The notes under the pieces: generated by a model
Database searches by the model: none
What the model saw: only the letters and a program-made list of their open reading frames with translations
Told to the model about the DNA's origin: nothing
DNA from: Promethearchaeota archaeon
GTDB lineage: Archaea; Asgardarchaeota; Lokiarchaeia; Sigyniarchaeales; SOKP01
Assembly (NCBI GenBank): GCA_016926735.1
Contig: JAFGOA010000079.1
Coordinates: 1 to 59,034, forward strand
DNA: 59,034 nt
Reading direction: 5' to 3'
Part shown: one piece after another, positions 1 through 59,034 of the stretch
Numbering within the stretch: the first letter of the stretch is position 1
Layout of the letters: every line of letters starts with the position of its first letter
Program-made: the position numbers and the translations under genes

Positions 1-63
1 ATTTTCTTGCTCATTTGCTAAGATGCCAAGTTTTATTAGAATTTTTTCAATTAATTTTTTCAT
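1..63 (-). CDS. 5' end of an unknown gene cut by the left edge
   Basis: An ATG lies at 63-61 on the minus strand and the frame stays open for 21 codons to the window edge, giving MKKLIEKILIKLGILANEQ and two more residues. A GGAGA Shine-Dalgarno sequence (complement of 69-73) sits about 5-6 bases before the ATG, which makes this a real start rather than a chance ORF. The visible peptide is a basic amphipathic helix. No function can be assigned. It lies just downstream of, and in the same direction as, the radical SAM gene. Confidence 0.5.
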   Translation of the reverse strand, partial: MKKLIEKILIKLGILANEQEN

Positions 64-94
64 AAGTTTCTCCATTTTTTTATTTATTTTTTTT

Positions 95-919
95 TTATTT
101 TTTTTTTTTTTTTGAAAATCCACCGTGATGAAACTCTATTGAATATTGAATCCCTTTATTCTCACAATAATGAATAATGTCTTCTTTGATTAATTCCCAA
201 TTTTCATCATCATTTTGAAATTCTTTGTATATATTCATCAAATATGGATAATCTTTCTTAATTATATTATTTATTCTATGGATGTTATACGGACGAAAAT
301 TAAGATTCTCAAACATAAAAAAATCAGTAAATTCAACTGAGTACTCAATAATTTTTTTAAAATCAGTCAATTGGGGAAAGAATGGAGAAATAAACACGTA
401 TGTTTTTATCCCATGCTTATGTATTTCTTTTATTAAATCCAGTCTTTCCATAGGTTTTGAAGCAATTGGCTCAATGATTCGTGTAAAATTCTCGTTTAAA
501 CTAAATATTGAAATACCAAATTCCAAATTATCAAATTCTTTAAATAGATTTATATCTCTCATAGCATATTTTGACTTTGTAAGTATTGAAATAATAGCCT
601 TTGTTCCTAAAAGATGTTCAAGGATTTTTTTTGTATTTTGGTATTTGAGTTCTAGAGGAATATAAGGATCAGTTACCGAACTAAGAAGAATTGTTTTATT
701 ATTGTATTTCTCTGGTTGTATTTTTTCAAATGGATATTGTTTAATATCTAAAAAATTTCCCCAAATATCACCCTTGTGATTGGTAAATCGTTTCATAAAT
801 TCAGCATAACAATAAACACACCCATGTTGACATCCAATATAAGGATTAATTACATAATCTATTCCTGGAATATTACTCTTTGTTATTATATTTTTTGCTC
901 CTACAAACCTAATTTTCAT
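95..919 (-). CDS. Radical SAM protein, SPL/SplB-like
   Basis: The protein has 274 residues. Near the N-terminus is a CxxxCxxC cluster (Cys30, Cys34, Cys37; CQHGCVYCYAE), the radical SAM [4Fe-4S] signature, directly after INPYIGC, as in the DNA-repair-photolyase-like SplB family (COG1533). Later segments (LLSSVTDPYIPLE, ILTKSKYAMRD, FISPFFPQLTD) fit the family's partial TIM barrel. The family name comes from spore photoproduct lyase, but most archaeal members have no proven substrate, so a role in DNA repair is only a possibility. The C-terminus ends in a run of lysines encoded by a poly-T tract, so its exact end could be affected by homopolymer error. The ATG at 919 is the first start in frame. 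Confidence 0.8.
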   Translation of the reverse strand: MKIRFVGAKNIITKSNIPGIDYVINPYIGCQHGCVYCYAEFMKRFTNHKGDIWGNFLDIKQYPFEKIQPEKYNNKTILLSSVTDPYIPLELKYQNTKKILEHLLGTKAIISILTKSKYAMRDINLFKEFDNLEFGISIFSLNENFTRIIEPIASKPMERLDLIKEIHKHGIKTYVFISPFFPQLTDFKKIIEYSVEFTDFFMFENLNFRPYNIHRINNIIKKDYPYLMNIYKEFQNDDENWELIKEDIIHYCENKGIQYSIEFHHGGFSKKKKK

Positions 920-1106
920 ATTTATAATACAGAATCTAATATAATTAATTACTAATATAAAAGAAAAAAAAATATCAAAAAAAAAATTTTTTGGTGAATT
1001 AGAAAATATTAAGATATTTTTATAATCTTTTATAAAAAAAATATCTGTAAATTTTCACTCTCTTTGCTTTAATATTCAATGATAAAATATGAATATTTGA
1101 TAAAAC

Positions 1107-1397
1107 ATGATAGTAATGAAAGAAAAAATTGAAAATTCATCTATAAATTTTAAATTTAAAACTTATAGTAATGGACAATTGGCCGTTTTTTTACAAGATT
1201 ATAATGGATTTCCAGTAGCTGAAATATCAATTAAAGATGATATTGTTGATCTTAACATAGATGAATTTATTTTTAAAGATTATTCAGAAAATTCAACTTT
1301 AGTAAATCTATTATTTGATATGAATATGATTAGAACAACAGGTAGGTTTGTGTTGATTGGTAAACATTTATGTCCAATATGTCAAGTGTTATATTAA
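1107..1397 (+). CDS. Small DUF4313-like protein
   Basis: The protein has 96 residues. The pattern YSNGQLAVFL, then a hydrophobic strand, then FKDYSENSTLVNLL, then a closing segment with CPICQ matches my recollection of DUF4313, a short family common on phages, plasmids and integrated elements (NG-tA-qL, KDYSEN-g, final CPVCkL). Function is unknown. A second ATG lies three codons in and neither start has a clear Shine-Dalgarno site. Its stop overlaps the stop of the convergent NERD helicase gene by 4 bases. If the family assignment holds, this end of the window may carry accessory DNA. Confidence 0.5.
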   Translation: MIVMKEKIENSSINFKFKTYSNGQLAVFLQDYNGFPVAEISIKDDIVDLNIDEFIFKDYSENSTLVNLLFDMNMIRTTGRFVLIGKHLCPICQVLY

Positions 1398-3169
1398 GCT
1401 TGCATTGGTTTTATTATATTTTCTAATAAATCAGACGATCTATTTGATTGATTAGCACTTAATATCAACTTTTTTCGAGACCGAGTAACTCCAACATAAA
1501 GTAATTGTCGATCCTTATCTGTTTTATATGTATCAATTTCGGGAATAATAATTGTATCAAACTCTAACCCTTTCGTTCCATGTATTGTACCAATTAATAA
1601 ACCAGAAGTATTGGGATCAAGTTTTTCTAAACTACTCCACTTTAAATTAAACTCTTTTAAATATTTGAAGATTGGATGATTATATCCATTTTTAGACATA
1701 TTATATTTAAAAAGTAATAATATTCTATGGGGATTTTTTAATAGTCTACTTATTTTTAAAGCAAGTTTTTTATATTCATCATCCCTTGTGTCAGAAATAA
1801 TAAATTCTACAATTCCATGATTGCCCAAAAATTCCTTTGTTGGAATAAATTCATCAAATTGACCAATAAGATCTCTAAGACTGGTAGGTAATATCTTTTG
1901 GGCTAATATTCCAATTTCAATAGGATTCCTATAAGAGTTTTCAAATCTTTTAACCCTTCCTCTAGCCTCAATACCAACACTTGACCAATGGAACCTTTTT
2001 TTTGCATATATCCCTTGCAGACCATCACATGTAATGAATAAGGAGTTGGTAATTGGATTTAATACCTCAGTAATACATGAAAACCAAATTTGTTCAAAAT
2101 CTTGAGCTTCATCAACCAGAATTGCATCATATTGCATTTTTTCTTTACCAAGATCTTTTAACATGTGCAAAAATAATTTTGGTACAACATTTTGAAAAAA
2201 ATCTGTTAATTTTCCTTCTTTTTCAGCTTTATGTTGTGCTTCTTTATAGATTTGCCAATAATTATTATTTACGCTATTAATATAATGTCTAATCCACCCA
2301 TGAAAAGTATTTATAGTAATATCTGCATTGTAGTTTTGTGGGATTATTAAATGATAGAGGAGATCTCTTAGTAATTTATTATAACATATAATTAATATTT
2401 TCCAATCTGGATTCTCTTTTGCTAATATTCTTGCTCTGGAAATTAATAGAATAGTTTTTCCACCACCTGCTACTCCAAAAACCAATCTATGTCCATTTCC
2501 CATTTCAATAGCTAATTTTTCCTGTTTTTGATCTAACAATATTACTTTATTTTCAATATTATAAAATTTTGAAAGATCTGCTTGTTCTAAAGTTGGTAAT
2601 CGACACATAGGAAAAATATTTGCTCTTAAAGTCTCAAAATGTTCTTTTTGTAATGAAATATCTCGATTTAAAATATCATTAAAACAGTTTTGAAAATTCA
2701 TATTGTTAGAGATATCTTCTTTAAAACATAAAAAAAGTCTTTCAGGAGTATGTTTTTTAATTTTTAAAAAAATTGGTTCTTCTTTTGATATTTGGGAAAA
2801 AACTGCTATTTGAATAATTGGGATTTTAACATGATTAGGAAAGTGACACAAATCGATTCTGTCCTTTATTATTCTCCAATATTGATATAATTGATCAAAA
2901 GGATTTCCAATATTCTCTAATATATTGTCTTTAAAATAAGCCCATGGACCTGTTTCACTTATCGTTTTAAGCTTATTAGAGCGATAATCTTTAATCTCAA
3001 TGATAATAACACCATATAAAGGAGATAGTATAATAAAATCTGGTCGAAATCCACCTAAATATGGTTCACAATATCCAATAAAAGATTCATTATTAGATAA
3101 AAAATTTTCAAGTCTTCTAAAAAATGTATTTTCCCCTTGAGTAGCATTTAAGGGAGGCCTATTTAGCAT
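1394..3169 (-). CDS. NERD nuclease-domain / SF1 helicase fusion
   Basis: The protein has 591 residues. Residues ~15-110 look like a NERD (nuclease-related) domain with the PD-(D/E)xK pattern: Asp44 in FRPDF, then Glu58 and Lys60 in IIEIK. A UvrD-like SF1 helicase core follows, with Walker A GVAGGGKT (232-239), DEAQD (352-356), HGTKGLEFD and LLYVGVTRSRKKL (motif VI). The fusion of a NERD nuclease to an SF1 helicase occurs in both DNA-repair and anti-phage contexts. No partner gene is adjacent here, so it may act alone. The start ATG at 3169 is followed by typical family sequence. Confidence 0.8.
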   Translation of the reverse strand: MLNRPPLNATQGENTFFRRLENFLSNNESFIGYCEPYLGGFRPDFIILSPLYGVIIIEIKDYRSNKLKTISETGPWAYFKDNILENIGNPFDQLYQYWRIIKDRIDLCHFPNHVKIPIIQIAVFSQISKEEPIFLKIKKHTPERLFLCFKEDISNNMNFQNCFNDILNRDISLQKEHFETLRANIFPMCRLPTLEQADLSKFYNIENKVILLDQKQEKLAIEMGNGHRLVFGVAGGGKTILLISRARILAKENPDWKILIICYNKLLRDLLYHLIIPQNYNADITINTFHGWIRHYINSVNNNYWQIYKEAQHKAEKEGKLTDFFQNVVPKLFLHMLKDLGKEKMQYDAILVDEAQDFEQIWFSCITEVLNPITNSLFITCDGLQGIYAKKRFHWSSVGIEARGRVKRFENSYRNPIEIGILAQKILPTSLRDLIGQFDEFIPTKEFLGNHGIVEFIISDTRDDEYKKLALKISRLLKNPHRILLLFKYNMSKNGYNHPIFKYLKEFNLKWSSLEKLDPNTSGLLIGTIHGTKGLEFDTIIIPEIDTYKTDKDRQLLYVGVTRSRKKLILSANQSNRSSDLLENIIKPMQA

Positions 3170-3400
3170 TTTTAGTAACTTTTCTATTTAATAATTTAGT
3201 TATTTAATATATATGTTCTAATTTATATATTTAAAAATTTGGATAATATGCTAATCATATTTTTAAACAACATTAAATAGATCAATAAAAAAAAGTGTAT
3301 CAAAAAATAAAACTTTTAATAGTATTTTTCTAATGTAAAATAAAGAGAGAAATGATCTTTTTGTTTTATATTTCTTTTTTTAGGAACAACGATCTTTGAA

Positions 3401-3410
3401 AGAACGTTCT
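3401..3410. promoter_or_regulatory. Palindrome AGAACGTTCT upstream of padR
   Basis: AGAACGTTCT is a perfect 10-base palindrome about 140 bases before the PadR start. Its half-site AGAAC/GTTCT recurs in the larger palindrome on the padR TATA box at 3517-3532. The rest of the 380-base gap (3170-3549) is AT-rich and shows no ORF. I infer a distal operator of the same regulator; the PadR itself is the obvious candidate. Confidence 0.35.
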
Positions 3411-3516
3411 ACAAGTCTCATAATATATTCAACATGGAGCTATTAAATTATAATTAGCCATTTATTCATCACTTAATTTTTTTTTTAGAAAAATTTATAT
3501 ATTATGATATCATACT

Positions 3517-3532
3517 GTTCTTATATAAGAAC
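3517..3532 (+). promoter_or_regulatory. Promoter/operator: 16-base palindrome over TATA box
   Basis: GTTCTTATATAAGAAC is a perfect 16-base palindrome whose centre (TTATATAA) is an archaeal TATA box. The padR ATG at 3550 lies about 25 bases from the TATA centre, so the transcript is probably leaderless. A second odd-centred palindrome, GATCTTAGATC, lies at 3533-3543, and an AGAAC copy at 3544-3548. Binding here would block TBP, so autorepression is the simplest reading (inference). Confidence 0.6.
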
Positions 3533-3549
3533 GATCTTAGATCAGAACT

Positions 3550-4128
3550 ATGTTAAAAAAAAAAAAAGGATTAAGTCACATAGCATTTGTAGTTTTAGGA
3601 TTAATTTCAGAAGAAAATAGTCATGGAAAAATAATAGATGAAAAAATTCAAAAGAGGGGTATGCGAGATTGGACAAATATAGGAAAATCGTCTTTATATG
3701 GTGTTTTAAAAAAGCTTGAAAGTGATGGATTAGTACAATCTTGGATTGAAGAATGTGATAACCGAATGATACGTGTTTATAAAATTACATCCCTAGGTAT
3801 TAGTACCTTGAAAAATAAGATCAGGAACGTAATTTATAATTATAAAGGAAGAAATGACGAAGATTTCTATGTTGCATTCTCAATGTTTCCATACCTTAGT
3901 GAAAAAGAACAATTATTATCATTCTCAAATGCTTTAGAAAGAACAACAATACATAAAAAAGAATTAGAAGATATGCTTAAACTAAATAGAATTTATCCGA
4001 TAAATGTAACTGGATTATTTAAACATCCTATAATGGTTCTACAAACAAATATTGAGTTCTTAAAATGGGTAATAGAAGAAATAAAAAATGGAGGTGGAAA
4101 ATTTGACCCAGAAGCATATAATAAATAA
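3550..4128 (+). CDS. PadR-family transcriptional regulator
   Basis: The protein has 192 residues. Residues ~10-95 form the PadR winged helix: SHIAFVVLGLI, then SSLYGVLKKLESDGLV, then the wing RVYKITSLG. The rest is a helical dimerisation region of the usual PadR length. It is first in an operon with a BtrH-like protein, whose ORF overlaps it by 41 bases, and a UvrA paralog. PadR proteins commonly sense toxic small molecules and repress neighbouring export or resistance genes. The palindrome over its own TATA box supports autoregulation. Confidence 0.85.
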   Translation: MLKKKKGLSHIAFVVLGLISEENSHGKIIDEKIQKRGMRDWTNIGKSSLYGVLKKLESDGLVQSWIEECDNRMIRVYKITSLGISTLKNKIRNVIYNYKGRNDEDFYVAFSMFPYLSEKEQLLSFSNALERTTIHKKELEDMLKLNRIYPINVTGLFKHPIMVLQTNIEFLKWVIEEIKNGGGKFDPEAYNK

Positions 4129-5251
4129 TTTTATTCATAAAGAAGGAGTACATTGTGAATCTTCTGCATTAAGAGATATGTTTGAATATTATGGATTCTC
4201 AATGTCAGAATCTATGATATTTGGACTTGATGCTACTTTAGGTTTTATTTATTTTGATAAATCCTTAACCCTTCCGAATACTGAAAATGAAATGATTAAT
4301 ACACCTATCTTTATAGGAGGAAAACAAGGAACAATAAATCCAAATTCTTTAGCTTGTAGATTGTTGGGATTTACCATGAATAAGCAATCATTTACAAGTA
4401 GTGATAAAGCATGGGAAGAGTCAAAAAAACTATTAGATCAAAATATCCCAATGATTCTTCAAGTAGATCTAGGATATTTACCCTATATAAACGAGGAAGA
4501 AAATGAAGAAATTCATTTTGGAGGTCATGCCATAACATTAGTAGGTTATGATGAAGAAAAAGGAGTTGCTTTTATAGGAGACACTGATTTTTCTGGTCTT
4601 AATGAAGTTCTAATTGATGATTTGAAAAGAGCAAGAGGATCAACAGAAGGACCATCATATTTACATCCTAAAAATAGTCAATATTTGATGATTCAACGAC
4701 CAGACGGTAAACATCCTCCTCTGGCTGCAGGAATAAAGGTTGCTATAGAACAAGTTGTGAATAATATGTTAAGACCATCGATGAATTATTTAGGAATTCA
4801 AGGTCTTAAAAGATTTTCAAAATCAATACTTAATTGGAAGGAAGATCTAAAGGGCATTGTTAAGAGTCCATATAGTGGTAAGAATATGGCATTATCAGAA
4901 GTAACTTTTCAATTAATATATGGATATATTGAGACATGGGGGACAGGAGGAGGTGCCTTTCGAAATCTCTATAGGGATTTTCTGAAAGAAGTCTTAGTGT
5001 TAAATGAAATTAAACATGGTCCTCACGCTTGGATAGATAGAGATATCCAAACACTCGAAGATTCAATAGTACTTATTACAGAAATAGCAAACAATTGGAC
5101 CACCTTTGCTAAAACACTTAAATATGCTGTTGATGAATATAACGAAGAATGTATTAATCATGTATCTATTGATGATCTGCATAATTTAGCACATAATATT
5201 TACATCAATGAAGAGGATTTATTCAAAAAATTATCAAAAATAAAAAATTAG
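4088..5251 (+). CDS. BtrH_N / DUF4872-type protein (papain-like acyl-transfer fold)
   Basis: The protein has 387 residues. The N-terminus carries EGVHCESSALRDMFEYYG (Cys23), followed by GGHAITLVGYD (His at ~147) and FIGDTDFSG, matching the Cys-His-Asp layout of the BtrH_N family. BtrH transfers an acyl chain from a carrier protein in butirosin synthesis. The C-terminal half resembles the DUF4872 companion domain. The start is uncertain: ATG 4088 and GTG 4094 both lie inside padR, and no later start precedes the catalytic Cys. No carrier protein or synthetase is nearby, so its substrate is unknown. The overlap with padR implies translational coupling. Confidence 0.7.
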   Translation: MEVENLTQKHIINNFIHKEGVHCESSALRDMFEYYGFSMSESMIFGLDATLGFIYFDKSLTLPNTENEMINTPIFIGGKQGTINPNSLACRLLGFTMNKQSFTSSDKAWEESKKLLDQNIPMILQVDLGYLPYINEEENEEIHFGGHAITLVGYDEEKGVAFIGDTDFSGLNEVLIDDLKRARGSTEGPSYLHPKNSQYLMIQRPDGKHPPLAAGIKVAIEQVVNNMLRPSMNYLGIQGLKRFSKSILNWKEDLKGIVKSPYSGKNMALSEVTFQLIYGYIETWGTGGGAFRNLYRDFLKEVLVLNEIKHGPHAWIDRDIQTLEDSIVLITEIANNWTTFAKTLKYAVDEYNEECINHVSIDDLHNLAHNIYINEEDLFKKLSKIKN

Positions 5252-5264
5252 GTGGTTTAATAAA

Positions 5265-7751
5265 TTGGATATGATAAAAATTAAAGGAGCAAGAATTCAT
5301 AATTTAAAAAGTATAGATGTAAATATTCCAAAAAAGAAAATTATTGTTATAACTGGTGTTTCTGGTTCAGGTAAATCTAGTTTAGCATTTGATATTATAT
5401 TTGATGAGGGAATGAATAGATATTTACAATCTTTAGGGTTTCCTCCTAAATTTGAGAATGAAAAACCTTTTGATATCATTGAAGGATTAAGTCCCACGAT
5501 AGCTGTTGAACAAAGAACTACTCGATCTTTTAATCCAAGATCAACAGTGGGAACCAAAACAGGGATATATGGATTGCTTCGAATGCTATATGCCACAGAA
5601 GGGGTTATGAATTGTCCAATTTGTAAAACCCCTGTTAATTATAACTTTGAATGTGATTTATGTGGTATGAAAGTTGATAGACTCCAAATCAAATATTTCT
5701 CATTTAATGAACCAAGTGGAATGTGTTTAGAATGCAAAGGAAGAGGATATAAAATGCACTATACTGAGGAAATGATTGTAAAAGATTATAATAAAAATTT
5801 AATTCAGATTACAAAAGCAGGTTCAGCAGTTTTTGCAGATCAAATCCGATTCATTGAGCAATTACCAAGATTTTTTGATTTTAATATAAAAACACCCTAT
5901 AAAGAATTACCTGATAATATCAAAAAATTATTTCTTTATGGAAGTGAAGGGAAGAAATTTAAATTTCAATGGGAATCTAAATCATTTTCAGGAGAATTAG
6001 AGAGAGAATTTGAAGGAGTGATTCCTCATATGAAAAGAGCTATTTCCGAAGGAAAAAGTGCTTATAGAATAAATAAGATTGTTAAAAATTATATGACTAT
6101 GAATAAATGTGATGAATGTAAAGGATATAGAATTAATGATCAAGCAAGAGGGATAAAGATAGCAGGAATGCATATTGGTGAATTATCCATGATGACAATA
6201 GAAGAACTAATAGATCATTTAAGAATTCTTAAAAAAAATGATATAACCACGATTCAAGGTCAAAGTATGAAATCGGACTTAATAGAACGCTTAGAACGTA
6301 TGATGAGCGTTGGATTATCATATCTCCATCTTCATAGATCACTACCGACTTTAAGTGGTGGTGAGCTTCAAAGGATATCTTTAATGAATCATCTTGAAGG
6401 AGGATTGGATTCACTTGTATATATTTTAGATGAGCCAAGTATGAGTCTACATGAAACTGAAAAAGAATCATTGATTCAAATTATTCTCCAGTTAAAAAAA
6501 TTAGGAAATTCAATTATAATTGTTGAACATGACAAGCGATTTATGAAAATAGCGGATGAAATTATAGAAATTGGTCCCGGTGCTGGGATAAATGGGGGAG
6601 AACTTATATGTCAAGGAAATTTAGATAAAATTAAAGAGTTTAAAACATCCAAAACAGCAGATTATCTTTTAGATAAAATTCAGTTACCTAAGAAATCTAG
6701 TCGAATTATTGATAAAGACACATTATATTTAACAATAAAAGATGCTAAAACAAATAATCTTAAGATTAAAGAATTAAAAATTCCTTTAGGTTTAATGGTG
6801 GGAATTGCAGGAGTTTCAGGATCAGGAAAAAGTTCTCTTATACAAGATACACTTGTTCCATTAATACAACCTTTTTTTAAGAAAACCAAAAAGGATGCTT
6901 CTGAGAAAAAAGAGGAAAATGATGAAAATGGGGAAGAAATATTAGAATATTCAGGTAGGATAGAAGGCTGGGAGAACTTTAAAGATATTATTGTAGTAAA
7001 CCAAAGACCAATCTCAAGAGTTAAAACGTCAACACCTTGCTCTTATATAGGAATATGGGATAAAATTCGAAATTTATTTTCTAAGACTGAAGAAGCAAAA
7101 AAGAGAAAATACACACCAGGTCATTTTTCATATAATTCCGATAATGGTAGATGTCCAATTTGTAAAGGAAGTGGTGAAACAGATCTTCAAATTTCATTTC
7201 TCAGTAGTTTTGCAATTCCTTGCAAAGAGTGCAAAGGAAAAAGATATAAAGAAGAAATTTTAGAAGTGAAATATAAAGGTAAATCTATTACAGATGTTCT
7301 AAACATGACGGTTGCAGAAGCAGCAGAAATATTTAAATCTCAAATTTCAATTTCTAGAATCCTTAATATATTAGATGAGATAGGGATGGGATATATAGAA
7401 CTTGGTCAACCAGCACCTACTCTAAGTGGAGGAGAAGCTCAACGGATTAAATTAGCAAAAGAATTAGGAAAAATAAAGAAAGGAACTTCTCTCTATATAT
7501 TAGATGAACCAACAGTTGGTTTATCTTTTTATGATGCTAAAAAACTATTAGAACTATTAGAAAAATTAGTCCAAGAGGGAAATAGTGTTCTTATTATTGA
7601 ACATGATCCAGAACTACTTTCTTACATGGATTATATCATTGAATTAGGGCCTGAAGGAGGACCAAAAGGAGGTGAAGTTATTTTTAAAGGCACTCCAGAA
7701 GAAATAAAAAAAGATCCTCAATCTAAAACAGGACCATACTTAAAAAAGTGA
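5265..7751 (+). CDS. UvrA-like ABC ATPase paralog (short, UvrA2/DrrC-like)
   Basis: The protein has 828 residues and two ABC modules: Walker A GVSGSGKSSL at ~31 and ~515, signatures LSGGELQRI (~363) and LSGGEAQRI (~720), Walker B ILDEPS and ILDEPT. Four CxxC pairs form zinc modules (CPICK, CDLCG, CDECKG, and CPICKG with CKECKG). Walker A to signature in the first half is ~330 residues against ~450 in canonical UvrA, so most of the UvrB-binding/insertion region appears to be missing, as in UvrA2/DrrC paralogs linked to drug resistance. TTG 5265 is 9 bases from AGGTGG; ATG 5271 is the alternative. No UvrB or UvrC is present. Confidence 0.85.
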   Translation: MDMIKIKGARIHNLKSIDVNIPKKKIIVITGVSGSGKSSLAFDIIFDEGMNRYLQSLGFPPKFENEKPFDIIEGLSPTIAVEQRTTRSFNPRSTVGTKTGIYGLLRMLYATEGVMNCPICKTPVNYNFECDLCGMKVDRLQIKYFSFNEPSGMCLECKGRGYKMHYTEEMIVKDYNKNLIQITKAGSAVFADQIRFIEQLPRFFDFNIKTPYKELPDNIKKLFLYGSEGKKFKFQWESKSFSGELEREFEGVIPHMKRAISEGKSAYRINKIVKNYMTMNKCDECKGYRINDQARGIKIAGMHIGELSMMTIEELIDHLRILKKNDITTIQGQSMKSDLIERLERMMSVGLSYLHLHRSLPTLSGGELQRISLMNHLEGGLDSLVYILDEPSMSLHETEKESLIQIILQLKKLGNSIIIVEHDKRFMKIADEIIEIGPGAGINGGELICQGNLDKIKEFKTSKTADYLLDKIQLPKKSSRIIDKDTLYLTIKDAKTNNLKIKELKIPLGLMVGIAGVSGSGKSSLIQDTLVPLIQPFFKKTKKDASEKKEENDENGEEILEYSGRIEGWENFKDIIVVNQRPISRVKTSTPCSYIGIWDKIRNLFSKTEEAKKRKYTPGHFSYNSDNGRCPICKGSGETDLQISFLSSFAIPCKECKGKRYKEEILEVKYKGKSITDVLNMTVAEAAEIFKSQISISRILNILDEIGMGYIELGQPAPTLSGGEAQRIKLAKELGKIKKGTSLYILDEPTVGLSFYDAKKLLELLEKLVQEGNSVLIIEHDPELLSYMDYIIELGPEGGPKGGEVIFKGTPEEIKKDPQSKTGPYLKK

Positions 7752-7903
7752 ATTTAAATTAAAAATATTATTCCATTATCTCTAATTTATTTTTAAAATG
7801 AAATTTATATTATATTTAACTAAAAGAATTTTATCAACTAATTATGAAAAATCGAATGATGTAATAATTTAAAAGAATACCCTTCTATATTAAATATTGT
7901 CAT

Positions 7904-9163
7904 ATGTTTTCAAATCTAGTAAAATATTTTAAAATTAATTCAAACGATTCAGACTCTAAAAGGAAGCAAATAGTATTCAACTATATTTTATTCTGCTTTT
8001 TAATAATAGCTCTATGTATGGGTATACTTTATTTTTTCTTTGAATTATATAATTTTTTAGTAGATGATGATGCTTTTTTCACAATACCAATAGCATCTCT
8101 AATCATTTTAGTTACAATCAGTTTTATTTTTATTATCAATAATTATATCTCTCATAAAATTGCAATAGATTTTTTTTTAGTTATATTTGTATTTTTAATT
8201 ATCTTCACAGATACTCCTTATGAATTGTTAAATGGAAGGAGCATTGTATATTTTATTATACCAATTATAATTGGATCAATTTTTTTTAAACCAAAATATG
8301 AAATATTTATCACTATACTAATTATAGGTATAATCGCACTTCTTTCACTGATAAATAGTATTATGCCAAATATCCCGACAATATTTATTTATTTATTAAT
8401 TGGAGGATTAATGGCATTTTCATCTAATAGCATACAAAATGCGATAATTAATACAAAAAGGGCTTATGATAGAATAGATCTGTATAAAGATATATTCTCT
8501 CATGATATTAGTAATATTATTCAAATAATTAAGAGTTCAACTCAAATTCTTCCACTAATGATGGAAAAAAATGAAAATAAAAATGAGATTATTTCAATTA
8601 TAGAAAATTTAGATGAACAGACAGAAAGAGCCACAAGGTTAATATCTAATATCAGAAAATTATCTCAACTTGAAGAAAAAATTAGCCTTAAAAAAATAGA
8701 TGCTTTACCATTTCTAAATGCCTCAATAGAATATATCAAGAATTCTCACCATAATAAGACAGTTAAAATTAATCTTGATGTTCAAGTTGAACAAGTTTAT
8801 ATAGAGGGGAATGAGTTAATTTCAGATATATTTGAAAATCTATTAAATAACGCTATATTTCACAATAAAAAACATGAATTGTTTATTGATATTAAAATTA
8901 TTGAAGAAATAAAAAATAAAATTCATTATTACAAATTTCAATTTATTGATAATGGTATTGGGATAAGAGATGATTTAAAGGAAAAGATTTTTTTAAGAAC
9001 TACAGAAAACATAACTCATCACTTAGGATTTGGATTGGGATTATCATTAATAAAAAATATTATTGAACTTTTTAAGGGAAATATTTGGGTTAAGAATAGA
9101 ATTAAAAATGATTATACTAAGGGAAGTAATTTTATATTGATATTTCCAAAAAAAAAAGAATGA
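7904..9163 (+). CDS. Membrane sensor histidine kinase
   Basis: The protein has 419 residues. Residues ~22-185 contain about six hydrophobic segments without a clear extracellular sensor domain, so the signal is probably sensed in or near the membrane. The cytoplasmic kinase follows: H-box with FSHDISNIIQ (His200), N-box FENLLNNAIFHN (~300-315), G1 DNGIGI and G2 GFGLGLSL. All catalytic boxes are intact. No response regulator is adjacent, so it is an orphan kinase. It ends 6 bases from the stop of the convergent methyltransferase gene. Confidence 0.85.
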   Translation: MFSNLVKYFKINSNDSDSKRKQIVFNYILFCFLIIALCMGILYFFFELYNFLVDDDAFFTIPIASLIILVTISFIFIINNYISHKIAIDFFLVIFVFLIIFTDTPYELLNGRSIVYFIIPIIIGSIFFKPKYEIFITILIIGIIALLSLINSIMPNIPTIFIYLLIGGLMAFSSNSIQNAIINTKRAYDRIDLYKDIFSHDISNIIQIIKSSTQILPLMMEKNENKNEIISIIENLDEQTERATRLISNIRKLSQLEEKISLKKIDALPFLNASIEYIKNSHHNKTVKINLDVQVEQVYIEGNELISDIFENLLNNAIFHNKKHELFIDIKIIEEIKNKIHYYKFQFIDNGIGIRDDLKEKIFLRTTENITHHLGFGLGLSLIKNIIELFKGNIWVKNRIKNDYTKGSNFILIFPKKKE

Positions 9164-9169
9164 TAAAAA

Positions 9170-9859
9170 TTATTTATTGTGTATAATCAGATCGAATAGA
9201 TCTGTTTTAACAAGATATTTGTTTTTTAGATTAGATTGATCTAGGATTTCAGTTATTTCCTTATGCGTATATCCTGCCATAATAGATGTTTTCCAGTAAT
9301 ATCTAATATTTTTTGGAACTACAAATTTTGCAATCTGAAATATCAATTTTGCTCCCAAACCTAAATCTCTTCTACCATCAGCTATACAAAAAATACCATC
9401 ATTCTTTAATACTCTCTCAATTTCATTAAAAACCATAATAGGATCTTCCCAATGATGCAAACTATCATGAGTTATAACAACATCAAAACAATTGTCTTCA
9501 AATTTTTTCATATTTTTTGCATCACCTTTAATAATTTCTATATGCTTTTCAACTGCTTCATTTTTTATATTTTCTTTTGCTAATTGAATCATATCATCAG
9601 AGATTTCAAGCCCTATTAAGTTTATCAATGGTTTTTTTTTAACAAAAACAATACTTATCCATGCTGGACCAGGTCCAATTTCAAGGACTTTTGAATTATC
9701 TTTTATTTTTAAGTCGTTAATTATATAATCAACAAATCGAGTATATTCTTTTATTCTTTTTTTAAAAGCTTGATTAAGCTCTTCGATTGTAAAATCTGGC
9801 TCCTCCACAAGAGCTTCTCCTTCTGGTACTCTTGGTGGAATATTTTTAGTTTTGCTCAT
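9170..9859 (-). CDS. Class I SAM-dependent methyltransferase
   Basis: The protein has 229 residues. Motif I is VLEIGPGPAW (58-67), then GLEISDDMIQLAK (post-I acidic), IIKGDAKNMKKFEDNCFDVV and THDSLHHWEDP, a typical small-molecule Rossmann methyltransferase (UbiE/type-11 style). The substrate cannot be told from sequence. An AAGGTGA Shine-Dalgarno site lies about 8 bases before the ATG at 9859, which fixes the start. It is divergent from the TrmB-like regulator, whose operator-bearing intergenic region it shares, so it may be under that regulator. Confidence 0.8.
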   Translation of the reverse strand: MSKTKNIPPRVPEGEALVEEPDFTIEELNQAFKKRIKEYTRFVDYIINDLKIKDNSKVLEIGPGPAWISIVFVKKKPLINLIGLEISDDMIQLAKENIKNEAVEKHIEIIKGDAKNMKKFEDNCFDVVITHDSLHHWEDPIMVFNEIERVLKNDGIFCIADGRRDLGLGAKLIFQIAKFVVPKNIRYYWKTSIMAGYTHKEITEILDQSNLKNKYLVKTDLFDLIIHNK

Positions 9860-9909
9860 TTTTTTTTCACCTTTTTTATTTTTTTTTATTTTTTTTTCAA
9901 CCTAAATTG

Positions 9910-9967
9910 AACTGTACTGTTATTTAACAATTCAAACCTTTAGATTATATATTAATTATAACCTAGG
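9910..9967 (+). repeat. Two-part intergenic repeat, copy 1
   Basis: AACTGTACTGT (9910-9920) is followed 33 bases later by AATTATAACCTAGG (9954-9967). The same two strings, in the same order and orientation, recur at 27748-27758 and 27786-27799. The sequence between them is not conserved. Here the copy sits between the divergent methyltransferase and TrmB-like genes. Confidence 0.45.
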
Positions 9968-10004
9968 ATACAAAAGAACAAAATTATATTTAAAGGTATT
10001 TTTA

Positions 10005-10024
10005 TTGTCATTATAAAATGACAA
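10005..10024 (+). promoter_or_regulatory. Palindromic operator over TATA box of TrmB-like gene
   Basis: TTGTCATT-ATAA-AATGACAA is a perfect inverted repeat with 8-base arms whose centre gives the TATA box TTATAAAA (10011-10018). A second symmetric element, TATATT-GACT-AATATA (10027-10042), covers the expected transcription start. The GTG start of the regulator is at 10053. Occupation would block TBP/RNA polymerase, so autorepression is the likely reading. Confidence 0.55.
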
Positions 10025-10052
10025 CGTATATTGACTAATATAGACATTTTAG

Positions 10053-10943
10053 GTGTTTAACATAAATTTTGAAAGTTCCAGTATAGATCCAAATAAAGAA
10101 TATATCGAAATGATAAATGATTTTGGGTTAAATCAAGAAGAAGCTATAGTATATTTATCACTTTTAAAACGAGGGAAAAGAGGAGAAATTGTAGGGAGAA
10201 TAAAAAATGAATTAGAGATTGGTAGAACCACGATATACGGAATTATGGAAAGACTTTTGAAAAATGGATGGATCTATTCAGAAGAAATCTCTAAATCTCC
10301 AAAAAGAGTAAAATATGTCGCAATCCCTCCTTATAAAAATTTAAATACGATTATAAAAAAGAAAGAAGATGAACTAATTAAATTAAAAAATGAGAGTCTT
10401 TTCATAGGAGATAAACTTGATATTATCTATCAAGGTTCACGAAATCTAACAATAGACACAATACATATTGGAGGATATAAATATATAAAACCTCTCGTAG
10501 AATTAGGGTGGAAGATCAAAACAGAGGTAGTAGAACATGAGGACACACCAGAAGTCCTAGTATTGGATTATGAATTAAAAGGTAAAAAAGGATTTCCAAA
10601 AGATTGTGGACTAATTATAACAATACATAAAGATAATATAGAAAATAATAAAGAACTTATAGAAGAAACTCTTAATATTTTCAAGAAGAAATCAGAATAT
10701 GAGATAAGAAACCATAAAATACCTGGATTTGAAGATTTAAAATTTGAAGATGTTTTCTATAAAAATTACTTTATTATAAATATTTTTATTAAATTAAAAT
10801 TTAAAAAAAAATGGTGGTTAGTAGGTAATGAAGCAGTAATCCCTATTAAAAACCGATTATTTCTTATTCATGGAAATAAGGAGAACTTCCAAATTTTGTT
10901 TGATACAATTCAAAATCTAGAGAATTTTAGACATCTGGTTTGA
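10053..10943 (+). CDS. TrmB-like HTH transcriptional regulator
   Basis: The protein has 296 residues. The N-terminal winged helix fits the TrmB/ArsR-like archaeal fold: FGLNQEEAIVYLSLLKRG, then GRTTIYGIMERLLKNGWI, then the wing KYVAIPP. A short coiled coil follows (KKKEDELIKLKNES) and then a ~190-residue domain that I do not recognise and that does not look like the TrmB sugar-binding domain. The start is GTG 10053; ATG 10110 is an alternative. It is divergent from the methyltransferase and ends 7 bases from the convergent HD gene. Confidence 0.65.
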   Translation: MFNINFESSSIDPNKEYIEMINDFGLNQEEAIVYLSLLKRGKRGEIVGRIKNELEIGRTTIYGIMERLLKNGWIYSEEISKSPKRVKYVAIPPYKNLNTIIKKKEDELIKLKNESLFIGDKLDIIYQGSRNLTIDTIHIGGYKYIKPLVELGWKIKTEVVEHEDTPEVLVLDYELKGKKGFPKDCGLIITIHKDNIENNKELIEETLNIFKKKSEYEIRNHKIPGFEDLKFEDVFYKNYFIINIFIKLKFKKKWWLVGNEAVIPIKNRLFLIHGNKENFQILFDTIQNLENFRHLV

Positions 10944-10950
10944 GATTACA

Positions 10951-11538
10951 TTATTTTTCAAGTAAAATTTGATTATGAAATTCTTGAATTAATCTATGAC
11001 GAGTATATGCAATTTCTTTAGATTCTTCAAAATATAATTGATCTTTTAAATTTAGAATTTTTTTTTCTATATGTTCTATTACATTATCTAAGTTGCCATT
11101 ATTTCTAGTTGTATATCCAATTGTTCTATATAAACCAATAGCACCAATAGCATCAAGTTTATCGGCATCTGAGAGAATTTTAGCTTCAAGTGTTTTTGGA
11201 CCTATATTATTAGAATATGAATGAGCTTTAATACTGTGTAAAATATTTTCTATATCATCTTTTTCTAAAAAAATATCATTTGATTTTAAGAATGCATAAG
11301 CTATCTCTGCAGAAAGTTCTGAATGACTTTTATTTTGATTTTTATCTTCTATTTTTTTCCTCCCAATATCATGCAATAAAGCGGATATTTGTAGAATTAA
11401 TAAATTTGCTCTTAATTTTTTACCGAGGTAAATACATAGTTTATATACTCGTTTTATATGTTCAAATCCATGAATATCATCATTTTCATAGTTTTCTAAT
11501 GCAAAGTTTTCAATTTTTGCTAATAATTTGTTACTCAT
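10951..11538 (-). CDS. HD-domain phosphohydrolase (HDIG type)
   Basis: The protein has 195 residues. Metal-binding residues are visible in order: HGFEHIKRVYKL, LLHDIGRKK, HSIKAHSYS and SDADKLDAIGAIGLYR. This matches the small stand-alone HD phosphohydrolases related to COG1418/YedJ, which are probably nucleotide or phosphate-ester hydrolases of unsettled substrate. The length is normal for the family. It lies alone between the TrmB-like gene and a divergent membrane protein. Confidence 0.8.
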   Translation of the reverse strand: MSNKLLAKIENFALENYENDDIHGFEHIKRVYKLCIYLGKKLRANLLILQISALLHDIGRKKIEDKNQNKSHSELSAEIAYAFLKSNDIFLEKDDIENILHSIKAHSYSNNIGPKTLEAKILSDADKLDAIGAIGLYRTIGYTTRNNGNLDNVIEHIEKKILNLKDQLYFEESKEIAYTRHRLIQEFHNQILLEK

Positions 11539-11638
11539 ATTAATACTTTAGATCATTTTATTTTCTAAAAAATTAAATATTAATTTCTTTATCTTAATAT
11601 TCAAACATTATAATTTATATAAATTATCAGGATAAATC

Positions 11639-12337
11639 ATGGAATTTGACGTTATTATAAATGGGATATTTAGTTTGTTGATCGTTATTATATGTACTAT
11701 TGTTGGAATTAAAATTATTATAAAATATAAAAAGAACAAAAATAGAACAATTATATTAATTGGAATAGCTTGGATTGGAATAGCTGAACCTTGGTGGCCG
11801 TCATCAATAAGTTTTATAGTAGCTATATTTAATCAAACGGGGATTTCTGAAAATTTATATCTAATTCTTAATTGTGCATTTTTACCCATTTTCTTATTAA
11901 TTTGGATTGTAGCTTTGGAAGATCCTTTAATGTTTTATCGATTTAAAATGATTCTAATCATCCATATAATCGTTTCAATAGTCCTTGAATCATCACTTTT
12001 TTATTTTCTTCTTACTGATATCAGTGTCATAGGAAATGTAATAAGTATTGTTGATATCAATTTTGGAATTTTAACTAAGATATTTCTAATATATATACTC
12101 TTGACTTTTGTAATTACAGGGTTTATTTTTGCAATTCGGTCATTAAAAGTTGATGATCCTGAAATTAAATTAAGAGGTAAATTCTTTTTAATTGCTTTTA
12201 CTTTATTTCTTTTAGGGGCTATTATGGAGACTATTCTAACAACAATATTTAATAGGATTATTCTGTTTTCAAGTGCTATTATTTTCTATTTTGGATATAT
12301 TACTCCAGATAAAATAAAGGCATATTTTCTAAAATAA
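11639..12337 (+). CDS. Polytopic membrane protein of unknown function
   Basis: The protein has 232 residues and about seven hydrophobic segments: 7-29, 38-58 (with AEPWWPSSISF), 70-95, 100-125, 135-165, 180-205 and 208-228. No enzymatic motif is visible. It has a short cytoplasmic basic loop (KYKKNKNRT) after the first helix. The neighbours are unrelated, and I recognise no family. Confidence 0.6.
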   Translation: MEFDVIINGIFSLLIVIICTIVGIKIIIKYKKNKNRTIILIGIAWIGIAEPWWPSSISFIVAIFNQTGISENLYLILNCAFLPIFLLIWIVALEDPLMFYRFKMILIIHIIVSIVLESSLFYFLLTDISVIGNVISIVDINFGILTKIFLIYILLTFVITGFIFAIRSLKVDDPEIKLRGKFFLIAFTLFLLGAIMETILTTIFNRIILFSSAIIFYFGYITPDKIKAYFLK

Positions 12338-12376
12338 GATTCAATTGAAGAATGATTATTAACATATTGAGAATTT

Positions 12377-12802
12377 TTATTTATATTCCTCTTTGAGAAA
12401 AATTTGTATTTTTTCTTCAATAATGTCTCTTATTTCTCTGAATTTTTCTATTTTTTTTTCATTAGAGTCATCTAATTTAGAAGGATCTTCTATTTCCCAG
12501 AAAATTCTTTTTTCTACACCAGGAATTATTGGACATAAATTATTTGCTTGTTTACATAAAGTAATAACAACATCAAAATGTATTTCTCCTAAATATTCCT
12601 TTAAATCTTTAGAATAATGATCTGTTAAATTAAAGCCTATTTCCTCCATTACTTTTATTGTGAGAGGATGGACTTTTGTTGGTTTAAAACCAGCACTATA
12701 AACATTATATTTGTCACTTCCTATTTTTTTTACAAAAGCTTCTGCCATCTGGCTCCGAGCTTGATTATGAGTACATAAAAAGATTAAATTTTTTTTTTTC
12801 AA
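12377..12802 (-). CDS. arsC: Arsenate reductase, LMW-phosphatase type
   Basis: The core starts KKKNLIFLCTHNQARSQM, with the Cys-x5-Arg P-loop of low-molecular-weight phosphatases and ArsC, followed by AEAFVKKIG, YSAGFKPTKVHPLTIKVM and FDVVITLC (second Cys), then the Asp in EIEDPS. It would reduce arsenate to arsenite for export by ACR3. The longest ORF starts at GTG 12844, but TTG 12802 has a GAGTGAT Shine-Dalgarno site 5 bases upstream and gives the usual MKKK-L-F-C beginning, so I chose it. It is on the same strand as ACR3, with the ubiquitin-like gene between them. Confidence 0.85.
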   Translation of the reverse strand: MKKKNLIFLCTHNQARSQMAEAFVKKIGSDKYNVYSAGFKPTKVHPLTIKVMEEIGFNLTDHYSKDLKEYLGEIHFDVVITLCKQANNLCPIIPGVEKRIFWEIEDPSKLDDSNEKKIEKFREIRDIIEEKIQIFLKEEYK

Positions 12803-12908
12803 TAAAATCACTCTAAAAATAATAGATATTATTAATAAGGACACAAACCTTATGTCAATCTTTCACAATTGTTTATTGAAAGATGTCATTCTTTTAATTT
12901 TTATTTTT

Positions 12909-13004
12909 TCATTTATCAAAATAATGTGAAAAGAATTCATTTTCTTTTCCATATCGTTTTCTTAATGCAGTTTTAAACTCCCCTATATTCAATTTCTTTT
13001 TCAC
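12909..13004 (-). CDS. Candidate 31-residue micro-protein in the arsenic cluster
   Basis: A GTG at 13004 opens a 31-codon frame ending TGA at 12909-12911. It reads MKKKLNIGEFKTALRKRYG followed by KENEFFSHYFDK. It begins 9 bases after the stop of the ubiquitin-like gene, on the same strand, so it could be translated by coupling. The composition is protein-like (mixed charged and aromatic residues) rather than the K/I/N/F low complexity of random AT-rich ORFs. There is no strong Shine-Dalgarno site. It could instead be a decayed tail of the upstream gene. Confidence 0.35.
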   Translation of the reverse strand: MKKKLNIGEFKTALRKRYGKENEFFSHYFDK

Positions 13005-13013
13005 TTTTTCTCA

Positions 13014-13328
13014 TCAACACCCAGGATCTAATTGTAGATTGATGATACTATTAGGATAGAGAATGAAATCAGGATCTTCTAGAATAGGCATAAACGTTCT
13101 ATCAGGCCCATAAGGCATTATTCCACAATCCTCATAAATTTTATTCTCTGATGGATTCCAAAACAACTGAAGATAATTATGAATAAATCCATCAAATAAT
13201 GGAAAAATAGATTCTTCTGGATGATTAAACACATATTTATCTACTTTAGCCAAAGCCTGAGAAAAAGTTGCGTTATCCTCAATTTCTATTGAGAAAGATT
13301 TCCCTTGAGATAATCCTGTATAGGGCAT
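13014..13328 (-). CDS. Small putative beta-grasp (ubiquitin-like) protein ending in PGC
   Basis: The annotated 104 residues begin MPYTGLSQGKSFSIEIED and end IINLQLDPGC. Upstream, the frame stays open back to a TGA at 13365-13367, and a GAGGTGAG Shine-Dalgarno site (13359-13366) is followed by ATT codons at 13358 and 13355. Starting there adds KKITFNIS, an ideal first strand. The pattern is then strand, turn, strand, helix (ATFSQALAKVDKY), with a final strand leading to the C-terminus, as in MoaD/ubiquitin folds, but the tail is PGC rather than GG. A second Cys is in YEDCGIMPYG. The fold assignment is inference. It lies between ACR3 and ArsC, so a role in arsenic handling is possible. Confidence 0.5.
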   Translation of the reverse strand: MPYTGLSQGKSFSIEIEDNATFSQALAKVDKYVFNHPEESIFPLFDGFIHNYLQLFWNPSENKIYEDCGIMPYGPDRTFMPILEDPDFILYPNSIINLQLDPGC

Positions 13329-13573
13329 ACTAATGTTAAAAGTTATTTTTTTAATAATCTCACCTCATAAAAACATTATTCATGATTTAATTATATTTTA
13401 AAGAAACATCTATGTCATTTATTATCTTTACTAATTCTTTTTCAAGTACTCTTTTTTGTATAAATGTTAATTACTGATCTATCAATACACATTTTTGAAA
13501 TATATCCTTTTCTACGATTTCTTTAGATTGCAAAGAAAAGGAAAAAAAAAATTATTGAGGTTTTTTTTCGTGT

Positions 13574-14620
13574 TTATTCAGATTTCCAAAAACGTCTTTT
13601 TTGAAGATATCTTCCAAAATATACCAGAGATAGCATGATTGGTACTTCCCAAAATAACCCCATCGTTGTTCCAAGCGCTGCTATAGATCCAATCCCATAT
13701 ATAGTTGTTGCTGTAGCTATAGCAATTTCAAAATGACTTGATGATCCAATTATTATTGTAGTTATTGCTTCACGATATTTTAACTTGAATAATTTTGTCA
13801 TTAATATATTATAACCTACTATAATAATAAAACCAAGTATTAATGGAATCGAAACTAAGAGCATTAAATCAGGATTATTTACTAAAACATTTCCATTCAA
13901 TGAAAATAAAATAATCAAAGTTGTTAATAATGCCAAGATTGAGATTTTACCAATTGTAGGTCTATAAACATCTTTAAACCAGTCTTCTCCTTTTGATTTA
14001 ATGATCACTTTTTTGGATATTATTCCAAAAAATAAAGGAAGACCTATAAAAAATATCAATGATACAATTAATAGAATCCAATCTATATGTATATTTTGAA
14101 TACCAGATAATAAAGAAACCATTGGAATATATAAGAATATAATAGTAATCGTATTCAAACTCGTATTGACAACATTTTGTTCCTGATTTCCTTTAGCTAA
14201 CCATCCCCATACTATAACCATTGCTGTACAGGGAGAACTGGACAATAATATTATCGCAAAAATCAACTGTTCATGTCCTTTTAGAAAAATAGATGCTAAA
14301 GCTAATCCTAGGAAGGGTGCAACTAGCCAATTTGAAATTAATGTTAATATAATAGGTTTTGGATTTTTGCCTATTTTTTTTAATTCGGAAAATTGAAGAT
14401 TTAACATTGCAGGATACATCATTAAAAATAGACATATACCAATTGGTATCGAAATCCCACCAATATTCATGGAATCAATAAAATTACTCATATCTGGTAG
14501 ATATTGGGAAAACAAAATACCTATAATAATGCAAATACCTACCCAAAGGGTTAGATATTTTTCAAAGATTCCAAGATTTTTTTTTTTTTTTTCTAATTCT
14601 TTACCTATTTGTATTTCCAT
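13574..14620 (-). CDS. acr3: Arsenite efflux permease ACR3
   Basis: The protein has 348 residues and about ten hydrophobic segments. Family landmarks are SSSPCTAMVIVWGWLAKG (the conserved substrate Cys region), NQEQNVVNTSLNTI, and IGSSSHFEIAIATATTIYG. This is the ACR3 (BART superfamily) arsenite exporter rather than ArsB. GGTGATC lies about 5 bases before the ATG at 14620, fixing the start. It is divergent from arsR, so the 142-base region between them should hold the ArsR operator; GATT-TG-AATC and repeated AATATT strings there are weak candidates. Confidence 0.9.
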   Translation of the reverse strand: MEIQIGKELEKKKKNLGIFEKYLTLWVGICIIIGILFSQYLPDMSNFIDSMNIGGISIPIGICLFLMMYPAMLNLQFSELKKIGKNPKPIILTLISNWLVAPFLGLALASIFLKGHEQLIFAIILLSSSPCTAMVIVWGWLAKGNQEQNVVNTSLNTITIIFLYIPMVSLLSGIQNIHIDWILLIVSLIFFIGLPLFFGIISKKVIIKSKGEDWFKDVYRPTIGKISILALLTTLIILFSLNGNVLVNNPDLMLLVSIPLILGFIIIVGYNILMTKLFKLKYREAITTIIIGSSSHFEIAIATATTIYGIGSIAALGTTMGLFWEVPIMLSLVYFGRYLQKRRFWKSE

Positions 14621-14762
14621 ATCAGATCACCAATATTATATTTATAAAAATTATTTTCCATATTTATACATTTCGATTTGAATCTAAAAAACATAATATT
14701 AAATATTTTGTTTTGTTATACTTCTTTATTGTTTAAAAAATAGAGATGGAGTTCTCCTATAA

Positions 14763-15152
14763 TTGAATATTAAAAGAAAAAAAAAAATTTTAGAGACATT
14801 AGATGGATGCGTTGATCTAAATGGTACTGACCTTGAAAAATATTTTCTTAAATTGCAAGAAATTGGTTTAATAATAAATAAAAAAAAGTCATTCATAGAC
14901 ATTCTTAGATTCTGTTCAACTTTAGGGAATCAAGAACGATTAAAAATTATTCATTGCTTAAGAATTAAAAATTATTGTGTGTGTGAATTAGAAGCAATTT
15001 TAGATAAGTCTCAATCTACTATCTCACATCATCTAAAAGAAATGGAAGATATTGGTCTTATCCGAGGTTGGAAAAAAGGAAAATTTACCCACTATGAAAT
15101 TAATGAAAAAAAATTAGATTTCTATCGCGATCTACTAGAAAAAACGATATAA
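14763..15152 (+). CDS. arsR: ArsR-family repressor
   Basis: The protein has 129 residues. The winged helix includes FCSTLGNQERLKIIHCL, then YCVCELEAILDKSQSTISHH, then IGLIRGWKKGKFTHYEIN. The CVCEL pair (Cys72, Cys74) is the classical As(III)-sensing site of ArsR, with Cys65 and Cys51 also available. The start is TTG 14763 with GGAG 11 bases upstream; the in-frame sequence before it is short. Divergent orientation with ACR3 and ArsC nearby supports an arsenic-responsive repressor. The ~40 residues before the helix-turn-helix are longer than usual. Confidence 0.88.
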   Translation: MNIKRKKKILETLDGCVDLNGTDLEKYFLKLQEIGLIINKKKSFIDILRFCSTLGNQERLKIIHCLRIKNYCVCELEAILDKSQSTISHHLKEMEDIGLIRGWKKGKFTHYEINEKKLDFYRDLLEKTI

Positions 15153-15155
15153 ATA

Positions 15156-15242
15156 CTAAGTAAGACCATATTTATATCCAAGACCAATAACAATCACCAA
15201 TATAAATAAAACTACACATAAAAAAATAACATTAAAATCCAT
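15156..15242 (-). CDS. 28-residue single-helix membrane peptide
   Basis: ATG at 15242-15240 opens a 28-codon frame ending TAG at 15156-15158. The product is MDFNVIFLCVVLFILVIVIG followed by LGYKYGLT, one perfect transmembrane helix with a short polar tail. An excellent Shine-Dalgarno sequence, GGGGTGAT (complement of 15247-15254), sits 4 bases before the ATG, rare for chance ORFs in this DNA. It is convergent with arsR, 3 bases after its stop. Function is unknown; candidates are a small regulator of a membrane protein or a type I toxin-like peptide. The rest of the gap to 15463 shows nothing. Confidence 0.55.
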   Translation of the reverse strand: MDFNVIFLCVVLFILVIVIGLGYKYGLT

Positions 15243-15463
15243 TTATATCACCCCTTATTTTAATATATTATAAGTAATATACTTCAATATTTGGATATAT
15301 ACTAGGATATATAAAAGTTATGAATAAAAAATAATTATCAATTTTATCTGATTTATCAGTTATCAACCTATTTTATAATTATTATATTCTCAGATTTTTC
15401 ATCATTACCTTCTCTAAAAAGAATGGATTTTCTTACATTTATAATGGTAAATTATTAATTCAA

Positions 15464-16219
15464 TCAAATGAAATATTTTCTAAATGGATTTAGTATTTTT
15501 TCTTCGCCAATGGTCGTATATCCCCAATGACCGGCACATATTTTAAATCTATCAGTTATATCTGGATTATTCATAAGTTTATTTTTAATACTCTGATAAA
15601 GAAGTTGTTCATCACCACCAGGAATATCAAATTCTCCAACATTTCTTTTAAATAAAAGATCTCCTGTAAATATAACACCTTCAATTAAATGTCCTCTAAT
15701 TTCATTTATATCTTTTGAATAAAAGCTTAAACTTCCAGGAGAATGACCAGGAGTCTCTAAAACTTTAAAATTAAATTCCCCTATTTTAATAATATCTCCC
15801 TCATTTAACCATTTATCTGCTTTTATATTCACATATAATCCTTTTCTAATTAAAAGATCTATAGCTTGTTTTTTGTTATTTTGTTGAATAATATTATCCT
15901 TTTTATCATCCATCAAATCTACAAGAATTTCAATATCTTGTTCTTTTAGATCAGTTTGTAATGAGTTATATTCCTTTTTATTATACATTAGCTCTATATC
16001 AGGAAATCTTTTTAAGATATTATTTAAATGCATTGTATGATCGAAATGTCCATGAGTTAATAAAATGGCTATTGGTATTGCTCCAATTTTATTTATTTCA
16101 TCAATAATTTTATCAGATTCAAATCCAGGGTCAATTATAGCTATTTCTTTAGTGATATTAGAACCAATAATATAGCTATTAGTATCTGATGGACCGACAG
16201 TTAATTTCCTGAAAATCAT
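15464..16219 (-). CDS. Metallo-beta-lactamase-fold hydrolase (glyoxalase II-like)
   Basis: The protein has 251 residues. The metal site motifs are LLTHGHFDHTMHL (HxHxDH), ETPGHSPGSLSFY, FTGDLLFKRNVGEFD and CAGHWGYTTIGEE. It starts with the typical TVGPSDTNSYIIGS and IIDPGFES strands of the GloB/YcbL subfamily. An insertion of about 50 residues between the HxHxDH motif and the following strand (region of DLMDDKKDNIIQQNNKK) makes it longer than YcbL. It is probably a thioester hydrolase; the true substrate is unknown. The gene stands alone. Confidence 0.8.
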   Translation of the reverse strand: MIFRKLTVGPSDTNSYIIGSNITKEIAIIDPGFESDKIIDEINKIGAIPIAILLTHGHFDHTMHLNNILKRFPDIELMYNKKEYNSLQTDLKEQDIEILVDLMDDKKDNIIQQNNKKQAIDLLIRKGLYVNIKADKWLNEGDIIKIGEFNFKVLETPGHSPGSLSFYSKDINEIRGHLIEGVIFTGDLLFKRNVGEFDIPGGDEQLLYQSIKNKLMNNPDITDRFKICAGHWGYTTIGEEKILNPFRKYFI

Positions 16220-16343
16220 AAAAATTTAAAATATATTAGTAGTTGGTTGAATTAAGATTAAAAGACGTTTAAAGATAAACATGATGATAAAATGATCTTA
16301 TTAATTTTATATTTTATGTAATAATTTAAAAAATATATTATTT

Positions 16344-16967
16344 TTATTTTGATTTAGCTTCTCTAATCATATAATCTGTTATTATTTCAATTAAATTGTC
16401 AATAATTTCGGGTAATTTTTCTTTTCCAATATATTCTGTAAGAGCATCATCTAATCCAATTGTAAAAAGAGCTTTTAAAATTCCAGCTAAAACTTCTGGA
16501 TCTTTATCTATAACATATCCCATCTTTTGCCAATTTTTTATCATGAGTGGTAAATAGTCATAAGTATTAAGATATTGTTCTATCTTAGGAATATTGCGGA
16601 TTTTTCTTATAAGATATTCTCTTGTTTTTTTATCGGCAATTTGTTTAATTATAGGATTCTCTTTTGGGGCATTAATATGGAACTTTATAAAATTAATAAT
16701 AGCACTTTTTGGATCTTGATTCATATTTCCTAATAACATTTGCATTTCAACAATCAATTTTTTCTCAGTTTCTTTAAGAATATCAAAGAAAAATTCTTCC
16801 TTTGAACGATAAAAATGATAAAAAGAACCTTTTGATATTCCTACGGCATTAGTTATTTGTTCTACATTTACCTTTTTTAGTCCATAAATTCCAAAATATT
16901 CAGTTCCTTTTTCAATTAAATTCTTTTTAATAGTATTTTTTTCTTCTTCTGTAAATCCTTTTGGCAT
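16344..16967 (-). CDS. TetR/AcrR-family regulator
   Basis: The protein has 207 residues. The N-terminal helix-turn-helix is standard: IKKNLIEKGTEYFGIYGLKK, then VEQITNAVGISKGSFYHFY, then RSKEEFFFDILKE. The C-terminal helical ligand domain is unremarkable and of usual length. It is divergent from an SDR gene, and the region between carries a clear inverted repeat, so it probably represses itself and the SDR in response to a hydrophobic ligand (inference from TetR-SDR pairs in general). Confidence 0.85.
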   Translation of the reverse strand: MPKGFTEEEKNTIKKNLIEKGTEYFGIYGLKKVNVEQITNAVGISKGSFYHFYRSKEEFFFDILKETEKKLIVEMQMLLGNMNQDPKSAIINFIKFHINAPKENPIIKQIADKKTREYLIRKIRNIPKIEQYLNTYDYLPLMIKNWQKMGYVIDKDPEVLAGILKALFTIGLDDALTEYIGKEKLPEIIDNLIEIITDYMIREAKSK

Positions 16968-16999
16968 TGTAAATATAAAATCAAGAATTATTAAAAATT

Positions 17000-17041
17000 A
17001 TGACTATTTGGACATATGACTCATAATGTTTAAATAGTCAT
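17000..17041. promoter_or_regulatory. Inverted repeat ATGACTATTT / AAATAGTCAT (TetR operator candidate)
   Basis: ATGACTATTT at 17000-17009 and its exact reverse complement AAATAGTCAT at 17032-17041 flank 22 bases, which include another ATGACT at 17016-17021. It lies between the divergent TetR (start 16967) and SDR (start 17077), just upstream of the AATATAAAAA TATA-like element about 22 bases before the SDR ATG. This spacing would allow two TetR dimers or one widely spaced site. Confidence 0.5.
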
Positions 17042-17076
17042 GAAAACTTTATTAATATAAAAATCAAAAAATTATA

Positions 17077-18366
17077 ATGTTAGTAGAAAAATTAAATTTA
17101 AGTAAAAATTCTCTTTCTGATAAAGTCGCAATTATTTCAGGCGCAGGTAGAGGTATTGGAAAAGAACTTGCAAGGAGTTTATCTTGGTTAGGAGCTAGTG
17201 TTATAATCGCTGAGATTAATGACTATGGAAAAGAAGTTGAAGATTTAATTAATTTAGAAGGGGGAACAGCTTTATTTATCAAAACAGATATTTCAAAAGA
17301 GGAAGAAGTCAAGAATTTAGAGAAAAAAATAATAGAAAAATTTGGTAAGATAGATATACTTATTAATAATGCATATTATTGTTCTCCTCCCGCTGAGATC
17401 AGAAATTTATCATTAGAAGAATGGGATAAATGTTATGATGTAAATGTACATGGTGCTATCTTATTAATAAAAACATTTTTACCCTATATGATAAAACAAA
17501 ATTTTGGTATAATTAATACTGTTACTTCTGCTGAAGGTATGCAATATATCGCACCTTATAGTTCAACAAAAACAGCGTTAATATCAATTGGAAAATCTTT
17601 AGCTGCAGAATTGGATAATACAAATATATCAGTCTTTATATTTGGACCAGGGATGATTGATACACCTGGTATAAGGGAAATAATTCCTAAAATAGCACCT
17701 ATGTACGAAATGAGTCAAGAAGAATTTATAAATCAAGGAGTGAATCCTGGTTATGAGGGATTAATGCCTCCAGAAGATTGTGCAGCAGGTTGGGCTTATT
17801 TAATCGCAAATGCAAAGGAATATCATGGACAAATAGCTACCCCTTTTTCACCTCTTTTAAAATTTGGTCTTATAGGTCAAAAAAAAGATATAAGTAACTT
17901 AAATAAATCGATAATAGAAAAAAAAAACGATTTAATAATATATATAAAAGAAAGTATCTCTGAAATTAACGAAGGTATTAAAATAGTTAATGATATAGTA
18001 AGAGAGCATAAAGATTTAGGGATAATGGCAAGAAAATGGGTAGGAAGGACTTTTGCAAAAAGGATAGGTATGAATATGGAGAATTGTTTAGATACAACAA
18101 AAGAAATTGAAAACAATATTCATAATTTATCCAATTTGGTAAATAATGATAAAATCGAAGAAATAAAATCAATTATTGAGAAATTTCCATGGTATATTGA
18201 TATAATAGGAAAACTTGAAAATCATTTTAATCAAAGTATTAACGATGCAAAAGGATGGTTTAAAGATCCTGAAGAGTTAAAATCAGCATTAGACGTTTTA
18301 ACTTATCGTGAAAAAGTAATGAACTCTTTAAAAACAACTTTAGATTCAATCTATAAGCTTGTTTAA
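17077..18366 (+). CDS. Short-chain dehydrogenase/reductase with helical C-terminal extension
   Basis: The protein has 429 residues. Residues 14-265 form a classical SDR: cofactor loop SGAGRGIG (21-28), DILINNAY, catalytic Ser in TVTSAEG and YSSTK (Tyr161, Lys165). NAD(H) versus NADP(H) cannot be decided. Residues ~275-429 are an added, mainly helical, charged region with coiled-coil character (for example IEKKNDLIIYIKESISEINE) that ordinary ~250-residue SDRs lack. A leaderless start is likely, given a TATA-like element ~22 bases upstream. It is divergent from TetR, its probable repressor. Confidence 0.8.
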   Translation: MLVEKLNLSKNSLSDKVAIISGAGRGIGKELARSLSWLGASVIIAEINDYGKEVEDLINLEGGTALFIKTDISKEEEVKNLEKKIIEKFGKIDILINNAYYCSPPAEIRNLSLEEWDKCYDVNVHGAILLIKTFLPYMIKQNFGIINTVTSAEGMQYIAPYSSTKTALISIGKSLAAELDNTNISVFIFGPGMIDTPGIREIIPKIAPMYEMSQEEFINQGVNPGYEGLMPPEDCAAGWAYLIANAKEYHGQIATPFSPLLKFGLIGQKKDISNLNKSIIEKKNDLIIYIKESISEINEGIKIVNDIVREHKDLGIMARKWVGRTFAKRIGMNMENCLDTTKEIENNIHNLSNLVNNDKIEEIKSIIEKFPWYIDIIGKLENHFNQSINDAKGWFKDPEELKSALDVLTYREKVMNSLKTTLDSIYKLV

Positions 18367-18569
18367 ATTCTAAAAAAATTTTTATTTTTAATTTTAATTA
18401 AGTTTTTTAAATGCCTTTAATAAGTAATATTAGTTAATTTTGTCGATAAATAATAATTAGCTAAAATTATCACTGATTTTAGTTCGAAACTTATAAAAAA
18501 ATTTAATATTTTAAATTTCCATTAGTTTAGTGCAGAAAGAATAAAAATAATAATGGTGAGATCTGGAAG

Positions 18570-19787
18570 ATGACTGTAAAAAAATCAATGTTAAAATATA
18601 TTAATATTGTGAATCCAACAAATATAAAGGTTAAAGAAGAGGATATTTTTCTCAGAGATAAATATAAAGAAATCATAAACTATTTAAAATTAATTTTAAC
18701 CGATTCAAAAGATTTGGAAATAAATAGTTATATTGATTTAAAGGGAAATCTCCTAATAAACATTCTCCCAGGTACAGATATATTAGACTATATAAATGTC
18801 ATTTCTTTTAATTTTTGTATAAACCTAATCCAATTAAAAGAATCAACTATAATTGAAAATTCAAGTGAATTTTTTGAAAATTTTTTTGATATATTAGATG
18901 ATCTTGATAATCTTCTTAATGATCAATCAGATGAAGAAAATAGTGAAAATAAGAAGAAAATTCTTCTTATTGACCAAAACCATAAATTGAATGACATTTG
19001 TGGTAATGTAAATCTATTAGATAAATTTTTATATTACTATAGAGATAAAAAAAATTTAAAGAAACTTTTAAAAAACAATATTTTGTTGATCTGGATTAAT
19101 CATGATTATGATGATATTGTAAAAAACTCTGGGGAAATTTACGATGTTTTCGATGTTATGATAAATATTCCTCGAATAAATAAATTAGAACGAAGTCTAA
19201 TTTTAAAGTCATATATGGAAAAAAAGAAAAAAATTACTTTTGATATTGATCTTATAACAGAAATAACTGAAGATTGGGAAGTAAAAGAAATAAAGAAATT
19301 AATAGAGGTTGCAATTTTAAAACATCATTTAAATTCTGAATTAAATAAACAAAGTAATGAAATTACTGAAATCATACAAAAGATAATTGAATCAGGAGAA
19401 TTTATTCCATCTTTTAAAAAGAAAAAATATAACAATCATAAAGAAAATAATAATCGATCTTACAAAAAAAATTCCAATGATAATAACTCAAATAATAAAG
19501 GAAATCATAATAATAAAGATATAAAAGATATAGTTGATAATATTAAATCAGAAAGATATTCTGATTTCATGTTAAATCAACTATATGAAAATGCTGCTTC
19601 AGAAAATTATAATCAATTAGTAATTCTAATTGATAAACTCTTTAAAAATGAACATTTAGGCGAACCTGATAAAAGATTATTATCAAAATATCCTTTTATT
19701 TTAAACGATCCACCGGGAAAAGCGCAAATAAGCTTAGAAAAAGCTAAAAAGAAAATCGATCTTATAAAAAAATCATTTGGAAAATAA
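18570..19787 (+). CDS. Degenerate AAA+ protein (pseudo-ATPase) at head of SMC operon
   Basis: The protein has 405 residues. Residues ~55-255 keep an AAA+ layout without catalytic residues: GNLLINILPGTDILDYI stands where GxPGTGKT is expected (PGT at 67-69, no GKT), KKILLIDQNHKL replaces Walker B with D-Q for D-E, and NNILLIWINHDYDDI occupies the sensor-1 strand. Next come VMINIPRINKLERSLILKSY and ITEDWEVKEIKKLIEVAIL, like the AAA+ lid. The arginine finger is not visible. A low-complexity Asn/Lys linker (~284-317) leads to a helical C-terminal domain with LNDPPGKAQISLEKAKKKI. Its stop overlaps the long form of smc. Family assignment is by pattern only. Confidence 0.6.
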   Translation: MTVKKSMLKYINIVNPTNIKVKEEDIFLRDKYKEIINYLKLILTDSKDLEINSYIDLKGNLLINILPGTDILDYINVISFNFCINLIQLKESTIIENSSEFFENFFDILDDLDNLLNDQSDEENSENKKKILLIDQNHKLNDICGNVNLLDKFLYYYRDKKNLKKLLKNNILLIWINHDYDDIVKNSGEIYDVFDVMINIPRINKLERSLILKSYMEKKKKITFDIDLITEITEDWEVKEIKKLIEVAILKHHLNSELNKQSNEITEIIQKIIESGEFIPSFKKKKYNNHKENNNRSYKKNSNDNNSNNKGNHNNKDIKDIVDNIKSERYSDFMLNQLYENAASENYNQLVILIDKLFKNEHLGEPDKRLLSKYPFILNDPPGKAQISLEKAKKKIDLIKKSFGK

Positions 19788-19806
19788 AAAAGGAGGGGAT
19801 TATCGT

Positions 19807-22800
19807 TTGAATGTTCAATTAGAAGAACAATCTACTGTTAAAAAAAATAAATTTTTAATTAGGGGAAAAGTCCATATTACTAAAGTGATTTTAGAGAATT
19901 TTCTTTCTTTTAAAAGAGATGAAGTTGATTTTGATGATTCAAAATTTATTATTGTATTAGGTCCGAATTGGTCTGGTAAAACTTCAATCTTTCAAGCATT
20001 AAAATTTGTGTTGGGAAGTAATGAACGTGATTTAAGATATCCAAAATGGTCTGATTTTATAAGACATGGACAAGATCATGCTATGGTGCAAGTAACAATT
20101 AAAAATGGAAAGGAACTAATAGAAATTAGGCGTACAGTAGTAAAAGAGCATTCTCCTTATTATTCATTAAAAAAAAAAGGATCGGAAGAATATATTAGAG
20201 TTAAAACAAGTATAATTCAAGAGATATTAACTAACTTGGATTATAATCCAAATAATCATTTTGCTTTCGTTAGTCAAGGTCATATCGATGCTATTAAAGA
20301 TTTAAAACCTGAAGAATTATGTGATTATTTAGAACATGGAATTGGATTAAAAGAATTAAGAGAAGAAATCTTAGAAAAAAAAAAGGATATTCAATCCCTG
20401 AATAATGAATTAACTTCTTTGAAAACACGAAAAAATTCACTTTCTACAAGTATGGATTTACTTAAACCAAAATTGGAAAGATTAAAAAAAAAAAAAAAAT
20501 TAATTAATAAAAAAAAAATTTTTGAGGATGAATTATTACAGGCTAATAGACAAAAACTCCTTTTAGAAATAATAGATCTAACAGAAGAAGTAAAAAAATT
20601 AAATAATCAAATCCATAAAAATAAGCAAGAACAAGAATTAAATTACAAACAAATTCAACATATAAATTTAGAAATAAACAGTATAGAAGATGAAATTAAT
20701 AATCTTTCTAAAGAACTAGGGGAAAATAATTATAAAAGAGATGATATTGCAAATAAAATTAAGAGTTGGCAAAATGAAAAATTAAAAATGAAACAAGAGA
20801 TTGATGAAATTTCTAAGAAGATTAAAAATATTAAAAAACAAATCAAAGACCAGACAAATGACAAAGAAAAAATACAAGAAAATATAAATAATATTAGAAG
20901 CGAAAAGGGGAACGTAGATAAAGAAATTGAGGAACTTTTTAAAGAACAAAAAGAATTGATGAGTAGAATTGATGCAAATAAGCAATTTTTAGAGGAATAT
21001 AATGAATTAACATCAAAAAGTAATAGTTTACAGAAAGAGATAAATGATAATGAAATCATAATCAAAGATTTAGAAAGTCAAATCGATCAATTATTTCAAA
21101 GTTTTAAAGATATTAACAATAAATTAGATATGAATAAATGGTTTTTAGAAAACCCATCTCCAGAATTATTGCGTAAATTTGATTTTAAACTTAAAAAGAT
21201 AACAGGAGAACTCTTTAATTTAGAAGAAAATCTAAAACGGATAGAAATTCAAAGATCCAAAGCATTAAACCAATTTAAGTCATTACAAAGTTCCTTAAAC
21301 CATCAAAAGCTAATCTTACCAACAGAAATTAATATATTGAAAGATGATATTAAAAAACAAGGTCTAAAAGTTATTGGTCCTATAATTAATTATATTCAAT
21401 ATGATGATGAGCTTAGTTATGCAATAGAATCAATTCTAGGTGAGAAACTCCTCTATAGTTTTGTAGCTAACGATTGGGAAACTTTAGATAAGCTCAAAGT
21501 TCTAAAAAATAAATATAATGCTTATTGCAATATTTATGTTCCTAAAAAGGAACCAATAAAACCATTAATGGATTTTGAAGCTCAAGGTGTGATTGGATAT
21601 CTTGCGGATTTGATAAAAACTAAAGAAATGAATATAAAAAAAGTAATCTATTCTAAAGTTACAAATTGTCTTGTTGTGAAAGATTACCAAATAGGTAAGG
21701 AAATTTATAAAAACTATAATTTTAAAGGTAGATGTGTAACTTTAAAAGGAGAACAAATTATTTCTTACAAATATGTATATGAAACACCTTATCTTAAAAA
21801 GTTAAAAGGTTTACTTAGCACTGGTACTCAGAAAGAACAAGTTGATCAATTAGAAAATGATATTGAAAAATATAACAGTTCAATTTTAGAATTAAAAAAT
21901 AAGATTACAAAGTTAGATAAAATTCAAAAAGATCTTTACAATAAAAAAGAGAATTTTAACGATTTATACTATAATTATAACCAAAAAAGAAGAATTACAA
22001 CAAAAAAAAACAATTTATATGTACAAAAAGGAGAAATAGTAAAAGTTAATATTGAATCCTTAGAGAAAATAAACGATTTACAGCTGAAAATAAAAGAATT
22101 AGAAGAGCAACAAGATCCAGATTTCTTCAATTGGAATGAGAGAATTAAACAAATACCTTCACTTTTATCAGACTTGAATGTGAAAAAGAGAGAATGGGAA
22201 GAAAACATAGATGAAAATAAAGAATTACTCAATAATATAAATCAAAATATACTCCAAATTCACAATCAATTAGATATGTGGGAATCTCAACTAGAATCGA
22301 GAAAAGAAGAATTCCAAAATGCTGATAAAAGTGCATTTGAAATATATAAAGAGTTAGAACTTATCGAAAATCACATAAAAGAAATAGAAAATAATATCAA
22401 GGAACAAAAAAAAAAGAGAAATGAATATGTTAAAACAAAGGGTATTCAAGATGAAAAAAGAATCGAATTAGAATTGAAAATAGAGCAGGATAACATTAAC
22501 TTATCACATATTAATGAAGAATTAATTGAAAAAAATCAAGATTTAGAGAGAATTGATTCACAAATAGGTGATCTAACTAAGGAAGCCCTTAAACCAAGGT
22601 CTATTGAAGAAATTCAAGAAGATATTTATGAAGTTGATAAAGAAATTCTTAAATATTATGATGTTGACGACTCAATATTAGTTGAAAAAGACTATCTTGT
22701 GTCTTCATTAACAAAAATATCAAAAAATCAGGATGATATGGAGAATGATATTAATGCAGCAATAAAAACGGAAGAGAAACTGGAAAAGACATATTATAAT

Positions 22801-23262
22801 AAATTTCAAGATGTTTTAAAAGAATTAACAACAAAAATTGACAATAAATTTAAAGACTCGAACATACAAGTGTATTGTGATTTGAATCTGGTAGGCGAAT
22901 TCGAAGAACTTGGAGTAGATATTAAAGCATCTACTTCAAATAAACCCTTACTATCTTGTACTGCTTTAAGTGGAGGCCAAGTATCAATGGTGGCAATAGC
23001 TTTAATTCTTTCACTCCAAGAAATGAATCCCTCTCCTCTCTGTATGTTTGATGAAGCATCAATGTTTTTAGATGATAAAAATTCAGAAATATCATATGAA
23101 TTGATAAAATCTACTCTTAAGAATAATCCAATACAAATGATTATGTTTTTACCTAAATCTTCAAATGCATTATACAGATTAGCAGAAAAATTAATAGGAG
23201 TAGCTAGAGTAGGGGAAGAGGAAATCTCTACTGTTTTTAAACCAAAAGTTATAGATAATTAA
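19807..23262 (+). CDS. smc: SMC chromosome condensation/segregation ATPase
   Basis: From the longest ORF (ATG 19777, 1161 residues): Walker A GPNWSGKTS (62-70), coiled coil ~180-500, hinge ~525-680 (KVIGPIINYIQYDDELSYAI), return coil ~690-1010, signature LSGGQ (~1064) and Walker B CMFDEAS (~1088) with D-loop. Walker A has Trp and Thr where most SMCs have Gly and Ser (GPNGSGKS), a divergent trait. AGGAGGGG at 19791-19798 is ideally spaced for TTG 19807, so I take that start (1151 residues). It is followed by kleisin and ScpB-like genes, making a complete SMC-ScpAB set preceded by the pseudo-AAA+ protein. Confidence 0.93.
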   Translation: MNVQLEEQSTVKKNKFLIRGKVHITKVILENFLSFKRDEVDFDDSKFIIVLGPNWSGKTSIFQALKFVLGSNERDLRYPKWSDFIRHGQDHAMVQVTIKNGKELIEIRRTVVKEHSPYYSLKKKGSEEYIRVKTSIIQEILTNLDYNPNNHFAFVSQGHIDAIKDLKPEELCDYLEHGIGLKELREEILEKKKDIQSLNNELTSLKTRKNSLSTSMDLLKPKLERLKKKKKLINKKKIFEDELLQANRQKLLLEIIDLTEEVKKLNNQIHKNKQEQELNYKQIQHINLEINSIEDEINNLSKELGENNYKRDDIANKIKSWQNEKLKMKQEIDEISKKIKNIKKQIKDQTNDKEKIQENINNIRSEKGNVDKEIEELFKEQKELMSRIDANKQFLEEYNELTSKSNSLQKEINDNEIIIKDLESQIDQLFQSFKDINNKLDMNKWFLENPSPELLRKFDFKLKKITGELFNLEENLKRIEIQRSKALNQFKSLQSSLNHQKLILPTEINILKDDIKKQGLKVIGPIINYIQYDDELSYAIESILGEKLLYSFVANDWETLDKLKVLKNKYNAYCNIYVPKKEPIKPLMDFEAQGVIGYLADLIKTKEMNIKKVIYSKVTNCLVVKDYQIGKEIYKNYNFKGRCVTLKGEQIISYKYVYETPYLKKLKGLLSTGTQKEQVDQLENDIEKYNSSILELKNKITKLDKIQKDLYNKKENFNDLYYNYNQKRRITTKKNNLYVQKGEIVKVNIESLEKINDLQLKIKELEEQQDPDFFNWNERIKQIPSLLSDLNVKKREWEENIDENKELLNNINQNILQIHNQLDMWESQLESRKEEFQNADKSAFEIYKELELIENHIKEIENNIKEQKKKRNEYVKTKGIQDEKRIELELKIEQDNINLSHINEELIEKNQDLERIDSQIGDLTKEALKPRSIEEIQEDIYEVDKEILKYYDVDDSILVEKDYLVSSLTKISKNQDDMENDINAAIKTEEKLEKTYYNKFQDVLKELTTKIDNKFKDSNIQVYCDLNLVGEFEELGVDIKASTSNKPLLSCTALSGGQVSMVAIALILSLQEMNPSPLCMFDEASMFLDDKNSEISYELIKSTLKNNPIQMIMFLPKSSNALYRLAEKLIGVARVGEEEISTVFKPKVIDN

Positions 23263-23272
23263 GTATGTTAGT

Positions 23273-23923
23273 ATGATTGAATTTAAAGATTTATCAGATG
23301 AGATTAGAGCAAAAATAAAAGTTATATATGAAGATGTCAAGAATGGTAAAATTTCCTTATTAGATTTAGAATTAGTTCCGATTTTTAATGAATTAAAAAA
23401 TACATTGAATATTTCTAATATCAATAGATACTCCAAGGTATATATAGATGCTTGTGATCTTCTTGATGATAAATTTAAGGAATTTAAGGATTTATTAAAT
23501 TCTATGGAAGATGATAAAAAATTTGAGTTATATATAAAATCCAATCCTGATGATAAAGAAATTATTGAATTATTTAATGAATGTTGGATAAAAATATTTC
23601 AACTTCAATCTCTTTCTTATGATTTTTTAGAACAAAGTTTTACAAAATTAAATCGTGATAGATTACCATCAATAATAATAGAACATCTAAAGAGAGATGA
23701 TGTTAAAGAAAATTTCATCCTTGAATTACCTACTCAAAAATTTACAGATAAAATGAATGAATTTCTTGAAGAAATTAAGAAAAAATTACCATGTAATTTT
23801 AATTCTATTTTTGACAAAATAGAAAATCAGATTGAAATTTATGAAAAATTTGTGTATCTTCTACATCTATTACAAATAAAAGAAGTAAAATATAAGCATG
23901 AAACAGATACCTTATATATATAA
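23273..23923 (+). CDS. scpA: Kleisin, divergent ScpA
   Basis: The protein has 216 residues. The N-terminal part has a short helical region with YEDVKNGKISLLDLELVP, like the ScpA segment that binds the SMC neck. The C-terminus EKFVYLLHLLQIKEVKYKHE followed by TDTLYI fits the ScpA winged helix (fLalLeL-r...v...Q...F.dI.i). The middle is poorly conserved. The identification rests on the C-terminal pattern plus position 10 bases after smc and before the ScpB-like gene. No clear Shine-Dalgarno site is present, so it may be coupled to smc. Confidence 0.7.
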   Translation: MIEFKDLSDEIRAKIKVIYEDVKNGKISLLDLELVPIFNELKNTLNISNINRYSKVYIDACDLLDDKFKEFKDLLNSMEDDKKFELYIKSNPDDKEIIELFNECWIKIFQLQSLSYDFLEQSFTKLNRDRLPSIIIEHLKRDDVKENFILELPTQKFTDKMNEFLEEIKKKLPCNFNSIFDKIENQIEIYEKFVYLLHLLQIKEVKYKHETDTLYI

Positions 23924-23955
23924 AGGTGATTTAAATTAATCAATTATCATTTTTA

Positions 23956-24477
23956 ATGTATTATTTAAGTAAAAAGAAAAGTAAATCCCAAATGGGAGCA
24001 ACTAAGGAAGAGATTGTTGAAGCACTTCAAGTAAAAGGAAAAAATGAATCAATTTTTTTTCAAGAACTAGTACACAATTTATCAAGATACATTGAACCAC
24101 TCGGACTTTATATCAGATTTAATCCTTTAGATGATCATTGGTTTATCTCTTATGATGATGAAATGTCCAATTTAGTTGCTGCAAATCCTTTTAAAAGTAA
24201 ACCTAAACTTGCAGCTACATTATTTTGTGTTATTATTTGTACATATTCAAATTCAGGAATTGCTAGAGTAAAAGAAATTATGGAAATAAGAAAGAAAAAA
24301 GATATATTAGAGGATTTGAAAGAATTAGAAGAAGATGGATATATACAAACAGATGAAAAGACAAATGAAGTTCGTTTAACTCCGTTGATAGGCTATCAAT
24401 TAGATTTACAAAAACTATTTACCAAACTTTCTTTAAAGCTAAAGTCAAGTGAAATTAAAACAAAAGATCAGTCTTAA
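23956..24477 (+). CDS. scpB: ScpB-like winged-helix partner of SMC-kleisin
   Basis: The protein has 173 residues. The pattern EEIVEALQVKG, then PLGLYIRFNPLDDHWFISYD, then KLAATLFCVIICTYSNSGIARVK, then ILEDLKELEEDGYIQTD fits the two tandem winged helices of ScpB. It completes the SMC-ScpA-ScpB complex, in which ScpB dimers clamp the kleisin centre. An AGGTGAT site (23924-23930) is 25 bases before ATG 23956, too far for normal initiation, but only 4 bases before ATT 23935, which is in frame with no stop between, so initiation at AUU is possible. Confidence 0.75.
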   Translation: MYYLSKKKSKSQMGATKEEIVEALQVKGKNESIFFQELVHNLSRYIEPLGLYIRFNPLDDHWFISYDDEMSNLVAANPFKSKPKLAATLFCVIICTYSNSGIARVKEIMEIRKKKDILEDLKELEEDGYIQTDEKTNEVRLTPLIGYQLDLQKLFTKLSLKLKSSEIKTKDQS

Positions 24478-24587
24478 GATATTATATAAATATAGAATCC
24501 ACTAATCGTTTAACAATTAATCTCTAAAATGAATATTAGAAAAATTTATTATCAAGATTTATTGTTAAAAATTTGAAAAATATAAAA

Positions 24588-25223
24588 TTAGTTTTCAGTA
24601 GTTATTTTTAGAATCATTTCAGCTACGTGATTATTGTATGTCTCAATATCTCCAAATCCCTCTATCTTCTCTCCACAAGTCATAAAATAATCCTTTATTT
24701 CAATTTTTCTTTCATTAAAGAATTTAGAAATTTTGGACTTTATCTCTTCTACTTTTTTTTCACGATCTCCATCTATAAGATCAATTTTATTAACAGCACA
24801 GAAAATTGAATTAGGAAAAAAGCGTATATCATTGAAGAATTCAAATTGTTTTTCAATAGGGCGATCACAAGAAAAAACTGCAACTATTTGGGTTGCTATT
24901 CTACTAATTGTAATAATACCCATTTTAACAACCGCTCGAGAAGAATCTCCTCCTGGTGCAAAAATTGTATGTGCTTTATTTGTAGTATCTTCCCTAAAGA
25001 CAACTCTATTTGGGTGAATTGTTTTTGTTTCTTTTTCATTAAGTTTATTCTGTTTATCTCCTTCAGGTAAAGTAGCTTCACCTGAGAAATCAGTTTTTAT
25101 GACAGTACATTTACGACCACCTTCAACATTTTCAATATCACCCTTATTTAGATATTTTACAAAAAGTCGTAATATTGAGGTTTTCCCAACAGACACATCT
25201 CCCAACAAACCAATATTAACCAT
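24588..25223 (-). CDS. Small GTPase-like protein with unusual G3
   Basis: The protein has 211 residues. G1 is GDVSVGKTS (8-16). Where Ras-like proteins have DTAGQE it has IFAPGGDSS, followed by RIATQIVAVFSCDRP, then G4 VNKIDLI and a possible G5 in MTCGEK. This resembles archaeal Sar1/MglA-like GTPases more than eukaryotic Rab/Ras. A 35-residue insertion rich in charge (GEATLPEGDKQNKLNEKETK) sits in the switch I region. GGATGTGAT lies about 7 bases before the ATG. It is third in a same-strand trio after two unknown genes, which suggests a GTPase and its partners. Confidence 0.75.
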   Translation of the reverse strand: MVNIGLLGDVSVGKTSILRLFVKYLNKGDIENVEGGRKCTVIKTDFSGEATLPEGDKQNKLNEKETKTIHPNRVVFREDTTNKAHTIFAPGGDSSRAVVKMGIITISRIATQIVAVFSCDRPIEKQFEFFNDIRFFPNSIFCAVNKIDLIDGDREKKVEEIKSKISKFFNERKIEIKDYFMTCGEKIEGFGDIETYNNHVAEMILKITTEN

Positions 25224-25269
25224 TAAAGAATCACATCCAATCGTTTTATAAAATTAAATATATATATTA

Positions 25270-26088
25270 TTATAATTCATCTCCGAGGAGTTTTCTTAAA
25301 AGAGTTTCATAATCTTCAATTAAAAATTGTTCAAGATAAGCATTATTATGTGAATGAATTAATGCAACCAGAACTTCTTTTAAATTTTTAGTTTTTTTTG
25401 CATAAGCAATAATATTCTCAGGTGTTGTTTCCTTATCAAATTTAGTTATGGCTTTTTCAAAACCAAAATTCTTCAAAGGAGGCATTGAATTAAAGAATCC
25501 AAATGCTGTATATCCTTCATATTGAAAGAATATAAAAAATCGTGATTTTATAGATTTAATTATATTTGTTAAATATACAGAGGGGTATAATTCACCTAAA
25601 GTAAGTTGATCGTCTTGTTTTATTACAAAGTATGGTGAAATAGGTGAAGATTGTTTTCCAAACATCTCACTAGGAGGGAGTGATATAAAAGGAAGTTTTT
25701 CAGAAATGATTGCCCAGAGATCCTCTCTTTTTTTATCTAATAATATATCTTTTATTTCATCATAAGCAAAATAGAAATCTGATTGTAAGGATAATAAAGA
25801 ACTAAGATATACTGATAAAGAAGCGAAAGTTGCTTCTATAAGAGGTCTTCTACCACTAGAATCAGAAGTTGATGGTTTAACAGCACCTTTCCAACCACGT
25901 AAAGCTGAATAAGCAAATCCTTGAACATCAAAAAAGCCACCAGATAAGAAAATAAACGAGGGAGTCACTCGTTCCTTATCGGTTAAAAATGAATTTGCTT
26001 TAGATATTAAAATTTCTTCTAATTCAGGTGTATTGAACTTTGAATGAACTTTAGGCATTATGAGCCATTTTTTATTCTTATTCGCCAA
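25270..26088 (-). CDS. Unknown protein co-oriented with GTPase
   Basis: The protein has 272 residues and I do not recognise a family. It looks globular and soluble, with a hydrophobic central region (ATFASLSVYLSSLLSLQSDF), an aromatic-rich strand (SRFFIFFQYEGYTAFGFF) and a helical acidic C-terminus (DYETLLRKLLGDEL). The start is TTG 26088 with AAAGGGTG about 8 bases upstream. It ends 46 bases before the GTPase start on the same strand, so it is probably co-transcribed; an effector or regulator of the GTPase is a guess. Confidence 0.6.
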   Translation of the reverse strand: MANKNKKWLIMPKVHSKFNTPELEEILISKANSFLTDKERVTPSFIFLSGGFFDVQGFAYSALRGWKGAVKPSTSDSSGRRPLIEATFASLSVYLSSLLSLQSDFYFAYDEIKDILLDKKREDLWAIISEKLPFISLPPSEMFGKQSSPISPYFVIKQDDQLTLGELYPSVYLTNIIKSIKSRFFIFFQYEGYTAFGFFNSMPPLKNFGFEKAITKFDKETTPENIIAYAKKTKNLKEVLVALIHSHNNAYLEQFLIEDYETLLRKLLGDEL

Positions 26089-26178
26089 ATTAATAACACC
26101 CTTTCATAATATATAGATATTAAATATAACAAATTTAATATTTTTTATTCTATACAATATTTTATAAATTAATCCAAA

Positions 26179-26787
26179 TTAAGCTTTTTCTTCAACTAGT
26201 AATTCTTGTATTTTTAAAGTGATTAAATCATAATCATTTATTGAGTTTAAATTATCTATATTAATCTTTTCGATAACGTCTGAATTCTTAAAATATTCAT
26301 ATCTTAAAACTAATTCACTATTTTTTTCCTTTATTTTAATTAATGCTCCTTTTAAAAAGATTTTGATAAATTTTTCTGACATCTCTCTTATATTAAGTTT
26401 TGGAGGATCAATAAATTTTATTTCTAACCTATTCATATCAATTAGATTTAAAACACATATTAATTCACCTTCTTTATCATTTCCCTTAGAGAATATTTTT
26501 CTTTTAATTTTAGTACCTTTTACTTTATCTTGGAGGATATTTTCATTAAAATATTTTTCTTCTTGAGGGATAGTCTGTTCATTTTTAATTTCTGAATAAA
26601 TTTCTTTAGCACTATGGAAAGATTTAGTAGCAATATATTTTGTTAGATAATTTAATATATCTTTTAACTCAGATATTTCAATCTGAAGCTCCTCCAGTTG
26701 TTCTTTTTTCTTGTAATAGAGATTTTGAATTGAAGATAAAATATTAGTTATTGTTTCAATATCACTATTTTTTTCTTTTCTCTGCAT
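26179..26787 (-). CDS. Unknown coiled-coil protein upstream of GTPase unit
   Basis: The protein has 202 residues. Residues ~10-50 form a coiled coil (LYYKKKEQLEELQIEISELK). The C-terminal ~110 residues look like a small alpha/beta domain: GELICVLNLIDMNRLEIKFI, then REMSEKFIKIFLKGALIKIK, then ELVLRYEYF. The strand-helix pattern could suit a dimerising adaptor of longin/roadblock kind, but no motif proves it. It is first of three same-strand genes ending with the GTPase and has a weak start context (ATG 26787, no Shine-Dalgarno site). Confidence 0.55.
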   Translation of the reverse strand: MQRKEKNSDIETITNILSSIQNLYYKKKEQLEELQIEISELKDILNYLTKYIATKSFHSAKEIYSEIKNEQTIPQEEKYFNENILQDKVKGTKIKRKIFSKGNDKEGELICVLNLIDMNRLEIKFIDPPKLNIREMSEKFIKIFLKGALIKIKEKNSELVLRYEYFKNSDVIEKINIDNLNSINDYDLITLKIQELLVEEKA

Positions 26788-26882
26788 TGTCTTAGTATAT
26801 ATTTTAATAAAAATTAAATTTTATTTATTTATAAAAACAAGATATTACCTAATTAAGTAATTTATAATGGAGATATATAATT

Positions 26883-27749
26883 TTGAATAGAAAAATAATG
26901 ATAATAACATCAAATTCCCAAGATCCAGAGGTTCAAATCTTATCAAATGAATTGAAAAAAAGGAATTTTATAGTCAAATATTTTGTTGCTAAAAGATTTA
27001 TTGCAAATATCTCTAATTTTGAAGAAGAATTTAAAGATTTAAATCCTAAAATAGGATTGGTTAGAGGAATTGGAATTGTACCTTCCCAAAAAATTTTCTT
27101 TAGGCTCGATTTATTAAGTGCTATCGAAAAAATAGGAATTAAACTAATAAATTCAAGAGAATCATTAGAGATCGCAAGTGATAAATTTCTATCTTCTTTA
27201 TATCTAACTTCACATAAAATATCTACTCCAAAAACGATTGTATGTGAAAATAATATTGATGCCTTAAAAGCTTATGAGGATTTAGGGGGAGATATATTAT
27301 TGAAACCTCTATATGGATCAAAAGGGATTGGAATTATCAGAATAAATGATAAAGATTTTGCCGAAAATGTTTTAAATGCACTTGGACAATTAAATGAAGT
27401 ATTTTATTTGCAAAAATATGTTGAACATTATAATAAGGATATTAGGATTTTAGTCATCGATAATCAAGTTATTGCTGGTATGCATCGTATTAGTGATAAT
27501 TGGAAAACGAATATTCATGCAGGAGCAAAAATAAAACCGTTAAGAATAAATGAGGAATTAAAAGAATTAGCAATAAAATCAGCTGAAATTACTAAGACTG
27601 ATATTGCGGGTGTAGATATTATGGAAAGTAATGAAGGATATCAGGTTATTGAGATTAATTCAATTCCAGGATTCACAGCACTTCAAAAAGTGACAAATAT
27701 AAATATATCAAAGGAGATTATTGATTTTGTACTAACTAAAGCAAATTAA
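26883..27749 (+). CDS. RimK/LysX/MptN-type ATP-grasp ligase
   Basis: The protein has 288 residues. The order is preATP-grasp domain (~1-100, KIMIITSNSQDPEVQILSNE), then ATP-grasp features: DILLKPLYGSKGIGIIRI, FYLQKYVEHYNKDIRILVID, VIAGMHRISDNWKTNIHAG, and VDIMESNEGYQVIEINSIPG with the metal-binding Glu and Asn. It adds amino acids, usually glutamate, to a carboxylate. In archaea the closest functional names are MptN (tetrahydromethanopterin) and CofF (F420); sequence alone does not decide. GGAGAT 8 bases before TTG 26883 supports that start over ATG 26898. Confidence 0.8.
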   Translation: MNRKIMIITSNSQDPEVQILSNELKKRNFIVKYFVAKRFIANISNFEEEFKDLNPKIGLVRGIGIVPSQKIFFRLDLLSAIEKIGIKLINSRESLEIASDKFLSSLYLTSHKISTPKTIVCENNIDALKAYEDLGGDILLKPLYGSKGIGIIRINDKDFAENVLNALGQLNEVFYLQKYVEHYNKDIRILVIDNQVIAGMHRISDNWKTNIHAGAKIKPLRINEELKELAIKSAEITKTDIAGVDIMESNEGYQVIEINSIPGFTALQKVTNINISKEIIDFVLTKAN

Positions 27750-27799
27750 CTGTACTGTAATTAGAAAAATAAAAAAAATAAAATAAATTATAACCTAGG
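27748..27799 (+). repeat. Two-part intergenic repeat, copy 2
   Basis: AACTGTACTGT (27748-27758) is followed 27 bases later by AATTATAACCTAGG (27786-27799), the same pair seen at 9910-9967. This copy overlaps the end of the ATP-grasp gene stop codon and fills the gap to a convergent membrane-protein gene. The second element continues TTTATAATT, making a near-palindrome centred on CCTAGG. Confidence 0.45.
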
Positions 27800-27800
27800 T

Positions 27801-28145
27801 TTATAATTCATCTATTATTCCTAATAAAGCAGCGATGATTAATAAAGCACAAGCCCAAATTCCTCCTCCAAAGACAATAAGTAAGATACCAAGAATGAAT
27901 AAAACCAACCAATGAAAAGGTATTGGATCATCCGGTTTCATTCCTGTATAGATTGTGATTATAGAGATACAGATTCCAACAATATAAACAATTACATAAT
28001 TTAATTGATCAACAACACCAGGATAAAGCCCATAATTTCCTTCGATTTGTGCTATACCTATTATGCAAAATGCTAAACCTACTAATCCCCCAATGATAGT
28101 TAAAAATTTCATTAAGGATTCATTGCTATAGTGTTTTCTTGCCAT
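27801..28145 (-). CDS. Small four-helix membrane protein
   Basis: The protein has 114 residues and four hydrophobic segments: ~13-31 (LTIIGGLVGLAFCIIGIAQI), ~46-64, ~73-91 and ~93-111. It has a basic N-terminus and a short GMKPDDPIPFHW loop between helices 2 and 3. No functional motif is visible. Small membrane proteins of this shape are common in Asgard genomes, without known function. Confidence 0.6.
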   Translation of the reverse strand: MARKHYSNESLMKFLTIIGGLVGLAFCIIGIAQIEGNYGLYPGVVDQLNYVIVYIVGICISIITIYTGMKPDDPIPFHWLVLFILGILLIVFGGGIWACALLIIAALLGIIDEL

Positions 28146-28236
28146 TTTTATTTCGCTTTTTTTTTTATTTTGTTATTTTAATTAGTAAATTAGAAAGATA
28201 TTTAATGTTTTCCTTTAGAATTTATCATAAGCTATA

Positions 28237-28812
28237 TCAATGTTTTGAATTTAGATAAAGTTCTTTATTAATTTGAGGTAAAAGCGCACAAATTACTGCT
28301 TGATATAGAATATCCCTCCTATTAATAAAATTATTACTAAGATATCCTATTGCACCATTTTCATTTTTAAGATTCATATTGTTAGCTAAAATTCCTATGA
28401 TCTCTCCTATTTCTTTTTTATTAGCTATAACATCATCAATAATATATTGAGGATATTCGAAAGCAGTTCCTGAACCCAATGATAATTTATCATCTTTGTC
28501 GATAATAACACAAAATTGAAAATCCAAATAATTTGAATTAGCCATTGATATTTTTACTAATCCTGCCTCTATACCTACACCAAAAATTTCTGAATTATCT
28601 TTAAATTTATGTTTTAAATAAGAATTTGCCTCTTTTGCTCTATTAAAAGCCCCTTTAAGAATAATATCAATACCTATAGGTTGATTTGGAATTTTTGAGT
28701 CTGCATTTATATGAAAAAGATTATAATCTCTGTATATTTTATCAAATGCAATTTTAACAGCTTGAATTTTAGTAGGATTTGAAGATCCAACACATACTTC
28801 TATTTTTTTCAT
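28237..28812 (-). CDS. Inosine/xanthosine triphosphatase, YjjX/DUF84 family
   Basis: The protein has 191 residues. The N-terminus VCVGSSNPTKIQAVKIAF is the family's nucleotide-binding start. IPNQPIGIDIILKGAFNRAKEA, GVGIEAGLVKI (acidic catalytic region), LGSGTAFEYP and ENGAIGYLSNNFINRRDILY follow in the right order. Members hydrolyse non-canonical ITP/XTP to the monophosphate, protecting the nucleotide pool. It lies 19 bases downstream of a Maf-family gene on the same strand, probably one operon. Confidence 0.85.
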   Translation of the reverse strand: MKKIEVCVGSSNPTKIQAVKIAFDKIYRDYNLFHINADSKIPNQPIGIDIILKGAFNRAKEANSYLKHKFKDNSEIFGVGIEAGLVKISMANSNYLDFQFCVIIDKDDKLSLGSGTAFEYPQYIIDDVIANKKEIGEIIGILANNMNLKNENGAIGYLSNNFINRRDILYQAVICALLPQINKELYLNSKH

Positions 28813-28831
28813 ATTATAATGTTAAAATTAT

Positions 28832-29434
28832 TCAATAGCTTAATAAGTTGATATTAAATTCATTGATAAGAATCTTATATAGTTTTTGCATTGGTAATCC
28901 TAATATATTCGAATGTGATCCTTTTATAGATTTTATAAATAAACCAGCTTTTTCTCTCAGAGAATAAGCTCCAGCTTTACCTTTCCATTCTTGGGTCTGT
29001 ATATAAAGATCTATCTCATCATCCGAAAGAGAGAGAAATTCTACTTCAGTTTTATCATAATCAATAATATTTTTTCTTTCAGGTAATCTCAAGATTGAAA
29101 TTCCTGTAAATATATTGTGTTTTTTTCCGCTTAATTTACCTAAAATTCTTATTGCATCATCCTCATCTAAAGGTTTTCCAATTATTTCTCCTTCTAATTC
29201 AACTATTGTATCGGCACCTATAATAATTGCATCATTATAAATACTTTGGATTTTATCAATAACATTCAATACTTTTACATGTGCAAGTTTTTTAACTAAT
29301 TTTATCGGATCTTTAATTTTGGCTTTAAATATTTCTTCATTGATATCTGAATCTATATATTTTATGTTTATATCCATAGTTTTGAAGATTTCTTTTCTAT
29401 CGGTTGATTTTGAAGCTAAAATAAGATTTGTCAT
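28832..29434 (-). CDS. maf: Maf-family nucleotide pyrophosphatase
   Basis: The protein has 200 residues. The Maf signature LILASKSTDRKEIFKTM opens the protein, followed by AHVKVLNVI, IIGADTIVELEGEIIGKPLD, LSGKKHNIFTGISIL and GKAGAYSLREKAGLFIKSIKG. Maf proteins hydrolyse non-canonical or modified NTPs (dTTP/UTP or m7GTP subclasses). Together with the next gene it makes a nucleotide-pool cleaning pair. The ATG at 29434 gives the expected family N-terminus. Confidence 0.88.
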   Translation of the reverse strand: MTNLILASKSTDRKEIFKTMDINIKYIDSDINEEIFKAKIKDPIKLVKKLAHVKVLNVIDKIQSIYNDAIIIGADTIVELEGEIIGKPLDEDDAIRILGKLSGKKHNIFTGISILRLPERKNIIDYDKTEVEFLSLSDDEIDLYIQTQEWKGKAGAYSLREKAGLFIKSIKGSHSNILGLPMQKLYKILINEFNINLLSY

Positions 29435-29504
29435 TGATTTTTTTAATAATTACTTTTTTTTTAATTTAGATACCTTTAAAAATTATTTTCTTTAATAGAA
29501 AGAT

Positions 29505-29798
29505 TTAACCCCCAAAATAAATATATAAAAAAGTTAGATCGTCTTTATCTTTTAAATTTGTATGCAAGAAATCTTTATCTCTAAAATTATATCCATTTAT
29601 TATTATAGAAAGAAAAGAATTGATTTCTCCTTTATTCTTTTTATTCCAAAAGAGGTCATAAAATTCATCTCCATATTTCTTTTTTAGGAAGTTTAATAAT
29701 TTGGTAAGAGTTAATTCTTCATTAAATTCAATATTTTCAGATAATTTATTAGTTATTTCATTAAAGGGAGGTTCATAATTTAAGGTAAGTGAAATCAT
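29505..29798 (-). CDS. MoaD/SAMP-like ubiquitin-fold sulfur carrier or modifier
   Basis: The protein has 97 residues and ends FLYIYFGG, the C-terminal di-glycine needed for adenylation by an E1-like (MoeB/UbaA) enzyme. The order fits a beta-grasp fold: strand MISLTLNYEPP, strand ENIEFNEELTLTKLLNFLKK with helix, strand SFLSIIINGYNF, and strand DDLTFLYIYFGG. In archaea such proteins serve as MoaD (molybdopterin), sulfur carriers for tRNA thiolation, or SAMP modifiers. No E1 or MoaE is in this window. MobB at 54.3 kb shows molybdenum cofactor is used. Confidence 0.8.
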   Translation of the reverse strand: MISLTLNYEPPFNEITNKLSENIEFNEELTLTKLLNFLKKKYGDEFYDLFWNKKNKGEINSFLSIIINGYNFRDKDFLHTNLKDKDDLTFLYIYFGG

Positions 29799-29960
29799 TT
29801 ATGATACCACAGATTGTTTTATATTCTAATCAAAAATATAAAGTAGATTCATAAATATAATTTTTATTTTTATAATAAAATAGTGATAGTTAAAAACATA
29901 GTTTAATAGGAGAAGATCAACTATTTTTTATTTCTCACTTTGGATGATTTGTATTTTTAT

Positions 29961-30350
29961 CTAATTAGAGATTGTCTTAATAACAATTGTTTTAAAATCT
30001 TTAAAAAGATTTAAATTAATTGGACAATCTTCTTTTAATGTTTCAGAATAACAATATTCAAAATCATATGTAAGTTTTTTGATTATTTTTCTTAGTGTTG
30101 AATCGATAATAGGAGCGATAAAGATAGTTGTAATCATAGTTCCTTCTTCTAAAGCAAACTCTAAATTACCTTGTTTAATAAATTTAGGATTATCTTGTTT
30201 TTGTTCCTGAGATCTCTTCTTAATGGCAGATATATAAGCAGATATTAGAATTGGATCATGATCTATTCCTTGCTCATTAAAATCTAGTGTAAGTAAGGGA
30301 ATTCCATCTTTTAAAAATGAAATGTATGTGATTCTATTATCAACTATCAT
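29961..30350 (-). CDS. Small longin/roadblock-like protein
   Basis: From ATG 30350 the protein has 129 residues. Strand ITYISFLKDGIPLLTLDF, helix LISAYISAIKKRSQE, strands ALEEGTMITTIFIAP and a final helix FEYCYSETLKE match the small longin/roadblock-type domains common in Asgard archaea, which dimerise and bind GTPases. The longer TTG start (30428) would add a GI/RY-rich stretch whose DNA contains a TATAAAA box, so I treat that as promoter; GAAGGT lies ~9 bases before ATG 30350. The assignment is pattern-based. Confidence 0.5.
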   Translation of the reverse strand: MIVDNRITYISFLKDGIPLLTLDFNEQGIDHDPILISAYISAIKKRSQEQKQDNPKFIKQGNLEFALEEGTMITTIFIAPIIDSTLRKIIKKLTYDFEYCYSETLKEDCPINLNLFKDFKTIVIKTISN

Positions 30351-30647
30351 TATTCCAATACCTTCTATTATTTCTATATATTTTATAGATAATCTATATC
30401 TATACCTAAAAATACCTATAATACCCAATGAATAGATAATAAAATCTACATTTAAAAGTTTTTAATTATCTATTTGTACTAGGGTTTCAGAAGACATTTT
30501 AAAAAAAGTGCTAAAAGATTTTCATAGAAATAGGATTTAATTTTAATCGTAGAATTCACCTAATCAGAATAAATTATTAAAGATATAATAAATAAATTAT
30601 AAAATTGTAGAGATTGTCTTTATAATATCAATAAAAAAGTGTAAAGT

Positions 30648-31646
30648 ATGGCAAAAGTTTTTTTTATATCTCAAAATAATATTAGAGACGCTTGGTTGAC
30701 TGCTGTTGCAAAAGTGTTATATGAAGGAGATGATATCAAAACAGAATATGATAGACCAGAGGATATGCCTTCTAAAGATGCAACCGTTTTAATAGAAGTA
30801 AAAAATCCTATGAGTGCACCAATTATGAGAAAAGGAAAAATTCTTCAAATAAAATCAAATTTTGGGAATACATATGAAGTATATGGTAATTTATCAGATA
30901 CATATTTAATCGGTTCAATTCAAAGTGGTTATATTGAGGAAGTATTAGAGGGAATAAATGATCATTTCTTATGGGAATCAGGATTTAGCTTTCCATATTC
31001 ATATCATGATAGGATTTTCAATTATAGTCCTTTTTCAATTGAGGACACGGTGTATAAAAATTATGATGTTAATATTCTTGATTCTGATATTGTTAGAAAT
31101 CATAAAAAATTAATTAAAGCTGAGAAGATTAAAAAAACCGAAAAATCAACTATATGGAAGCTAAAAAATGGTATAGAATTTGATCTTGATAATAAAATTT
31201 CTGAACAAATAGGATTAGATAAAATTCCTATTGGTATTATGAGTTTTCCTAAAATTGATCAAATAGATTATATTATAAAAAAATTAAAAAAAAGTCCCTA
31301 TAGTAGACGAGCCCAAGCAATAACATGGAGACCATTAATTGATCCTTTTCATAATGATCCTCCTTGTCTTCAAAGAATATGGATGAGAATAAAAGAGGAA
31401 AAACTAATTATGCAAACTACTTGGAGGAGCAGAGATCTTTTTAGAGCTTGGGAAGCTAATGTAAACGGAATGGTAAGAATTCAAAAAATGGTTGCAGAAG
31501 AATTAAATGTTGAAACAGGATCTTATATAGATTTTAGCAATTCATTACATATTTATGGGAATACAATTCCTGAAATAAAAGATATTCTTCTAAGAATGAA
31601 AAATAAAGAGGAATTGCCAGAAGAAATTATAGATCTTATTGTATAG
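30648..31646 (+). CDS. Thymidylate synthase, archaeal ThyA-like
   Basis: The protein has 332 residues. The catalytic core is at 220-310: RRAQAITWRPLIDP, then NDPPCLQRIWMRI with the nucleophile Cys, then TTWRSRDLFRAWEANVNGM and YIDFSNSLHIYGN (dUMP-binding). The ~200-residue N-terminal part (SQNNIRDAWLTAVAKVLYEG, VLIEVKNPMSAP) resembles the archaeal, methanogen-type family rather than bacterial ThyA. It makes dTMP from dUMP with a reduced C1 carrier. The gene stands alone with a plus-strand promoter in the 219-base gap before it. Confidence 0.85.
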   Translation: MAKVFFISQNNIRDAWLTAVAKVLYEGDDIKTEYDRPEDMPSKDATVLIEVKNPMSAPIMRKGKILQIKSNFGNTYEVYGNLSDTYLIGSIQSGYIEEVLEGINDHFLWESGFSFPYSYHDRIFNYSPFSIEDTVYKNYDVNILDSDIVRNHKKLIKAEKIKKTEKSTIWKLKNGIEFDLDNKISEQIGLDKIPIGIMSFPKIDQIDYIIKKLKKSPYSRRAQAITWRPLIDPFHNDPPCLQRIWMRIKEEKLIMQTTWRSRDLFRAWEANVNGMVRIQKMVAEELNVETGSYIDFSNSLHIYGNTIPEIKDILLRMKNKEELPEEIIDLIV

Positions 31647-31786
31647 GAATCTTAAAATTTCTGAGATCGAATATATTAAAGAAATATACAAACTTGACTA
31701 AATAAATAATCATTTTTATGATTCTCTTTCGAGAGTTATTTTTAGAAGATTAATAATTAAAAAAAAAAATAATAAAAATATTTAAA

Positions 31787-32542
31787 TTAATTTTGAATAA
31801 CATCGATTATCTTACCATCACGCATTCTGAAAGTTTTTTCTGCTAAAGCTCCAACAGCAGGATCGTGGGTAACCATTAAAATTGTCTGATTTAGCTCTTT
31901 GTTTAGGTCATGTAATAATTGAATAATTTCCATACCCATTTTTGTGTCTAATTCACCAGTAGGTTCATCAGCAATTAAGATTGCTGGCTCATTACTTAAA
32001 GATCTAGCTATTGCAACGCGTTGTTTTTCTCCACCCGATAATTCTGAAGGCAAAAAGTCTTTTCTATCACTTAATCCTACTAATTTTAAGAATCTTTCCA
32101 CTTTATTCTTACGCAAATCGTCAGGTTTATCTGCAAAAAGCATTGGTAATTCCACATTTTCATAAGTGGATAAAACAGGTACAAGATTATAAAATTGGAA
32201 TATAAAACCTATTTTTTCAAGTCTTAAATTGGTCCTCTCTAAATCATTCATATAAGCTGTATTTATCCCATCAATATATACAGCTCCAGAAGTCGGATTA
32301 TCTAAAGCACCAATTAAATTTAACAATGTCGTTTTACCACTCCCAGAAGGGCCCATAACTGAAACAAATTCACCTTTTCTAATGGCGATATTTACATCAT
32401 CTAAGGCTTTTATTTCTATACGTTGTCCCATATTATATACTTTTGATAGATTAAATGTTTGTATCATAGCATTGGGATCAACATCTAGATGGTCTTCCTC
32501 TGTCTTTAACTGAGCTTTTGTTATTGATTTATTTCTTTTCAA
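31787..32542 (-). CDS. ABC exporter ATPase, LolD/MacB type (second)
   Basis: The protein has 251 residues: Walker A GPSGSGKTT, Q-loop FIFQFYNLVPVLS, signature LSGGEKQRVAIA, Walker B ILIADEPTGELD, switch His MVTHD. The LDT after GEL and the FQFYNL Q-loop place it with the LolD/MacB/FtsE group. The start is TTG 32542 with a strong GGAGGT 8 bases before it, lying inside the last codons of the upstream ATPase gene, so the two are translationally coupled. It works with the 1415-residue FtsX-type permease. Confidence 0.9.
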   Translation of the reverse strand: MKRNKSITKAQLKTEEDHLDVDPNAMIQTFNLSKVYNMGQRIEIKALDDVNIAIRKGEFVSVMGPSGSGKTTLLNLIGALDNPTSGAVYIDGINTAYMNDLERTNLRLEKIGFIFQFYNLVPVLSTYENVELPMLFADKPDDLRKNKVERFLKLVGLSDRKDFLPSELSGGEKQRVAIARSLSNEPAILIADEPTGELDTKMGMEIIQLLHDLNKELNQTILMVTHDPAVGALAEKTFRMRDGKIIDVIQN

Positions 32543-32544
32543 AA

Positions 32545-33381
32545 TTAATGACCTCCAAATTCTATATTATATACATCATCTATGTTCTTTCCAGCTTTTT
32601 TCTCTGATACAATTTTTCCATCAGTTAGAGTTAGGATTCTATCTGCAGCTTGAGCTATTCTATTATTATGTGTTACCATTAAAATTGAATGTCCACTATC
32701 TTTTAAATGAAGAAAAATCTTCATTATCTGAATTGTTGTTTCTGTATCAAGTTCTCCAGTAGGTTCATCTGCTAAAAGGAGTAATGGATCATTTATTAAC
32801 GAACGTGCTATAGTCACTCTTTGTTGCTCACCACCAGATAATTGAGTTGGATAGTGTTTTATTCTTTCGCCTAAACCTACTATTTTTAATAGATCTTTTA
32901 CTTTTTTCTTTCTTAAAGTAGGATTCTTCTTAGCTATTAATGCTGGTAATTCTACATTCTCATAAGCAGTTAAAACAGGAAAAAGGTTATAAAATTGAAA
33001 AATAAGACCTATATTGTTTAATCTCATATATTTTTGTTCCCGATTTGACATTTCTGTAATATTATGACCTTCACCATTATTACTGACATTATATATAATT
33101 TGACCAGAGTCAGGAAAATCTAGGGCACCTAAACAATTAATAAGGGTTGTTTTTCCACTTCCTGAAGGACCCACAATAGCAACTAATTCTCCTTTTCTGA
33201 TTTCCAAATTAATATCTTGAAGAGCTTGGATACTTATTTTCCCTGTAATATAGGTTTTACATAGATTATTTACTTTAAGAACAAGATGACTATCAATCTC
33301 ATAAGCTTTTGATTGTTTTTTCTCTGATTTTTTAATCTTAGCTTGTTCCATTTTTATTATATCATCACTTTTTTCAATCAA
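32545..33381 (-). CDS. ABC exporter ATPase, LolD/MacB type (first)
   Basis: The protein has 278 residues with a ~35-residue charged N-terminal tail, then Walker A GPSGSGKTT, Q-loop LIFQFYNLFPVLT, signature LSGGEQQRVTIA, Walker B LLLADEPTGELD and MVTHN. It contains a small insertion (YNVSNNGEGHNITEMS) absent from the neighbour. The start TTG 33381 has GAGGTGA 6 bases before it. Two non-identical ATPases behind one double-length permease suggest a heterodimeric motor. Confidence 0.9.
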   Translation of the reverse strand: MIEKSDDIIKMEQAKIKKSEKKQSKAYEIDSHLVLKVNNLCKTYITGKISIQALQDINLEIRKGELVAIVGPSGSGKTTLINCLGALDFPDSGQIIYNVSNNGEGHNITEMSNREQKYMRLNNIGLIFQFYNLFPVLTAYENVELPALIAKKNPTLRKKKVKDLLKIVGLGERIKHYPTQLSGGEQQRVTIARSLINDPLLLLADEPTGELDTETTIQIMKIFLHLKDSGHSILMVTHNNRIAQAADRILTLTDGKIVSEKKAGKNIDDVYNIEFGGH

Positions 33382-33395
33382 TTTTATTCACCTCA

Positions 33396-36300
33396 TTATC
33401 TTGTACGTACTGCATCTATAATATTGATATTAGCGGCCCATTTAGCAGGATATCTAGAACTCAGAATTGCTGCAATTATTGTAATTGTTATTAAAATTGC
33501 GATAGTTAACCATGGGATCACATAAGTTACAGCAAGGAATCCTCCTGAAGGTGATGCAAATACCATTAAAGTTCCTTGAAGAATTCCAGCAAAGATTCCA
33601 ATAATTACACCCAATAATGCTATGATCATTGTTTCTCCAGAAATCGATCTTACAACACCTTTTTTACTCAGACCAATTGATCTTAACATTCCAATTTCCC
33701 TTCTTCGAGACATGGTTGTTAAAAGGCAATGAAGCATAAGCCCTATCAAAGCAATAACAATAGCTAAGATTAACATTCCATAAGTAATAAACATAATAAG
33801 ATCAATGATTGTACTAAATGTGGATACGGCAAAAGAACGAGTAAATCCATACAATACAAAATATCCTTCATCTTGAAGATATTGTTGAGCTTCTTCTAAG
33901 ACAGCCTCATCACTACCACCAGATAACCAAAAGAATAGATCTATAACACACATTCTCATTTGTAAAGCGTATAATGTAGTATCAACAATTGACCACGTTC
34001 CTCCTAGACTACCTTCAAGACTATTTCCTAAAGTTGTTTTTATTGAACTTATGTTAAAAGGATGATCACATTTTACTAATATAGAACTTACTAAATCATT
34101 AGTATTATTAGATCCTTTAAAGTCTGGAAATACATCATTTCTCGCATGTTCATAAGAGAGAAAGATATTATTAGTTGAGGCTGCAAATCCATGTTCGAAG
34201 CCATTTTCCCAATCATATCTCTCAGTATTATATAATACAGGAGTGTTTATTATTCCAATTACTTTAAATTCTGGCCAAGTAGAAGGTAAAGCCATACTAT
34301 ATTCAGATTTCATTATTGTCAAATTAAGATTGTCAATATCTAAAGAAAAGTTAGAACCTATAGAAGAGTAACCAACTATTCTTAAGATCATCGTAGCAGA
34401 ATACATATCTATATAAGAACCATTCAGATTAAAGTAAAATGTGTTATTGGACTCAGTAATGTCATTAATATCACCTAATATATCAAAATTTCCAGTATAA
34501 TTATTATAAGCATATATTTCCAAATAATCAATTGATTCATTTACTCTAGATTCAATTCCAAGAGAAATTGCTCTTGAAAGTTTAGTAAATAACAATGGAT
34601 CTGTTGCATTATCCATCATAACAAAGTCAATAGTACAATTAAGAAATCCTCCACTATTACTTAAAATTGTTTTATTTATATTATCTGATGAAGCTAAATA
34701 CATTGAATCAATAGGATGATTTGGACAAGATCCATTGTTAAAAGTAAAGACTGTATTTGTGATATTTGCTGATAGAAAATGTGGAATTGGATTTGTTTGT
34801 TGAGGAAATATATATATTGAGTCTCCAATACCAAAAGTAGGATTAATTTTTTGCTGATCAAGTAAGAAAGCTTCATCAATTACAGCAACATTATCATATG
34901 TATTACCAAGCAATTCTTCCATAGTATCGCCAGTATAACTTCCATCCTTATACAATAAAGTACTATTTCCAAAATAAGAATCTGAAATTATATTACCTGT
35001 AGAGTTTGTATGTATTCCAGATACAGTAGTTGAATAACTTGATAACGAAGCATTTGAGGGATACGTGGATGTTAGTGATACAGATTCCATTCGAGATGTA
35101 TAATGTTCAATTCCATCGATACCTTCTAAAACAGATTGAACTTGTGAGAAATTTACCCAATTACCCATATAATTATCCATAAGAGGATTACCCGTTTCAG
35201 GTACTTGTCTGAAAATAAGATCAGTACCTCCTCCAGGTAAATATTGTATTGCAATTGCATTATATGTATTCCAAGATACAAACATCGCGTACATAGTATC
35301 CAATCCCGTAAAGGATCCTATAAAACTACTACTACTTCCTGATAAGAATCCTTGAATTTTATCGATTATTGCAACTACATTCATTTCAACAGTAACCAAG
35401 TTTTCGTGAGCATTTGAGGAGTCTTGTTCATACATAGCCTGAAGACTTGGATAAGCTATATCAAGACTATAGGTAACATTCATATCATCTCCAGCATTTA
35501 CATTATATTTTTTTGCAAACTCTTCAGTTATAACAATGTTATTTCCATTATTGAGAGCATCAAACATTTCATTTTGAGACATATCTTTTGGAGATGTAAT
35601 CTTAATATTTGGAAAATGCTCCTGTATTTTTTCTGTATCTATAATATTAATATTTATAGATATATTATAATCAGATTCAAGTTGGGTATGTCCTACCCAT
35701 TGATCATCTACATAGACCATAGCGTTTTGATATCTAACACCTAAAACATCTTCAACATTTTCGAGAGCAGAAAGGTTAGCTTCAACTGATCTTGGAGCAT
35801 TAAATGTAATTAATCTTATATCAGCACCCATTAAATCATCAATAGTTGTATCAACTCCTGCCCTTATTGAATCTAGCATTACACTCATACCAATCAAATA
35901 ACTGGTTGTGAGAGAGATCATACAAAATGTAAGAACTGTTCTTTTTCGATGTCTTAATATATTTTTTTTAGTTAATAGTTGTGTATGCTTTAGATAGGGT
36001 GAAAACGCTTTGACCAACAATTTTGAAAAAGGTCTAACCATTAATGATGCTAGGATGATTGTCCCTAATAATACTAAAGTTGGAGCACTCATAGCAATTG
36101 CAGCTTCATTTCCTATCATAGGTCCTCCTTCTGTATCACCAAAATTAAGAGTATCACTTAATGATCCAAATAATAACCATATCCCACTAATAACTAAAAT
36201 TATTCCTAAAATAGTATACATTAATGGTTTTATGAATTTTCTTTTCTCACGTTTGCTTTTTTCTTCTATTGGATTTAAGCATTCAATGATTGGTCTTCTA

Positions 36301-37643
36301 CTTGCCTTATAACTTGGATATATTGATGAAATTAAACAAGAAAGAAATCCCACTGAGAAAACAGTAATTAAAGTCGTTGGTAATAATACAATTTCAAAAT
36401 CCATTGTCATTGTAAAGAGTGATCCAGCAGCTTGCATATTTTGAATCGCACTCATAGTAACTGAAAATATAAGATATGATATAAAATAGGATCCTATAGT
36501 ACCGATAACAGAACCAGTTAATCCCATTACCACTCCTTGAGTTAGGAACATCTTAAATGTCTCTCCTTTCGATGCGCCTATTGCTTGAAACATACCAGTT
36601 TCATATTCTTGTTCTTTTCTTATAATATTAAAAATGTTCATGATAAGAACAATAGATAAAATTAATGCAATCATACCAAAAACTAGAAACATAGTTCTAA
36701 TTGTAGTCATGGTCGTATCAACTTCCTCAAGATTACTTGTTTTTAGATCATATACGTTCCAATTTAATCCATCACTTAAATCCTCTAAAATTGTTTTAAC
36801 TACTTGAGCAGTTTTTTCTGTATTATAGATATCATCAACCCCAATAACACCAAGATTATATTCACCAGTATGATCTTCATTCCCATCAACCAGTTCATGA
36901 GTACTCTCTATATTAGTAAAAAGGAGAGGACCTTGTTGCGATAAGGTAGTAGCTTCGGTTGATGTAGAAGGATCATAAAACTGAGCTTCACCAAAATCTC
37001 TTATTACTGCGACAATTGTATATTCATCCCATGTTCCTGTATTTGTTTCTACATATGATGAGTTCGCTTCTCTTGGTAAAATCCATGTTTTATTACCTGC
37101 CATAATATCAGATCCTAATTTTATTTTAAGTGATTCTGTTATTACAATAACTCTATTATGGGTTTCAGTATCATTATAATTAAGCATCTCTTCAATAGTA
37201 GTTGCACTATTTAGATCTTCAATAACATCTAAAATATAGGGCGTACCTCCTAAACTAGGTTCATCGGGATCATTTTGATTTATCCCATAAACAGTAGTTG
37301 AGGTACTATCATCATCTAGATTTCCATCATCTACACCACTAACGAATACCTTATAACCAGAAATTCTAAAAGAAATTTGATCTATATGATCAATATCAAC
37401 TAAAGCAGATTCAATAGTAGTTGGATTAAACCATCCATCTTCAGTAGAATTTGAAGCAATTAATATATCTGCTGTACCCATTTGTCTATCAATACTATCT
37501 AAAAATAATTTATTGAAGGAATCAGCAGCAATCATAACACCTCCAAATAAAGCGACACCGATTATTAATGAAATGGTTGTTAAAATGTATCTAATTTTTC
37601 TTCTTCTGATATTCCTTAAAGAAATTTTTGTAATTACACCCAT
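33396..37643 (-). CDS. Giant FtsX/MacB-type ABC permease (fused double unit)
   Basis: The protein has 1415 residues. The N-terminal helix (~14-36, RYILTTISLIIGVALFGG) and a MacB-like extracellular domain (~40-300) come first. A three-helix FtsX block follows (~308-450, with QEYETGMFQAIGASKGETFK), then two linker helices (~470-540) and a second N-terminal helix (~565-590). A very large Asn/Thr/Ser-rich extracellular region (~600-1220) precedes the final FtsX block (~1260-1400, with RRREIGMLRSIGLSKKG). It is two FtsX units in one chain, so it may form a pseudo-dimer. GGTGTAA lies before the ATG. Such systems act as mechanotransmitters or lipid/peptide exporters. Confidence 0.88.
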   Translation of the reverse strand: MGVITKISLRNIRRRKIRYILTTISLIIGVALFGGVMIAADSFNKLFLDSIDRQMGTADILIASNSTEDGWFNPTTIESALVDIDHIDQISFRISGYKVFVSGVDDGNLDDDSTSTTVYGINQNDPDEPSLGGTPYILDVIEDLNSATTIEEMLNYNDTETHNRVIVITESLKIKLGSDIMAGNKTWILPREANSSYVETNTGTWDEYTIVAVIRDFGEAQFYDPSTSTEATTLSQQGPLLFTNIESTHELVDGNEDHTGEYNLGVIGVDDIYNTEKTAQVVKTILEDLSDGLNWNVYDLKTSNLEEVDTTMTTIRTMFLVFGMIALILSIVLIMNIFNIIRKEQEYETGMFQAIGASKGETFKMFLTQGVVMGLTGSVIGTIGSYFISYLIFSVTMSAIQNMQAAGSLFTMTMDFEIVLLPTTLITVFSVGFLSCLISSIYPSYKASRRPIIECLNPIEEKSKREKRKFIKPLMYTILGIILVISGIWLLFGSLSDTLNFGDTEGGPMIGNEAAIAMSAPTLVLLGTIILASLMVRPFSKLLVKAFSPYLKHTQLLTKKNILRHRKRTVLTFCMISLTTSYLIGMSVMLDSIRAGVDTTIDDLMGADIRLITFNAPRSVEANLSALENVEDVLGVRYQNAMVYVDDQWVGHTQLESDYNISININIIDTEKIQEHFPNIKITSPKDMSQNEMFDALNNGNNIVITEEFAKKYNVNAGDDMNVTYSLDIAYPSLQAMYEQDSSNAHENLVTVEMNVVAIIDKIQGFLSGSSSSFIGSFTGLDTMYAMFVSWNTYNAIAIQYLPGGGTDLIFRQVPETGNPLMDNYMGNWVNFSQVQSVLEGIDGIEHYTSRMESVSLTSTYPSNASLSSYSTTVSGIHTNSTGNIISDSYFGNSTLLYKDGSYTGDTMEELLGNTYDNVAVIDEAFLLDQQKINPTFGIGDSIYIFPQQTNPIPHFLSANITNTVFTFNNGSCPNHPIDSMYLASSDNINKTILSNSGGFLNCTIDFVMMDNATDPLLFTKLSRAISLGIESRVNESIDYLEIYAYNNYTGNFDILGDINDITESNNTFYFNLNGSYIDMYSATMILRIVGYSSIGSNFSLDIDNLNLTIMKSEYSMALPSTWPEFKVIGIINTPVLYNTERYDWENGFEHGFAASTNNIFLSYEHARNDVFPDFKGSNNTNDLVSSILVKCDHPFNISSIKTTLGNSLEGSLGGTWSIVDTTLYALQMRMCVIDLFFWLSGGSDEAVLEEAQQYLQDEGYFVLYGFTRSFAVSTFSTIIDLIMFITYGMLILAIVIALIGLMLHCLLTTMSRRREIGMLRSIGLSKKGVVRSISGETMIIALLGVIIGIFAGILQGTLMVFASPSGGFLAVTYVIPWLTIAILITITIIAAILSSRYPAKWAANINIIDAVRTR

Positions 37644-37760
37644 ATCAAAATTACACCATTGATTTCATTTATTTTCATTGATTTCATTTTTTTTCATTTT
37701 TTTTTTATTTACATTCTATTAAGAAAAATTTGGTCATTACTACTATAAGATTATTTAAAA

Positions 37761-38372
37761 TTAATCCTTGTTCTGTTCAATATTTGAAAGTGTTATGTTG
37801 ATATTTTCAATGATATTTTCAAGTAAAGTTATTACATGAGAGTATTGAATTTTTTGATGTTCGAGATATTTAATTTTATCATTTTTTGCCATATCTTTAC
37901 TTAAATTATCTAGAGCAAAATTGGTAGGAAGCATATACTGTGTATCATTAAAGGTAAAGATAAGGGTTTCTAATTCATCTTTGTCTAAAACAGATAGAAT
38001 TAATGAATCTAACGCTTTTTTTATTCTTTTGTGCCTTTTTAATAAAATTCTAAGAATAGTTCTCCCTTTCAATGATAATTTGTAGACTTTTCGAATTCTT
38101 TCTCCTTCTGATTCTTCTTTATATTTGATAAGACCTTCATCTGTCATTTTTTTAAGACTAGTATAAATTGAAGAATCTGGAGGAACCCAAATACCAAGAG
38201 TGCGTTCTTCTATTTCTTTCTTTATTTTATATCCATGAGAAGGACTTTTTTCTAATATAGAAAGTATTAATATATTTATGAATCCTTTGGTTATAGCACC
38301 TTCAAATTTATTAGCAATTTCTTCAACCATTTTTCTTATAGAAATGTGTTTATTAGATAAAATATATTTCAA
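37761..38372 (-). CDS. PadR-family regulator (FtsX exporter)
   Basis: The protein has 203 residues. The winged helix is ITKGFINILILSILEKSPSH, then SSIYTSLKKMTDEGLIKYK, then RKVYKLSLKGR. It stands directly upstream of the giant permease, same strand, 117 bases away, so it should control that exporter. The N-terminus before MVEEIANKF is atypical and ATG 38330 is an alternative start. Its promoter has two overlapping palindromes related to those of the other PadR gene in the island. Confidence 0.85.
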   Translation of the reverse strand: MKYILSNKHISIRKMVEEIANKFEGAITKGFINILILSILEKSPSHGYKIKKEIEERTLGIWVPPDSSIYTSLKKMTDEGLIKYKEESEGERIRKVYKLSLKGRTILRILLKRHKRIKKALDSLILSVLDKDELETLIFTFNDTQYMLPTNFALDNLSKDMAKNDKIKYLEHQKIQYSHVITLLENIIENINITLSNIEQNKD

Positions 38373-38379
38373 AAATGTT

Positions 38380-38409
38380 ATATCAATTATGATATATCAA
38401 TTATGATAT
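38380..38409. promoter_or_regulatory. Overlapping palindromes upstream of PadR (operator candidate)
   Basis: ATATCA-ATTA-TGATAT occurs twice, at 38380-38395 and 38394-38409, on a 14-base period, 8 bases before the PadR ATG (38372). The shared core ATCAATTATGATATATC recurs in nearly the same form (ATCAATTATTGATATATC) before the other PadR gene at 43127-43144. Confidence 0.5.
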
Positions 38410-38493
38410 ATTAATTTTTACAATTAAAATTAACAAAAAAAAAAAAATACTTGAATTTATGTATTTATTTTTAGAAAAATAAAAAAAAAAAGA

Positions 38494-39405
38494 TTATTCA
38501 CCTTTACTTTGTCGCCTTCTATATATTATATAAGCAAAAGACAGGAAGATTAAAATATATATGAACATTCCTAGTAAAGCGCCTAATTCATTTGGAGTTA
38601 ACCATGTTTTAATTTCTTCTCCCCCACCAAATCCTCCTTGTGGTAGTGGTCCATATCTTTCAATAGGCATTGCTAAACTTTGACCTATAATTAATCCAAA
38701 ATAATTAAATAAAAAGAACATTGGTATTTCATTGTTTTTTAGCGCGCCAGAATATGCTAAGATAAATGGTATCATTTCCATAACAATTAATACGAAAAAA
38801 ATACTTGTGATGATTGTAAATGAAGCATTTTTCATAAAACTACTTAGGAATGTTACAAATGAAATTAGAACCATTGTGTATAGTAAAGCCCATCCAATAG
38901 AATTAAATATTGTAGTACTAACTTCTCCATATTTAATAAAAGCAATTATAGAGACTAAAGTATAGAAAAATACAATACATATTGCATTTAATATATAATT
39001 AGAGACTAATCTTCCAATAAGTAATTTTGATTTAGTTATTTTTGGAAATAATAAATTTCCTGTTTGTCTATAGAAATCTTCTGCTATGATAGGTCCAGCA
39101 AATGTAGCGCAACTTATTAAAAGAGCCATTGTAAAGAATCCACCAATATAATTACTCATAAGAGTTGCTGAATTTGTAGGAGCGAATTCACCCATTAGAT
39201 CCCATAAGAATTCATTCATTGCAAAAGATAACATAAATAAACTAAAATATACAAATAGCATTACATATAACTTCTTTAAATTTTTCTTGAGTTCAAATGT
39301 GATTGTATCAGCTATTTGTATTAGATCTCTTCTAATACCTATTTTTTGTCTTTTTACTTCTGTATCTTCATATTCACGTTTTTTTAATATTCGAATTTGT
39401 TCCAT
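38494..39405 (-). CDS. ABC-2 type permease (copy B)
   Basis: The protein has 303 residues. About six hydrophobic helices follow an N-terminal cytoplasmic section (RRDLIQIADTITFELKKNLK). Residues such as AEDFYRQTGNLLFPKITKS are typical of ABC-2 permeases. It is clearly paralogous to the gene at 40581-41480 over its whole length. GGAGGTAT, formed by the end of the ATPase gene, lies 5 bases before its ATG, giving coupled translation. Substrate unknown. Confidence 0.87.
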   Translation of the reverse strand: MEQIRILKKREYEDTEVKRQKIGIRRDLIQIADTITFELKKNLKKLYVMLFVYFSLFMLSFAMNEFLWDLMGEFAPTNSATLMSNYIGGFFTMALLISCATFAGPIIAEDFYRQTGNLLFPKITKSKLLIGRLVSNYILNAICIVFFYTLVSIIAFIKYGEVSTTIFNSIGWALLYTMVLISFVTFLSSFMKNASFTIITSIFFVLIVMEMIPFILAYSGALKNNEIPMFFLFNYFGLIIGQSLAMPIERYGPLPQGGFGGGEEIKTWLTPNELGALLGMFIYILIFLSFAYIIYRRRQSKGE

Positions 39406-39408
39406 TTT

Positions 39409-40479
39409 TTATACCTCCATTGATATTTCTTTTAGTTTCTGATTTTCATCAAATTTCTTATCAAGATATTGAGTTTTTTCACTTGAAGTAAGATCAATAA
39501 ACAAATTCTCAAGTAACCCTGCTTTTGGTACAGAAAATTCAATTATTTCATATTCATGTCTCAGAAGTGTCTTTAAGATTATTAACTGGTTTTTAGGATC
39601 ACCATTAAATAGAACTTGAAATATTTTGTTGTCTTTATTGTAATTTAACCAATTTAAGTCATCAGAAACACCAATAAAAGGAATTAAAATTTCTCTAATA
39701 TGTTCTAGTATTCTATCTAATTCATTATCTTCTGGATGATTAAGTAACTCAATATTTATAATACTTTTTTGATTTTTAGATTCTAAATTATCGAGTGTAT
39801 CAAAAGCAACAATTTTCCCTCGATTTATAATTGCAATTCTATCTGCTACTTCACTAACTTCATAAAGTAAATGACTACTAAGAAAAATCGTTTTTCCTTT
39901 ATTTTTTAAATTTAAAATAAAATCACGGATTTCTCTTCTTGCTTGTGGATCTAATCCTGTTGTTGGTTCATCTAAAACAACAATATCTGGATTATGAATT
40001 ATAGCTGAGGCAATACCAATTTTTTGTCTCATACCTTTTGAGAAAGTTTTAATTTTCTTATCAATCCAATTCATCATTCCAAAAGTCTCAAGTACCTCTT
40101 CAATTCGTTGATTGACCTTTTTCTTTGGATATCCCTTAAGTTCAGCAAAATATTTTAAAATCATACGAGGAGATACATTTCCATAAAATGCCGGATTTTC
40201 AATTAGAAATCCAATATTATTTAATAAATAATCTTTATTATGATTAGAAAGTTTTTCTAATTTTCCATTTCCGCGAATCCAAATTTCGCCTTTTGTAGGT
40301 TTTAAGAGATATGCCATCATCTTCATGGTTGTAGATTTGCCTGCTCCATTTGGACCAAGAAATCCGATGATTTCACCTCTTTTTATATCAATATTAATAT
40401 TTGAAACAGCTTGAAAATCTCCGAACTTCTTTGAAAGATTTTTAAAACTAATTATTATATTGTCGTTGTTTATTTTCAT
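39409..40479 (-). CDS. ABC-2 exporter ATPase (copy B)
   Basis: The protein has 356 residues: Walker A GPNGAGKSTTMK, Q-loop IGFLIENPAFYG, signature TFSKGMRQKIGIASAI, Walker B IVVLDEPTTGLDP, and SSHLLYEVSEVADRIAI. A ~130-residue C-terminal domain beyond the ATPase core is shared with copy A, as in DrrA/CcmA-type multidrug exporters. The two copies are close paralogs from recent tandem duplication. It sits 3 bases ahead of its permease. Confidence 0.9.
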   Translation of the reverse strand: MKINNDNIIISFKNLSKKFGDFQAVSNINIDIKRGEIIGFLGPNGAGKSTTMKMMAYLLKPTKGEIWIRGNGKLEKLSNHNKDYLLNNIGFLIENPAFYGNVSPRMILKYFAELKGYPKKKVNQRIEEVLETFGMMNWIDKKIKTFSKGMRQKIGIASAIIHNPDIVVLDEPTTGLDPQARREIRDFILNLKNKGKTIFLSSHLLYEVSEVADRIAIINRGKIVAFDTLDNLESKNQKSIINIELLNHPEDNELDRILEHIREILIPFIGVSDDLNWLNYNKDNKIFQVLFNGDPKNQLIILKTLLRHEYEIIEFSVPKAGLLENLFIDLTSSEKTQYLDKKFDENQKLKEISMEV

Positions 40480-40580
40480 TTTTATCGATTTTATTTAGTT
40501 TATATCTTAAAAAAAAAAAATAATAAAATGAATTTTAAATTTATATAGACCAATTTTTAAAAAAAAAGAAGAAAAGAAAT

Positions 40581-41480
40581 TTATTCACTTTTGCTTTGTC
40601 TTCTTTGATATAAGATATAAGCAAGGGTTAAAAAGATTATAATATAAATTATCATTCCAAGTGCTGCTCCAAATTCACTTGGAGTTGACCATTGAGAATA
40701 TTCAAGAGCAGGGGGATGAGTAATAGTTTCATAACGTACTGCTGGCATATTAAGACATTCACTAATGATGTTCCCAAAATATGAGAATATGAAAAACATT
40801 GGTATCTCATTATTTTCTACAACTCCAGAATAGCTTAAAATAACAGGGACCATTTGCATCACAATTAATAAAAAAAGTATACTAGTTATAATTGTAAATG
40901 ATGTATTTTTCATGAAACTGCTAAGAAAAGATACAAAGCATAACAATACAAAAGAATATAATAGGGCCCAACCAATAGAATAAAATATTTTTAAATCTAC
41001 TTCTTGATATTTTATAAACGAAGTTGTAGCTACCAGGACATAGAAAAATAATATACATAATGCATTTAGAATATATCTAGAAATTAATCTTCCAACAAGC
41101 AGACGGGTTTTACTTATTTTAGGAAATAATAAATTTCCTGTTTGTCTATAGAAATCTTCTGCAATTATCGATCCTCCAAACATTGCTGCACTTATGATAA
41201 GAGCAAGAATAAAAAATTGACCAATATAATTCTGCATAAGTGATATTGAATCTGTAGGTGCAAATTCTCCCATTAAATCATAGAGAAGTTCATTCATTAG
41301 AAGAGATAAGAAAAATATACCCGCATAAACAATTAATAACACTATGAATCGTCTAAAATTCCTTTTTAATTCAAAAGATATAGTATTATTTATTTGCATT
41401 ATATCTCTTCTTAAACCTACTTTTTGCCTTTCTATATTAATTTGTTCTGTTACTATATTATTTTTTAAAATAGATACCAT
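40581..41480 (-). CDS. ABC-2 type permease (copy A)
   Basis: The protein has 299 residues, six predicted helices and the AEDFYRQTGNLLFPKISKT segment shared with copy B. The region after helix 5 differs most between copies (SECLNMPAVRYETITHPPAL here against SLAMPIERYGPLPQGGFGGG there), so substrate or partner specificity may have changed there. GGAGGAAT at the ATPase gene end is 5-6 bases before the ATG. Confidence 0.87.
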   Translation of the reverse strand: MVSILKNNIVTEQINIERQKVGLRRDIMQINNTISFELKRNFRRFIVLLIVYAGIFFLSLLMNELLYDLMGEFAPTDSISLMQNYIGQFFILALIISAAMFGGSIIAEDFYRQTGNLLFPKISKTRLLVGRLISRYILNALCILFFYVLVATTSFIKYQEVDLKIFYSIGWALLYSFVLLCFVSFLSSFMKNTSFTIITSILFLLIVMQMVPVILSYSGVVENNEIPMFFIFSYFGNIISECLNMPAVRYETITHPPALEYSQWSTPSEFGAALGMIIYIIIFLTLAYILYQRRQSKSE

Positions 41481-41483
41481 TTT

Positions 41484-42554
41484 TTATTCCTCCATTAGAA
41501 TTGACTTTTTATTTTCAATTTTATTAAAACCATTATCAGACGGATTAGAAACGCTATTTGAGACAAGATCAATGAAGAGATTCTCGAGTAACCCTGCTTT
41601 TGGAACAGAAAATTCAATTACTTCAAAATTATTTGCCAGTAAAGTCTTCAATATTGAGAATTGATTCTTAGGATCTCCATTAAAAAAGATTTGAAATGTC
41701 TTTGTATCATGATTGTATTTTATCCAGTTTAAATCTTTAGTAATCCCTGTTAGAGGTGTTAGTATTTCTTTTAAATTATCCAATATATTATTAAGATCTT
41801 GCTCCTCAGGATGATTTAATAATTCGATATGAATGACACTTTTTTTAGCTTTAGCTTCCAAATTATCAAGTGTATCAAAAGCAACAATCTTTCCTCGATT
41901 TATTATTGCAATTCTATCAGCAACTTCACTCACTTCATAAAGTAAGTGACTACTAAGAAATATAGTTTTACCGATTTTTTTTAGTTTTAAAATAAAATCA
42001 CGAACTTCTCTTCTTGCTTGAGGATCTAATCCTGTTGTTGGTTCATCTAAAACAACAATATCAGGATTATGAATTATCGCTGAGGCAATTCCGATTTTTT
42101 GCCGCATTCCTTTTGAAAATGTCTTGATTTTTTTATCAATCCAATCAGACAATCCAAACATATCAATAACGTCTTCAATTCGTTGATTTACTTTTTTAAT
42201 TGGATAACCCTTAAGTTCAGCAAAATATTTTAAAATCATACGAGGTGAGACATTACCATAGAAAAATGGATTTTCGATTAGAAAACCTACATTATCTAAT
42301 AAATAATCTTTATTATGATTTGATAATTTCTCTAAATTTCCATTTACTCGAATCCAAATTTCACCTTCAGTTGGTTTTAAAAGATAAGCCATCATTTTCA
42401 TGGTAGTGGATTTACCAGCACCATTAGGACCAAGAAATCCAACAATTTCCCCATTATTTATTTCAATATTAACATTTGAAACAGCATAGAAATCACCAAA
42501 TTTCTTGGAAAGATTTTTAAACCTTACAATTGCGTTTTCACTAATTTCTTTCAT
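41484..42554 (-). CDS. ABC-2 exporter ATPase (copy A)
   Basis: The protein has 356 residues with the same motifs as copy B: Walker A GPNGAGKSTTMK, signature FSKGMRQKIGIASAI, Walker B VVLDEPTTGLDP. One difference in the core is RVNGNLEK here for RGNGKLEK in copy B. It directly follows a PadR gene (9 bases) in the same direction, so that PadR probably controls the whole duplicated exporter set. Confidence 0.9.
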   Translation of the reverse strand: MKEISENAIVRFKNLSKKFGDFYAVSNVNIEINNGEIVGFLGPNGAGKSTTMKMMAYLLKPTEGEIWIRVNGNLEKLSNHNKDYLLDNVGFLIENPFFYGNVSPRMILKYFAELKGYPIKKVNQRIEDVIDMFGLSDWIDKKIKTFSKGMRQKIGIASAIIHNPDIVVLDEPTTGLDPQARREVRDFILKLKKIGKTIFLSSHLLYEVSEVADRIAIINRGKIVAFDTLDNLEAKAKKSVIHIELLNHPEEQDLNNILDNLKEILTPLTGITKDLNWIKYNHDTKTFQIFFNGDPKNQFSILKTLLANNFEVIEFSVPKAGLLENLFIDLVSNSVSNPSDNGFNKIENKKSILMEE

Positions 42555-42563
42555 TTTTTAAAG

Positions 42564-43106
42564 TTATTCCTTTTTATCGATTTTATTTTTGATTTTCTCA
42601 AGTAATTGATTTAGATTTTGTATAAGAATTTCAATTTTCGTTTTCAATTTATGAAGTTCATCTGAATTACTTCCTTCAATTATTTTATTGACATGAGAAA
42701 GGAAGAGTCTCGGGATTGGAAATGGAGAATCCCTTTTTATATGATCATTTATTCTCAATTTAGCAATTGAATTAATAGAAGTCAATATTTTAGTATGTCT
42801 TTCATGAATTAATTCAAGTGCTTTCTCTCCTTTTTTAGTAATTTGATATACCTTTCGTGTTCTTTCTCCATCTTTTTTTTCATTATAATCAATGAAATTC
42901 TTTTCACATAATGATTTTAATATTGGATATATAGAAGAAGCTGTAGCATTCCATATTGGATTTTCTTCAAAATTTTTTATAATTTGATATCCATGAGAAG
43001 AACCATTTGATAACATAGCTAGAACTACTATTTGAATAAACCCTCTTTTCATTTGTTTTTCCATTCTATCAACAAATTTCTTTGCATCTTCGTTTAAATC
43101 GGACAT
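42564..43106 (-). CDS. PadR-family regulator (ABC-2 exporters)
   Basis: The protein has 180 residues. The winged helix is KRGFIQIVVLAMLSNGSSHG, then SSIYPILKSLCEKNFIDY, then RKVYQITKKGEKAL, with a C-terminal coiled coil (LKTKIEILIQNLNQLLEKIK). It is first in an operon with two ATPase/permease pairs. Its promoter shares a motif with the other island PadR, so cross-regulation is possible. Confidence 0.87.
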   Translation of the reverse strand: MSDLNEDAKKFVDRMEKQMKRGFIQIVVLAMLSNGSSHGYQIIKNFEENPIWNATASSIYPILKSLCEKNFIDYNEKKDGERTRKVYQITKKGEKALELIHERHTKILTSINSIAKLRINDHIKRDSPFPIPRLFLSHVNKIIEGSNSDELHKLKTKIEILIQNLNQLLEKIKNKIDKKE

Positions 43107-43126
43107 TAAAAATCATTGTTTTATAG

Positions 43127-43161
43127 ATCAATTATTGATATATCGTTATTGTGATATATCG
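43127..43161. promoter_or_regulatory. Palindrome and direct repeats upstream of PadR
   Basis: ATCAAT-T-ATTGAT (43127-43139) overlaps the first of two exact direct repeats TGATATATCG (43136-43145 and 43152-43161), spaced 16 bases start to start. The array is about 20 bases upstream of the PadR ATG (43106) and contains TATA-like strings, so binding would compete with TBP. Confidence 0.5.
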
Positions 43162-43379
43162 GAATAATTATATAAATTTAACTATTTTTTTTAACCTTAA
43201 TTTTACATTTTGGAATTTACAATATAATTTTTAGAAAATTATAATTTTAAAAAGAACTAAGATATTAATAAAAAGAATTTAAAAAGAGAAATGATTGCTA
43301 TAATATTTTTGGAAATATTCTTTTCTAAATGTAGTTTACTCAAATAAAATTTAAAAAAAAAGTATTTATAGTTTTTATT

Positions 43380-44780
43380 TTATTTTTTACTAATTTTTTT
43401 CCATTTATATAGGCTTAAAGGAATGATTGTTGTAAATATTCCGAAGATTACTAACATCAAATCATATCCTGGAACAGTATCGTCTTTTATAACTTGAATA
43501 CATATCGTTTCATTGATCGAATTACCAATCCAATCAGATGCAAAAATAGTTAAATTATACGTACCAACGTTCAAATTGATCTTATTAGTAATTAATCCTG
43601 TTAAACTATCAATCATAAAATTAACAGTATCATTTATGAAATAAACTATATACCCGCTATCATCTGTAGCATTTACATCATAATAGAAAGGTTTTCCATA
43701 TGTAATGTTTTGATCAATAGGTACTTCAGTCCAAGTTGGTGGATTCCTATCATATTCTCGTCCTGTTGATACTAAATTTAAAATCATTCTTGTTTTCATT
43801 GGAATCGCATCATTTGTCGATTCAGTAACAAGTTGTTGATATTCATTATTTGCATTACACCATCCACTCCAATAATATGAACTAGTGGTATACCAATAAC
43901 CATTAACGAAACATGGAATTTCAGGAATATCCATACAGAAAATTTCTTGAATTCTACTTAAGGTCTGGTTATAAATAACTGGATCTGATTGATTTTCTAA
44001 TGTTAAGTACAATGAATTAAATTCTTTGGATAAATCATCATGCCATCCTGTGATATTAATGTTCCAATCTTTAAATTCTCTCCATCCATTAAAGAATACT
44101 TCTGGAGTTTCAATCACTTTAGGTTCACCACATGACGCTCCAAGGTCGTAATTACGGTCTGTCCATAGATGGGACCAAGTGTTCCATCCTACATAATCTA
44201 TATCGATTATTTCAGAATTAACAGGAATACCAAAATCGGTAAAGGATTCACAAACTAATTCTGTAAAGGTTCTTACATCAAGCCAAGTTTGTGGGCAAAT
44301 CATTGTCCATACAGCCCCACTAGGGTTGCCATCCTCATAACCGAGAGCCCCATATTTATCGGAAACCCAACTACCATCAGGTTGTTTTTCACAACCATGA
44401 TCCTCTAAAATTTGAGCTGCTTTAGTTGTGTTGTAGCTTCTTCTATATTGATCAGCTAAAGTTTTGTTAAAGTATGGATTTTGTACAGTTGAAAAATTAT
44501 CTAAAAAGGTAGGTTCAGCTCTTCTTGTATATCCACTTGCAGCTGCGGCTGGAATTGGATCATAATCAATCATCCATGCCATAGCTTCTCTTAACAATGT
44601 TTCATTGAATGGTGCTCTTTCATGGTTAAAAGCAACATTTACCATTGAAGCTAAAGCTGCTTGGTAAGGGGGTAACTGACCATACCATGATCCAGCATAA
44701 TTCAAGAAAGGATTAGTTTCAAAATCGTTCCACATTTCTTCATAATATCCTGCATGAAGGTCTATTTCTCTGCTCTTCAT
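43380..44780 (-). pseudogene. Extracellular solute-binding protein (family 5), N-terminus missing
   Basis: The 466-residue ORF starts inside a family-5 (peptide/oligopeptide) binding fold: NVAFNHERAPFNETLLREAM and RRAEPTFLDNF correspond to the C-terminal lobe. The signal peptide and first ~200-250 residues are absent, and the sequence upstream has stops. After the lobe comes a cadherin-like domain (TYGKPFYYDVNATDDSG, LTGLITNKINLNVGTYNLTI), then an anchor DDTVPGYDLMLVIFGIF and a lysine tail. No Opp permease or ATPase is adjacent. A TATATAAA lies just upstream of the ATG, so expression of the fragment is not excluded. It is a probable remnant. Confidence 0.65.
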
Positions 44781-44977
44781 TTTTAAATAATTTATATATT
44801 AAGATTAGATACCTCGTTTTACTTTTATTGGATAAATTTCGCATTTCAATGATATAGTAGTTATCAATATTAATTTCCTTGCTCCTAAGTTTAAGAAAAT
44901 ACCTTTTGATAACCAAGATCGAGAATTTATTTTTATTTTCAATATATTATCATATTGGATAATATCAAAATATTATT

Positions 44978-45739
44978 TTAAGAAGTCCATAATTTTGGAA
45001 ATATTATTTTTGTATTTTGGTATATTCTATTTTCTAATTCCTCATTTGAAATATTTTTAATATCACAAATTTCTGATAATACATTTCTAATCATTGATGG
45101 CATACCTATTTTACCAGAATAATTTACAGGACCATCACTTTCTAGTAATAGATGATTTAAATCAATTGAGTCCACTACTTTTTTAATTATAGGAGAATGA
45201 GAGATTGCAGGTGTAATTGAAAAGAAATAACCACGATCAATTCCTGTTTTTATATATTTTTCTGGTCCAGAATACCAATGAATATTTATATTTGTGATCT
45301 TAAAAGAAGTTAAAATTTCAAAAATTTCTTGTTCAGCACCTTTAGTATGGAGATTTATAGGTAAATTAAGTTTCTGAGCCAATTCAAGCATATCTAAAAA
45401 TAATTTCTTTTGAAGGGGGTAAAGATCCTTATCTTTTATAAAATAATGATCCATACCAATCTCTCCTATAGCACATATTTGTTCTTTATTTTGAATAATA
45501 TATTCATTGATTTCATCTAACTGGTTTTCAATATTTTTATTCATCAATGTTTCTTCTGGATGAATTCCTAAAGCAGGATAGATCATTTTATGATTTTGCG
45601 CAATCTCAATAGTTCTTTCAAGACTTAAAAAGCTCATTCCAACAGTTATTATTTTTTCAACGTTGGCTTTTTTTGCCTCATCAAGTACATTATCGAGTTC
45701 TAAATAAAGATTAGCATGACAATGGACATCAATTAGCAT
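44978..45739 (-). CDS. TatD-family metal-dependent hydrolase
   Basis: The protein has 253 residues. The metal ligands are in place: DVHCHANL (HxH), GEIGMDHY (Glu), NLHTKG, INIHWYSG and LLESDGP (Asp), with GIHPEETL in the expected loop. TatD enzymes are 3'-5' exonucleases/DNases. It is close to full family length, so functional. It is on the same strand as a small unknown gene immediately upstream. Confidence 0.87.
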   Translation of the reverse strand: MLIDVHCHANLYLELDNVLDEAKKANVEKIITVGMSFLSLERTIEIAQNHKMIYPALGIHPEETLMNKNIENQLDEINEYIIQNKEQICAIGEIGMDHYFIKDKDLYPLQKKLFLDMLELAQKLNLPINLHTKGAEQEIFEILTSFKITNINIHWYSGPEKYIKTGIDRGYFFSITPAISHSPIIKKVVDSIDLNHLLLESDGPVNYSGKIGMPSMIRNVLSEICDIKNISNEELENRIYQNTKIIFPKLWTS

Positions 45740-45804
45740 TTTAATATTCCATTTATAATTTATTAAATAAAAGAATGTGATTTCTGAAATGTAGTAATTT
45801 TAAT

Positions 45805-46137
45805 TTAAAAAGTATTTACTTTTTCTCTTAACTTTACTATCTTCATAACTAGATCAAACTTCCTATTTTCAGGATAATTGTTTGATTCTAATATAAAATT
45901 TAATTTTTCCAATCGGTTTAGAAAAAGATTTTTTAAATCATCTTTTGTTACATGCCCTAATAATTTAGGTAGAGGTTCTATTTTGTTAAGTTTTTTTGCT
46001 CTTAATTGTGAAATAGCTTTTGCTACTTGAGCTTGCACTCCTTGTGAATTATTTTCATGAATATGTTCTAATGAATCAAATGATACTTTTAACCCATTTA
46101 TAAAAGCTTCTAAATCTTCAATATCAATTTGATCCAT
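45805..46137 (-). CDS. Unknown small helical protein
   Basis: The protein has 110 residues and appears all-helical, with no motif I recognise. Segments: IEDLEAFINGLKVSFDSLEH, then AQVAKAISQLRAKKLNKIEP, then LVMKIVKLREKVN. It is 65 bases upstream of tatD on the same strand, so may be co-transcribed. No Shine-Dalgarno site is evident. Confidence 0.5.
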   Translation of the reverse strand: MDQIDIEDLEAFINGLKVSFDSLEHIHENNSQGVQAQVAKAISQLRAKKLNKIEPLPKLLGHVTKDDLKNLFLNRLEKLNFILESNNYPENRKFDLVMKIVKLREKVNTF

Positions 46138-46294
46138 AAATTCTTATACCAAAAGTATAAATTGATTATAAATAATAAAATAAAATAATTATTTATATCT
46201 TTATTATTAAAAAGCTTGATATATATACATATATGAAGATAAGGCTATTTTTATTAAAATTAAAAAATTAATGAGAAATAAAAAAAAATAGATT

Positions 46295-46753
46295 TTATAT
46301 TAGAGTAAAATATCTAAGAATTAAGAAAACACCGATCCAGAGAGCTAATCCAATAATTCCTATTACATAATAAGGCCAAACTTTCTTATTGTATTTGAAA
46401 ATTAAATGAGCAAGTATCCACATTCCCAACCCTCCTATACCTACGAGAATGATATCTGTTATTATATTTGCAACACTATCTCTTCTTCCTTCGAATTTTA
46501 GTCCAAAATGATATAATAAGATATTTTCAATAAATTCCCATAAAATAGCAAATCCAACGGTTATAAGAAAAACAGCCCATAAGGGTAGTTTTACTTGTCC
46601 TGTTCCATTACTTTTTGACATGGGAATTGTATAAAAAAGCGAGAATATTAGAAAAATACCGATACCCATACATATATGTCCAACGCTAAAGAAATCAAAC
46701 CAAGAGATTCCTACTTCACTAACATCAAGGGCGATTAACCAATTAAATAACAT
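46295..46753 (-). CDS. Membrane protein, YjdF/DUF2238-like
   Basis: The protein has 152 residues with four hydrophobic helices (~18-43, 58-80, 93-118, 126-150). The stretch FAILWEFIENILLYHFG followed by RRDSVANIITDIILVG carries the WE-x2-E and D-x6-D spacing that I associate with YjdF/DUF2238-type membrane proteins. The function of that family is unknown. Stand-alone gene. Confidence 0.5.
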   Translation of the reverse strand: MLFNWLIALDVSEVGISWFDFFSVGHICMGIGIFLIFSLFYTIPMSKSNGTGQVKLPLWAVFLITVGFAILWEFIENILLYHFGLKFEGRRDSVANIITDIILVGIGGLGMWILAHLIFKYNKKVWPYYVIGIIGLALWIGVFLILRYFTLI

Positions 46754-47069
46754 TATAATCTGTTTAAATTGATTTTAATTACATTAATGATAAGAATATT
46801 ACCTAATAAATTTGTTTAATTTTTAAAAATTCAAATTTTCAACTGATAATTATTAAGAACATTTATGAAGTGGTTTAATTGATTATTGCAGATGAAAAAC
46901 AAGTTCTTTTTTTATGAGATTTTTAGAATATAATTTCATAAAAAAAAAGTAATATATAAAAACAAGTATCTTTCGATAATCTTGATAATTTTATATTATC
47001 TTTTATTTTCTATAATAGAATTTATGAAAGAATTGTTTTTATGTTAAAATTCCTTATAATTTTATCTTA
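46754..47069. other. Intergenic region without detectable gene
   Basis: These 316 bases are AT-rich. I see only a 13-codon ATG frame near 46890 without a Shine-Dalgarno site, and no tRNA-like or strongly palindromic structure. It probably holds the promoter of the membrane-protein gene and the 3' end region of the downstream small gene. Confidence 0.4.
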
Positions 47070-47282
47070 TTATCGGTCTTCTTTAACAGTTATAGAAACG
47101 ATTTTGTCAAGTGGGATATATGTATTGACTTGTTGATCAGGATTTCCGCCAATAAATACTTTTATATAATCCTCTTGAATCTCTTTGATAATACCCCAAG
47201 ATATTTCTTTATTATCGACCAGTTTAAAAGAAATCTCCCCTTCAAAGTCCTTAAATTGCACTAATTTTGTCTTTAAATCCAT
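47070..47282 (-). CDS. Small SH3/Sm-like beta-barrel protein
   Basis: The protein has 70 residues and is almost all strand: ISFKLVDNKEISWGIIKEI, DYIKVFIGG, TYIPLDKIVSITVKE. The pattern 'l-dg-e-sG-i-ei-ed-i-v ... yipl-kIvsItv' resembles Sm/LSm or KOW-type barrels, but the Sm1/Sm2 signature residues are not clearly present. An RNA-binding role is a guess. The weak GTGAT lies ~6 bases before the ATG. Confidence 0.5.
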   Translation of the reverse strand: MDLKTKLVQFKDFEGEISFKLVDNKEISWGIIKEIQEDYIKVFIGGNPDQQVNTYIPLDKIVSITVKEDR

Positions 47283-47550
47283 TTTTTTATCACTTTTCTA
47301 AAATTGAAGCATAATTTTTATTTTTGTTTCTATTGATTATGCTATTTCTAAATTTTCTAATAGATTGATTAATTATATTAATTTGTTTATATATCCTATT
47401 TTTAAGATATTTATAATATGTCTAATTTTAATCAATATTAAAGCCCCTTTGGAATAAGATTGAAATTTTAGATTTTTTAGAATCCAATTCTTTTTTATGT
47501 TTTCAAAAATTATACAGATTAAATCCTTATATAAATTGAGATGATTTTTT

Positions 47551-49194
47551 ATTTTTGAAGGAGAAGGTTATTCTGATTATTTAGAAAGTATTCAAAATAT
47601 AAGAGATTCAATCTATAACATTAGTAAATTAACAAATGATGAAGAAAGAAGCAATGAAATTAGTAAAATAATTGATACAACAATACAATATTCAGATGAA
47701 ATCGTTGCAATAGGTGATCTTTTTGAAGCAGGGGAGTTATTATATTCCGTAGCAGAACTATTAGAAGATATAAGTTATACCAAAACTTTAGATTTATATA
47801 AAAGAGTAATTTCTTTTTGGGAAAAACAAATTGGTTCATTTCAAATGCAGGGTAAAATTCATGAGATAAGTGAATTATACCTTAGAATTGCTGAAATCTA
47901 TGGTGAAAAATATAAAGATTTCAATTTAGAAAAAGAGTATATTTTAAAGTGTATAAGATGCTTAAAACAAGAATCTAAATTATTGGGAGAATTCAAAGAA
48001 GGGCGAAAAATTGCCCAAAATTATCAAAATATTGCAGAATTGTATTTTAAATTATCTTATTTTAAAAAGGCAATAAAATTTTTTAAAAGAGTAATAGAAT
48101 TTGCAAAAATCTATAATTTTTATGATATTTTATCATATTCATGTAAACAAGTATCCATAAGTTATGAAGAATTAGATGATTATGAAAATTCGAAAAATAT
48201 ATTACTAGATGCAATAGAGTTCTTTACAGGAATTTATGAAGAAATAAAAGAAAAAAATGATAATTTATCCCTTGCTCAGATATGCCAAATAATTAAAAAT
48301 TTATATCAACAATTGGAAAATCCAGATCAATATATCTATTATTCAAAAAGAGAAGCTTCTTCATATATTAGTTTAGCTGAAGGATTAAAAAAAGAAGAAA
48401 AAGATTATTATAAAATAGCGAGATATTATCGTGGAGCAGCGCTTTGTTATAAGGAGATTGAACAGAACTTATTAGAATCAGCTTCTTGTTTCATTTTAGC
48501 AGGAAATTATTGTGAAAAAATTAAAGATTATAATCAAACAGCAATTAATTATATTGATGCTGCAACTATATTTAAGAAATTGAAAAACTCAGAATTAGCT
48601 TATAAGCATTATATGAAGGCTGGAGATAATTTTTGGAAAATTAAAAGTTATAATAGATCTACTGAGAGCTATCTTAATGCATATGATGTGGCTATGGAAA
48701 ATAATTTAGAATTTAACAGATTTGGTTTATTTAATCAAATTGTAAGATGTTTAAATATAATAGCGGAACATGGTCTTCAAAATAAACAATATTTTACAGC
48801 AGCTACATTAATTCTTGAAAGTATAAAATTTTATGAACAACTTGATACAGCTAAAGATTTTTTATTAAAAGAAATGATTAAAAATACATATAAATATTAT
48901 TATAGAGCAGCGAATACAAAAAAAATTAGTAATTCCCATATTATTCATTCTTATATCATCGCATCATTGTCTCTTATTATTATAGGAAAATTAGAGAAAT
49001 CCAAGGAAATTCTTTCAGAAATAGATTCAGAAGGGAGAACAATAGATTTGTTTAAACAAATGATTAATATAATCATAAAAAAAATACAAAATAAAGAAGA
49101 AATAGATATTAAAGGTTTTCCATTCCCTATTAGAAGGTTGATTGATAGTTCTGAGGATATTAAATACTTAATTAAGCTTTTCAAGAAATTATAA
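47551..49194 (+). CDS. TPR-repeat protein with unresolved N-terminus
   Basis: From ATG 47845 the protein has 449 residues of TPR-like helical hairpins (AIKFFKRVIEFAKIYNFYD, AINYIDAATIFKKLKNSELA). The frame is open and clearly coding ~98 codons further upstream to a TGA at 47542, including GELLYSVAELLEDISYTKTL and LYKRVISFWEKQIGSFQ, but no ATG, GTG or TTG occurs there. Either an AUU start (ATT 47551, with GAGATGA 7 bases before it) is used, or a one-base error in the T-run after ATG 47541 hides the true start. It is probably a scaffold protein; 25 bases before the HAD gene. Confidence 0.65.
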   Translation: MFEGEGYSDYLESIQNIRDSIYNISKLTNDEERSNEISKIIDTTIQYSDEIVAIGDLFEAGELLYSVAELLEDISYTKTLDLYKRVISFWEKQIGSFQMQGKIHEISELYLRIAEIYGEKYKDFNLEKEYILKCIRCLKQESKLLGEFKEGRKIAQNYQNIAELYFKLSYFKKAIKFFKRVIEFAKIYNFYDILSYSCKQVSISYEELDDYENSKNILLDAIEFFTGIYEEIKEKNDNLSLAQICQIIKNLYQQLENPDQYIYYSKREASSYISLAEGLKKEEKDYYKIARYYRGAALCYKEIEQNLLESASCFILAGNYCEKIKDYNQTAINYIDAATIFKKLKNSELAYKHYMKAGDNFWKIKSYNRSTESYLNAYDVAMENNLEFNRFGLFNQIVRCLNIIAEHGLQNKQYFTAATLILESIKFYEQLDTAKDFLLKEMIKNTYKYYYRAANTKKISNSHIIHSYIIASLSLIIIGKLEKSKEILSEIDSEGRTIDLFKQMINIIIKKIQNKEEIDIKGFPFPIRRLIDSSEDIKYLIKLFKKL

Positions 49195-49219
49195 AGAATT
49201 AAACCTTTTTATATTTAAA

Positions 49220-49882
49220 ATGACAAGAAAAATATTAATAAGTTTTGATTTAGATTTTACTCTGATTGATAATCAAGAGGGAATTCTAAATTCTTTTAAA
49301 TATGTGTTTAAAGAATTTAATATTGCTGAAAAAATTAATGATGACTTTAAGAAAACGATAGGTTTACCATTAGAAATAGTTTTTAAGAATATATCTAATA
49401 TAGATCCGAAAGAATTAATTAATTCTTTTAGAAAATATTATGCTAAGAAAGGTATATATCAAGTAGTGCTTTTTCCTGAAGTGGCTAATATTTTAAACTC
49501 TCTCAAAAAACATAATATAATTCTTGGGATTGTAACTTCAAAAAAGCAAGAACTTGCTAAGAAATTATTAGAAAATCTACAAATAATAGAATATTTTGAT
49601 TTTATTATTGGAGAATCTTTAAAAATCAAATCCAAAACAGACTTAAACCTCAAGAATTTTTTTTTCCAAGAATATCCCAATTACACATATTTTATTATTG
49701 GGGATCATACAAGTGATAGAAAATTAGCAGAAATGCTCAATTGTAAATTTATTGGAGTATTAACAGGAACACATACTAAAGAGGAATTATTAAAAGATTC
49801 TTCTGTACCCGTTTTTATCCTTGATACTATCTCTCAGCTTTCTTTTAAAAAACTCTTTTCCTTTATGAAGGGGAATGAATAA
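49220..49882 (+). CDS. HAD-superfamily phosphatase, Gph-like
   Basis: The protein has 220 residues. Motif I is SFDLDFTLIDN (nucleophile Asp and acid Asp), motif II LGIVTSKKQ, motif III Lys in GESLKIKSKTDLNL, motif IV IIGDHTSDRKLAEM. The alpha-helical cap lies between I and II (IGLPLEIVF). Phosphoglycolate phosphatase/beta-PGM-like members act on small phosphorylated metabolites. The motif IV residues are GDHTSD rather than GDSxxD, a minor variation. It follows the TPR gene by 25 bases and ends close to the convergent cdhE. Confidence 0.8.
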   Translation: MTRKILISFDLDFTLIDNQEGILNSFKYVFKEFNIAEKINDDFKKTIGLPLEIVFKNISNIDPKELINSFRKYYAKKGIYQVVLFPEVANILNSLKKHNIILGIVTSKKQELAKKLLENLQIIEYFDFIIGESLKIKSKTDLNLKNFFFQEYPNYTYFIIGDHTSDRKLAEMLNCKFIGVLTGTHTKEELLKDSSVPVFILDTISQLSFKKLFSFMKGNE

Positions 49883-49893
49883 AAAAAGACATT

Positions 49894-51345
49894 TTATCTT
49901 GTTTTATATTCTATCATATAATCATCTGGAGTCCACTTTTCATCAATAAATTTCTTAATTCCAGAACTATCTCTTGGCCCCACCAGAACATAACAATCAG
50001 CCTCATCCTCTAAAGCTCCACTTAATCGAGCGGCCATGCCAGGAATAATTAAAATTCGGTGACTCACTTGATTAAAAACATCAAATTCTTTAACAGCCTC
50101 TCCAATTGCACTGGCACTAAATTGTCCTCCAGCAACAGCACTTTCAATACCTATTCCTTCACTATTGACAACTAATAACCAAGAATCTATATTTGCTCCT
50201 TTAACGTCAATTTCAACGGGAATTTTAGTTAATCTATAATTAGAAGTAACTAAAATAGGAGCATCTTGTTTTGGATCTCCGATTTTATATAATCCTGGAT
50301 CAACTGAAGGATATACTCTAGGATCAGAGAAAATACTTTGTCTGAGAGTTAATAAAGCTAATAAAGCCCAAATATCTTCTTTTTTTTGTCCTGTATGGAG
50401 TATGATTAAGGATGTATCATTTGAAATCATAATTGATCCCATAATCACTTCTTGATATTTATGTTTCCACAGATCTTGTTTTTTTTTAATTTTACCGATT
50501 TGAGACCAATATGCTGCGGGTACACCAATAATTGGCCATCCCACATTTTCATTTCCCTTTTCAATACCAGCAATTCTTAATTGTGTAATATTATCATAAT
50601 TTAAAGCAATATTACCTGCTCCAAAAAAAGTTCCTGGATCAAAAATAATCTCTTCAACACCTAAATTATTTAAACTTGCACTAAGAGACACTAATTCATC
50701 TAAATTATTTGAGGTAACTATTAATGGTAGATTGTTTTTTATGGAATATTGACCAAGTTGTTCCCAAGTATTTATAGTAGCAGCATATAATGCTGGTTTA
50801 TTATCCTTAATTTCATCTGCTGCACTAATCAATATCTGAGGATCTAGACAACATAATATTATCGGTAAATTTGTATTATCAGCAATTTTTTTTGCTGTAT
50901 TCTTAAATGTTGCACCATTTTTGGATACACATCTTAATGCAATACCATCTAAAGTAAGAGATTCACCCATTCTTTCTATTTTTAAATTTGTGAGATAGTT
51001 TACAATATTTATAATATCTTCTTGATTATCTGCAATTTCAATAAAAATACCGGTCTGGTTATAGAATGTTAATTGGTGTCGCATAAGCACTTCTTCCCCC
51101 CCAATTACAATTTTACGAGATCCTTTTCCGATTTGAACAGCTTTCTGAGGAGGGGTTATCATTTTTTTAAGTTTTAAATAATTCTTCTTTTGTTTCTGAT
51201 CTTTCATTAGATGAGTACAATCCTCGAGATTGATTCTCCTTTCTAAAAGGTCTGATGCAAAAGCCATACAAGTATCATATCCACACTCCTTACAATTGGA
51301 CTTATCAATAAGTGTATATATATCTAAGGGACTTGGTCTAGCCAT
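49894..51345 (-). CDS. cdhE: Corrinoid iron-sulfur protein large subunit (CODH/ACS gamma)
   Basis: The protein has 483 residues. The N-terminal [4Fe-4S] domain has C18-x2-C21-x4-C26-x16-C43 (CKECGYDTCMAFASDL, LEDC). A TIM barrel follows (~100-320) with IILCCLDPQILISAAD and EEIIFDPGTFFGAGN, then a C-terminal corrinoid-binding domain with GGQFSASAIGEAVKEFDV and IIPGMAARLSGALEDE. It carries the methyl group in the Wood-Ljungdahl pathway. None of the other CODH/ACS subunits is adjacent, which is unusual. Confidence 0.9.
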   Translation of the reverse strand: MARPSPLDIYTLIDKSNCKECGYDTCMAFASDLLERRINLEDCTHLMKDQKQKKNYLKLKKMITPPQKAVQIGKGSRKIVIGGEEVLMRHQLTFYNQTGIFIEIADNQEDIINIVNYLTNLKIERMGESLTLDGIALRCVSKNGATFKNTAKKIADNTNLPIILCCLDPQILISAADEIKDNKPALYAATINTWEQLGQYSIKNNLPLIVTSNNLDELVSLSASLNNLGVEEIIFDPGTFFGAGNIALNYDNITQLRIAGIEKGNENVGWPIIGVPAAYWSQIGKIKKKQDLWKHKYQEVIMGSIMISNDTSLIILHTGQKKEDIWALLALLTLRQSIFSDPRVYPSVDPGLYKIGDPKQDAPILVTSNYRLTKIPVEIDVKGANIDSWLLVVNSEGIGIESAVAGGQFSASAIGEAVKEFDVFNQVSHRILIIPGMAARLSGALEDEADCYVLVGPRDSSGIKKFIDEKWTPDDYMIEYKTR

Positions 51346-51528
51346 CTTTTATTATTATTCCTCTTTAATTAAATTATTAAAGTTAATATGTTTAATTTAA
51401 ATTCTATTTTCCATTAAAAATTTAGTTTTTTAATACTATAAATTTATACTATCATATATAATTACAGTGAAAAAATTAAAAAATCAAAGAAATCAAGTTT
51501 AGAAAAAGATAAATATAGTGAATCAATA

Positions 51529-52572
51529 ATGTCTGATAAAATTATTTTCTTACCCGGAAAGGTAAAATATGATATCCTTAAAAAAATGTTTGAGAAGTAT
51601 ATTTGGGATCTAAATTCCCAAGATAATAGGCTTATTGTTGGACCAAAAATAGGAGAAGATGCGGCTGTAATTCGAATGAATAATAATAAAGATCTAGTAA
51701 TAAAAACAGATCCAATTACATTTACATCTAATTTAATCGGTTATTATGCAGTAAATATAAATGTTAATGATGTTGTATCTATGGGAGCAGAGCCAAAATG
51801 GTTTTTATCAACAATTTTGTTACCAGAAAAAAATACGAATTGTAATTTGATTGAATCCATTTTTAAAGAAATTCATGATACGTGTAAATCTATGAAAATT
51901 AATATTGTGGGAGGACATACAGAGATTACAGAAAAACTTAATCGGCCAATAGTAATAGGAACATTAATAGGAGAAGTAGACCATAATAAGTTAGTTAAAA
52001 CTTCTGGAGCTGAAGAAGGTAATTTATTAATTTTAACTAAAGGGATTTTTATTGAAGGAACATCGATTATAGCTACAGAAAAACAAAGATATTTAGAAAT
52101 GAAAGGATTCGATGAACAATTTATAGAAAGATGTAAAAATTATTTATATAATCCTGGAATAAGTGTTATTAAAGAAGCACTTTTAGCAAACAAACATTAC
52201 AAAATAAAGGCAATGCATGATCCTACTGAAGGAGGATTATTTATAGGAATAGCAGAAATAGCATTAGCCTCAAATCTCGGGATAATTGTTGATGTAAAAG
52301 CGATCCGAATTCATTCTGAATCTAAAAAACTCAGTGAAGTATTTAACTTAAATCCTTATGGTACTATTACTTCTGGATCTTTACTAATCGTTATAGAGGA
52401 AAAAGATGGCGAGGATTTAATCAACTTATTATCGAAACATAATATTTATTCTGCAATTATTGGAAAATTTGTCGAGAAAGAAAGAGGGCTACTTTTAAAG
52501 GATTTCAATGGAAGATTAACACCACTAAAATACTCTGAAAAAGATGAAATTATAAAGGTTTTTAATGAATAA
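51529..52572 (+). CDS. AIR-synthase-family protein (HypE/ThiL-like)
   Basis: The protein has 347 residues. Landmarks: GPKIGEDAAVIRMNN, YYAVNINVNDVVSMGAEPKW, VGGHTEITEKLNRPIVIGT, AMHDPTEGGLFIGIAEIA and PYGTITSGSLLIVI, the PurM/HypE/ThiL/SelD fold that binds ATP. HypE proteins end in PRIC, whose Cys is cyanated for NiFe hydrogenase assembly. This protein ends DEIIKVFNE with no Cys, so it is not a working HypE. A kinase or activating enzyme of unknown substrate is likely. Divergent from cdhE. Confidence 0.8.
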   Translation: MSDKIIFLPGKVKYDILKKMFEKYIWDLNSQDNRLIVGPKIGEDAAVIRMNNNKDLVIKTDPITFTSNLIGYYAVNINVNDVVSMGAEPKWFLSTILLPEKNTNCNLIESIFKEIHDTCKSMKINIVGGHTEITEKLNRPIVIGTLIGEVDHNKLVKTSGAEEGNLLILTKGIFIEGTSIIATEKQRYLEMKGFDEQFIERCKNYLYNPGISVIKEALLANKHYKIKAMHDPTEGGLFIGIAEIALASNLGIIVDVKAIRIHSESKKLSEVFNLNPYGTITSGSLLIVIEEKDGEDLINLLSKHNIYSAIIGKFVEKERGLLLKDFNGRLTPLKYSEKDEIIKVFNE

Positions 52573-52663
52573 TAGTAGAGATTGCTCAATTTTTATAGTA
52601 TATATTTAACGATATTGAATAAAGACTATATTATTAGAGTATGATTTTATTCCTTTTATTGGT

Positions 52664-53191
52664 CTAGATACTTTTTCCATTAAGCTGTGTTACTATTAAT
52701 GGTCCAAATTCCTTTACTTCTAAAAACCAAATAGCTTCACATAATCCTAAATCTCTCCATAACACAGACCTAATACAAGTTACTTTTTTTTTTACTATTG
52801 CACCACATCCACCTGTGAAATTTAAATATACAACACGAGAATTCTTAGTATTTAAATTTTTCATTCCCCCTTTTCCAATGATAAATTTTATTCCTAAAAT
52901 ATCCACAACTTCATTTTGTAGTGTATCCATTCTTTGGCTAGTGGTTGGACCTCCAGAAATAAAGACATATTCATCTTTACATTCTTTTGTTATTGGACCG
53001 CAATGATAAATTGCCAAACCTTGCAGGTTCTTTAATTCTTGAGGTAATTTATTTTTTTTAAATAATGCAATAATTCTTTTATGTGCTTGATCTCTAGCTG
53101 TAATAATCAAACCATTAAGAAAAATAATATCTTTCAGATTTAATAATTTTAAATCATTTGGAGTTACTGGTAAAGTAAAATTATGTATCAT
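52664..53191 (-). CDS. Fumarase class I, beta (C-terminal-type) subunit
   Basis: The protein has 175 residues. YHCGPITKECKDEYVFISGG, PTTSQRMDTL, GIKFIIGKGGM and LNFTGGCGAIV match the beta subunit of two-subunit class I fumarases and L(+)-tartrate dehydratases (TtdB). It begins 11 bases inside the end of the alpha-subunit gene, with GGAGAGGTGG before the ATG. Fumarate to malate in the partial TCA cycle is the likeliest reaction; tartrate cannot be excluded. Confidence 0.88.
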   Translation of the reverse strand: MIHNFTLPVTPNDLKLLNLKDIIFLNGLIITARDQAHKRIIALFKKNKLPQELKNLQGLAIYHCGPITKECKDEYVFISGGPTTSQRMDTLQNEVVDILGIKFIIGKGGMKNLNTKNSRVVYLNFTGGCGAIVKKKVTCIRSVLWRDLGLCEAIWFLEVKEFGPLIVTQLNGKSI

Positions 53192-54071
53192 ATGCCACCT
53201 CTCCTTCTTTATTTATTTCGAAAGATGCATATCTATGAGCATAACACTGAATAATTAACCCAACAGGATAACTAGCAGGATGTCGCATTGCTATTTCAAT
53301 ATGAACGTCTAAACACGTAATTTTTCCACCTAAACCCATAGTTCCAATATTTAATTTATTTATTTTTTCTAATAGTTCTATCTCAATACAAGCAACGTCT
53401 TTTCGAATATGTCTTTTATTTATTGGTCTTAATATAGCCTCTTTAGCTAATTTCATACAATAACTAGCATCACCTCCAATACCGATACCTATAATAATCG
53501 GAGGGCAAGGCATTCCTCCTGCATTTTTAATCACATTAATTACTTTATCTTGAAGTTTTTCTAATCCTTCTGAAGGGTTCAACATAAACAATTTTGAAAT
53601 ATTTTCAGCACCACCTCCTTTAGGTAAAACAGTAATTTTTAAAGTATCATTATTATTTTTAATCTTTAAGTAGATAGGAGGATAATTTTCACCAATATTA
53701 TTCTCAGGATTTTCATTTGTAATCGGATCAACACTATTTCCTCTTAAAGGAATTGTTTCTGTTGTTTTTTGAATTACTTTTTTAATTATATCTTTAAAAT
53801 CAGATATAAGTGGAAAATCACTTCCTAATTCTATAAAAAAGTTTAATACTCCTGTGTCTTGACAGATTGGGATTTTGTTTTCTGCTGCATATTCAAAATT
53901 TTCTAATATTAATTTTAATTGAGATTTTGGTATTTCAGATACTTCAGCTTTAAGAGATTTATTTATTAAATCGCTCAGATCATTAGGAATTTCAGTAGTA
54001 GCTTTTATAATTATACTTGATATAGCATCTTCTATTTTATTGACTAATTGAGATAAATCTTGATCCATCAT
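53181..54071 (-). CDS. Fumarase class I, alpha (N-terminal-type) subunit
   Basis: The protein has 296 residues. Cysteines for the oxygen-sensitive [4Fe-4S] cluster are visible in KIPICQDTGVLNFF, GIGIGGDASYCMKLAKEAI and GLGGKITCLDVHI; the family features LPKGGGAEN and MPCPPIIIGIG are intact. It pairs with the overlapping beta-subunit gene. Oxygen-labile fumarase suits an anaerobe. ATG 54071 is preceded by no Shine-Dalgarno site, so a leaderless transcript is possible. Confidence 0.9.
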   Translation of the reverse strand: MMDQDLSQLVNKIEDAISSIIIKATTEIPNDLSDLINKSLKAEVSEIPKSQLKLILENFEYAAENKIPICQDTGVLNFFIELGSDFPLISDFKDIIKKVIQKTTETIPLRGNSVDPITNENPENNIGENYPPIYLKIKNNNDTLKITVLPKGGGAENISKLFMLNPSEGLEKLQDKVINVIKNAGGMPCPPIIIGIGIGGDASYCMKLAKEAILRPINKRHIRKDVACIEIELLEKINKLNIGTMGLGGKITCLDVHIEIAMRHPASYPVGLIIQCYAHRYASFEINKEGEVAYDT

Positions 54072-54261
54072 TTCTATTTTTTTTTATTTAATTTAATTTT
54101 TCACATAATTAATTAGTTTTTAATTTGAAATAATAAAATGAACTCTTAAATTTGATAGGAAACAAATAATCTTCTTTGGTAATAGAGTTTATGATTATTT
54201 TACTTTAAAGAAAAAAAGGATTAGATTAGTTCTAATAGATAAAAGATTAGAAATAAATTAA

Positions 54262-54768
54262 CTATGTAATATCAAATATTTCTAAAAAAGAAGAAAATTG
54301 AGTTTCTATGTTAATTAAAGGGATATCATAATATTTATCTTTTCTATTAGAGTCTGTGCAAATAAGACCAGATATAGCTTTTATATTTTCATTTAATTGG
54401 GGTTTTATCTCTTCTTCATCCTTAACACAAAGTATTGTAGGAAAATTCTTATCTCTAAAGCTTTCAATAAATATTAAATTAATGTTAAAGGGACTATCTT
54501 CTAGCCATTTAATTATATTTATAAAAGATAATTTATTTTTAAGAAAAATAGTAGTTTCACTATAAGAATTCTGAGTAATTGCTAGTAAGGCACCTGCTTC
54601 TTTAAATCTGTAAGTATCTTTTCCTTCTATATCAATTTTATGTTCATGTATAAACTTAATAACAGCACAATTCTTATTTAATTGCTTTTTCAATCTTTTA
54701 ATAGCGATTTCGATAAAATTAGTCTTTCCAGAATTAGAATAACCAATTATACTAATGATATTTAACAT
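54262..54768 (-). CDS. mobB: MobB-type molybdopterin-guanine dinucleotide accessory GTPase
   Basis: From ATG 54768 the protein has 168 residues: Walker A IIGYSNSGKTNFIEI, VIKFIHEHKIDIEGKDTYRF (the HDH-like MobB motif with KDTyRf), AGALLAITQNSYSE, and FIESFRDKNFPTILCVK. This is MobB, a P-loop partner of MobA in molybdenum cofactor maturation. A longer ORF reaches 54864, but AAGGTAG 6 bases before 54768 fixes the start and the longer N-terminus is unlike the family. MobA is not in the window. Confidence 0.85.
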   Translation of the reverse strand: MLNIISIIGYSNSGKTNFIEIAIKRLKKQLNKNCAVIKFIHEHKIDIEGKDTYRFKEAGALLAITQNSYSETTIFLKNKLSFINIIKWLEDSPFNINLIFIESFRDKNFPTILCVKDEEEIKPQLNENIKAISGLICTDSNRKDKYYDIPLINIETQFSSFLEIFDIT

Positions 54769-54953
54769 AAAATCTACCTTAAGATTCTTTATTTTTTTAA
54801 CAATATAGATATTACCATAATTATTTTTTAAAATAAGATAAAAATAAAGTGGGTTAATTTTCAAAAATGAACAGTATATTTAATAATACAATTTAATAAT
54901 ATAAAATTACATATTTATATTATAACTAATTCTCACAATTATTTTCTTTTATA

Positions 54954-56939
54954 ATGACGATAAAAAAAGAGATTTATGTATTTGATGCAAATTTTTTTAT
55001 CTGCATGATCTCTATCAATGCAAGAGATATTATTAGCCATCTTAAGAAGATAGCTTCAGATTTAAACTATGAGTTTTTTATTTCAAGTGTAGTTTTCGAT
55101 GAAATTAAAGTTATTGACTCTTTTAAAGAAGATTTAAAAAATATACTTGAAATTCGCGAGGTTGATCTCGCAAATATAGATCAAGTAAAGAAAAAATTGG
55201 ATAAAAAAAATATTAGATTTCCAGCTCAAGATAATGATCTTAGCCTTGTTGCTCTTTCAAATGAATTATTAGAGGAGTTAGGAATAGATGAAATTCATTT
55301 AGTTACAGATGATTTTAAATTAGCAAAAAATACATCTATGCTTTATCCAAGAGAAATCAATATTTTATCCCTTTCAAGTTTTTTATTAAAAATACATCGT
55401 AGCGCATCTAAATCTCAAATAAGAAATTATTTTAAGAATGTTTGGAAAAGAAGCTTAAATTATACTCTTGGATATATGATTGAAAGATCAAAGACATATC
55501 CAGCTGAAGATAAAATTACTTGGTTAATCGAGAGAGCTGTTAGTGTAACTGAAGATTCGATTATATCCAAAGATTCACATTTAGAAGAACAAAAAATTAA
55601 ATTTGGTCATGGAGATTCAAAATATGAAGAGGATTTAAAAATAGCTGAACGATATATTGAAAATCAAAAATTAAATCGAAGTGATGAAGAAAAAGTAGAA
55701 AAGATTATTTCATTTCTTGAGAATCTTAAAATATCAAGAGAATATCTTAAACAAAGTAGAGAAGCAATAGTGAAAAATGATTCAAAAAGTGCTGTGAAAC
55801 ATCTAAAAAAAGGAAATGGATTTCTTGTATCATTATTACAAATAGCTTTAGGTCAACTTACTCAATTAAGAGATTATGAAATTGTAGAGAAGCTAATATG
55901 CTCAGAAATATCTAAAATGGAATTTTTAAGAGCATTTTTATTGGTTTCACTTGGTCATATCAATTCAGCTATTGATTCTTTAGAAAGAGCTGCTCTATTT
56001 TCGACAATTATATATAATTATCAAACTTGCTTAACTCTAAATTACGTTAAAGCTCTAATTCTTCTATTTCATGGTCTTTATGATCAATCTATCTTAGCAT
56101 ATAATTTTACGGAAGAACTCGCTGATGTATATAAAGATGATAAATTAAAATTGAAATGTGCTATAGGTAAGGCAATAGCATTATATATTCAAGGACATAA
56201 GGAAGATAAAGATAGTGCAATGGCTATTATGAGTGAAATATCTGAGATTAATCTTGAGGAAAATATGGTAGATGCGATGATTGTTTTTAGCGAACTAGGT
56301 GATTATTTCTTAGCTTTAGGACATTCACAACTTGCAACAAATCTCTATAATGAAAGTTTAGAAATGGCAATTGACGTAGGTCAAGATTGGAAAGCAGATA
56401 TATTGGTAGAAAAACTAAAGAGATCATATATTGCCACAGTAATAAATGGATATAATTCAGAAGATATTATCAATAATATAAATCTTTTAATGAATAAAGC
56501 ATATAATGTGAAAAATGTAGAAAAATATAATGATCAAATTAAAAAAATAGCAAGTTTTAATCAATTATTTTATGCACCCTTCCCTTATATAACAGGAGCA
56601 AAGAAAATTATCTCATATTCTAAAATTCCTAAAGAATTAAAAAAAGATTTCTTAGAAGTTGTACATTTCATTAAAGAAGAAAACAATCAATTATTATTTA
56701 TTATTTCCCATTATGAATTAGGATTATTAGCTGTAAGAGTTAAAACCGATCAAAATATCACTGGAATTGCAGAAAATTACAGTTTAAAAATAAAACCAAC
56801 AGCTAAAGTTAAAATTCGAAATCCTGAAGAAAGTTTAAAAGAGGTATATTTAATTCGAGCAATTATAGATATTCAAGGAAAAGATCAGTGTGAAATAAAT
56901 TATACTTTACCTGCTTTCTTTAAACAACTAAATTTATAA
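54954..56939 (+). CDS. PIN-domain ribonuclease-like protein with helical repeats
   Basis: The protein has 661 residues. Residues 1-145 form a PIN domain with acidic residues in order: VFDANFF (Asp11), VVFDEIK (Glu), PAQDNDLSLVALSN and LVTDDFKLAKN. Residues ~230-520 are TPR-like hairpins (HLKKGNGFLVSLLQIALGQL, LGHSQLATNLYNESLEMA). The last ~110 residues are strand-rich (NQLLFIISHYELGLLAVRVK) and of unknown type. It is not a toxin of VapC size. It is convergent with the eS26 gene. RNA cleavage linked to translation or quality control is a guess. Confidence 0.75.
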   Translation: MTIKKEIYVFDANFFICMISINARDIISHLKKIASDLNYEFFISSVVFDEIKVIDSFKEDLKNILEIREVDLANIDQVKKKLDKKNIRFPAQDNDLSLVALSNELLEELGIDEIHLVTDDFKLAKNTSMLYPREINILSLSSFLLKIHRSASKSQIRNYFKNVWKRSLNYTLGYMIERSKTYPAEDKITWLIERAVSVTEDSIISKDSHLEEQKIKFGHGDSKYEEDLKIAERYIENQKLNRSDEEKVEKIISFLENLKISREYLKQSREAIVKNDSKSAVKHLKKGNGFLVSLLQIALGQLTQLRDYEIVEKLICSEISKMEFLRAFLLVSLGHINSAIDSLERAALFSTIIYNYQTCLTLNYVKALILLFHGLYDQSILAYNFTEELADVYKDDKLKLKCAIGKAIALYIQGHKEDKDSAMAIMSEISEINLEENMVDAMIVFSELGDYFLALGHSQLATNLYNESLEMAIDVGQDWKADILVEKLKRSYIATVINGYNSEDIINNINLLMNKAYNVKNVEKYNDQIKKIASFNQLFYAPFPYITGAKKIISYSKIPKELKKDFLEVVHFIKEENNQLLFIISHYELGLLAVRVKTDQNITGIAENYSLKIKPTAKVKIRNPEESLKEVYLIRAIIDIQGKDQCEINYTLPAFFKQLNL

Positions 56940-56977
56940 ATAAATTCTATTAAAATGATTTTAAAACAAGAAGATAA

Positions 56978-57250
56978 TTATTCCTTTCTTTCATCTTCTG
57001 CTCTTTGACTTACAAGACCTGAATGAACAGCGCAACTAATACATAGAAATTTTCTTTCTTGTCCACTTATGATTATTGTACCAGAATCTTTAAGTTCTTT
57101 ATGCATTCTACCATCAACTAAATTTGTTCTACGTCTTACTACTTTTGCTTTACTTCTTGCAACATGTCGTCCACATTTTGAACATTGAATCATTCTGTGT
57201 TTACCTTTGCTAGAGCCTGTTCTTCCACTACTTTTTCTTTTTTTTGGCAA
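56978..57250 (-). CDS. rps26e: Ribosomal protein eS26
   Basis: The protein has 90 residues. MPKKRKSSGRTGSSKGKH is the archaeal eS26 N-terminus; IQCSKCGRHVARSKAKV and FLCISCAVHSGLVS supply the CxxC...CxxC zinc ribbon. A GTG at 57259 gives a longer ORF, but AGGTGA overlaps that codon and sits 5 bases before TTG 57250, which yields the conserved MPKKRK, so TTG is the true start. eS26 is present only in eukaryotes and TACK/Asgard archaea, a strong phylogenetic marker. Confidence 0.93.
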   Translation of the reverse strand: MPKKRKSSGRTGSSKGKHRMIQCSKCGRHVARSKAKVVRRRTNLVDGRMHKELKDSGTIIISGQERKFLCISCAVHSGLVSQRAEDERKE

Positions 57251-57402
57251 TAATTTCACCTATAAAATTTTTCCTTTGATTTTTTAAATACTACAAATGT
57301 TAAAAATTTCTTCTTTTATTTAATTGATCAATATCTCCCTAATATTAATCTTAAAAAGTTCTGTATTTTTTATTGTAGATTAACATTTATATTGTTTATT
57401 TT

Positions 57403-58092
57403 CTAATTACTTGTTTGATTTATATTGTTTCTATTCTTTAGTTTTAAAAAGGTATGAATTATACGCTGCATAAGAGTATATAGAAGAAGGAAAAAATAAA
57501 TTATAATGAAAATAGTGAAAAATAGATGTGTATAATTTTCATTATTCCATGAATATATTTGGATAAACCATGCTTCTATTGATAAAGCAATTATAAATAT
57601 TATGATTCTTTCAGGTCTTTCCATTAAACCTATTCCTTTCATATTTACATCTTCATTTTCTGCTCTCGCTCGTGTGTATGATATCATCAAGGTTATAAAT
57701 AAAAGAATATAAGCTACAGAAAAGTCTATTAATTTTCCATATGCTAATCCTAAGATTAATAATGCATCAGATAACCTGTCTAAATTAGAATCCAAAAATG
57801 CCCCACTTGGATTATCTTTACCCAATTTTCGGGCAACAGCACCATCAAAAATATCAAAAGCCCCAGCAAAAAATATAAAAAATGGAGGTAACCATGAAAG
57901 TGATAACCCTTTAGAAAGAAATTCAAATCCAATAAAAATACTTGCTATTAACGCACATAAAAAACCTGAAAATGAAAGAAGATTTGGGGATATATTATAT
58001 TTAATTAATAAATTAACAGGACCTTTGATAAAAATATCTAAAAAATTTCTACCTTTCTGAGCTTTTTCAGTGAGATTTCCCTTTTCTGACAA
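57403..58092 (-). CDS. CDP-alcohol phosphatidyltransferase family enzyme
   Basis: The protein has 229 residues and about six helices. The catalytic signature D-G-x2-A-R-x8-G-x3-D-x3-D reads IFDGAVARKLGKDN then SGAFLDSNLDRLSDA. In archaea the family makes polar ether-lipid headgroups, such as archaetidylinositol phosphate synthase; DSNLDRLSDALLILG resembles that subgroup, but the acceptor alcohol is not proven. It is 43 bases downstream of trmY on the same strand. Confidence 0.85.
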   Translation of the reverse strand: MSEKGNLTEKAQKGRNFLDIFIKGPVNLLIKYNISPNLLSFSGFLCALIASIFIGFEFLSKGLSLSWLPPFFIFFAGAFDIFDGAVARKLGKDNPSGAFLDSNLDRLSDALLILGLAYGKLIDFSVAYILLFITLMISYTRARAENEDVNMKGIGLMERPERIIIFIIALSIEAWFIQIYSWNNENYTHLFFTIFIIIYFFLLLYTLMQRIIHTFLKLKNRNNINQTSN

Positions 58093-58135
58093 GTTATATT
58101 TTCTCTAAAATTAGTTTTTTTAGTAAAAGTAATAA

Positions 58136-58738
58136 TCAATAAAATAATTGTTTCAAGTTAAATTTTATTATACGTATAACTGAAGATGCTAGATAAGAAT
58201 TTTCACCAATAGTGACACTTGGGAGATTCAATTTAAGAAATGCTTCGGAATTTATTAGATCTTCACTTTGATTACCAATTATGAAAAAAATTTCTCTTGA
58301 AATAATATTATTTTTTATAGATTTACAAAAATCTTCACCAATTTCTTTTAAAACAAAGATCTGAAAATCTTTTACTTCTTTTTTTTTAAGAAATTCCATC
58401 ATTGATTTATTTTTTATTTTAAGGTTTTTTAACGGATTATTTTGCAGTTTTTCTTTATTATCTTTGTTTAAAATCAGCTGAACAATATATTCAGAAAGCT
58501 TTAATTCATTTTTGGGAAAGGTGGAAAAATCTAATAATTTAGGATCGAATTTAATTGCTCCATAATCTTTAAAAAAAATATGAATTTTAAAATCTTCATC
58601 AAATCCATCATCTTGGAGAATAGAGGATAATATACAACGTGTTATAACATCTAACCTGCCAGAAGAACCAGGAATATCCTTTATAGTATACTTATCTAAA
58701 TTAACACTTTCAGAGTTAATTAAAAAGGTTATTTTCAA
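58136..58738 (-). CDS. trmY: TrmY, tRNA pseudouridine(54) N1-methyltransferase
   Basis: The protein has 200 residues with the SPOUT-fold TrmY pattern: KDIPGSSGRLDVITRCILSS near the N-terminus and IGNQSEDLINSEAFLKLNLP with PSVTIGENSYLASSVIRII in the C-terminal knot. The enzyme methylates pseudouridine 54 to m1-Psi in archaeal tRNAs, replacing bacterial T54. The length is normal. It is followed by the CDP-alcohol transferase on the same strand. Confidence 0.88.
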   Translation of the reverse strand: MKITFLINSESVNLDKYTIKDIPGSSGRLDVITRCILSSILQDDGFDEDFKIHIFFKDYGAIKFDPKLLDFSTFPKNELKLSEYIVQLILNKDNKEKLQNNPLKNLKIKNKSMMEFLKKKEVKDFQIFVLKEIGEDFCKSIKNNIISREIFFIIGNQSEDLINSEAFLKLNLPSVTIGENSYLASSVIRIIKFNLKQLFY

Positions 58739-59034
58739 CTAGAATCAAAATATAGTTATTAAACTTAATTTAAATTATCATTGGATACTTTTAAGTTTTT
58801 TAAATAATCGTTTTTTTAATAAAAAATCTTTAATTTTAAAATATTTTTGGCTGTTTATCCTTAAGTATAAGAGAAAGAAAAATGCAAAATATTTATTTAT
58901 TCTATAATTATAGGATACAAAGAAATCTAAAAAAAAAAAAAAAAAGAGAAAATAAAAAAAAAAAATGCCCAATTCATCTAGGCCCCAAATTAGCCCTCCT
59001 CACCGTTTCTCTCTCTCTCTCTCTCTCTCTTCTA
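58739..59034. other. Right-end region: poly-A tracts, then GC shift and (CT)n
   Basis: The stretch 58739-58930 is ordinary AT-rich sequence after trmY. Around 58926-58965 it becomes long A-runs. From about 58966 composition changes to mixed, much GC-richer sequence (58981-59004), ending in a perfect CT repeat of about 11 units at 59009-59030. A 64-codon minus-strand frame over the A-runs (58778-58972) is phenylalanine-rich low complexity and not a believable gene. Confidence 0.5.

Follow-up and report, generated by a model that had tools for sequence, protein, structure and literature searches.

A catalytically degenerate AAA+ gene precedes a non-canonical smc gene in Lokiarchaeia and several other Asgard archaea

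The AAAx locus and its AAA-derived protein

The window, a 59,034-nucleotide contig of an Asgard metagenome-assembled genome (MAG; internal label G000:C109), carries a reading frame for a 405-residue protein, here called AAAx (18570-19787, forward strand), whose standing as a gene rests on the open frame, on homologues upstream of smc and on dN/dS. Downstream of it, and in the same orientation, lie genes for a non-canonical SMC protein (19807-23262), an ScpA-like kleisin (23273-23923) and an ScpB/kite-like winged-helix protein (23956-24477), in line with the smc-scpA-scpB operon into which a preliminary description had wired AAAx. That description also had the AAAx stop overlapping smc, which is correct for the mechanical reading frame opening at TTG 19777. 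However, because the Shine-Dalgarno-like AAGGAGGGGA (19790-19799, forward strand) precedes the in-frame TTG at 19807, smc probably starts at the latter, which would replace the overlap with a spacing of 19 nt; gaps of about 20 nt separate the two genes in many relatives.

Profile comparison shows the kleisin to be homologous to ScpA along most of its sequence: its family profile (A3) aligns with that of canonical Asgard ScpA over 185 columns (hhalign probability 94.8, E 5.4e-8), and weak PDB matches are to archaeal ScpA. For the ScpB/kite-like protein, profile A4 aligns with canonical ScpB at E 1.2e-4 with a probability of just 55, and one family member alone matches Pfam SMC_ScpB (1.2e-6). 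Bacterial and canonical archaeal Smc-ScpA-ScpB systems likewise hold SMC, kleisin and kite-like genes in a single operon, but the window differs from them in its additional upstream AAA-derived gene and its low-scoring SMC.

Several neighbours of the operon were also noted. A block 3' of scpB (24588-27749), comprising a GTPase-like gene, two unknown genes and a RimK-like ATP-grasp gene, is kept across the window's own family, f1 (family labels, f1 to f29, are internal). Elsewhere, MoxR-type AAA_5 and VWA-like genes of about 570 aa each adjoin the AAAx-SMC operon (L088, 3551-6989; L101, 3978-7287), lying divergently in f8 and directly upstream and co-directionally in f10, as identified with Pfam. 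Gene pairs of the same sizes occur in other f8 loci and in L102 (f12), the f12 pair being matched by size alone.

AAAx itself is predicted to comprise four parts, all on the forward strand: an AAA+ core (about residues 28-200; 18651-19169), a lid region (201-283; 19170-19418) in which W236 is invariant in our alignment, an Asn/Lys-rich linker (284-325; 19419-19544) with 14% identity within f1, and a conserved C-terminal helical domain (326-405; 19545-19784) that is the hallmark of the family. The AF2 model (29-row alignment; m304ab1dab1ca) has a mean pLDDT of 78.9 and low confidence at residues 290-316, in keeping with the disorder proposed earlier for residues 284-317. Foldseek pairs this model with p97 D2 (E 6.6e-8) as well as Vps4, Msp1, PAN and FtsH, at modest TM-scores of about 0.33-0.46 of the query. 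The family profile (A1) matches Cdc48 (E 1e-15) and Vps4 (2.6e-9), and four family members match Pfam AAA (best 6.8e-11). The single AAAx sequence gave no meaningful match in Pfam or the PDB, so the AAA+ assignment depends on the fold, the family profile and the orthologues; taken together, the predicted structure and these two further lines confirm the AAA+ fold that had been read from the sequence and place it in the classic clade.

Fold, strand order and lid helices are thus common to AAAx and the classic AAA+ proteins (p97/Cdc48 D2, Vps4, Msp1, PAN), from which AAAx differs by its extra conserved C-terminal domain, its smc-adjacent gene and the loss of catalytic residues. In an alignment of 63 sequences, including homologues of f8 and f22, PGTDIL replaces PGTGKT at the P-loop (residues 67-72; 18768-18785, forward strand), the column reading GNLLINILPGTDILDYIN in AAAx and GKLLIHGRPGTGKTTLVY in an f22 homologue. 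Walker B ends in DQ (residues 135-136; 18972-18977, forward strand), with KILLIDQ in AAAx against LILFIDN in f22 and LFIDE in canonical AAA proteins. The arginine-finger position reads YDVFD in AAAx and WRRFD in canonical AAA proteins, f22 keeping one arginine (RFD). Walker A GK[ST], the Walker B Asp-Glu pair and the arginine finger(s) are therefore all absent, as the preliminary description had it.

These losses extend beyond the window. Most f1 members have a P-loop of the PGTD type, many of those in f8 read GPPGTDFE, and f22 has GRPGTGKTT. Walker B, which is IDQ in AAAx, is IDNFD in f22 and frequently INQ among f1 members. Of the smc-linked homologues examined from f1-f4 and f8, only that of G047 (L120) retains the P-loop lysine. 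This last genome is placed in f4, has 9% contamination and carries an f22-type operon, which reflects either contamination or transfer.

A second SMC lineage and its linkage to AAAx

The window SMC exceeds the Pfam cut-offs for SMC_N (70 bits) and SMC_hinge (32 bits). Against the NCBIfam models SMC_prok_B and SMC_prok_A (TIGR02168/TIGR02169), it scores 233 and 224 bits, where the cut-offs are 567 and 729 and a canonical Asgard SMC reaches 732 and 938. The operon does encode an SMC superfamily protein, but not the canonical one: the curated scores fail, and a canonical SMC of 1479 aa is encoded elsewhere in the same genome (L122, 6958-11397; G000:C212). A single PF06470 match to the latter frame pointed misleadingly towards Rad50, a designation we rejected since its motifs (GKSN, QFIVISHRE) and its position in the head tree are those of a canonical SMC. 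At 1479 aa it is far above the usual 1190, similar lengths occurring in f2 and f18 genomes, and a 404-aa frame with no Pfam match lies directly upstream of it.

A profile of window-type SMC heads scored SMC5/6 at about 118-152 bits (SMC5 to 152, SMC6 to 138) and SMC1-4 at about 120-174 bits; the corresponding canonical-head profile gave 58-80 and 204-269 bits, respectively. In head trees that included SMC5, SMC6 and SMC2 sequences from the PDB, the SMCs of f1-f12 are monophyletic (99.7/100) and stand apart from the canonical, bacterial and SMC2 sequences (99.9/100), as do those of the SMC5/6 type. The f22 SMC joins eukaryotic SMC5/6 (93/91). For the f1-f12 group, the AU test did not separate a placement with SMC5/6 from one on the canonical side (0.47 versus 0.62). 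Further features in common with the SMC5/6 type include a proline in place of the H-loop histidine (TP or similar), found in the window-type group as in SMC5 and SMC6 sequences, an FIRxG N-head motif and a putative kite-type complex. By these scores and trees, the window SMC is a second SMC lineage beside the canonical one. Archaeal SMCs have been divided into canonical and SMC5/6-related versions (PMC9389158), and the window SMC is compatible with the latter.

This non-standard SMC is preceded near-universally by an AAAx-type gene, both in Lokiarchaeia and in several further Asgard lineages. An AAAx homologue is present in 47 of 58 relatives, with smc directly downstream at each locus read with enough contig. 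A search of contigs with the SMC profile (A2) returned Lokiarchaeia relatives only (Candidatus Lokiarchaeota, Lokiarchaeia, Prometheoarchaeum and Harpocratesius). We also searched 393 archaeal genomes, mostly draft MAGs and some 165 of them non-Asgard, with the C-terminal domain profile A7. There were 112 matches, one per genome, and all but two marginal ones are Asgard genes directly ahead of smc. By coordinates, 109 of them precede an SMC of the A2 type at a distance of -10 to 145 nt. The other three comprise one at a contig end (G133), where L099 shows smc beginning directly after the homologue, and the marginal pair (G092, 9e-5; G254, 9e-4). The finding that the preliminary description had named as refuting the link, homologues detached from smc that retain GKT/DE, was not encountered; f22 keeps GKT yet is itself smc-linked. 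Canonical SMC-ScpA-ScpB loci of the same phylum (L109-L116, L121, L124) lack the C-terminal domain. One further locus (L117; G111, f19) has a partial non-canonical SMC followed by an ScpB-like gene, its upstream side being lost at a contig end.

Descent, selection and the conserved tail

Loss of catalytic residues may indicate a decaying pseudogene, a reading that is barely credible here given intact frames in nearly all genomes and dN/dS well below 1. Between near relatives, dN/dS is 0.11-0.26 over the whole gene and 0-0.15 over the last 80 residues, values close to those of smc (0.05-0.20). AAAx is thus under purifying selection. Mean identities of AAA core and tail are 40 and 69% in f1, 20 and 46% in f2 and 33 and 61% in f8, so that families with a dead P-loop span 20-40% in the core and 46-69% in the tail. 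In f22 they are 78 and 77%; this family is a single genus, and only the ratio of the two is therefore informative. Families with a dead P-loop thus show a core that drifts faster than their tail, and no such drift is seen where the P-loop is live. In f10 and f12 (L101, L102) the core has shrunken, with lid and tail retained.

The tail is lysine-rich and, folded alone with AF2, forms four helices at a pLDDT of 93.8; a fold search against the PDB returned no match (best E 2.1). Aside from the two marginal matches, it is confined to the AAAx gene across the 393 archaeal genomes. It is accordingly an undescribed domain, restricted to AAAx in the genomes searched.

The origin of AAAx is indicated by f22, an Asgard family that has GKT with Walker B DN in an equivalent smc operon. 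Its orthologues match Pfam AAA (4.1e-25) and AAA_lid_3 (3.8e-8) and carry the AAAx C-terminal domain at their end. As f22 is a genuine AAA+ protein with the AAAx tail in the same operon, AAAx descends from such a protein, and its dead form is, to judge from sequence comparison, the derived state of an ATP-binding classic-clade AAA+ ancestor. The families then offer a series of steps from ATPase to pseudoenzyme within one operon: GKTT (f22), PGTDFE (f8), PGTDIL (f1) and shrinkage of the core (f10/f12). Two other AAA genes were considered and set aside. An intact one (GKTT, IDEFD, RRFD) adjoins an SMC-like gene of 1067 aa in G110 (L097) and was dropped as the active ancestor, as it lacks the C-terminal domain and its SMC has no close relative in the other genomes searched; for an active AAA in G088 (L096), no smc link was seen on its short contig. 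The f22 SMC is just 831-841 aa long (L098, L118, L119, L120), implying short coiled-coil arms.

Proposed role and its alternatives

Tail and lid are constant and the catalytic core is dispensable, which suggests docking of the tail on SMC or kleisin, with the AAA body as a platform. We favour, with some reserve, the view that AAAx is a pseudo-AAA+ subunit of a second Asgard SMC-kleisin-kite complex, in which it would serve as a loader or as a structural adaptor; this second machine would then probably have AAAx as a fourth part not described before. AAAx would physically associate with the SMC complex through its C-terminal helical domain, which would dock onto the core formed by SMC and kleisin; the AAA-derived body may offer contacts to protein or DNA without ATP turnover. 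Against this stand the modest Foldseek TM-scores, a tail with no recognisable relative and the preponderance of draft MAGs, as well as the fact that operon adjacency may also reflect co-regulation. SMC loaders and regulators such as Scc2 and Nse5/6 provide a parallel, as AAAx, too, would regulate an SMC ring as an additional non-SMC protein. These proteins have HEAT-repeat or other folds, not AAA+, and we know of no AAA+-derived subunit in Smc5/6. Our search of the literature on Asgard and archaeal SMC with AAA found no description of such a pairing.

A bolder version is that AAAx is an obligate fourth component of an archaeal SMC5/6-related complex, once an ATP-driven loader or remodeller and now a pseudoenzyme with an essential C-terminal domain; we put this forward tentatively, as somewhat unlikely in so strong a form.

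AAAx may instead work independently of the SMC ring, binding DNA or acting as a regulator, its gene being simply kept in a shared transcription unit. Adjacency alone is no proof of binding, and a lysine-rich tail would suit such a protein. However, the linkage has been kept across at least eight families whose neighbours otherwise change, and beyond the two marginal matches the 393 archaeal genomes yielded no copy unlinked to smc; we regard this explanation as unlikely.

The preliminary description had offered three roles, namely loader, adaptor and partner of an active AAA+ ATPase, of which the last is the least favoured. In that role AAAx would sit, without catalytic activity of its own, in a hexamer shared with an active AAA+ protein of the Cdc48, PAN or Vps4 type and would recruit the ring to the SMC complex. 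Its nearest neighbours by fold and profile are indeed hexameric classic AAA proteins, and the genome has active paralogues, including a PAN-like protein with intact motifs. Two observations nevertheless make this distinctly improbable. Firstly, it is the AAA core that evolves fast, and in f10/f12 it has shrunk. Secondly, no active AAA gene is kept beside the operon in f1-f4, and a MoxR-type neighbour occurs in f8 and f10 only. Retained nucleotide binding, with AAAx working as an ATP sensor, is conceivable for f22, where GKTT and the TNRPD sensor region are kept alongside IDNFD, the P-loop being intact and the Walker B glutamate replaced by asparagine. For AAAx it is highly improbable, as f1-f4 and f8 have lost both the lysine and the threonine of the P-loop and, in many cases, the Walker B aspartate too.

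No known prokaryotes are closer to eukaryotes than the Asgard archaea, whose chromosome folding and segregation have, to our knowledge, hardly been studied. If a second SMC system has a universal pseudo-AAA+ partner, this would add a new kind to the known SMC subunits and mark a second SMC machine in Lokiarchaeia. AAAx is also a definite candidate for tests in organisms whose genomes are named, such as Harpocratesius and Prometheoarchaeum. Were the reading as an obligate fourth component to hold, the Smc5/6-type lineage would have had an AAA+ partner before, or outside, the eukaryotes.
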